Shown here in pieces: positions 1 to 32,802 of a stretch of DNA of 32,802 bases; the stretch's first letter is position 1; every line of letters starts with the position of its first letter. The notes beneath the pieces were generated by a model. The model saw only the letters and a list, made by a program, of their open reading frames with translations, was not told the origin of the DNA and searched no databases. The stretch is from an uncultured Geobacter sp. (GTDB lineage: Bacteria; Desulfobacterota; Desulfuromonadia; Geobacterales; CAIOGM01): positions 1-32,802 of the forward strand of contig CAIOGM010000165.1 of assembly GCA_903857795.1 (NCBI GenBank). The letters are read 5' to 3'. The position numbers and the translations under genes were made by a program.

Positions 1-25
1 ATTGGATTTCAGTGGGTTCCGGCAT
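1..25 (-). CDS. Start of a gene cut by the left edge
   Basis: Only the first eight codons are in the window (MPEPTEIQ), running off the left edge on the minus strand. The start is supported by an AGGAG ribosome binding site five bases before the ATG. The product cannot be identified from so little sequence. It lies downstream of the two small membrane-protein genes on the same strand and may be expressed with them. Confidence 0.5.
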
Positions 26-141
26 TTCATCTCCTTTCCTAAGCTACCTTAAGGGAATAGAGCGGAAATGTCCAGCAAAAATATTCCTGTCGTCGGTGCC
101 CCCCCCTGTGATCGCTTACTGACAAAGAAATCTACACCCCA

Positions 142-465
142 CTACACTCTAACAAACGCCCTCACCTGCGCCCCATTAACCACCACATACCCCTCGAATT
201 CAGCACGTGGGCGCACCCACAGACCGTTGTCCTGCTTCCGGTACACCACCATTTCCTCCTCATTGGTTGCGTTAGTCGCGACTCCAATGACTTCGCATTC
301 GGCGCCTTTATAATGTCGGTAGCTCCCCTCGATCCCGCTCTTATTACCTGACAGCAGGCTCTTGACCGATTTACCTATCACACGCTTAACTATCAGCGCA
401 GACACCATAAAAATAATGACGACAAACGCAACAAGAAACACCACCAACAAAAGAGATTTGAACAT
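142..465 (-). CDS. Small membrane protein with a DUF1653-like domain
   Basis: The protein has 107 residues. One hydrophobic segment (about residues 4-27) anchors it in the inner membrane. Residues about 48-90 resemble the DUF1653 family: YRHYKG, then EVIGVATNATNEEEMVVYR, then LWVRP with an aromatic residue shortly after. DUF1653 proteins are usually soluble, about 70 residues long and of unknown function, so the membrane anchor is a variation. A GGAG ribosome binding site sits five bases before the ATG. The neighbour at 495-818 is on the same strand with a 29-base gap, so the two may form an operon. I see nothing that indicates a substrate or partner. The family call rests on motif memory only. 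Confidence 0.7.
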   Translation of the reverse strand: MFKSLLLVVFLVAFVVIIFMVSALIVKRVIGKSVKSLLSGNKSGIEGSYRHYKGAECEVIGVATNATNEEEMVVYRKQDNGLWVRPRAEFEGYVVVNGAQVRAFVRV

Positions 466-494
466 AATTACTCCGCTATGACTTAACTACCAGC

Positions 495-818
495 CTACCA
501 CTTTCTAGCATCACGTTTATCTGGCCGAAAAAACCCGACTACCGCGCCGATCACAGCTCCACCCGCCACTTTTAACAGTTTGGTCATGCTGAGTGGCTCG
601 TCTAAGGTCAGTAGCACTATGCCCACCAACCCGCCGACGGCTCCTATTGCTATTTTTTTAGCAATCAAGTCATACCGCGGCATAAATTCTTTGGCTGCAA
701 ACTGGTTTAGCATCGTAGCTACCCCCTTCATAGACAAAATACCCGCTGGTTCCAATCCCTCTGCACTTCCAATGAGTTCTTGTCTTAAAATCGCACTATA
801 CACCTTTGCAAAATCCAT
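495..818 (-). CDS. Hypothetical small membrane protein
   Basis: The protein has 107 residues and I do not recognise the family. The first half is soluble and mixed in charge. Two glycine-rich hydrophobic stretches follow, at about residues 55-71 (IAIGAVGGLVGIVLLTL) and 82-96 (LKVAGGAVIGAVVGFF), and the protein ends in a basic tail (RPDKRDARKW). The small-residue spacing in these helices (GAVGG, GGAVIG) suggests tight helix packing. It lies just upstream of the DUF1653-like gene and is probably cotranscribed with it. Base composition in this area looks lower in GC than the core genes further right, which fits an accessory segment. Confidence 0.6.
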   Translation of the reverse strand: MDFAKVYSAILRQELIGSAEGLEPAGILSMKGVATMLNQFAAKEFMPRYDLIAKKIAIGAVGGLVGIVLLTLDEPLSMTKLLKVAGGAVIGAVVGFFRPDKRDARKW

Positions 819-1041
819 TCAACCTATTCCTCATGAAATAATGCGGCAAGTTTTTTAACCGCCCCCGAATCATCCCTTGGCCTTGGATTCTCACGAGTGA
901 GCGGAATGGAGCATATCAGTAAGGTGCGACAACCACTGTCGCCTGAGTTCACTCCTCTGCATTTTTTCCTGTACGAGGCTGCAGTAGATAGCAAACGCCT
1001 TTCCGGCGCCACGCTTTTCCGGTCCGACACTGGAGATGGTT

Positions 1042-1071
1042 GTTGCATGCAACTCGCCTAATGGTTATGCT
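1042..1071 (+). promoter_or_regulatory. Candidate promoter and palindromic operator of the hicB-like gene
   Basis: A perfect 12-base palindrome, GTTGCATGCAAC, lies at 1042-1053. It overlaps a possible -35 box TTGCAT (1043-1048), followed by a 17-base spacer and a possible -10 box TATGCT (1066-1071). The gene start is at 1097. A palindrome over the -35 box is a typical site for autoregulation by an antitoxin, but this is inferred from position only. Confidence 0.4.
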
Positions 1072-1096
1072 GTTCCACACAGATAGAGGAGTCGAA

Positions 1097-1411
1097 ATGT
1101 CGCGATTCAGCAAGCTCTACGATATGCCTAAATATGGATTTGATATTTTTTGGAGTGAAGAGGACCAAGGATATATCGCCACTTGTCCCGATTTTCCAGG
1201 ATTATCGGCTTTTGGCGATACAGAGGAAGATGCATTACAAGAGGCCAAAACGGCGCTGGGGTTATTTGTTTGCACCTTAAACGACCAAGGCGCCCCCATA
1301 CCGGAAGCTACCACGGCAAGCCACTTTCAGATCTCGACGGCTGCATCGACGGCTAACCGCCCCTGCTGCAGCATAAATGCAGATTATCACCAGAGGAGCA
1401 GTAAAATTTAA
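1097..1411 (+). CDS. HicB-like antitoxin family protein without an adjacent HicA
   Basis: The protein has 104 residues. Residues about 11-75 fit the HicB/UPF0150 fold: YGFDIFWSEEDQGYIATCPDFPGLSAFGDTEEDALQEAKTAL, then a G-x-PIP motif. HicB proteins neutralise the HicA mRNA interferase and often repress their own operon. I start the gene at 1097 because an AGAGGAG ribosome binding site precedes that ATG, although the frame is open from 1040. The family usually carries a small HicA gene next door. None is seen on either side, so this is an orphan or a standalone HicB-fold protein. The last 25 residues do not resemble a DNA-binding domain and may be a diverged end. Confidence 0.75.
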   Translation: MSRFSKLYDMPKYGFDIFWSEEDQGYIATCPDFPGLSAFGDTEEDALQEAKTALGLFVCTLNDQGAPIPEATTASHFQISTAASTANRPCCSINADYHQRSSKI

Positions 1412-1520
1412 ACCCCTCCGGAAAAGAACATCCGCAAATCTTCCCCTCCCCTTGTAGAAAACCAAACAGGACAGCTATAGAGTGAGGTCTCCGCGATAGC
1501 AACTCACAGATTACATGGCA

Positions 1521-1568
1521 ACCTCCCCCTCTCCCTGGCCCTCCCCCGCCAGGGGGGGAGGGGAAGTT
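1521..1568. repeat. GC-rich imperfect hairpin, REP-like
   Basis: The core stem is CCCTGGC (1533-1539) paired with GCCAGGG (1548-1554). It is flanked by C-rich and G-rich arms that extend the pairing imperfectly. Without a T-tract it is a poor terminator. It resembles the dispersed C/G-rich intergenic hairpins common in Geobacter genomes; that likeness is from memory and was not searched. Confidence 0.45.
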
Positions 1569-1697
1569 GTCAGAGATTATCGAGTATTTCAGAGCTGACC
1601 TTCACACCCTTTCCGTCCATTCCTTTACGCTTCATCCTCGGCTCGATACGTGCTACCCTCTCCGGACCATAATAAGCCTGAAAACGGCAGTTCGAAT

Positions 1698-1824
1698 AAC
1701 ACGGAGCAACCGAGCAACCGAGGAATCAAGACCTTGCATCAAGAGAGTGTTTCTCAAAAAGGTGAATCATTGGAAAGGTTTTCTCTATAAATTTCGCCCG
1801 GATTTTGCTCCGTTGCTCCGTGTT
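1698..1824. repeat. 13-bp perfect inverted repeat pair
   Basis: AACACGGAGCAAC at 1698-1710 is matched exactly in inverted orientation by GTTGCTCCGTGTT at 1812-1824, with 101 bases between. It lies inside the non-coding stretch before the amidohydrolase gene. It could be a remnant of a small repeat element. No target duplication was recognised. Confidence 0.4.
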
Positions 1825-1875
1825 TCAAATGCTTTTTTCAGGATAAGGGCTGTTTTCTTGAATAGGAGAGAACCG

Positions 1876-3606
1876 ATGACGGTGACACGGCGAGAGTTTA
1901 TTCGAGGGAGCGCAGCCACGGGGACCCTTCTGGCAGTCGGCATCTATGAGTATCCCGCGTTCTCGGCTGTAACGAAAAAGACGTTCGTTAACGGCAGGAT
2001 CTACACCATGAACCCTCTCCTCCCGTGGGCGGATACGGTGGTGACCCAAGGAAACCGCTTCGTCTATGTGGGAACCAGGAGCGGGGCAAACAGCTTCATC
2101 GCCAAGGGGACGACCATCGTCGACCTGGGGGGCAAAATGGTCCTCCCCGGCTTCATCGAGAGCCACGCTCACCCCACTTACGGCAGCCTGCTGGCCACGT
2201 TCGTCGTCCTGAATCCCGAGGCAAGCAGGGAAGAGCTGATGGCCGAGATTAAACGGGAGGTCCGGGAACGACAGAAGGATGAGGTCATTGGCATGATGGG
2301 GTTCAAGGCGGCGCTCTTTGGCCCCGACGGACCACACGCGAAAGAGCTGGACGCCATCGAATGCAAGAAACCGCTGATCATCCTGGATTACGGCGGCCAT
2401 TCGGCCTGGGTGAACAGTCGGGCTCTGCAGATCGCCGGGATTACCCGGGAGACCCCGGACCCCATCCCCGGTGCTCACTATTACCGGAGAGACAAGGCGG
2501 GGAATCCCACCGGCTGGTGTATCGAGTTATCATCGTACGCCCCCATCATGCTGAAGCTCGGGTTCAACGCCGAACGGATCAATCAAGGGCTTGAGCCGCT
2601 GCTGGCGGCCTTCTCCTCCTTCGGCTTTACGACGATTTTCGACGCCGGCGCCTATTTTGAGGAACAGAGTTTCAGGAGCTATCGCCGGCTGGAACAGAGT
2701 AACCGGCTGCCGCTCCGGATCCATGGCTGCCACATGATCACCACTCCCCAGCAGCTCCCCACCGCAGTCACTGAGCTGTCCCGCCTCAACAAGAGCAGCT
2801 CCTCCCTCGTCACCGTCAACACCCTGAAGATCGTCTATGACGGAACCCTGGAGGCGCAGAGCTGCGCCATGTATGAGGAGTTCATCAACGACAAAGGGAA
2901 CAGAGGGTACGAGCTCATCCCTCCGGAAGTTCTGTCTCAGCTGGTGACGGCGACCGATGATGCCGGGTTCAACATCCATATCCACGCCATCGGCAACCGC
3001 GCCATTGCCGACGTGTTGACCGCCTTTGAGCGGCTCAAGCAGCTGAAAGGGCCCACCCCCACCAGAAAAACCATCTGCCATCTCCAGTTCTTCATGCCGG
3101 ACACGGTGAAACGGTTGACGGCCCTCAAGGAGGTCGTGGCGCAGACGACTCCACTCTGGATGGTCAGGGACAGGACGACCGAGGCTGCAGTGGGGAAGGA
3201 GCTCTATGAGCGGCAGGCGCTGTTCGCCACTCTGGACAAGGCGGGGGTGCGGGTGACCTTCGGCAGTGATTTTCCCGTCAGCTCCGGGCTGGAAGGGTTG
3301 AACCCGTTCAACGAGATGGAGGTGGGAATGCTGCGCAGGGAGGTGGGGAGGCCCGATACGGAGTTCCTCCCCCCGGCTGAGGAGCGGCTCTCCCTGGAGA
3401 CCCTGCTGCGCGGCTATACGATCAACGGCGCCTTTCAACTGGGAGTAGAGAAGGAGTTGGGTTCCATCGAAAAGGGGAAGCTTGCGGATCTGATCGTCAT
3501 CGAAAAGAATCTCTTCGACCAGAAACCGTCCGAGATTCATACCAACCGGGTCATCATGACGGTGATGAACGGCGCCGTTGTCTACGATTCCACTACAGGA
3601 AGATGA
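1876..3606 (+). CDS. Tat-exported amidohydrolase, YtcJ-like (amidohydrolase 3 family)
   Basis: The protein has 576 residues. It starts with a twin-arginine signal (TRREFIRG at residues 4-11, then a hydrophobic stretch to about residue 30), so it is probably folded in the cytoplasm and exported. The mature part matches the metal-dependent amidohydrolase fold: the N-terminal beta-sandwich ends in the metal ligands of SHAHP (H97, H99), a central HIHAIGNRAI supplies further histidines, and FGSDFPV carries the catalytic aspartate. The C-terminal end NGAFQLGVEKELGSIEKGKLADLIVIE is typical of the family. The substrate is unknown; relatives act on amides and cyclic ureas. The start at 1876 is chosen for its AGGAGAG ribosome binding site and the Tat signal. 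It is a single gene, convergent with the GDSL lipoprotein. Confidence 0.88.
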   Translation: MTVTRREFIRGSAATGTLLAVGIYEYPAFSAVTKKTFVNGRIYTMNPLLPWADTVVTQGNRFVYVGTRSGANSFIAKGTTIVDLGGKMVLPGFIESHAHPTYGSLLATFVVLNPEASREELMAEIKREVRERQKDEVIGMMGFKAALFGPDGPHAKELDAIECKKPLIILDYGGHSAWVNSRALQIAGITRETPDPIPGAHYYRRDKAGNPTGWCIELSSYAPIMLKLGFNAERINQGLEPLLAAFSSFGFTTIFDAGAYFEEQSFRSYRRLEQSNRLPLRIHGCHMITTPQQLPTAVTELSRLNKSSSSLVTVNTLKIVYDGTLEAQSCAMYEEFINDKGNRGYELIPPEVLSQLVTATDDAGFNIHIHAIGNRAIADVLTAFERLKQLKGPTPTRKTICHLQFFMPDTVKRLTALKEVVAQTTPLWMVRDRTTEAAVGKELYERQALFATLDKAGVRVTFGSDFPVSSGLEGLNPFNEMEVGMLRREVGRPDTEFLPPAEERLSLETLLRGYTINGAFQLGVEKELGSIEKGKLADLIVIEKNLFDQKPSEIHTNRVIMTVMNGAVVYDSTTGR

Positions 3607-3626
3607 TTTTGGTCTCCTTCATCCCG

Positions 3627-4226
3627 TCAGAGCCCGCCGCTCCGGGTGATGAGCGCCGCCACCGCCTCGGCAATCTTCCGGTAGCCGGCGGCGTTGGGGT
3701 GGACCTCGTCGGACTTCAGCTCCCGCCGCCCCAACACCTTCTTCAGGATCGTCTCCTCCACCGGAACCCCGCACTCGGCGGCGACCTCGCCGTAGAACCG
3801 GGCCGGTGACAGCCCCAACCCCCAGCGGGGGACGGCGATGAGGACGACGTCGATCCCCCGCCCCTTGGCCAGCAGCACCATCTCCCGCAGATTGACGGCG
3901 GCCTGGTTCAGATCCAGGTGACGGAGGATGTCATTGGCGCCGGAGCAGAGGATGAGGAGCCGCGGCTGTACGCGCTCCAGTTCACCGGGGAGCCGTTTAA
4001 GCGCCTCGCCACTGGTCTCGCCGGGAATCCCCCCGTTGGCCACCGGACGGCCGAGGAGGCGGGCCAGTTCGTCGGGATAACTCTTCCCCGGCTCCGATCC
4101 CGTGCCATAGGTGAGGCTGTCGCCGAAGCAGAGAATCATAGCGTCACCCGCAAGCGGGGCGATCCTGCTCTTCCCCGTACAGCCGACGACAGAGAGAAAA
4201 AGCACCATGGCCACGAGATATTTCAT
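3627..4226 (-). CDS. GDSL/SGNH-family esterase lipoprotein (TesA-like)
   Basis: The protein has 199 residues. A short signal peptide ends in a lipobox (VVGC, acylated cysteine C16), placing it in the cell envelope. The SGNH hydrolase blocks are all present: FGDSLTYG (nucleophile S37), NGG (about 64-66), GAND (N98), and DEVHP (D173, H176). These are the catalytic and oxyanion residues of arylesterase, thioesterase I and lysophospholipase L1. The substrate is not determined. Its ATG overlaps the stop codon of rlmB by four bases, so the two are translationally coupled. It is the last gene of the pyrF-rlmB row. Confidence 0.88.
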   Translation of the reverse strand: MKYLVAMVLFLSVVGCTGKSRIAPLAGDAMILCFGDSLTYGTGSEPGKSYPDELARLLGRPVANGGIPGETSGEALKRLPGELERVQPRLLILCSGANDILRHLDLNQAAVNLREMVLLAKGRGIDVVLIAVPRWGLGLSPARFYGEVAAECGVPVEETILKKVLGRRELKSDEVHPNAAGYRKIAEAVAALITRSGGL

Positions 4227-4963
4227 TGTACCGACTCACGCTGACGCAGCACCTCGAAGAGCATGATCCCCCCGGCCACCGAGGCGTTGAGCGAGGTGAT
4301 GCTCCCTTTCAGCGGGATGGAGATCAGCAGGTCGCAATGCTTCCGGACCAGGGGACGCATCCCCTCCCCTTCGCCGCCGATGACCAGCACCGTATGCCCC
4401 AGGAACTTCTGCCGGTAGAGCGACTCCCCCGACTCACCGGCGGCGCCGTAGACCCAGAACCCCTCCTTCTTCAGGAGCTCCAGTGCCTGGGAGATGTTGG
4501 CGACCCGCGCCAGCGTCACCGCCTCCACCCCGCCGGCCGAGACCTTCTCCACCGTAGGGGTGACCCCGCAGGCCCGATCCTGGGGGATGATGATCCCATG
4601 GGCCCCGGCGCAGGCCGCGCTCCGGATGAGCGCCCCCAGGTTATGGGGATCCTGGATGCCGTCCAGGACGACCACCAGCCCCGGTTCGCCGCTTGACCGC
4701 CATCGGTCGAGCACGTCGGAGAGCTCGGCGTAGGGGTACGGCTCCACCCGGAGCACCGCCCCCTGATGATGCTCGCTCCCCGCCAGACGGAGCAGGGCAC
4801 CACGGTCGCGCCGCCGGACCGGCACCCCCTTCTCTGCCGCCTGCTGCAGCAGCTTGTCCAGCCGCCGGTCACTCCCCTCGGCCAGAAAGAGTTCAAAGGC
4901 CTTCCGGTTCCCGCGGAGCGCCTCCATGACCGGATTTACGCCATACACGATGTCATCGTTCAT
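4223..4963 (-). CDS. rlmB: 23S rRNA (guanosine-2'-O-)-methyltransferase RlmB (SpoU family)
   Basis: The protein has 246 residues, the normal length. The N-terminal substrate-binding domain (YGVNPVMEAL, residues about 6-80) is followed by the SpoU knotted methyltransferase domain. Its three motifs are LDGIQDPHNLGALIRSA, VIGGEGEGMRPLV and IPLKGSITSLNASVAGGIMLFEV. RlmB methylates the ribose of a conserved guanosine in the peptidyl-transferase centre of 23S rRNA using SAM. The start codon overlaps the end of pyrF by four bases and the stop overlaps the GDSL gene, indicating a tightly coupled operon. The specific RlmB assignment, rather than another SpoU member, rests on the N-terminal motif and length. 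Confidence 0.9.
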   Translation of the reverse strand: MNDDIVYGVNPVMEALRGNRKAFELFLAEGSDRRLDKLLQQAAEKGVPVRRRDRGALLRLAGSEHHQGAVLRVEPYPYAELSDVLDRWRSSGEPGLVVVLDGIQDPHNLGALIRSAACAGAHGIIIPQDRACGVTPTVEKVSAGGVEAVTLARVANISQALELLKKEGFWVYGAAGESGESLYRQKFLGHTVLVIGGEGEGMRPLVRKHCDLLISIPLKGSITSLNASVAGGIMLFEVLRQRESVQ

Positions 4964-5679
4964 GAAATCACGATCTCGTCGATGATCGCCTCACAGGCAG
5001 CCACCGGGTCCGGCGCCGCCGCGATGGGTCGGCCGATGACCAGATAGTCGGCCCCGGCCCGCACCGCTTCAGCCGGGGTCATGATCCGCTTCTGGTCGTT
5101 GACCGCGGCGAAGGAGGGGCGGACGCCGGGGGTGACTATGAGGAACTCGTCGCCGCACGCCTCACGGATCAGCGCCACCTCCAGGGGGGAGGCAACCACA
5201 CCGTCGATCCCGGCCGATTTGGCCAGTTTAGCCAACTTCACCACCATCTCCGGCAGCGGCAGGTCGATCCCCACTCCCTTGAGGGTCTCCTCGGTGGAAG
5301 AGGTCAGGATGGTCACCGCCAGCACCTTGGGTCTCGCTCCCCCCCCGCACTCCCGGTCAACGGCCGCCCGTGTGGCGGCCATCATCTCAAAGCCCCCCAG
5401 GGCATGCAGGTTGCAGAGGGTCGCCCCCAGCCGGGCCGCCTCCACCGTGGCCATGGCCACGGTGGAGGGGATGTCGTGGTACTTCAGGTCAAGGAATACC
5501 TCCCCTCCCCGCTCCCGGATCATCCGGACGATGTCGGGACCGCAGGCGGTAAAAAGCTGCTTCCCCACCTTGAACAGCCCCACATGGCCGGTCAACAACG
5601 TCACCCAACGCTCCGCCTCGGCGCGGGTTTCCACATCAAGGGCAAAGATGATTTTCTTGCGTGCTTCTTCTCGGGACAT
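4960..5679 (-). CDS. pyrF: Orotidine 5'-phosphate decarboxylase
   Basis: The protein has 239 residues. It catalyses the last step of UMP synthesis, OMP to UMP. The TIM-barrel signature is clear: FALDV (D15), K37 in FKVGKQLF, and the catalytic DLKYHDIP (D64, K66, D69). The C-terminal phosphate-binding part reads VTPGVR...ADYLVIGRPI. I place the start at 5679, because AGAGG precedes that ATG and it gives the usual length; the frame is open to 5721. The gene is followed at once by rlmB and preceded by the DUF2442 gene, 46 bases upstream. Confidence 0.95.
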   Translation of the reverse strand: MSREEARKKIIFALDVETRAEAERWVTLLTGHVGLFKVGKQLFTACGPDIVRMIRERGGEVFLDLKYHDIPSTVAMATVEAARLGATLCNLHALGGFEMMAATRAAVDRECGGGARPKVLAVTILTSSTEETLKGVGIDLPLPEMVVKLAKLAKSAGIDGVVASPLEVALIREACGDEFLIVTPGVRPSFAAVNDQKRIMTPAEAVRAGADYLVIGRPIAAAPDPVAACEAIIDEIVIS

Positions 5680-5725
5680 AAAACCTCTAAAAGCCACAGT
5701 TGAACGACACCAGTGTTCCAAAAAA

Positions 5726-6010
5726 TCAGTTCAGCACCCGTTCGCCATTCACGATAATCGGCTTGCCAGAAGCAAAGGAATAAAGGACATCAGGACAGAT
5801 GTCCGCGCCATTAGGCCAGACAATAGTACCAATTTCCTGTTCAACCCTGACCTGAGCAAAATATCCGGGGTCCTGCAACGGAGTGAACACGCCATCATAC
5901 TCCCCTATAACTCGATCCATATCAACCTGAGCGATCAGTCCGTCTTCAAAGCTCAATTCCAGAACATGCCCCTCGACAGGTTTCACCGCAATAACATCGA
6001 TCATGAACAT
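5726..6010 (-). CDS. DUF2442 protein, probable antitoxin-like partner of DUF4160
   Basis: The protein has 94 residues. IDVIAVKPVEGHVLELSFEDGLIAQVDM followed by FAQVRVEQEIGTIVWPNGADICPDVLY is the DUF2442 pattern, including the TIxWPNGxDixPdvLY block. The ATG at 6010 follows the DUF4160 stop codon by five bases, and its GGAG ribosome binding site lies inside the end of that gene. DUF4160-DUF2442 pairs are frequent in bacterial genomes and are predicted, not proven here, to be toxin-antitoxin systems. The pair sits between proS and pyrF in an otherwise housekeeping row. Confidence 0.85.
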   Translation of the reverse strand: MFMIDVIAVKPVEGHVLELSFEDGLIAQVDMDRVIGEYDGVFTPLQDPGYFAQVRVEQEIGTIVWPNGADICPDVLYSFASGKPIIVNGERVLN

Positions 6011-6015
6011 AGTGC

Positions 6016-6276
6016 CTACTCCAACGGCGATATTTTTTTCAATTCCGACCGTTTGCGAGCTAATTCCCAATCCTCCAGCAATTCCGCTCGATGCTGTACG
6101 GCCCACTCTGCAACCAAACCAAGCGCACGTGGCGGCAACTTCCCCGCCAAGACCGAAAGCGTATCAATCGCCACTTCCATCTTGTACTCGCCATATCGAG
6201 CATGAAAATGTGGCGGATTATGCTCATCAAAGTACATGGTAATTATGATCCCGAAAAAACGACAAATCTCCGGCAT
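6016..6276 (-). CDS. DUF4160 protein, probable toxin-like partner of DUF2442
   Basis: The protein has 86 residues. The family signature is complete: MPEICRFFGIIITMYFDEHNPPHFHARYGEYKMEVAI, then a RALGLVAEWAVQHRAELLEDWE region. The histidine-rich HNPPHFHARYG block is the conserved core. Its biochemical role is unknown. An AAAGGGG ribosome binding site lies just before the ATG. It is directly upstream of, and nearly touching, the DUF2442 gene, so the two are coexpressed. It lies 58 bases downstream of proS and may be cotranscribed with it. Confidence 0.87.
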   Translation of the reverse strand: MPEICRFFGIIITMYFDEHNPPHFHARYGEYKMEVAIDTLSVLAGKLPPRALGLVAEWAVQHRAELLEDWELARKRSELKKISPLE

Positions 6277-6334
6277 GATACCCCTTTCCGCACCAAATCC
6301 CTCTCCATTAGGTGCTGATGCTTGTAGCTAAAGG

Positions 6335-8050
6335 TCACTGCGCCAGCGCCTCGGCCACCATCTGCCGAACCTTGGCCTCCGCCTCGGCGATGGAAAGGAG
6401 TTCGACCTCACCGCTGCGCCGCTCCTTCAGCTCCACCTTGCCATCAACCAGGTTCTTGCTCCCCACCACGATCCTCAGGGGGATGCCGATGAGATCGGCA
6501 TCCTTGAACTTGGAGCCGGGGCGATCGTCCCGGTCGTCCAGGAGGGTCTCCACCCCGGCGGCGGTGAGCCGGCTGTAGATCTGCTCCGCTGCCGCCATGA
6601 CCGCCTCGTCCTTGGCGTTCACCGCGCTGACGATGCAGTGGAACGGCGCGATGGGGATGGGGAAGATGATCCCGTCTTTATCGTGGTTCTGCTCGATGCA
6701 GGCGGCCACGGAGCGCCCCACGCCGATGCCGTAGCACCCCATGACGATGACCTGCTCCTTCCCCCCCGCATCCAGGTAGGTGGCCTTCAGCGATTCCGAA
6801 TACTTGGTCCCCAGCTTGAAGACATGCCCCACCTCGATGCCGCGCCAGATCTCCATGATCCCGTCGATACAGCGGGGACAGGGGTCGCCGGGGACCACGT
6901 CCCGGATGTCGGCGAAACTCTCCACGGTGAAGTCCCGCCCCAGGTTCACACTCTTCAGATGAACGTCCTTCTCGTTGCCGCCGGTGATGAAGTTCTTCAT
7001 CCCTGCCACTGTCTGGTCGGCCACTATCCGCACGTCGATCCCCACCGGGCCGGCAAACCCGACCGGGGCGCCGGTGACCTGTTCCACCACCGCGTCCGGG
7101 GCCAGCTCCAGGCTCTCGCAGCCGAGGAGGTTCTTCAGCTTGATCTCGTTGAGGTCGTGATCCCCCCGCAGCAGCGCCAGCACCGGCTCATCATCGGCGA
7201 CAAAGACGAGGCTCTTGACGAGGGAAGAGGTGGCGGCGTTGAGGAAAGCTGCCACCTCCTCGATGCTCCGCTTCTCCGGAGTCGCCACCCGCTCCAGGGG
7301 GCGTGGCTCGGCGTGATCCTTTGTCGAAACCTGCCGCGCCTCGGCCTTCTCCATGTTGGCGGCGTAGGCGCAGAGGGAGCAGGAGACGATGGCGTCTTCA
7401 CCGGAATCGGCCAGCACCATGAACTCATGGGACGAGGAGCCGCCGATGGAGCCGGTATCGGCTTCCACGGCCCGGTAGTTGAGGCCGCAGCGCTCAAAGA
7501 TCCGGCGGTAGGCATTGAACATCTTCTCGTAGGAGAGATCCGCCGCCTCACTGTCCACGTCAAAGGAGTAGGCGTCCTTCATGATGAACTCGCGCCCCCG
7601 CATGAGGCCGAACCGGGGACGGATCTCGTCGCGGAACTTGGTCTGCACCTGGTAGAGAGTCAGCGGCAGCTGCCGGTAGCTCCGCACATCGCGCCGCACG
7701 ATATCGGTGACCGTCTCCTCATGGGTCGGCCCCATGCAGAATTCGGACTCCTTCCGGTCCTTGAAGCGGAGGAGCTCCTTGCCGTACTTCTCCCACCGCC
7801 CCGACTCCTGCCAGAGCTCGGCCGGTGTGGTCACCGGCATGAGGAGCTCGATGGCGCCGGCCCGGTTCATCTCTTCCCGGATGATCTGTTCCACCTTGCG
7901 GATGGCGCGCAGCCCGAGGGGGAGGTAATTGTAGATGCCGGCGGCCACCTTGCGGATCATGCCGGCGCGGAGCATCAGCTTGTGGGAGATCACCTCGGCA
8001 TCGGCCGGGGTCTCCTTGATAGTGGGGATGAAGTAGTTGGAATAACGCAT
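6335..8050 (-). CDS. proS: Prolyl-tRNA synthetase, bacterial type with editing domain
   Basis: The protein has 571 residues, the usual length of the bacterial type. It charges tRNA-Pro with proline. The class II motifs are visible: [30 protein letters not shown] (motif 1 region), [25 protein letters not shown] (motif 2), and [17 protein letters not shown] (motif 3). The insertion of about 180 residues between motifs 2 and 3 is the editing domain that clears mischarged alanine ([13 protein letters not shown], then GPVGI). The C-terminal anticodon-binding domain ends the protein. The start at 8050 gives the family N-terminus [13 protein letters not shown] and has a GAGAGGG ribosome binding site. 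Confidence 0.96.
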
Positions 8051-8136
8051 TAATACCCTCTCTTTACGCTGAAAGGGGCGGATCAACCTCGCCCCCAGCT
8101 AATTTAGTCCTTCATCTATCAGCTCACGCGACTGAA

Positions 8137-8550
8137 TTATACCTGCTCAACCTGCAAACCTGCCGCCGTCGCTGCGGCACACTGTCTGGCATCCGCCGAA
8201 ACGAAGACGTCCACGTGAAGCGCCAACGCACTGCCCACATGAATGGCGTCCATGCCGCGCAACTGGTTGTTTTCCAGACTCATTACGGTATTTCGGACCA
8301 CTTCCGGCGTCAGCTCGCATACAGTCACGTCGGTGGTGTCAGCAAAAAGAAGAGTCTTGAGGTGACGGTATTGTAGCGGAGTAATCCGGCTCTCCTGTTG
8401 TAATCGGCAAAACGCAGAAATAATCTCCGGTACCGCGATACTGGACAGACAAAGCTCTGTGGCACTGTTACTCAATGACAGAACCTGCTCAGTTCCCAGC
8501 TCTCGTACATACCGTTGGGCAAAGGCGGAGGAATCGAAGAAGACTCGCAT
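8137..8550 (-). CDS. PIN-domain toxin, VapC-like
   Basis: The protein has 137 residues. The acidic residues of the PIN ribonuclease active site are in place: D6 (VFFDSSAF), E42 (VPEI), D101 (MDAIHVGSA) and D120 (VFVSAD). VapC toxins cleave specific RNAs, often tRNAs, using magnesium. The start codon overlaps the last base of the upstream antitoxin stop codon, so the pair is translationally coupled. The upstream partner is of the Phd/YefM type rather than VapB proper. The pair separates ispG and proS. Confidence 0.88.
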   Translation of the reverse strand: MRVFFDSSAFAQRYVRELGTEQVLSLSNSATELCLSSIAVPEIISAFCRLQQESRITPLQYRHLKTLLFADTTDVTVCELTPEVVRNTVMSLENNQLRGMDAIHVGSALALHVDVFVSADARQCAAATAAGLQVEQV

Positions 8551-8777
8551 TAAAGCCCCGATTCGCGCTCGTCAAGAATCAGCTTGCTGAGAGATACACC
8601 ATCGATAACAATTGGTTGCACACTCCTCCGTTTCCAGGAAGGGAGTGCCGGTGCGACAGGAACGATGTCAGCTACCGGCTTGCCGTTGCGTACGACTCGC
8701 ACCGACTCGCCGGCCTCAACCAGATCAAAATACTGCTTGGCATGACTTCGTAACTCGGAAAAGGTTGTCTGTCTCAT
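8550..8777 (-). CDS. Antitoxin of the Phd/YefM family
   Basis: The protein has 75 residues. The N-terminal DNA-binding half matches Phd/YefM: FSELRSHAKQYFDLVEAGESVRVVRNGKPVADIVPV. The C-terminal half (about residues 45-75) is the variable toxin-binding part. It should neutralise the PIN toxin that follows and repress their shared promoter. Two TGTACA boxes lie 12 and 35 bases upstream of its start, which fits that role. A GAGGTGA ribosome binding site precedes the ATG. Confidence 0.88.
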   Translation of the reverse strand: MRQTTFSELRSHAKQYFDLVEAGESVRVVRNGKPVADIVPVAPALPSWKRRSVQPIVIDGVSLSKLILDERESGL

Positions 8778-8788
8778 GGGTCACCTCA

Positions 8789-8819
8789 TTGTACAAATAT
8801 GGGCCCAATCAATGTACAA
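8789..8819 (-). promoter_or_regulatory. Candidate Phd/YefM operator: two TGTACA boxes
   Basis: TGTACA occurs at 8790-8795 and 8813-8818. Each is palindromic, and together they form the inverted repeat TTGTACA-N17-TGTACAA. TGTACA is the known core of operators bound by YefM-type antitoxins. Here the centres are 23 bases apart, about two helical turns. A possible -10 box TACAAT overlaps the proximal box. No binding data are available. Confidence 0.6.
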
Positions 8820-8873
8820 CATGAATAACATAGTGTCCATAAAAGAACTCTGGTTCTCCCGGTGAATTGACTG

Positions 8874-8900
8874 GTTACCGGTCACCAGTTACCAGTCACC
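8874..8900. repeat. Two short direct repeats at the end of ispG
   Basis: GTTACCGGTCACC (8874-8886) and GTTACCAGTCACC (8888-8900) differ at one base and are separated by one base. The second copy covers the ispG stop codon. Similar GGTNACC tandem stretches occur between genes in Geobacter genomes, as far as I recall. The first copy is also nearly palindromic. Confidence 0.5.
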
Positions 8901-9954
8901 GCTTCTCCGCCGCCTTCAGCACCTCCGCCACCAGGGCGTCGGCCATCTCCGCCTCGGGGACCTTCCGGACGATCTCGCCATGACGGAAGAGGAGCCCTTC
9001 CCCCTTCCCCCCGGCGATACCGAAGTCCGCCTCCCGCGCCTCGCCGGGGCCGTTGACGATGCACCCCATCACCGCCACGGTGAACGGCGCCTCAACCCCC
9101 TTGAGCCGCTCTTCGACCTGGGTGGCCACGTCGATGAGGTTGATCTGGCAGCGGCCGCAGGTGGGACAGGAGACGAAGTTGACCCCGTGCTGCCTCAAGC
9201 CCAGCGCCTTGAGGATCTCGAACCCCACCCGCACCTCGTCCACCGGATCGCCGGTGAGGGAGACCCGCAGGGTGTCGCCGATGCCGTCGGCCAGGAGGAT
9301 GCCGAGCCCCACCGAGGACTTGATGGTGCCGGAGAAGATGGTGCCGGCCTCGGTGATGCCGATATGGAGCGGGTAGTCGACCTTCTGGGAGAGGAGCCGG
9401 TAGGCCGCCACGGTCTTCATGACATCCGACGCCTTGAGGGAGACCTTGATCCGGTCGTACCCCAGCTCTTCCAGGATCCGGATATGCCCCAGGGCCGACT
9501 CCACCATCGCCTCGGCCGTGGGATGGCCGTACTTTGCCAGCAACTCCTTCTCCAGAGAGCCGGCGTTGACCCCGATCCGGATGGGGATCTGACGCTCACG
9601 GGCGGCGGCCACCACCTCGGCCACCTTCCATCGCTCGCCGATGTTGCCGGGATTGAGCCGGAGCCCGTCGATGCCGCCGGCCAGGACCGTAAGGGCCAGC
9701 TTGTAGTCGAAGTGGATGTCGGCGATGACCGGGATGGGGCTCAGCGCCTTGATCTTCCCCAGGGCGTGTGCCGCCTCCATGTCCAGCACGGCGCAGCGGA
9801 CCAGTTCGCAGCCGGCAACTGCCAGTCGATCGATCTGGGCCGACGTGGCGGCAACATCGCGGGTGTCGCTGCTGCACATGGACTGGACGGAGATGGGAGC
9901 CCCCCCGCCGACGGCAACCGTACCGATAGTGATCTGTTTCGTCGCATTTCTCAT
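8896..9954 (-). CDS. ispG: 4-hydroxy-3-methylbut-2-enyl diphosphate synthase (IspG/GcpE)
   Basis: The protein has 352 residues, the size of the common bacterial two-domain form. It converts methylerythritol cyclodiphosphate to HMBPP in the non-mevalonate isoprenoid pathway, using an iron-sulfur cluster. The N-terminal TIM barrel begins TKQITIGTVAVGGGAPISVQSMCSSDT. The cluster ligands are in the C-terminal part: SCPTCGRCQINL and VMGCIVNGPGEAREADFG. The start at 9954 gives the family N-terminus. It reads away from the HEPN/MNT pair; the 111-base gap between their starts carries both promoters. Confidence 0.95.
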   Translation of the reverse strand: MRNATKQITIGTVAVGGGAPISVQSMCSSDTRDVAATSAQIDRLAVAGCELVRCAVLDMEAAHALGKIKALSPIPVIADIHFDYKLALTVLAGGIDGLRLNPGNIGERWKVAEVVAAARERQIPIRIGVNAGSLEKELLAKYGHPTAEAMVESALGHIRILEELGYDRIKVSLKASDVMKTVAAYRLLSQKVDYPLHIGITEAGTIFSGTIKSSVGLGILLADGIGDTLRVSLTGDPVDEVRVGFEILKALGLRQHGVNFVSCPTCGRCQINLIDVATQVEERLKGVEAPFTVAVMGCIVNGPGEAREADFGIAGGKGEGLLFRHGEIVRKVPEAEMADALVAEVLKAAEKR

Positions 9955-10065
9955 GGCGCGGAATCCTAGTCAAAAGTGATGGAAAATGCAAGGGAAAGGA
10001 CGCGAGAGGAAGTGGCGGAGGGGATAATTACTGCGCGGTCATGCGGTTTATGTTATAAGCGAAGC

Positions 10066-10446
10066 ATGATCGATATTGCTAAACAGATCCGTTACTGGCG
10101 AAATGGCGCGAATGAAGATTGGGATGTCTCCCTGGAACTCGCCGAACGAGGCAAGATCAGGCATGCGCTATTCATCGCCCACCTCGCACTCGAAAAAGTT
10201 CTGAAGGCTCATGTCTGCCGCCATACCGGAGAACTGGCTCCACGAACTCACAATCTGGTAAGACTGTCCGAGCTGGCGGGACTGGACTTATCGGAACGGC
10301 AGATTGACCTGCTCGCCGATGTCAACGAGTTCAATATTGAGGGGCGGTACCCGGAAATGCTGCTCCCGCCACCGACACAGGCGGAAGCCGCTTCCTACAT
10401 GGCAGAGATTGCGGGGATTCTCACATGCTTGAACAATCAATTCTGA
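10066..10446 (+). CDS. HEPN-domain protein of a HEPN/MNT pair
   Basis: The protein has 126 residues. It shows the HEPN pattern of alpha helices: a repeated hydrophobic core AEDW-like start (NEDWDVSLELAERGKIRHALFIAHLALEKVLKAHV), then HNLVRLSELAGL and a last helix with NEFNIEGRYPE. HEPN proteins paired with a minimal nucleotidyltransferase act as RNase toxins or as substrate-binding partners. I chose the start at 10066; the frame is open from 9976 but those residues are not family-like. No clear Shine-Dalgarno motif is seen before it. It overlaps the next gene by 22 bases. Confidence 0.82.
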   Translation: MIDIAKQIRYWRNGANEDWDVSLELAERGKIRHALFIAHLALEKVLKAHVCRHTGELAPRTHNLVRLSELAGLDLSERQIDLLADVNEFNIEGRYPEMLLPPPTQAEAASYMAEIAGILTCLNNQF

Positions 10447-10763
10447 CATCCGTACAAAACTATCTTGCGGCGATTGCCTCGCGGGGAATTCCGGTCGAGC
10501 GAGCTGTTGTTTTCGGATCACAGGTAACCGGATGTATGGATCAATGGAGCGATATTGACCTGCTCGTGATTTCTCCCCATTTCGACAATCTTAAGGACAG
10601 AAGCGCCATCAATCTATTGTGGCGGGTGGCCGCCCGAACTGACAGCCGGATTGAACCGATTCCGTGCGGCTCCCGACAATGGCGCGACGATGATTCCTGC
10701 GCGATTATCGAGACCGCCCGGCGGGAAGGAGAAGTAGTCGAAGTGTCAACGGACCTCACCTGA
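10425..10763 (+). CDS. Minimal nucleotidyltransferase (MNT), MntA-like antitoxin
   Basis: The protein has 112 residues. VVFGSQVTGCMDQWSDIDLLVIS holds the GS-x10-DxD motif of MNT antitoxins, with the metal-binding aspartates in DID. MntA-type proteins can add AMP to their HEPN partner and so switch it off. The start at 10425 lies inside the HEPN gene, 22 bases before its stop codon, which indicates coupled translation. The rest of the fold (RIEPIPCGSRQWRDDD) is as expected for the family. Confidence 0.85.
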   Translation: MLEQSILTSVQNYLAAIASRGIPVERAVVFGSQVTGCMDQWSDIDLLVISPHFDNLKDRSAINLLWRVAARTDSRIEPIPCGSRQWRDDDSCAIIETARREGEVVEVSTDLT

Positions 10764-11010
10764 CGAGAACGGCAGAGTTGTTATGCCCTCTCCACCGCAA
10801 TTACGACGGCGCATGGCAGTGGTGGTGACGTTTCTGGAAGTAATAGAAGAGAGCTCGACCTCCAGCAGTCCCTCACCAGGGTATTCTTTTGCCAAGAGCC
10901 GAGAATTGCGAAAGATTGCATCGTATTATTGGCCGATGCCGCGGTTGAAGAACTGCTGAACGCGGTGTCAAGCTGTTTTTGGATGCCACGTCCCCCCTCC
11001 AACTCAGCGT
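10764..11010 (+). pseudogene. Possible degraded gene without a start codon
   Basis: Just after the MNT stop codon the same strand stays open, in the frame beginning at 10764, through to about 11129. The part before 11010 translates to plausible protein, such as ELDLQQSLTRVFFCQEPRI and IVLLADAAVEELLNAV. There is no start codon with a ribosome binding site, and the frame then runs antisense into the Uma2 gene. I do not recognise the family. It may be a remnant of a deleted gene, or chance. Confidence 0.25.
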
Positions 11011-11592
11011 TCACTCCGCGAACACCGCGGTCAAATCGATCTCCAGTTCCGGGAAGATACCCACCTGGGGACGGTCGGTGTCCACGTACACCGACGGCCG
11101 ACCGTAGCGCCCATCCCCCTGCAGGGTAAAGAGCAGCACCGTCTTCTCCGTTGGATAAACGATCCAATACTCCCGAACCCCGGCCCGCTCGTACCGGGCC
11201 AGCTTGATCTTCAGATCTTTCTGGGCCGTGGATGGCGAAAGAATTTCTACCACCAACTCCGGTGCCCCCCGATACCCGGCACTGTCCAGCCGACTCTTGT
11301 CACAGATCACCGACAGGTCGGGCTGGACCACCGTAGTTATGTCGTCGTCATGCTCGTCGCTCTCCGCCAGGCGGACATCGAACGGCGCCGGAATGGCCAC
11401 GCACGATTTACCATACAGATAGGTAGCGAACTGACGCACCAGATCAGCGAGTATGATCTGATGCCGAGGAGACGGCGCCGGTGACATGCAGTAGGCCACG
11501 CCGTCAATCAACTCCCATCGCTCATCATCGTCCCAGGTTCGATAGTCCCCGTAGGTAAAAAGCTCTTCCAGCTTGTACGCCAATGGTCCCAT
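11011..11592 (-). CDS. Uma2 family protein (DUF820, restriction-endonuclease-like fold)
   Basis: The protein has 193 residues. WELIDGVAYCMSPAPSPRHQ, VVQPDLSVICD, PELVVEILSPSTAQKDLKIKLARYERAGVREYWIVYP are the hallmarks of Uma2. The likely PD-(D/E)xK residues are D92, E116 and K130. Uma2 proteins have a nuclease-like fold but no proven cellular role; they are very abundant in cyanobacteria and occur in scattered copies elsewhere. It sits 26 bases downstream of the methyltransferase gene on the same strand, and is the last gene in this row. Confidence 0.9.
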   Translation of the reverse strand: MGPLAYKLEELFTYGDYRTWDDDERWELIDGVAYCMSPAPSPRHQIILADLVRQFATYLYGKSCVAIPAPFDVRLAESDEHDDDITTVVQPDLSVICDKSRLDSAGYRGAPELVVEILSPSTAQKDLKIKLARYERAGVREYWIVYPTEKTVLLFTLQGDGRYGRPSVYVDTDRPQVGIFPELEIDLTAVFAE

Positions 11593-11618
11593 GCCTGTCC
11601 TCTCCCCTGGAACAGCGG

Positions 11619-12563
11619 CTATCGTCCGATGACCAGCACCGTCTCCTCCAGACGGATCTCCGATGTCTCGGCGAGACCGGCCTCACCCATCCAGCCGGCG
11701 ATCTCCGTTGGCGCGTAGCAGCGCCCCCCCTCGCTGTTGACCAGCATATTCACCGCGAACAGGGCTCCCATGGCCGGCTGGGTCAGGGTGTCGTCGATGA
11801 AGAACTCCTGGACCACGATCCTCCCCCCCGGATTGAGCCCCTTGAGGCAGCTCTCCAGAATTTGGAGGTTCTGCTGAGGGGAATAAGAGTGAAAGAGGTG
11901 GCTGATGAAGATCAGGTCATACCCCTCCCCCACCGGATCGGCCAGGGCGTCCCCCTCCCGGAAGGTGAGCGCCACCCCCGCCTCGGCGGCCAGCTCCCGG
12001 GCGATGGCCACGGTGGCGGGAAGATCGAAGAGGGTGACGTCGATCCCCCGGCGGGCCAGCTCCATGCTGTAGGTCCCCGGGCCGCCGGCCAGATCCAGAG
12101 CCGTGGCGACTCCGGTCAGGTCGAGACTGTCCACCACCTGCCGGGCCTTGAGAATACCGTTATTGTGCATGGCGCGGATGAAGGCCGAGTGATCAGTGGC
12201 CCTGCGAACCGGCTTGCCGGTCCGGACGATCTCGTCCAGGGCCGACCAGTTCTGCCAGAGGGTGTCATAGTGGCGCACCATATCCCCCTGATACCAGGGG
12301 CTCCCGGAGACCAGGTAATTTTCGGAGAGGAGGGTGTTGAAGTACCGCTCTTCCCGCTTCTCCAAGAGGCCGATGCCGCAGAGGGCGTTCATGAGCAGCT
12401 CGATCCCCCGGCGATCCACCGAGAGGAGGAGCGCCAGCTCCCCGGCCTCTTTCCCCCCGTCCAGGTGGTCGAACAGTCGAAAGTTGTTGGCGGTGAGGAT
12501 TATCCGGGACGACCAGAAGCTCCAGAGCTGCCGTAAGTGGTTGAGATCGTCATGCTGTTCCAT
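11619..12563 (-). CDS. SAM-dependent O-methyltransferase with dimerisation domain
   Basis: The protein has 314 residues. The N-terminal part (about residues 10-90) is a winged-helix dimerisation domain (IELLMNALCGIGLLEKREERYFNT). The C-terminal part is a Rossmann methyltransferase with the SAM motif DLAGGPGTYS (157-166), DVTLFDLP, EGDALADP, and LNPGGRIVVQEF. This is the layout of the methyltransf_2 family, which methylates hydroxyl groups on small aromatic or polyketide substrates. The substrate here cannot be told. A GGAGG ribosome binding site sits seven bases before the ATG. Confidence 0.85.
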   Translation of the reverse strand: MEQHDDLNHLRQLWSFWSSRIILTANNFRLFDHLDGGKEAGELALLLSVDRRGIELLMNALCGIGLLEKREERYFNTLLSENYLVSGSPWYQGDMVRHYDTLWQNWSALDEIVRTGKPVRRATDHSAFIRAMHNNGILKARQVVDSLDLTGVATALDLAGGPGTYSMELARRGIDVTLFDLPATVAIARELAAEAGVALTFREGDALADPVGEGYDLIFISHLFHSYSPQQNLQILESCLKGLNPGGRIVVQEFFIDDTLTQPAMGALFAVNMLVNSEGGRCYAPTEIAGWMGEAGLAETSEIRLEETVLVIGR

Positions 12564-12584
12564 GGGTGAACCTCCGGATGGATG

Positions 12585-13076
12585 TTAAGGGTGAGTCACA
12601 CGTTCCAGGCAGATGAAGGTCGCCGACGGAGTTCCCGGCAGCTCTTCCCGGCTGATCTCTACAAACTGGCCGTGCGGGAGTTCGGGAAAGGTGACGTCGC
12701 CGACAAATTCATGATGAACAATGGTCAACAGGATCCGATGGGCAATGGAGAGCGCCTGGCGGTAGAGCTCCCCCCCACCGGCAATGAACAGCTCGTCACC
12801 GCCGGGGAGCTCCGTTGCCAGGGCGACCCCCTCATCGAGAGTCCCGGCGAGGATAACTCCGGAGGGGTCAAACCCCCGGTCCCGGGTGAGGACGATCACT
12901 GTCCGGCCATCCAACGAACAGGGGAGCGACTGAAAGGTCTTGCGCCCCATGATCACCGGGTGCCCCATGGTGAGCGCCCTGAACCGTCTCCGGTCCGCGG
13001 GGAGGTCCCAGGGGATACTGTTATCTTGGCCAATGACCCGGTTTTGTGCCATGGCGGCGATGAGGGTGATGACCAT
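12585..13076 (-). CDS. folA: Dihydrofolate reductase
   Basis: The protein has 163 residues, normal for chromosomal DHFR. It reduces dihydrofolate with NADPH. Visible landmarks are LIAAMAQNRVIGQDNSIPWDLPADRRRF (with the catalytic acid D28), the NADPH-binding GHPVIMGRKTFQSLP, RTVIVLTRD, and ELFIAGGGELYRQAL. It lies 11 bases downstream of the DUF4139-like gene and 21 bases upstream of the methyltransferase, all on one strand. No thymidylate synthase is next to it in this window. Confidence 0.95.
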   Translation of the reverse strand: MVITLIAAMAQNRVIGQDNSIPWDLPADRRRFRALTMGHPVIMGRKTFQSLPCSLDGRTVIVLTRDRGFDPSGVILAGTLDEGVALATELPGGDELFIAGGGELYRQALSIAHRILLTIVHHEFVGDVTFPELPHGQFVEISREELPGTPSATFICLERVTHP

Positions 13077-13087
13077 GGCTGGAGGGA

Positions 13088-14101
13088 TCAGCGCTTGACG
13101 GTGACAGGGACCGGCGCTGGAGAGCCGCCGCAGAGGAGCTCTTTACGCTCTCCCGGCGCCAATCCTGTCAGCAGCGCCGTACCGCGGAACTCCCCCTTCC
13201 AGTAGCAGGAGACGTCGCCGGCCGGGAGCGGCTCCGCCGTCGTGTTGGTCAGGAGCAGGGTGAGGGGCAGCCGGGGAGAGAGCGATTCCGTCACCGCAAC
13301 CGGCAGCGTGTAGGCGACAATGGCCGCATAGTCGCCGGAGGCGGCGCGGCGCAGCGTTCCCGGCGCCTCGGGGGCCGAGAGGCGCAGCGGTGAGACGAAA
13401 ACAGTGGTTGACGGATCACTCTCGGGGAGGAGCGCCATGAGACTCACCTTCGCTGCTCCGGAGCCGTCCAGGCGGAGGTCATAGAGCGGTTTCCAGCTCC
13501 CCTCGGCCACCGCATACTCCACGGTGACCCTCCCGCTCTTCGACTGGAGCCAGATCCGGGCGACGCTGCCCCCCACGTTCGCCTTCCGCGCCAACTCCAG
13601 CCGCCGGGCCTCGACCCCCTTCAGCTCCTTCTCGGCGGTTCGCCGCGCCCGGTAGACCTCTTCCAGCCGCGCCAAAGCGAAGTCTGTCCCCTGCCTGATG
13701 GCGGTCACCGGCTCGGGGTTGCTCTTGGACTTCCGTGGAGCCTTGGCGCTCTGGGAGCGGGCCGCGGCTTTAAAAATCTCCTCGCGGCTCTCCAGCGCCT
13801 TGAGCCGGTCACCCAGGGCGTCCCGCCGTTCATCGAGAGCCGCCAGCCCCTTCTCCGCCCGGGGATCCACCGTGGCCGGGATGGTCTGAACCCGGGAGAT
13901 GACCGCGTCCCCCTCCGGTTTCACCCGCAGGGTTCCCGCCACCATCCCGCCGGAGAGCGGCACCTCCGCATATCCCCTGGAGACAACGACCTCCAGGGTC
14001 ACCACCCCCCCGTCAAGATACCAGGTGAGATTCCGGGTCCCGGCCATGGCCGGCGCAGTCAGCAGCAGGGTAAAGATTCCGGCGGTCACAGATCGCAGCA
14101 T
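13088..14101 (-). CDS. Exported protein, DUF4139/DUF4140-like
   Basis: The protein has 337 residues. A signal peptide (residues 1-20, cleaved near APAMAG) sends it to the periplasm. Residues about 85-185 are rich in charged, helix-forming sequence and probably make a coiled coil (LAALDERRDALGDRLKALESREE). A segment near residue 210 (GSWKPLYDLRLDG) matches the W-x-PxYDLRxD motif of the DUF4139 family, which contains MuiA-type mucoidy inhibitors. The usual long beta-rich ends are shorter here. The function is unknown. It is probably cotranscribed with folA. Confidence 0.6.
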   Translation of the reverse strand: MLRSVTAGIFTLLLTAPAMAGTRNLTWYLDGGVVTLEVVVSRGYAEVPLSGGMVAGTLRVKPEGDAVISRVQTIPATVDPRAEKGLAALDERRDALGDRLKALESREEIFKAAARSQSAKAPRKSKSNPEPVTAIRQGTDFALARLEEVYRARRTAEKELKGVEARRLELARKANVGGSVARIWLQSKSGRVTVEYAVAEGSWKPLYDLRLDGSGAAKVSLMALLPESDPSTTVFVSPLRLSAPEAPGTLRRAASGDYAAIVAYTLPVAVTESLSPRLPLTLLLTNTTAEPLPAGDVSCYWKGEFRGTALLTGLAPGERKELLCGGSPAPVPVTVKR

Positions 14102-14155
14102 GAGCTCTCCTCCTCGGAATCGGCGCCCAGCCGCGCCGTCTCTCCCCTTACCGGG

Positions 14156-14323
14156 CTAAGGGGTTTTCCCGTTCCGGCCGGTGGCAGGAACCGGCGTCGA
14201 CTGCTCTACACTCACAGGTTTCTGGTCGGCGCTCATGCTCTTATGTTCCGTCTGCGAGCAGGCAGGAATAGCGATTCCGGCGACCAGCAGCAGCAGTATG
14301 ATCAATTTTTCCACGTTTCTCAT
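14156..14323 (-). CDS. Very small predicted lipoprotein
   Basis: The gene encodes 55 residues, too short for most gene callers. It begins MRNVEKLIILLLLVAGIAIPAC, a signal peptide ending in a lipobox-like IPAC, followed by a hydrophilic tail rich in Q, K, P and S that ends in NGKTP. The proline in the lipobox is unusual, so lipid attachment is uncertain. It lies 39 bases after the EVE gene and 54 before the DUF4139-like gene, on the same strand. Such a short anchored tail resembles entericidin-type lipoproteins in layout only. Confidence 0.55.
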   Translation of the reverse strand: MRNVEKLIILLLLVAGIAIPACSQTEHKSMSADQKPVSVEQSTPVPATGRNGKTP

Positions 14324-14362
14324 CAGATTAGCCTTTCACTCTTTGCTCCTGGTTCGCAGAAG

Positions 14363-14857
14363 TTACGCGCGCTCCGGCAGGGTTGTTCGGCTGAGAGCCA
14401 GGAGAGTCTCCCACTCCTCGGGTCGTACCGGCTGGACCGAGAGCCGACTCCGCTTCACCAACTCCATCCCGGCCAGTACAGGCTGTTTCTTGATCTCATT
14501 GAGCGTCACCGGTCGCTCCAGAGGGGAGAGATACCGCACGTCCACCATATACCAGATGGGGTTATCGGCGCTGCATTTGGGGTCGAAATGCTCCCCTTCC
14601 GGGTCGCGGGCCGTCCAGTCAGGATACCCCTCCCGCACCACCTCCACAACGCCGACTATGGCCGGCTCCGGGATATTGCTGTGATAGAAGAACCCCCGGT
14701 CTCCCGGCTGAATCTCGTCCCGGAGGAGGTTGCGGGCCTGATAGTTGCGCACCCCGTCCCACGACTCGGTCATGGCGGGGCGACTCTTCAGGTCAGAGAA
14801 CGAAAAACAACCCGGCTCCGACTTGAAGAGCCAGTAGCGGCGTTCACGTTCAGCCAT
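14363..14857 (-). CDS. EVE domain protein
   Basis: The protein has 164 residues, nearly all EVE domain (a PUA-like fold). RRYWLFKSEPGCFSFSDL at the N-terminus, WDGVRNYQARNLLRDEIQPGDRGFFYHSN in the centre, and IVGVVEVVREGYPDWTA are the diagnostic blocks. EVE domains bind modified bases in DNA or RNA; the close relative in animals is THYN1. The role in bacteria is not settled. A GGAG ribosome binding site precedes the ATG at 14857. It is in the long row downstream of DUF1015. Confidence 0.92.
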   Translation of the reverse strand: MAERERRYWLFKSEPGCFSFSDLKSRPAMTESWDGVRNYQARNLLRDEIQPGDRGFFYHSNIPEPAIVGVVEVVREGYPDWTARDPEGEHFDPKCSADNPIWYMVDVRYLSPLERPVTLNEIKKQPVLAGMELVKRSRLSVQPVRPEEWETLLALSRTTLPERA

Positions 14858-14909
14858 ACACCACTCCTTTCACCTCAGATTTCAGCAAGGGCCAAGAGCC
14901 CGGCGCCCG

Positions 14910-16151
14910 TCACTTCAGCAGGTGCACGAACAGCCCGCTTCTCAGCTTCGGCTCGAACCAGGTGGACTTGGGCGGCATGATCTTCCCCTCATCGGAGAGG
15001 GCCATGAGCTCCTCCAAGGAGGTGGGGAAGAGAGCGAAAGCCACGGCGTGCTCCCCGGAAGCCACCAGCCGTTCCAGCTCGGCGCTCCCCCGGATTCCGC
15101 CGACGAAGCTGATCCGCTGGTCGGTACGGGGATCGTCGATCCCCAGCAGCGGCCGGAGAAGGTTGTTTTGCAGGATGGAGACATCCAGCCGCGCCACCGA
15201 ATCGCCCTCATCGAAGGTGCCGGGAAGCGGCGTCAGGGAGTACCAGCTCCCCTCAAGATACATCCCGAAGCTGTGCCGCCTGTCGGGCTCGCCCCGTCCC
15301 GTCAGCGGTGTCACCGTGAACGTCTGAGCCAGACGGGCCAGGAAGTCACACGGGGAAAGGCCGTTCAGGTCGTTCACCACCCGGTTGTACGGCATGATGG
15401 TCATCTCGTCGTCGGGGAAGATGACCGTCAGGAAGGTGTTGTACTCCTCGCTCCCCTGGTGGCCTGGAGTTGCGCCCCGCCGCAACTCCCGGACCCGGCC
15501 GGCGGCGGCGCTCCGGTGATGGCCGTCGGCCACGTAGAGCGTGGGAATGGCGGCAAACAGGGCGGTAAGACGGTGGATCTGCTCCTGCTCCCGGACCACC
15601 CAGAGGAGATGCTCCACCCCGTCAGAGGTGGTGAAGTCATACTCGGGCGTCCCTTGAGCCAGGGAGGCGATCAGACCGGAGAGCTCCGGGTCGTGGCGGT
15701 AGGTATAGAAGACCGGCTCATCGTTGGCGTCCAGAGCGTCGATATGCCTGACCCGGTCCTCTTCCTTGTCCGCCCTGGTCAGTTCATGTTTCCTGATCAC
15801 TCCAGACTGATAGTCGTCCACGCTGGTGCAGGTGACGAGCCCGGTCTGGAGGAGCGCTCCCATCTTTTGGCGGTAGATGTAGTAGCAGGGGTGCTCCTCC
15901 TGAACCAGGACCCCCTGGGAGATGAAGCGGTGGAGATTGATCCGCCCCTGCTCGTACACCGGATCGTCGTGGGAGTCGGTCCCTTCGGGGAGATCGATCT
16001 CGGGGCGGGTGATGTGCAGGAAGCTATAGGGGTTCCCCTGGGCCATCCCCCTAGCCTCGGCCACGCTCATGACATCATAGGGGAGCGACGCCACCCTTTC
16101 CGCAACTTCTCCCACAGGGCGCACCGCCCGGAATGGTTTGATGAAGGCCAT
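14910..16151 (-). CDS. DUF1015 family protein
   Basis: The protein has 413 residues, as expected for DUF1015. The start reads IKPFRAVRPVGEVAERVASLPYDVMSVAEAR and the middle YVADGHHRSAAAGRVRE, both family signatures. YVADGHHRS resembles the nucleotide-handling motif of ParB/Srx-type proteins, so an ATP-using activity is possible, but I know of no proof for this branch. A GGGGAG ribosome binding site precedes the start. It follows the SPOR-NlpC gene by 12 bases. Confidence 0.9.
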   Translation of the reverse strand: MAFIKPFRAVRPVGEVAERVASLPYDVMSVAEARGMAQGNPYSFLHITRPEIDLPEGTDSHDDPVYEQGRINLHRFISQGVLVQEEHPCYYIYRQKMGALLQTGLVTCTSVDDYQSGVIRKHELTRADKEEDRVRHIDALDANDEPVFYTYRHDPELSGLIASLAQGTPEYDFTTSDGVEHLLWVVREQEQIHRLTALFAAIPTLYVADGHHRSAAAGRVRELRRGATPGHQGSEEYNTFLTVIFPDDEMTIMPYNRVVNDLNGLSPCDFLARLAQTFTVTPLTGRGEPDRRHSFGMYLEGSWYSLTPLPGTFDEGDSVARLDVSILQNNLLRPLLGIDDPRTDQRISFVGGIRGSAELERLVASGEHAVAFALFPTSLEELMALSDEGKIMPPKSTWFEPKLRSGLFVHLLK

Positions 16152-16163
16152 AACAACTCCCCT

Positions 16164-16949
16164 TTAAAAATAGCGTCGCGCGCCGATGAAGCGCTTCTCG
16201 AAATAGGATTCATCCACCCGGGAGATCTTGATGTCGTCTCCCCGCCGGGGGGCGTGGACGAACCGGCCGTCACCCGCGTAGATCCCCACATGGTTGATCT
16301 TGGCGGCTGAATCGCCGAAGAAGAGCAGGTCCCCGTCCCGCAGCGCCGCACGGTCGATGGCCTGGCCGGTATGGAACTGTTCACCCGAGCTGCGCGGGAT
16401 GTTGACCCCGCAGAGGTTATAGACCGCCCGAACGAAGCCGCTGCAGTCCATGCCGTCCACCACGGTGCTCCCCCCCCAGCGGTAGGGGATACCGACGAAC
16501 CGCTCGGCGGTCCTGGCGGCGATCACCCCCATCTCCCGGTCCCCCTTGGGGATGACGCACTCCTCCCCCTTCTTCGGCTTCTTCTCCGGTTTGACAGCCG
16601 GCTTTTCGATGATTCCCGGCAACGGAGGGGCGCAGAGGGGGGGGGCGATGTAGTACCCGGTGATGACCTTCTCACCGGAAAGCTTCTCCGCTGCCTTGCG
16701 GGCAGCGTCTTTATGAGGGAAGTCGCCGAACCGGACGGCGTAGACGCCGTTCTCCTTCTTGAAGTAGAACGCCTCCACCCCCTTGGCCTGGAGGGTGGTG
16801 GTGAGCCGTTCGGCGTTCTTCACCTCACTGAAGGCCCCCACCTGGATGGAGTACCCGACCCGGCTGAGCCCCTCGGCCTGAGCCGCGCAGGCGGAACCGG
16901 ACCAAAGGAGTGACGAGAGAAGCAGCAGTGCAGAGAGTATCCGGGACAT
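16164..16949 (-). CDS. Secreted peptidoglycan hydrolase: SPOR plus NlpC/P60 domains
   Basis: The protein has 261 residues. A signal peptide (about 1-22) is followed by a SPOR domain (GYSIQVGAFSEVKNAERL, residues 32-105), which binds peptidoglycan stripped of stem peptides at division sites. A proline/lysine linker (106-130) joins it to a C-terminal NlpC/P60 cysteine peptidase with C169 (MDCSGFV), H220 (INHVGIY) and H232 (FVHAP). It probably cuts stem peptides in the periplasm near the septum. GSAC around residue 21 might be a weak lipobox. The start is four bases after the prfB stop codon. Confidence 0.92.
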   Translation of the reverse strand: MSRILSALLLLSSLLWSGSACAAQAEGLSRVGYSIQVGAFSEVKNAERLTTTLQAKGVEAFYFKKENGVYAVRFGDFPHKDAARKAAEKLSGEKVITGYYIAPPLCAPPLPGIIEKPAVKPEKKPKKGEECVIPKGDREMGVIAARTAERFVGIPYRWGGSTVVDGMDCSGFVRAVYNLCGVNIPRSSGEQFHTGQAIDRAALRDGDLLFFGDSAAKINHVGIYAGDGRFVHAPRRGDDIKISRVDESYFEKRFIGARRYF

Positions 16950-16953
16950 GATA

Positions 16954-18067
16954 TCAGGTATCCTTCACCTCTCTCCGGACCCCCATGAGATAGGCGACAA
17001 TGAACTCCTCCAGATCGCCGTCCAGCACGGCGTCGGGATTGCCGCTCTCCACACCGGTCCGGAGATCCTTGACCATCTTGTAGGGGTGAAGCACGTAGGA
17101 GCGGATCTGGCTGCCCCAGCCGATCTCCTTCTTCTCCCCGGAGATCTCGGCAGCCTGGGCTTCCCGCTCCAGAACCTCTTTCTCGTAGAGTTTGGCCCGG
17201 AGCACCCGCATGGCCGTGGCCTTGTTCAGGTGCTGGCTCCGTTCGGTCTGGCAGGCCACCACCACCCCGGTGGGGAGATGGGTGATCCTGACAGCCGAAT
17301 CGGTGGTGTTCACATGCTGCCCGCCGGCTCCGCTGGAGCGGTAGGTATCCACCCGGAGGTCTGACTCCACGATCTTCACGTCGATGCTGTCGGCGATCTC
17401 CGGAAAGACGAAGACCGAGGCGAAGGAGGTATGCCGACGGGCGTTGCTGTCGAAGGGGGAGATCCGGACCAATCGGTGGATGCCGATCTCGGCCTTGAGA
17501 TAGCCGTAGGCATGCTCGCCGGTGACGGCAAAAGTGACCCCCTTTACCCCGGCCTCATCTCCCGCCTGGTAGTCGGTGATATCGCTCTTCCAGCCGCGCC
17601 GCTCGCAGTAGCGGAGATACATCCTCAGAAGCATCTCGGCCCAGTCCTGGGATTCGGTGCCGCCGGCGCCGGCGTTGATGGAGAAGAAGCAGTTGCTCCG
17701 GTCATGGGGCCCCGAGAGCATCTTCTGGAACTCGGCCGCCGCCACCCCCCGCTCCAACTCGTCGTTGAGATCGTGGACCTCCGCCAGGGTCGCCTCATCC
17801 TCCTGCTCCGTCCCCATCTCGATGAAGAGTTGGATCTCCTCCACCTGCCGGTTGAGCCGATCCCACCCCTCGACGCTCTTCTCCAGGGCAGTCCGTTCCC
17901 TCAGAAGCTGTTGGGCCGTCTCCTGCTCTTCCCAGAAACCGGGACCGCTGATCCGCGCATCCATCTCCTGAATCTCTTCCCGCTTGAGGTCGACGTCAAA
18001 GAGACCCCCGAAGCTTGACGATACGCTCCTGGAGCGCTTCCACCCGTGCTACCTCTTCTCTGAACAT
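16954..18067 (-). CDS. prfB: Peptide chain release factor 2, with programmed +1 frameshift
   Basis: The complete protein has 370 residues. It reads UGA and UAA stop codons and triggers peptide release. The first 23 codons begin at 18067 (MFREEVARVEALQERIVKLR) and end in CTT followed by an in-frame TGA at 17998-17996. Skipping the base at 17998 continues as DVDLKREEIQEMDARISG. The site CGG GGG TCT CTT TGA C matches the known RF2 autoregulatory shift, with a GGGGG Shine-Dalgarno-like stretch just before it. Later motifs are SPF and GAGGQHVN, the catalytic GGQ. Low RF2 slows termination at this TGA and so raises frameshifting and RF2. Confidence 0.95.
17995..18012 (-). promoter_or_regulatory. 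prfB programmed frameshift site
   Basis: On the coding strand the sequence is a G-run, then TCT CTT TGA C. The internal G-run can pair with 16S rRNA and, with the slippery CTT and poor TGA-C stop context, promotes a +1 slip. This is the same design as the Escherichia coli prfB site, seen directly here. Confidence 0.93.
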
Positions 18068-18092
18068 ATCCGGTTACCCCTTTTTGGTGTGA

Positions 18093-19667
18093 TCATGACA
18101 GCTCTTCCTTCTTCCCCTTCTTGCGCCGGGCCGTCGCCACCAGCATCACCACGAACGCCCCGCAGAGCAGATGAATGAAGAGCTCTCCGTGGCGGGTGTA
18201 AAAGGTGACCCGGTTGGTCAGTCGGATCTCCCCCACCAGCACCGCCTCCTGAAAAAGAGCTGTAGTATCCGTTATCCGGCCCGTGCTGTCAATAAGGGAT
18301 GAGATCCCCGTATTGGCGGCCCGCACCACCGGCGCCCGGTTTTCCACCGCCCTGAAAGCGTACATGGAGAGGTGCTGCCAGGGGGCCGACGACGTGCCGA
18401 ACCAGGCGTCGTTGGTGATGTTGACCAGGAACCGGCTCCCCTGGCGGATGTACCCCCGCGCCAATTCAGGGAAAATCCCCTCGAAGCAGACCAGGACCCC
18501 AGCATCCCCCTTCCCGGTGGGGAAGGTGACAAACTTCGTTCCGGGGACGAAATCGCCGATTCCCGCGACCATCTTGTTGACGAACGGGAGAAGTTTCGCC
18601 AGGGGCACATACTCCCCGAAGGGAACCAGATGCAGCTTGTCGCTCCGGGGACCGATGGCGCCGTTCGGGGTAAAGAGGAAGGCGCTGTTGAGATAGCGCA
18701 TCCGCTCCCCCTCCCGCTCGACGGCCGGACTCCCGACGATCAGCCCGGCCCCGGCCGCACGGGAGAGGGCGCCCAGCCGTGCGGAGAGGCGCGGCTCATC
18801 CTGGACGAAGAAGGGAGCCGCGCTCTCGGGCCAGACGATGAGGTCCAGCCGCGCCGAGGCCATCGCCTGTCTGGTCAGCCGCTCATAGATCTGGACCGTT
18901 GCCTCCTGGAAAGAGGGGTCCCATTTGACATCCTGGGGGATATTCCCCTGAATCAACGCCACCTTCAGGGTTGCCCCATCAGGGGGCTGATGGAGCCGTA
19001 AGGCGCCGTACCCCAGGGTCGCCGCGACCATGAACACGAGCAGCAGGCAGCTCTTCTTCGGCCACGGGTATGGAGCGCCCCGGACCATGCGACGCAGGAG
19101 CAGGAAGATGACCGCGTTGGCGAAGGCGAGGAGGAAGCTGAGACCGTAGACCCCGGTGATGTCGGCGATCTGGATGAGCGGGAGGAGCCGATACTGGGAG
19201 TAGCCGAGGGTCCCCCAGGGGAATCCGGAGAGGGCGAAGGAGCGGAGGTACTCCAGGGAACACCAGGCAAGGGGGAACGAGAGGAGCGGCGTTACCCCCC
19301 GCAGCTCGGCCCACCGCGTGAACCAGAGCGCCGTCGCCGGGTAGAGCGCCAGATAGGCCACCAGGAGGAGAAACACCCAGAGGCTGAGCCACCAGGGGAG
19401 ATGTCCATACCTGGTCACGACGATGTTGATCCAGTAGAGGATCCCACCGAAGTTTGCCAGCCCGGCCAAGAAACCGAGCCGGAACGCCAGCCCCGCTCTC
19501 TTGTGGCGGCAGGCCAGGAAGAGCGGGATGAAGCCGATCCAGGCCAGGGGCCAGAGCCCCGCCTTGGGAAAGGAGAGGGCGGTGAGAACACCGGAGAGGA
19601 GCGCCAACAGGTAATCCCGCCGGGGGATGGCATTGAAATCGGGGAGGCCGAATCTGCGGTAATCCAT
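18093..19667 (-). CDS. lnt: Apolipoprotein N-acyltransferase
   Basis: The protein has 524 residues. It adds the third acyl chain to bacterial lipoproteins in the inner membrane. The N-terminal half has six or so membrane helices (from [31 protein letters not shown]). The C-terminal half is a carbon-nitrogen hydrolase domain facing the periplasm, with the catalytic Glu in [11 protein letters not shown], Lys in KLHLVPFGE and Cys in [12 protein letters not shown] place the start at 19667 because AAGGAT precedes that ATG; a GTG at 19694 is the alternative and would overlap corC by 14 bases. Its presence fits the several lipoproteins encoded nearby. Confidence 0.93.
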
Positions 19668-19680
19668 AAGATCCTTTTTG

Positions 19681-20532
19681 TTATCCTGCCGCACTCTCAG
19701 AGGTTTCTTTCCGCTCCAAGATCCTGACTTTACTTATCTTTCGCTCATCGGCGTCGACAATAGTCATGAGCAGCGCTCCGTACTCGATCTCATCGCCCGA
19801 TTTCGGAATCCGGCCGATCAGGTGAAAGATCAGTCCCGCCACCGTGTCGAATTTCTCCCGATCCACCTGAATGCCGAACCGCTCTTCCAGCTCTTCTATG
19901 GGGAACCTGGCATCCACCACCACACCGCCGTCGGGCTCCTCCACGAGCCATTCCTCTTCGGTGTCATACTCGTCCTGGATATCCCCGACGATCTGCTCCA
20001 GGATATCTTCGATGGTGACGAGCCCCGACGTTCCGCCATACTCGTCCATGACGATGGCGATATGAACCCGTTTCCGCTTGAAATCCTGGAGGAGTTTTTC
20101 GAAATCCTTGGTTTCCGGGATGAAGAACGGCGGCCGCAGGAGCCGCCGGAGATGAACGGCAGACTCTTCCTTCCCCCATTCCCGGAGCAGATCCTTGGCG
20201 TAGAGGAGACCGATGATGTTGTCCACCGTCCCCTCATAGACCGGGATTCGCGAGTGACCGCAGCGGATGATGCTGCTGATGACCTCGCCCAGGGGGGCGT
20301 CCACCGGCACCACCGCCATGTCGGTGCGGGGGACCATGATCTCCCGGACGACCCGGTTTTTCATCTCGAAGATGGAACGGATCATCTCGTTCTCCTCTTC
20401 GTTGATGAGCCCCTCCTCCTCGCCGGCATCGATGATCTCCTGGATCGCCTCGCCGGTAACCTTCTTTCTTCCTGAGATGATACTGCCGATGAGCTCCCGG
20501 AGTCCGGGCGCCTTTCGCGGAGCTTCTTCCAA
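19681..20532 (-). CDS. CorC/HlyC family protein with two CBS domains
   Basis: The protein has 283 residues. Two CBS domains ([35 protein letters not shown], and [47 protein letters not shown]) are followed by a CorC-type C-terminal domain (about 205-275). The family is linked to magnesium/cobalt efflux, and in E. coli the homologue (YbeX) lies in the ybeZYX-lnt operon, the same neighbours as here. No membrane domain is present. The start is a TTG at 20532, supported by GGAGG eight bases upstream; the nearby ATG at 20539 opens a different frame. It precedes lnt. Confidence 0.9.
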
Positions 20533-20552
20533 CGATCATTCCTCCGTAGGGG

Positions 20553-21272
20553 TTACTGAAACTGCTCCACTCCGATGGTCCTGAAGAGAAGGGTGATGAG
20601 AATAGTGATAAGGCTCCCCGTGGCGACGCCGAAGATGACCTCCCGCAGGGTGTGAATCCGCATGAGGAGCCGCGAATGGCTGACCATGACCGCCAGGGTG
20701 ATGGTCAGGATGGAGATGACCGGGTCCCCGGTATTGAGGGAGACGGAGGTAGCGATGGAGAAGGCCACTGCCGCATGCCCGCTGGGAAGCCCCCCCTGGA
20801 GGGAGGAACCGGCTCCGGAGAGCGCCTTGAGGATAATCACGACGATGACCACGATGATGATAGAGACGAGGGTAGCCATCTCGCCCGGAGTGCCGATCAT
20901 GGTGAGGAGCCTCCTGTAGAAGGGGAAGATGTACTTGGAGAGGATCGCGTACCCCATGACCCCGGCGCCGAACGCGGCGATAAGCACCGCCCCGGCGGCC
21001 ACATCCTTGGCGACCTTCGCCAGAGGATGATAGTCGGGGGAGACCAGATCGACAATGGCCTCCACCGCCGTGTTCAACATCTCCGCGAAGAGGACGAAGG
21101 CCACGGAGAGTGAGAGGACCGTGAATTCCAGGGCAGAGATCCTCAGGAAGAGCACCGCCACCAGGAGCAGGATCGCCGCACAGAAGTGGTACCGCATATG
21201 CTTCTGGGTCCGGGTGGCGTGCAGAATCCCCTGGATGGCGAAGTCCACCGAATCAATGAACCGGTGCGTCAC
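20553..21272 (-). CDS. Fusion of diacylglycerol kinase (DgkA) and PAP2-type phosphatase
   Basis: The protein has 239 residues. Residues 1-115 are a complete DgkA kinase with NTAVEAIVDLVSPDYHPLAKVAKD (E71 and neighbours are the active site). Residues about 120-230 are a PAP2 membrane phosphatase domain: PSGHAAVAF (H166) and SHSRLLMRIHTLREV (R201, H207). In PAP2 enzymes the last motif is SR-x5-H-x3-D; here the final residue is Glu (E211), and the first motif lacks the Arg-Pro. The kinase phosphorylates diacylglycerol or undecaprenol; the PAP2 half could reverse or complete such a step. It overlaps ybeY by four bases. Confidence 0.9.
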   Translation of the reverse strand: MTHRFIDSVDFAIQGILHATRTQKHMRYHFCAAILLLVAVLFLRISALEFTVLSLSVAFVLFAEMLNTAVEAIVDLVSPDYHPLAKVAKDVAAGAVLIAAFGAGVMGYAILSKYIFPFYRRLLTMIGTPGEMATLVSIIIVVIVVIILKALSGAGSSLQGGLPSGHAAVAFSIATSVSLNTGDPVISILTITLAVMVSHSRLLMRIHTLREVIFGVATGSLITILITLLFRTIGVEQFQ

Positions 21273-21736
21273 CCCGCCGGCGCCTCCAGACGCCCCGTCT
21301 CCCGGAGGAGGGTGAACAGCTCCTGCTCCTTCTCCTCCATCCGCAACGCCTCCTCGGGACCACTCCGCTCATGGTCATACCCCACCAGGTGCAGGATGCC
21401 GTGGAGCAGGAGAAACGAGAGCCGCTCGAAGAAGGGGAGCTCCCCCTCCTCGGCCTCCCGGGCCGCAGTGGAGGCAGAGATCACCACATCGCCCAGCACA
21501 TCCGGATTGAGGCCGGAGAACTCCCCCTCATTCAGCGCAAAGGAGATGACGTTGGTGGGGCGGTCCTTTCCCAGGTACTCACGGTTGATTCTCCGGATCC
21601 GCCGGTCCCCCACGATGGTGATCGCCAGCTCACTGGCGGGACAGCCCAAGGCGTTTAAGATCGTCTCCGCTACCCCCCTGAGACGCCTCGCCCTGATGGG
21701 CAGAGCCCTCTGCCGGTTCTCGATGGATATTCTCAA
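21269..21736 (-). CDS. ybeY: Endoribonuclease YbeY, rRNA maturation factor
   Basis: The protein has 155 residues. The zinc-binding motif is HGILHLVGYDHERS near residue 115. YbeY is needed for 16S rRNA 3'-end maturation and ribosome quality control. INREYLGKDRPTNVISFALNEGE is also diagnostic. The start is a TTG at 21736 with GGAGG seven bases upstream. That start lies inside the pgpH gene, giving a 107-base overlap in another frame. The phoH gene, often next to ybeY, is not seen here. Confidence 0.93.
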   Translation of the reverse strand: MRISIENRQRALPIRARRLRGVAETILNALGCPASELAITIVGDRRIRRINREYLGKDRPTNVISFALNEGEFSGLNPDVLGDVVISASTAAREAEEGELPFFERLSFLLLHGILHLVGYDHERSGPEEALRMEEKEQELFTLLRETGRLEAPAG

Positions 21737-24014
21737 GGTTTATCCTCCCCCCCTTCTCCCTGGCGCCGGAGTCAGGGTAGTCGATTCTCTGGTGATAGAT
21801 CCCCGCCAGGATCCGGTTGAAACTCTTGGCTATCTCGTGCAGATTCTTCAGAGTCAGCTCGCACTCGTCCAGTTGCCCCTCGGTGAAGATGTTGTTGATG
21901 ATCTTCTGCACCAGCCCCTGGATCCGGGCCGGAGTCGGATCGGTCAGACTCCGGGAGGCGGCCTCCACGCAGTCGGCCAGCATGACCAGCCCCGCCTCAC
22001 GGGTCTGGGGTTTCGGACCCGGATACCGGTACTCCCGCTCATCCACCGTTCCATCCGGCCCGGCCATACTCTTGGCCTTCTGGTAGAAGAAGGTGATGAG
22101 CGACGTACCGTGCGCCTGACGAATGATATCGATGAGCGTCTGCCCCAGCCGGTTCTGTCGGGCCAGCTCCACCCCCTCCTTCACATGGGCGATCAGGATC
22201 AGGGCGCTCATGCTGGGGGCAAGCCGGTCATGGCGGTTGTCACCGCTGGTCACATTCTCTATGAAATAGAGCGGCTTGCCGAGCTTGCCGATGTCGTGGT
22301 AGTAGGAGGCCACCCGGGCCAGGAGCGGGTTGGCGTTGATCGCCTCGGCGGCCCCTTCCGCCAGATTCCCCACGAGGACGCTATGATGGTAGGTCCCCGG
22401 GGCCTTGATCATCAGCTCCCTGAGGACCTGTGAGTTGAGGCTGGAGAGCTCCAGGAGCTTGATGTCCGTGGTGTACTGGAACAGGTTCTCCAGGAGGGGG
22501 ATCGTGGCGTTGACGAAGGCGGCGGTGATGATGCCGCCGGCCCCGGCAAAGACGACACAGAAGAGGGTCTGCATGGTCAGGAAGCTGTCGGAGAGAATCT
22601 GAAACGACGCAGCCAGGGCGATGCCGACGACGCTGACCTTGACTCCCGCCAGATAGATGGTTCCCCGGTCCTTGCAGTGCCGGACTCCATGGGCGCCGAC
22701 GATGCCGGACATGAGGGAGTAGATGACGATGATCAGGCTGTTCTCGAACATGATCCCGGCCAGGAGTGCACAGACCGAGGTATAGACCAGCGCCACTTCG
22801 GAGTTGATGAGAATCCTGACGAGCATGGCCCCCAGAGCGAAGGGGAAAAGATAGTAGTAGTCGGTAAGATGGATGTACGGAAACATCCCCCCCATGGCCG
22901 AGGTGACTATCAGCGACAGACGAAGCCCCAGGAAGAGCCCCAGGGTGATATAGGTGAGAAGCAGGAGATCCTTGCTGGAGGGATCGAACTTCCTGATGTT
23001 CTTGCAGGCGAAGCGGTAGGGGAAGATCAGCATGATCAGTGTCAGGCCGAAGATACCGAGCACCATGACAAACCGGCCGATACCGCCGTGGCTCTGGTAG
23101 AGAAGCGTCAGCTTCCGGGCCTGATCATCACTGATCCGCTCCCCTTCACGAACGATGATCTCCCCCCGCTTGACCTGGAACATGACCGGCGCAACACCGT
23201 CCCGGGCCTCGCTCCGCTTCTTCTCCGTCAGCTCCCGGTTCAGCAGCAGGTTTGGCTTCAGCATCCGCGCCAGGAATCCCTTGAACAGTTCAAGGTCGCT
23301 CCGCTCGCCGCCGGTTGCCAGTCGCCCCTCTACCGCCAGGAGCCGAGCCTCGTCCAGCCCCACAAACTGCTGGGACCCCTGGAATGGCGCCTCGGCGCCG
23401 GTGGCCCCGTCGGTGACGATCAACCCGTGCAGGAGATCATTGGCGAACTGTTCCTTGTTATCGACGATGGCCCGATCGTAAAGCTGGTCGGTGAGGAGGG
23501 TGACCTCACCGGTGAGCTGCTCGTTGTGGAGACGAGCCAGCGACTCCAGATCACCCGCATCCGCCGGAAAGCCTGCGAGCTCGGAAACCTGCTTCCGGAG
23601 CGAGCGCTTCGTCTCCATGGAAGGGGAGAGCCGCGCCTCCCGCACCAGCTCCAATATCCGCCCCAGTCGCTGGCGCAGCTCTAGAGCGGCGGCCGGATCG
23701 CGGGTATAGACCAGCGGCGCGGCAGCCACGGCCTCTTTGCGCTTCTGGTCCGTGAGATGCGGGTCCTCCAGGAGATAGTCCCGATTGGCCCGGACGCTGG
23801 CGCCGGCGATCTCGCCGGACTTGTAACTCGTCGAGATGAGCTGTTGATGAGGGGTGATCAGTAAACTGAGGATGAGGGCGGTGATAATGAGGAAAAAGAG
23901 GCGGCTCCCTTTACTGGCTTCTGCACCGGCAAAACGGCCACCTAAGAGATCGAGGAGCATCCGGCCAAACCGGAGTGATGATGTCGAGAAAAACTTGCCG
24001 TTATCGGAGGGCAT
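21630..24014 (-). CDS. pgpH: 7TM-HD membrane phosphodiesterase, PgpH-like
   Basis: The protein has 794 residues. One N-terminal helix (about 38-56) precedes an extracytoplasmic domain (about 60-310), then seven membrane helices (about 313-505), then a cytoplasmic HD domain with H544 and HD at 573-574 (ASYYHDIGKLGKP). Such 7TM-HD proteins (PgpH, YqfF) hydrolyse cyclic di-AMP in Firmicutes; in this lineage the nucleotide is not established. The family usually ends near FNRILAGIYHQRIDYP (residue 746). The last 48 residues are extra and largely overlap ybeY. It is the first gene of the long row to corC, lnt and prfB, behind a good promoter. Confidence 0.92.
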   Translation of the reverse strand: MPSDNGKFFSTSSLRFGRMLLDLLGGRFAGAEASKGSRLFFLIITALILSLLITPHQQLISTSYKSGEIAGASVRANRDYLLEDPHLTDQKRKEAVAAAPLVYTRDPAAALELRQRLGRILELVREARLSPSMETKRSLRKQVSELAGFPADAGDLESLARLHNEQLTGEVTLLTDQLYDRAIVDNKEQFANDLLHGLIVTDGATGAEAPFQGSQQFVGLDEARLLAVEGRLATGGERSDLELFKGFLARMLKPNLLLNRELTEKKRSEARDGVAPVMFQVKRGEIIVREGERISDDQARKLTLLYQSHGGIGRFVMVLGIFGLTLIMLIFPYRFACKNIRKFDPSSKDLLLLTYITLGLFLGLRLSLIVTSAMGGMFPYIHLTDYYYLFPFALGAMLVRILINSEVALVYTSVCALLAGIMFENSLIIVIYSLMSGIVGAHGVRHCKDRGTIYLAGVKVSVVGIALAASFQILSDSFLTMQTLFCVVFAGAGGIITAAFVNATIPLLENLFQYTTDIKLLELSSLNSQVLRELMIKAPGTYHHSVLVGNLAEGAAEAINANPLLARVASYYHDIGKLGKPLYFIENVTSGDNRHDRLAPSMSALILIAHVKEGVELARQNRLGQTLIDIIRQAHGTSLITFFYQKAKSMAGPDGTVDEREYRYPGPKPQTREAGLVMLADCVEAASRSLTDPTPARIQGLVQKIINNIFTEGQLDECELTLKNLHEIAKSFNRILAGIYHQRIDYPDSGAREKGGRINLENIHREPAEGSAHQGEASQGGSGDDLKRLGLSRQ

Positions 24015-24057
24015 AGGCTCGCAGGTTCCGTTACCGCTAGACGCCGCTGGTACCGCA

Positions 24058-24081
24058 TGAGAGGAGCACTATAGCCTCTCA
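24058..24081. repeat. Hairpin between pgpH and the YjfB-like gene
   Basis: TGAGAGG at 24058-24064 pairs with CCTCTCA at 24075-24081, with a 10-base loop. On the minus strand the loop holds the -10 box of the pgpH promoter. Without a T-tract it is not a clear terminator. A role as an operator is possible. Confidence 0.45.
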
Positions 24082-24097
24082 CCGGCTCGGGTGTCAA
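24068..24097 (-). promoter_or_regulatory. Candidate sigma-70 promoter of the pgpH operon
   Basis: The minus strand reads TTGACA (24097-24092), an 18-base spacer, then TATAGT (24073-24068). The -35 box is perfect and the -10 box matches five of six bases. It lies 54 bases before the pgpH start, so it should drive pgpH, ybeY, dgkA-pap2, corC and lnt. Confidence 0.7.
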
Positions 24098-24143
24098 GGA
24101 AACTCGCGATAACCGCGCCATCCTGACTGCTGACCGCAGAGGT

Positions 24144-24329
24144 TCATACGTAGGCGTTCACCAGTTTGCCGTTACCATTACCGGGGTTAGGAGCCGACTG
24201 TTGGATGAGAGCCACCGCGTTTTGCCCGTCCCGTTCCTGTTGGTCCAGGAGCTTCTTAGCCACCAGGACTGAACTTTGAGTAGTCAGCTTAGTGGCAGCC
24301 ATGCTGCTGCTTAATCCTTCGATACTCAT
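24144..24329 (-). CDS. YjfB-like putative motility protein
   Basis: The protein has 61 residues, MSIEGLSSSMAATKLTTQSSV and so on, ending NGNGKLVNAYV. This pattern fits the small YjfB family (PF14070), named for a link to motility. The function is not known. I start the gene at 24329 because GAGGAGG precedes that ATG. A sigma-28 promoter match lies upstream (24367-24393), which agrees with a flagellar-regulon gene. It points towards pgpH and is divergent from the small gene at 24524. Confidence 0.75.
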   Translation of the reverse strand: MSIEGLSSSMAATKLTTQSSVLVAKKLLDQQERDGQNAVALIQQSAPNPGNGNGKLVNAYV

Positions 24330-24366
24330 CTCGCAACCTCCTCTGTAAACTACGCCTCTTCTTGAC

Positions 24367-24393
24367 ACTTCGGCGTTCCCCGGCCGTTCTTTA
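24367..24393 (-). promoter_or_regulatory. Candidate sigma-28 (FliA) promoter
   Basis: On the minus strand TAAA (24393-24390) is followed by 15 bases and GCCGAAGT (24374-24367). The FliA consensus is TAAA-N15-GCCGATAA. The -35 core matches fully and the -10 box in five of eight bases. Spacing is exact. It lies about 38 bases before the YjfB-like start. Confidence 0.6.
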
Positions 24394-24455
24394 GTAAAAT
24401 TTCCCAGTCGATGACTATTTTTTTTTAATAAAATATGTTTACTTAAAAATTACAA

Positions 24456-24517
24456 TTGAAAAGAGCGGTTCTCACGATTACACTCTTTGCCACATATGTT
24501 GCATCTTTGGCAAAGAG
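24456..24517 (+). promoter_or_regulatory. Candidate promoter and dyad operator before the 24524 gene
   Basis: TTGAAA (24456-24461), a 17-base spacer and TACACT (24479-24484) form a plausible sigma-70 promoter. A perfect 10-base inverted repeat, CTCTTTGCCA (24483-24492) and TGGCAAAGAG (24508-24517), starts in the -10 box and covers the ribosome binding site AAAGAGG. It could be an operator, or a hairpin hiding the ribosome binding site if transcription starts further upstream. Confidence 0.5.
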
Positions 24518-24523
24518 GCGTCT

Positions 24524-24754
24524 ATGGACATCCGTGATCTACTCTGCATGATCCTCGGCATTGCACTGGTGGCGGTTTCAACATCGCGGTCAGGAGGTCG
24601 TCCCCCCAGGGCCAACGCCATCACCTTCCTCTCCCCCTCCCGAAAGAATCCGGTCCCGCCGGGACCGGAGGGGCAGAAACTCCTCGCCTACATCCCGGCA
24701 AGTGACCCGACCGCAGCCCACGGTAAAGGGCAACAGGTCGACCTCTACGTCTAA
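24524..24754 (+). CDS. Small hypothetical protein
   Basis: The protein has 76 residues. The N-terminus is hydrophobic (LLCMILGIALVAVS), like a signal or membrane anchor. The rest is proline- and glycine-rich, with no recognised domain. The last ten residues (GKGQQVDLYV) resemble the end of the divergent YjfB-like protein (GNGKLVNAYV): five identities, and about 22 of 33 bases match at the nucleotide level. An AAGAGG ribosome binding site lies a few bases before the ATG. It is convergent with the histidine kinase gene. The call as a real gene rests on the ribosome binding site and the dyad, so it is moderate. Confidence 0.45.
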   Translation: MDIRDLLCMILGIALVAVSTSRSGGRPPRANAITFLSPSRKNPVPPGPEGQKLLAYIPASDPTAAHGKGQQVDLYV

Positions 24755-24807
24755 CTCCGCACTCCGCGCTAAAAACGACAGATCGTAAAGACTCTCCTCC
24801 CGGAGCA

Positions 24808-26805
24808 TCATCCCGACGAGCAGAAAGAGTCCCCACGGCAGGGGAGAGTGACGGTAAAGAGCGCACCGGCGCCGGGAGCAGCAGCCGCAGTGATGCTCCC
24901 TCCGTGCTCCCTGACAATACCGTAGGAGACAGCCAGGCCAAGACCGGTCCCCCCCCGCTTGGTGGTAAAAAAAGGATTGAAGATCTTGGAGAGCTGTTCC
25001 GGGGGAATGCCGGGGCCGGTATCGGCCACGGTGACACTGCAGGTCGCCCCCTCCGGATCGAACCGGGTCGACATGGTGAGAACCCCTTCCTCGGACATGG
25101 CTTGAACGGCGTTAAGCGCCAGGTTGGTAAAGAGCTGGCGAAGCTGGTCGCCATCGCCAACGACCTCCGGCAGGTCCGGGTCAAATCCCTTCCGGAGCGT
25201 GATCCGTACCAGCGAGATCTGGTGACTGACCCCTGCAAGCACATCGTCCAGGAGGTGATTGAGATCCACCCGCTCCACCCGCCGCTCTTCCCTCCTGGCA
25301 AAGCAGAGGAGACCGGAGACAATCCGTTCCACCCGTCCCACCTGGCGGGTGATGATCGCCACCTCTTCGCGGCTGGGAGAGTCCTGGGGAAGTTCCATTT
25401 CAAGCAACTCCGCATTCCCCCGGATGATGGCCAGGGGATTATTGATCTCGTGGGCCACCCCGGCGGCCAACTCTCCCACGGCGGCCAGCTTCTCCGCCCG
25501 ATGGAGCTCTTCCCTGGCAATCAGGAGCTGCCCACTCCGCTCCTCAAGCTGGGCGCTCCGTTCCCTGACCCTCTCCTCCAGTCCCCGATTGAGTCCCCGG
25601 ATCTCCTCCTCTTTTTCCCCCAAAGCCACGGTCATGGCGTTGAACTCCGTGGCCAGATCCCCAATCTCGTCCTGAGTCGTCGCCTGAATCCTGACCCCCC
25701 GTTCGCCGGCAGCCACCCTCCGGGCCAGCCGCTCCAGTTCGCGGATCGGAGCGGCCATCCGGCTGCTCAGGGAACGGGAAACCAGCAGCCCCACCAACGC
25801 CCCCACAAAGAGCACCCCGCTGTAGAGAAGCCCCATCCGGAGTTTGACTTCGGTGTAGGGGCGTTCCGGCATCCCCACGTAGAGGGCGCCGATGGGGACC
25901 CCCGCCGGGGAGAGGAGCGGCTCGTAGGCCGAAAAATACCAGTCATTCACCACGAAGGCCCGATCGAACCATTTCTCACCGCGGAGGAGGACCCGGTCAT
26001 AAACCTCCTCCGACATCCGGGTGCCGATGGCCCGCGCACCGTCGGAGAGCAACACGTTGGTGGCTATCCTGAGATCGCCGAGAAAGAGGGTCGAAGTCCC
26101 TCTCCAGTTGGCGCCGAAAACGATCCCTCTAATCCGGTCCACCAGGGAGTTGTTGTTGTTGAGGAGTACCCCGCCGTAGAGCGCCCCCACCACGTTCCCC
26201 GCCTCGTCCCGCACCGGCGAGGCTGCGACCATGAACATACCGGTGCGCTCCACCTCCTCCCGGCGGGGTCGGGCATGGGGGGTCGGCACGAGAGGTGTGA
26301 CAGCCCGACGGACCAGTCCCTCCCCCTCGGCGGTAAGCCGCCGGAGAGGAAGGATGTCGGCGCCGACCAGGGACTCGCCGGCAAGCGCCCGGACCACAAA
26401 CGGATTATCCATCTGGCTGTCGGCGAAAACCGCAGGATTCCCCCCCCGGAAGATGGCGGCGCCGGAGGCGTCGACCGCGGTGAAGATATCCAGCCGCTCG
26501 TTCTTCAGGAGTGGCAAAAGGATGGCCGCCAGAGCCTCACGATCGCCTTGCGCCACGGCCCGGAGAGTGGACGGGGCCACCGCGGTGAACCGGACCACCT
26601 CCCTGATGGTTTCCAGTTCATGGAAGTAGCTCGCGCGGGCCGCGTTCAGGTCGTTGCGGACCTTGTCCTGGGCTTCGGCGACGATCCGGGTGTTGAGGAT
26701 GAAGACCCCCACCAGCCAGCAGGAGGTGATGGCGACAATCAACGGGATGAGGGTGGCCAGGGTGAGCTTGACCTTGATGGAGAAACGTCGGGGCATGAGT
26801 ATCAT
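24808..26805 (-). CDS. Membrane sensor histidine kinase (cache, HAMP, HisKA, HATPase)
   Basis: The protein has 665 residues. Two membrane helices (13-37 and 324-344) enclose a large extracytoplasmic sensor of the cache type (about 40-320, with YFHELETIREVVRF and a repeat of the GALYGG/GALYVG strand). A HAMP linker (341-395) and coiled coil (396-440) lead to HisKA with the phospho-histidine H452 (GVAHEINNPLAII). The ATPase boxes are N (LTNLALNAVQAM), G1 (DTGPGIP), F (FNPFFTTK) and G2 (GTGLGLAVS). It follows the NtrC-type regulator by 50 bases and is its probable kinase. The ligand is unknown. Confidence 0.92.
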   Translation of the reverse strand: MILMPRRFSIKVKLTLATLIPLIVAITSCWLVGVFILNTRIVAEAQDKVRNDLNAARASYFHELETIREVVRFTAVAPSTLRAVAQGDREALAAILLPLLKNERLDIFTAVDASGAAIFRGGNPAVFADSQMDNPFVVRALAGESLVGADILPLRRLTAEGEGLVRRAVTPLVPTPHARPRREEVERTGMFMVAASPVRDEAGNVVGALYGGVLLNNNNSLVDRIRGIVFGANWRGTSTLFLGDLRIATNVLLSDGARAIGTRMSEEVYDRVLLRGEKWFDRAFVVNDWYFSAYEPLLSPAGVPIGALYVGMPERPYTEVKLRMGLLYSGVLFVGALVGLLVSRSLSSRMAAPIRELERLARRVAAGERGVRIQATTQDEIGDLATEFNAMTVALGEKEEEIRGLNRGLEERVRERSAQLEERSGQLLIAREELHRAEKLAAVGELAAGVAHEINNPLAIIRGNAELLEMELPQDSPSREEVAIITRQVGRVERIVSGLLCFARREERRVERVDLNHLLDDVLAGVSHQISLVRITLRKGFDPDLPEVVGDGDQLRQLFTNLALNAVQAMSEEGVLTMSTRFDPEGATCSVTVADTGPGIPPEQLSKIFNPFFTTKRGGTGLGLAVSYGIVREHGGSITAAAAPGAGALFTVTLPCRGDSFCSSG

Positions 26806-26855
26806 ACCGGTTCCCTCTGCGTCCTTACATCTTTTCGCGTGACGCCGGATGAGGA

Positions 26856-28232
26856 CTACTCCTGATTACACGGCAGACGGATACCGTACTCGGCGATCTT
26901 TCTATCCAGGGTCTTGCGGGAGATGCCGAGGATCTCGGAACTCCGGGACTTGTGAAAACCGGTCCGGTCCAGAATCCGTCTGATATGGGCCAGCTCCACC
27001 GACTCAAGAGAAGCGAGGAGATCGTCCCCCCCGCTGTCCGGAGAGCCGAGAGTGCTGAGTTTGAGCGGCAGGGCGCCGCTTTCGATCTCCCCCCCCCGGG
27101 TGAGGATCACCGCCCGTTCCATGACATTTTCCAGCTCGCGGACATTGCCGGGCCAGGGGTAGGACTCCAGGATGGTCAGGGCCATCGGATGTATCCCGAC
27201 GATCTCCCTGTTCATCCGCCGGGCGGATCTCTCCAGAAAATGCCGGGCCAACGGCTCCACATCTTCGGGACGCTCCCTGAGCGGCGGCAGCTGCAGGGTG
27301 ATGACGTTGAGCCGATAATAAAGGTCCTCCCTGAACCGGCCGTTGCGGATCTCCTGCTCCAGCTCCTTGTTGGTGGCGGCAAGAAACCGGACATCAACCA
27401 CCTTGGGTCTGGTGGCCCCCACCGGCAGAAACTCCCGTTCCTGCACGACCCGCAGCAGCTTGGCCTGGATTGCCGGGCTCATGTCACCGATCTCGTCAAG
27501 GAAGAGGGTGCCGCCGTGGGCCTCCTCCAAGAGCCCCTTGCGGCTCTCCACCGCGCCGGTAAAGGCCCCCCGCAGATGACCGAAGAGCTGGCTTTCCAGG
27601 AGGGTATCGGTCAGGGCCGCGCAGTTGATGGAGAGGAGACGCTTGCCGTTACGGGGGCTGTGCTGGTGGAGGGCAGCGGCGATCAGCTCCTTGCCGGTCC
27701 CCGACTCGCCGGTGATCAGGATATTGGCGTCGCTTCCCGCCACCTGGAGAGTCAGATCATAGAGCTCCTTGAACCGGCTGCTCCGGAAGATGATGGGCGA
27801 TGTGGTGCGCCCCTTGATCAACTCCTCCCGGAGCGCCCGGTTCTCCCTGATGAGAACTTCGCGCTCCAGCGCCTTTTCCAGCAGAGCGAGGATCTTCTCC
27901 TTGGGAAACGGCTTGGTCACATAATCGTAGGCCCCCAGCCGGATGGCCCCGACGGCATCGTCGATGGTCCCGAAGGCGGTCATGATGATCACCGGCAGAG
28001 ACGGACGGAGCCGTTTCGCCTCCCTGAGCACCGTTACCCCGTCCATGTCCGGCATCCGGACATCCTGGAGCAGCAGATCGGCATCCCCCTCATCGCCCGT
28101 CTCCAGACGCCGGAGGAGTTGAGCGCCACGGGAGAAACTCTCCACGCCGTACCCCTGGCTGATGAGGATCTTGCCGAGATAGCGGAGGATCTCTTCTTCG
28201 TCGTCACAGATGAGGATGCGTTTGGGGGGCAT
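26856..28232 (-). CDS. Sigma-54-dependent response regulator (NtrC family)
   Basis: The protein has 458 residues. The receiver domain (1-120) has D10, D11, the phosphorylated D57 (LLQDVRMPD) and K107. The AAA+ domain (about 144-380) has Walker A GESGTGKE (175-182), the sigma-54 contact loop GAFTGA (222-227) and Walker B GTLFLDEI (241-248). A Fis-type helix-turn-helix closes it (SRSSEILGISRKTLDRKI). It activates sigma-54 promoters when phosphorylated. A strong sigma-54 promoter match lies 156 bases away, ahead of the divergent fusion gene, which is the natural target. The ribosome binding site is weak (GAAAG). Confidence 0.94.
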   Translation of the reverse strand: MPPKRILICDDEEEILRYLGKILISQGYGVESFSRGAQLLRRLETGDEGDADLLLQDVRMPDMDGVTVLREAKRLRPSLPVIIMTAFGTIDDAVGAIRLGAYDYVTKPFPKEKILALLEKALEREVLIRENRALREELIKGRTTSPIIFRSSRFKELYDLTLQVAGSDANILITGESGTGKELIAAALHQHSPRNGKRLLSINCAALTDTLLESQLFGHLRGAFTGAVESRKGLLEEAHGGTLFLDEIGDMSPAIQAKLLRVVQEREFLPVGATRPKVVDVRFLAATNKELEQEIRNGRFREDLYYRLNVITLQLPPLRERPEDVEPLARHFLERSARRMNREIVGIHPMALTILESYPWPGNVRELENVMERAVILTRGGEIESGALPLKLSTLGSPDSGGDDLLASLESVELAHIRRILDRTGFHKSRSSEILGISRKTLDRKIAEYGIRLPCNQE

Positions 28233-28352
28233 GAATGAGCTTTCGGCCTCATCTAAAAAACTGGGCGAGGTGGTGGAGAGTTACGGTTGTCGGCGGTGAA
28301 TGATGCGCGCGGGACAAAATGATACAGGCAGCAACAGCAGGAATCAAGGAAA

Positions 28353-28364
28353 AGTAGAGCTACT
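28353..28364. promoter_or_regulatory. Weak candidate activator site
   Basis: AGTAG and CTACT flank a two-base centre (AGTAG-AG-CTACT). It is 24 bases upstream of the sigma-54 promoter match. NtrC-type activators bind dyads upstream of their promoters, often further away, so this is only a possibility. Confidence 0.2.
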
Positions 28365-28387
28365 GTCACCCATGGTCGGCAAGGTAT

Positions 28388-28403
28388 TGGCCCGGTACTT
28401 GCT
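28388..28403 (+). promoter_or_regulatory. Sigma-54 promoter
   Basis: TGGCCCG-GTAC-TTGCT matches the consensus TGGCACG-N4-TTGCW with one change. The invariant GG and GC are separated by exactly ten bases. Transcription should start near 28415, before the chosen start codon at 28472 and ahead of the possible GTG at 28424. It sets the fusion gene under control of a sigma-54 activator, most likely the divergent one. Confidence 0.75.
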
Positions 28404-28471
28404 GAAGGAACCTGGGAGCGGGAGTGCCCCCTGCGACTCTCACATCACGCCTGCCGGGAATTAATCCAACC

Positions 28472-31048
28472 ATGTCAATCTGTTTATCGGAGCTGACCAC
28501 GATCCGGCTCTTTGCCGGGCTGACCGATTCGGTACTGGAACGGATCGCGTTACGCCTGGAAGAGTGTGTCTTTTTGTCCGGGGCGGTCATTTTAACCCGT
28601 CATGCACCCGCAGATGCGCTCTATTTCATCCTCTCCGGGAAGGTCCGGGTGGAGCTGTGCGACGCTGCCGGCCGAATTTTCAACCTGGCCGAACTGGGAA
28701 GCGGCGAGGTCGTCGGCGAACGGGCGATCCTTACCGACGAACTCCGCAGCGCCGACGTGCGCGCATTGAGCGAGACGCGAGCCGCCCGACTCTCCCGTCA
28801 CGACTTCGAAGAGCTCCTTGCCGAAACACCCCGCCTCTATGCCAATCTCTGCCAAGATCTGGCCCGGCAGCTGGGGAGCTGGGCAGCGCGTCACCAGCGG
28901 GAAGAGCACGAACACCGCGACCTCCTCACCAACGTCATCGGTTGGCAGCTCCTGCCGGAATTCGGGGCTTTCCCCGGCAGCTCCCCCTGGGTAAAGGAGC
29001 TGAACCTGCGGCTGGAGCTCCTCGGCGGCTCCCCCGACCATATCCTCATCTCCGGAGAGCCGGGGACCTGGAAAGACCTGGCGGCCCGTCTGGTCCATTA
29101 TCATGGCGACCCCGGCCGACCGGTCCTCTTCCTGGACTGTGCCACCCCCCCTCCTCTCCTCCATCAGGGGGAGACGGCACGAAACGACTCAGGCAACCGA
29201 CTCCTATTGGAGATGAGTCAGGAGGCGGCGCTCTTCGGCCGCGCCCCGGAGAGTCAGCTCTCCTCCGGCCGGGCCCGGCGGGGAATGCTGGAGCTGGCAG
29301 CCGGCGGCGATCTGATCCTGCGCAACGTGGATTGCCTCACCCCGGCGGCTCAGGCGAGCCTCTGCGCCTATCTGGAGAGCGGACAGTTCCAGCGGCGGGG
29401 GGAACACGAACTGCGCAGCAGCCGGGTCCGGGTCATCGCCACCAGCGGAGAACCGCTGGAGCCGGCGATCAGGCGGGGGGAGTTCAGCGCCGCACTGCAC
29501 GACCGGCTGGCCATGGAGAGCGTCACCATGGTCCCCTTGCGGGAGCGGAAGAAGGATATCCCGGTCATGGCCAGGAGCCTGCTCAAGAGCCTCAACGCCA
29601 AGCATCACAAGCAGGTGCGACGCATCTCTCAGGACGCCCTCAACCGGCTGGTGGATCACGATTGGCCGCTTAACGGCAGCGAGCTCTATCAGGTGATCAG
29701 CCGTGCCGTGGTGGTCTGCAGCGACGAGGAGATTCTCCCCGAACAGATCTTTCTCCAGGGAGCCCCCTTTGGCGACGGCCGCTTCAACCTGCTGACCATC
29801 CCTGCCGTGGAACGGCTGGCACGCCGCCCCGATTTCCCCCGTATCTTCCGGTGGAGCACGGTCCCCCTCTTTTTAGCAGTGACGGCTGCGACCCTTCTCG
29901 GTCCATCAGGGGGCAACGCCGCCAACCTGGCGGTCTGGACCCTCTGGTGGCCGGCCCTCCTGATAACGGTCTTTTTCTCTGCCCGGGGATGGTGCAGCTA
30001 CTGTCCTCTGGAGGCCATAGGCGGTTTTCTGGGAGCCACGGGACGGGTGGTGCGAGAGCCGAAAAGCTGGCTGCGCCGCTGGGGTCCGTCAATCACTCTC
30101 TCCGGAGTGGTGGCGATCCTGCTCCTGGAACAGGCCACCGGCATGTTCTCTCACCCCTTTGCCACAGGGCTGCTCCTGGTGGGACTGCTGCTGGCTACCG
30201 TGGCGGGGGATCTGGTTTTGGGGCGGCGGGGGTGGTGCAAATATCTCTGTCCACTGGGGCGGATCGTCAGCCTGGGGTCGCGGATCTCCCTCCTGGAGAT
30301 GCGCAGCAATCACACGGTCTGCGTCAGCCGCTGCCGGGTGGATGACTGTGTCAAGGAGAAGGGGTGCCCCATGGGGCTGCACCCCACCGGCATCGACAAC
30401 TCGGACCACTGCGTCCTCTGCTTCAACTGCGTTCGCAACTGTCCCCATCACGCAATGCAGCTTGATCTGCGCAATCCCGCCTGGGGACTCTTCAACCGGT
30501 CCCGGCGCGGCATGGCGGAAGCGCTGTTCAGCGTCACCCTGGTGGGAGCGGTCATCGCCGCCAAGGGGACACCGTTGGTTACCGGGCGCCGGCCGGAACT
30601 CTTTCCCCAGTCGCTCTGGAGCGCCCCTGAATTTTTCCTGGCGCTCCTCATCACCGCCGCTTATGCAGGGCTGACCTTGCTGGCGTCTGCCCCGGGGCGG
30701 AGTCGCCGCTGGCGGCGGGACTTCACCATCTGCGGCGTGGCCTACCTGCCCCTTGCCCTTGTGGGCTTCTTCGTCGTCTACTTCCGTGCGCTGGTGGAGG
30801 GGGGATCCTCCCTCGTCCCGCTGATCCTGACCGGGCTGGGAGTCGCCGGATGGCTGGATCTGGAGCGGCTCACCCCTGATCTGGGAACCCTGCGGCTCCT
30901 GATCGCTCCGCTCCTGGTGGGGGGAGCATCCCTCTCGTGGTGGGCCCTGGGGCGCCTCCGGAAGCAGCACCATCTGAACCGGGCAAGCATCATCTGCCAT
31001 CGTCTGTTGATTCTTCTTGCCCTGGTCGCCTACCTCTGGCTGCTCTGA
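28472..31048 (+). CDS. Fusion: cNMP-binding domain, degenerate sigma-54-activator AAA+ domain, NapH/NosR-like 4Fe-4S membrane domain
   Basis: The protein has 858 residues. Residues 10-115 are a cyclic-nucleotide-binding domain (LFAGLTDSVLERIA, DALYFILSGKVRV, ELGSGEVVGERAIL). Residues 163-430 follow the NtrC AAA+ fold but are degenerate: Walker A GEPGTWKD (195-202), Walker B replaced by GDLILRNV, the GAFTGA loop absent (ESQLSSGR), and the sensor II arginine lost. There is no helix-turn-helix. From residue 462 come about eight membrane helices with CSYCP (C508, C511) and CKYLCP (C589, C593), then two 4Fe-4S motifs (C617, C621, C626, C632; C647, C650, C653, C657). This resembles NapH/NosR/CcoG quinol-side electron carriers. 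The start at 28472 is chosen by fold and promoter; a GTG at 28424 is possible. Confidence 0.85.
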   Translation: MSICLSELTTIRLFAGLTDSVLERIALRLEECVFLSGAVILTRHAPADALYFILSGKVRVELCDAAGRIFNLAELGSGEVVGERAILTDELRSADVRALSETRAARLSRHDFEELLAETPRLYANLCQDLARQLGSWAARHQREEHEHRDLLTNVIGWQLLPEFGAFPGSSPWVKELNLRLELLGGSPDHILISGEPGTWKDLAARLVHYHGDPGRPVLFLDCATPPPLLHQGETARNDSGNRLLLEMSQEAALFGRAPESQLSSGRARRGMLELAAGGDLILRNVDCLTPAAQASLCAYLESGQFQRRGEHELRSSRVRVIATSGEPLEPAIRRGEFSAALHDRLAMESVTMVPLRERKKDIPVMARSLLKSLNAKHHKQVRRISQDALNRLVDHDWPLNGSELYQVISRAVVVCSDEEILPEQIFLQGAPFGDGRFNLLTIPAVERLARRPDFPRIFRWSTVPLFLAVTAATLLGPSGGNAANLAVWTLWWPALLITVFFSARGWCSYCPLEAIGGFLGATGRVVREPKSWLRRWGPSITLSGVVAILLLEQATGMFSHPFATGLLLVGLLLATVAGDLVLGRRGWCKYLCPLGRIVSLGSRISLLEMRSNHTVCVSRCRVDDCVKEKGCPMGLHPTGIDNSDHCVLCFNCVRNCPHHAMQLDLRNPAWGLFNRSRRGMAEALFSVTLVGAVIAAKGTPLVTGRRPELFPQSLWSAPEFFLALLITAAYAGLTLLASAPGRSRRWRRDFTICGVAYLPLALVGFFVVYFRALVEGGSSLVPLILTGLGVAGWLDLERLTPDLGTLRLLIAPLLVGGASLSWWALGRLRKQHHLNRASIICHRLLILLALVAYLWLL

Positions 31049-31344
31049 TAGCGGTTGCCGATGAGCTCGGGAGTCGATTGGCGGAAAGCCTTCGTCAGAA
31101 AATGTTCGATTTCATGTTTATGTCCAATCAGCAGATTGCATGGCGCACAATACCGGCACGTGTAGTTGAGGGCCATCAACTGCATTGGATCTATATGAAA
31201 CAGGATGGGGATTTTTTTCTGACCCGTTTTCCCTTCGCAGAATGGACATCGCGAAATGCGCTGATCAGGATACGGGTTGAGAATAAAACCAAAACTATCA
31301 CGGTGTTCGGTGGTCAAAAATTCTCCATTCGTCATGAACCACAA
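31030..31344 (-). CDS. Zinc-ribbon-like conserved hypothetical protein
   Basis: The protein has 104 residues. Five cysteines suggest a metal site: CPFC (C33, C36) and CRYCAPC (C63, C66, C69), with H75, H77 and H81 nearby (GHKHEIEHFL). I recall this pattern from scattered conserved hypotheticals, with no known function. The start at 31344 is a TTG with GGAAGG seven bases upstream; an ATG at 31335 is the alternative. It begins three bases after the acetyltransferase gene, so it is the third gene of the toxin-antitoxin operon. Its end overlaps the end of the convergent fusion gene by 19 bases. Confidence 0.7.
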   Translation of the reverse strand: MWFMTNGEFLTTEHRDSFGFILNPYPDQRISRCPFCEGKTGQKKIPILFHIDPMQLMALNYTCRYCAPCNLLIGHKHEIEHFLTKAFRQSTPELIGNRYQSSQR

Positions 31345-31347
31345 ATA

Positions 31348-31851
31348 TCAACCTTCCAGAGAGCGGCGTAAATCCTTCGTCAAGAGAAAAAGATGCAATG
31401 GATCAGTCGGCGAAGGCTCAAAGCCGAAATGTTCATAAAACATCCTTGCCGGTTCATCCTTGGCATGTACGACAAAAGCGCGAATACCGCCAATATCTGC
31501 GGCTTGGAGAGTACGAAGCGTCGCATCACGCAATAGATAGACACCGATGCGACGTCCCTGCCATGCAGTCCCGACAGCAAGCCGCGCCAGCAACATGACC
31601 GGAACAGGGTGCCGCGCTAATCCCTTGGCCATCCGTTCCGGCGCGTCGATAAATGCAATTTCCCCTACAACCAGGCTATAGAAACCGATAACGTCTACGC
31701 CATGTAGCGCTATATATGTTTGTGCGGCGTTGGCTTGTTGGTTCCCAAGAGCGAAGCGCTTGAGAAAACGATCAAGCTCCTCCCGCCCACAGGTAAACAG
31801 GTCAATGGGATGATCACGGCGCAGCTTCTCGATCCTGAAGCCGCTCGTCAT
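31348..31851 (-). CDS. GNAT acetyltransferase toxin, TacT-like
   Basis: The protein has 167 residues. It matches toxins that acetylate aminoacyl-tRNA: FTCGREELDRFLKRFA at the start, LLARLAVGTAWQGRRIGVYLLRDA (acetyl-CoA-binding, P-loop-like), and MFYEHFGFEPSPTDPLHLFL with the catalytic tyrosine. It overlaps the upstream DUF1778 antitoxin gene by four bases. Such toxins stop translation until deacylase or antitoxin acts. Confidence 0.92.
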   Translation of the reverse strand: MTSGFRIEKLRRDHPIDLFTCGREELDRFLKRFALGNQQANAAQTYIALHGVDVIGFYSLVVGEIAFIDAPERMAKGLARHPVPVMLLARLAVGTAWQGRRIGVYLLRDATLRTLQAADIGGIRAFVVHAKDEPARMFYEHFGFEPSPTDPLHLFLLTKDLRRSLEG

Positions 31852-32153
31852 CTGCTCTTGGGTGTATCGAAAGGAGTGGGTTCATGGAACAGCCGTTGAA
31901 GCTGGGGCACGACACGAGGCGGAGCATCCAGCGCCGTCATGAACTCCTCCCACTTCTCGGCGTCCAGTTGGAAGCAACGCCGCTCCGTAAGGGTTTCCGC
32001 CGCACGTTCCAAAGCACTCGTCAGCACAAACTGGCTAACGGAACAGCGAGCCTCATGGGCGGCGGCGTTCAAAGTCTGCTTTGCTTCCGGCGATAGGCGC
32101 AAATCAAGCTTGCTTGTACGGACAGATCGAGCCGTCATTAATCGAGATGTCAT
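31848..32153 (-). CDS. DUF1778 antitoxin, TacA-like
   Basis: The protein has 101 residues. A ribbon-helix-helix DNA-binding half (LDLRLSPEAKQTLNAAAHEARCSVSQFVLTSALERA) is followed by the toxin-binding tail (FQLDAEKWEEFMTALDAPP). I place the start at 32153 because GGAGG precedes that ATG by five bases; the frame is open to 32177. It represses its own operon in known cases. Inverted repeats upstream (32173-32200) are candidate operators. Confidence 0.92.
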   Translation of the reverse strand: MTSRLMTARSVRTSKLDLRLSPEAKQTLNAAAHEARCSVSQFVLTSALERAAETLTERRCFQLDAEKWEEFMTALDAPPRVVPQLQRLFHEPTPFDTPKSR

Positions 32154-32172
32154 GACTTCCTCCAGTACGAAC

Positions 32173-32200
32173 GACAATAACTTATTTGACCGACATTGTC
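32173..32200 (-). promoter_or_regulatory. Candidate operator of the TacA/TacT operon
   Basis: GACAAT (32173-32178) and ATTGTC (32195-32200) form an inverted repeat with a 16-base gap, just upstream of the antitoxin start at 32153. Ribbon-helix-helix antitoxins bind such repeats. A second related inverted pair (32200-32210 with 32320-32330, one mismatch) lies further out. No test was possible. Confidence 0.35.
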
Positions 32201-32365
32201 ATTACAATTACCGTGAGGAAAAGAGTCTGTTCGCTCATGTCACCAAGCCAGGAGAGCAGATGCGGATCAGAGGTGGAGAGGTGGAGGAGGTGAAGCCTAT
32301 GTTCAAAACAATAAAGCTGTAATTGTAACGCAGTTGCTTTACAGTTTGAGACATGAATAGGGAGT

Positions 32366-32385
32366 GGTCGTTCCTAATGACGACC
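32366..32385. repeat. REP-like hairpin
   Basis: GGTCGT (32366-32371) pairs with ACGACC (32380-32385) around an eight-base loop, preceded by GGGAGT. A short G-rich tag then a small stem-loop is the layout of REP elements used by RAYT transposases. Confidence 0.45.
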
Positions 32386-32415
32386 CCTTTGCCCTCCCAA
32401 ACAAGACAACAATAG

Positions 32416-32668
32416 CTAATCAGCTAAGGACGTCCCCTTTGCTCTCGTTGGTTTTCAAACCGCCAGTCTATAAATAGTCAGATATAAGTCGACTCTGGCC
32501 GCATCATAGCGGCAAACTCAGTGTCAAGTCCCTCTACCCGCTAACCCCTTGAAACGTTAAAAATAAATCTTTTATTGATGCCTGCGGTTTGCATGGGCAT
32601 ATATTGTTTCACTCAACTTTCGCAGTTGCCGATCGGTAGGGGCAAGGGGGACGTTCTTAGCTAATTAG
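32416..32668. repeat. 29-bp inverted repeat pair, 25 of 29 bases matching
   Basis: The copy at 32416-32444 and the one at 32640-32668 are inverted relative to each other, with a core of GGACGTCC / GGACGTTC and a TAGCTRATTAG end. They enclose about 195 AT-rich bases without a gene. They could be two REP units in a BIME-like arrangement, or ends of a small non-coding element. Confidence 0.6.
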
Positions 32669-32775
32669 TGCTTGAACGTGATGCCAAATTATCCAATAAA
32701 AGCAAATAGTTATATCTTTTTTGCTCTATAAAGTTTATACTCTCTCGGATGGTGGTGGTTTTCCCAGAGGCCGTA

Positions 32776-32799
32776 ATGGCCTGATTTAGCCATGATTTT
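32776..32799 (+). terminator. Weak hairpin with T-run at the right edge
   Basis: ATGGC (32776-32780) and GCCAT (32789-32793) pair with an eight-base loop, followed by GATTTTTT. An overlapping AGGCC/GGCCT hairpin lies just upstream (32768-32782). It could be a terminator or the edge of a repeat; the window ends here. Confidence 0.3.
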
Positions 32800-32802
32800 T
32801 TA

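Follow-up and report, generated by a model that had tools for sequence, protein, structure and literature searches.

A protein family joining a cNMP-type sensor and a degenerate sigma-54-activator AAA+ head to a NapH-like membrane iron-sulfur module

What could a protein do that carries a cyclic-nucleotide-type sensor and the AAA+ fold of a sigma-54 activator in front of a membrane iron-sulfur module? This question is raised by a single open reading frame for an 858-amino-acid protein in a stretch of 32,802 nucleotides from an uncultured Geobacter sp. (contig CAIOGM010000165.1), referred to as the window (Table 1). A sequence-only reading of this DNA had proposed that three systems are joined in one open frame, and the gene is indeed continuous, with matches to the cNMP, Sigma54_activat, lid and Fer4_5 families along its length. 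The frame ends at 31048 and has two candidate starts, ATG 28472 and, upstream of it, GTG 28424; ATG 28472 is the likelier one because the Met of the nearest relative (locus L030) sits at the same place.

Table 1. Features of the gene and its upstream flank (positions in the window; residues counted from ATG 28472)
Feature	Position	Strand	Basis
Whole gene: sensor, pseudo-sigma-54-activator and NapH-like membrane Fe-S protein, 858 aa	28472..31048	+	ORF, Pfam, relatives
cNMP-type sensor domain, residues 1-120; phosphate-cassette G82, E83 and R92 present	28472..28831	+	PF00027, E 2.6e-19
Linker, residues 121-165, one long helix for the most part; conservation among the highest	28832..28966	+	Mean pairwise identity 0.827 (18 proteins)
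AAA+ core of sigma-54-activator type, residues 166-355; no Walker B, GAFTGA or arginine finger; Trp in Walker A	28967..29536	+	Pfam, alignment, fold match to NtrC1 (3m0e)
AAA+ lid, residues 356-430; highest conservation of all parts; without the sensor II Arg; N401 and E404 in 68/68	29537..29761	+	Identity 0.859, alignment
NapH-like membrane module, residues 441-858, about nine helices	29792..31045	+	TIGR02163, E 2.6e-12; helices of the model
First membrane cysteine motif, C508xxC511P	29993..30007	+	Both Cys in 68/68
Second membrane cysteine motif, C589xxxC593P	30236..30253	+	Both Cys in 68/68
Two four-cysteine motifs, C617-C632 and C647-C657; predicted 4Fe-4S sites	30320..30445	+	Eight Cys in 68/68
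Sigma-54-type -24/-12 promoter box TTGGCCCGGTACTTGCT, 68 bp before ATG 28472	28387..28403	+	Exact match to a consensus pattern written after the site was seen
NtrC-type response regulator, divergent, intact motifs; candidate activator of the sigma-54 box	26856..28232	-	ORF, Pfam, alignment
Histidine kinase with cache sensor domain, adjoining the response regulator	24808..26805	-	Pfam

A sequencing or assembly error that fused two genes, which would have undone the earlier reading, is ruled out by the identical frame in 68 genes, and a decaying pseudogene by dN/dS values of at most 0.30 for each part in six pairs. The observation itself is thus confirmed as real, being neither an assembly error nor a one-off. 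The idea of an odd fusion of normally separate systems is not supported in that form, as within the lineage this is the fixed architecture of a large family. We compared 68 head-bearing proteins including the 858-amino-acid protein, 30 of them of the window type (from Geobacter relatives) and 38 more distant, the latter coming from the window's phylum, with four from its own order, and from the phylum of an Armatimonadota genome. The set consists of distinct frames of at least 600 amino acids that were found by profile in the fetched loci, plus five added by hand; three frames of 690-739 amino acids without the AAA+ head (L111-L113) were left out, contig-cut loci such as L134 and L135 stand outside it, and the matches of the phylum and order scans were fetched in part. 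A Pfam scan of 49 of the 68 proteins identified the lid in 49, Sigma54_activat and Fer4_5 in 48 each and the cNMP domain in 44; of the five proteins without a cNMP domain, the alignment shows that L049 has lost it and that the other four are frames truncated at contig ends. The residues invariant over the 49 rows are twelve cysteines and R505 in the membrane module and two lid residues, N401 and E404.

In a search of 58 genomes, 19 were found to encode the full-length protein, counting the one it comes from, once two of the 21 hits (L028 and L029) had been dropped as ordinary activators with GAFTGA. Scanning the contigs of GTDB genomes gave 23 loci, distributed over Geomonas, Citrifermentans, Oryzomonas, Geobacter, one Desulfuromonadales and one Armatimonadota genome. 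The membrane module was matched in 37 of 141 genomes of the order and in 74 of 395 genomes of the phylum, many of them via shorter headless proteins. In the other phylum sampled, that of the Armatimonadota locus, 13 of 251 genomes match, that genome included, and in six of these the best match lies in a frame of more than 700 amino acids. The family is present in at least two phyla. A literature search that covered mainly papers outside subscription, and part of the longer listings, returned no description of it; domain databases may list the architecture without comment, and the accessible part of an article on Desulfovibrio activators (PMC4641369) mentions no such protein.

The second half of the AAA+ core (residues 251-349) matches Sigma54_activat (PF00158, E 1.3e-18) and residues 357-426 match AAA_lid_14 (PF25601), both above the cut-off, and the head of the AlphaFold model matches the fold of NtrC1 (3m0e) with an E-value of 2.3e-16 in Foldseek. 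The motif places read GEPGTWKD (Walker A), LILRN (Walker B), ESQLSS (GAFTGA) and NGSELY (sensor II) in the 858-amino-acid protein, compared with GESGTGKE, LFLDE, GAFTGA and NVRELE in the neighbouring NtrC-type regulator. All these motifs had been described as lost, which is correct for Walker B, GAFTGA and the sensor II arginine; Walker A does not fit the pattern GxxxxGK, but its lysine (K201) is retained.

The loss extends over the family, with the core motifs being counted in 67 proteins as L105 has no AAA+ core. None of the 67 has the DE of Walker B (D alone in two, E alone in one, RN in the 858-amino-acid protein), GAFTGA (the best agreement being four letters of six in a single protein) or the first arginine finger, the position of which is deleted in 10. 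The sensor II arginine is present in three of 68 proteins and absent from the 858-amino-acid protein. Relatives with intact Walker motifs and GAFTGA, which would have counted against the earlier reading, did not turn up. Walker A alone is intact in 30 of 67 proteins, namely in 0/30 of the window type and 30/37 of the others; a Trp precedes the Walker A lysine in all 30 window-type proteins, and the lysine itself is kept in 62 of 67. The control consisted of 26 sigma-54-activator proteins encoded in the same genome for which all motif columns were complete, the NtrC-type neighbour included (of 31 activator-domain hits one was not fetched, and of 28 fetched loci two had no match and one a partial match). 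These have GK in Walker A in 26 cases, DE in Walker B in 22, the sensor II arginine in 26 and the first arginine finger in 23; GAFTGA is exact in 14 and agrees in at least five of six letters in 24. Among the four proteins without DE are three other degenerate ones. Since the control proteins score high in the same columns, the method does see intact motifs.

The proposed absence of a helix-turn-helix was borne out, as Pfam listed no C-terminal HTH family for the 858-amino-acid protein up to E = 1 and none for 49 family proteins at 0.001. On motifs and the missing HTH we rejected an ordinary sigma-54 activator; judged by its residues, the protein should not work as a normal one. Because Walker A is intact in 30 of 37 other proteins and in none of the window type, members of the wider family may still bind ATP but not hydrolyse it, whereas ATP binding is probably absent from the window's branch. 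An unrooted tree of the AAA+ part with few intact rows groups six intact activators of the window's genome together at 100/100, consistent with a single origin of the family head; these six, with exact GAFTGA, were selected among nine tried, all from one genome.

Loss of motifs could be taken for decay, yet the head is not decaying, because its dN/dS is low and conservation is higher in its lid and linker than in the Fe-S module. Mean pairwise identity over 18 window-type proteins is 0.859 for the lid, 0.827 for the linker and 0.771 for the Fe-S half; the other parts score lower, with 0.673 for the AAA core, 0.625 for the cNMP domain and 0.603 for the last helices. Across six close pairs the lid has dN/dS values of 0.02 to 0.10 and the AAA core of 0.03 to 0.18. 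By these values the head is under purifying selection, and since the identity of lid and linker exceeds that of the other parts it points to a working surface rather than a relic. The AlphaFold model has the linker as a helix of residues 120-159, with low confidence at 143-160.

In the sensor domain, residues 34-118 match cNMP_binding (PF00027) with 69.4 bits, above the Pfam cut-off of 27.5, the profile matches the regulatory chains of PKA and PKG, and the conserved Glu and Arg of the phosphate cassette (E83 and R92) are each kept in 29 of 30 window-type proteins. R92 is kept in 9 of the 38 distant relatives, 4 of which do not have the region. Searching the window's genome for three cyclase families (PF00211, PF01295 and PF01928) gave no match, which makes cAMP or cGMP doubtful as the signal; the predicted ligand of the cNMP-type sensor may not be ordinary cAMP or cGMP. 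Other inputs have been added to the head elsewhere: among the 49 Pfam-scanned proteins two have a GAF and two an FHA domain. FHA was gained in one branch, where L104 has a Ser/Thr kinase gene 41 bp downstream and the contig-cut L105 a similar kinase gene at 25 bp. L049, the relative without the sensor, keeps the remaining parts.

The membrane module has the NapH-type cysteine layout that the earlier reading had recognised, with two membrane Cys-Pro motifs and two four-cysteine motifs (C617-C621-C626-C632P and C647-C650-C653-C657P), and all 12 motif cysteines are present in all 68 family proteins. Fer4_5 matches residues 568-596, and residues 572-664 align with NapH (TIGR02163) with 46.8 bits against a curated cut-off of 213.05 in NCBIfam; the score for the curated CcoG family is 17.3 bits, below its cut-off of 316.7. 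Judged by the NapH score, the module is a relative of the NapH/MauN family and not a member. The AlphaFold model (mean pLDDT 77.9) has nine helices of at least 20 residues after residue 454 and is poor at residues 614-648, which cover most of the first four-cysteine motif. With this poorly modelled stretch included, a fold search with the membrane module gave no match, as no Foldseek hit reached an E below 0.001 and VIA Z stayed under 8; there was no sequence match in the PDB.

The same module also exists without the head, on its own in L119 and fused to a cytochrome c domain in L111. The genes adjoining the headless module of L112 look NapG-like by eye. Headless proteins take up two separate positions among the headed ones in an unrooted tree of the membrane module, built after removal of twelve near-copies or cut rows, so that loss of the head within the family is possible. 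According to two articles, NapH-like modules move electrons between quinol and extracytosolic enzymes (PMC8238504, PMC5928378), and two membrane Cys-Pro motifs together with two four-cysteine motifs serve as the definition of NapH (PMC5928378). Because the protein has the NapH layout and the same module is found headless, with cytochrome c and near NapG-like genes, electron transfer is favoured as its output, which would leave regulation as the task of the head.

From the architecture and its conservation, the lost motifs and the invariant cysteines we infer a path of electron transfer, a relay and a direction of control. A quinol or another donor, the two 4Fe-4S sites and the two membrane cysteine motifs would pass electrons at the cytoplasmic membrane. 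The head would consist of the cNMP-fold sensor followed by a pseudo-ATPase that has neither the residues for ATP hydrolysis and sigma-54 contact nor a DNA-binding domain, and that would most likely serve as an oligomerising or conformational relay. A ligand at the cNMP fold, possibly joined by ATP where Walker A is kept, would then alter either the transfer of electrons or how a soluble partner docks. We give about an even chance to the 858-amino-acid protein being a NapH-type electron carrier that is controlled through its pseudo-ATPase head. In favour of such a regulated carrier count the fixed set of domains, the motifs lost throughout, the 12 cysteines, the selection on the head, the module's headless and cytochrome c forms, the electron transport by NapH-like modules, and the added inputs, GAF as well as FHA with the kinase gene in L104. 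The missing cyclase match, R92 in only 9 of 38 distant relatives and the sensorless L049 count against it, as do the NapH score far below cut-off, the lack of a NapG-like gene in the flank seen and of a solved-fold match, and neighbouring genes that are mostly not conserved. The earlier interpretation of the whole is partly supported, and the finding has widened from an odd single protein to a family with a putative mechanism.

In the window the flanking genes scanned are the regulator, the kinase and an acetyltransferase, and no NapG-like partner gene was seen beside the gene, the contig ending 1.8 kb downstream. A flavodoxin-like gene beside L097 and L100 was set aside, the L097 copy giving a weak FMN_red match only (E 0.0021). 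As a guide to a partner the neighbourhood was rejected, being mostly not conserved across family members, with the NtrC-type neighbour near chance by a rough estimate and the link to hydrogenases weak. The latter is a lead for an assembly or docking factor, the head of which would be a scaffold for a cytosolic partner or would support a respiratory complex, e.g. a Hyb-type hydrogenase. In L049 the gene lies 185 bp behind a hybO-A-B-C-D-like run, in L040 it stands 94 bp ahead of a hydrogenase small-subunit gene, and the hydrogenase genes of L048 are convergent and about 3 kb distant; the lid, a likely binding face, is moreover the most conserved part. Hydrogenase genes adjoin or lie near the gene, however, in only 3 of 30 window-type loci, some of which were seen with 1.5 kb of flank. 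For seven genomes of Geomonas type, the closest large-subunit gene among the matches listed is about 70-86 kb off on the same contig, and there is no hydrogenase among the few annotated neighbours of distant relatives. We consider an assembly or docking role unlikely.

The upstream flank bears on how the gene is switched on. With at most one mismatch the sigma-54 pattern has 3 matches in the window against 0.57 expected, and 3 of 100 shuffles had as many. In a scan with hand-set position weights, 9 of the 29 window-type genes carry a box at 68-87 bp, their shuffle p values being no higher than 0.03 (window, L030, L012, L032, L033, L034, L048, L161 and L166); none was found at this distance in L031, L035, L040 or 17 Geomonas/Citrifermentans-type genes. 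The 28 distant genes scanned have no common place for a box, and three with a box at 51, 136 or 171 bp (p 0.03-0.04) were not counted. A promoter-like box at 271 bp in L042 from Geomonas (p 0.004) was likewise not counted. The divergent NtrC-type regulator adjoins the gene in the window and in L030, where it is the natural candidate activator, and was not seen adjacent in the other box carriers. The gene of a dead activator is probably itself switched on by a live one.

The same arrangement can be read as that of a redox-controlled anti-activator, in which the membrane Fe-S module is the sensor and the dead AAA+ head would insert itself into a live NtrC-type ring, or trap one, and so poison it at the membrane. 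Having the same fold, a dead subunit could be taken up into such a ring, the kinase adjoins together with the regulator in the window and L030, and the gene's own sigma-54 box would suit feedback. L084 and L087 have an NtrC-type regulator gene immediately upstream in the same direction, with a kinase-like gene (by eye) beyond. Immediate adjacency is nevertheless confined to two lineages and, as the window's genome has 31 activator-domain hits in 4.05 Mb, near chance by a rough estimate; box and adjacency are explained more simply by the neighbour activating the gene, and the arginine finger is lost, in the window type together with the nucleotide pocket. We regard an anti-activator as quite improbable. 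A plain electron carrier, the head of which merely multimerises the membrane protein and senses nothing, would fit the eroded sensor residues of many distant relatives, the sensorless L049 and the three cyclase families without a genome match, but is quite improbable too in view of E83 and R92 in 29 of 30 window-type proteins and of the GAF and FHA inputs in other heads.

Control of electron flow in such bacteria is usually sought in transcription. If the protein is a regulated carrier, a nucleotide-type sensor and a dead activator motor sit directly on a membrane electron carrier, which would switch electron flow post-translationally in Geobacter relatives and other bacteria. More tentatively, an activator motor may have been captured once and stripped of its ATPase and sigma-54 contacts, becoming an allosteric gate on a transmembrane Fe-S carrier, by which a second-messenger-type signal would switch electron flow between the quinone pool and soluble partners without transcription, in at least two phyla. 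In this family an old switch of transcription would then have been put to a new use, the control of electron flow at the membrane.

Compared with known systems, each part of the protein has relatives with a different setting. It shares the helices with CxxCP, CxxxCP and two four-cysteine motifs with the NapH/MauN-type membrane ferredoxins (TIGR02163, PF12801), from which it differs by the large cytosolic N-terminal head, by further C-terminal helices past the aligned region, by its score and by the absence of a NapG gene from the neighbourhood seen. NosR and RdhC/PceC likewise have a NapH-like membrane module with an extra N-terminal domain, but theirs binds FMN, whereas Pfam listed no FMN-binding family in the 858-amino-acid protein. 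NosR is named as a transcription regulator in NCBIfam, and RdhC was first proposed as a regulator of transcription (PMC5928378). With the sigma-54 activators NtrC, NtrC1 and ZraR the protein has the fold of AAA+ and lid in common; in contrast to them it is membrane-bound and has no Walker B, GAFTGA, arginine finger, sensor II Arg or HTH. It is a natural case of a sigma-54 activator fold kept by selection after loss of catalysis, and annotation by Sigma54_activat alone would mislabel these membrane redox proteins as transcription factors. Finally, the PF00027 domain with G82-E83 and R92 resembles the regulatory folds of CRP, PKA and PKG, but instead of being linked to an HTH or a kinase output it is joined to a membrane Fe-S module.

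Three sigma-54-activator-like proteins of the window's own genome, encoded at loci L188, L189 and L190, have lost Walker B. GAFTGA is also absent from the L189 and L190 proteins, both of which retain Walker A and have, as read by eye, an HTH-like end. Judged by sequence, the three proteins form a pseudo-activator set separate from the membrane-module family of the window's 858-aa protein.

Long paralogues of this family are found several per genome in some genomes of the window's phylum (three copies each in G156 and G435, two each in G362 and G380). In locus L049 the member downstream of the hydrogenase run has lost its cNMP domain, and in locus L104 the 1068-aa member is followed 41 bp downstream by the kinase, which carries TPR repeats. 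A 644-aa frame in locus L114, read by eye, apparently joins a cupredoxin-like domain to the family's membrane module.

Coordinates of the features discussed (L-numbers, within each locus)
Feature	Location	Strand	Remarks
Sigma-54-activator-like protein	L188:1084-2502		Walker B replaced by LHRI; without membrane module
Sigma-54-activator-like protein	L189:567-2054		Walker B replaced by IQQV; without membrane module
Sigma-54-activator-like protein	L190:1368-2417		Walker B replaced by LRQV; without membrane module
hybO-A-B-C-D-like hydrogenase run, then family member	L049:64-8199		
FHA-cNMP-pseudoAAA-membrane Fe-S protein (1068 aa), then Ser/Thr kinase	L104:5766-10743		
7TMR-HD type protein	window 21630-24014	-	Pfam 7TM-7TMR_HD, 7TMR-HDED, HD
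GNAT acetyltransferase and 109-aa frame beside it	window 31348-32177	-	GNAT by Pfam

The contig that carries the gene of the 858-aa protein also encodes a 7TMR-HD type protein. Adjoining this gene, the GNAT acetyltransferase and the 109-aa frame possibly constitute a toxin-antitoxin pair, the latter presumably resembling a DUF1778-type antitoxin.
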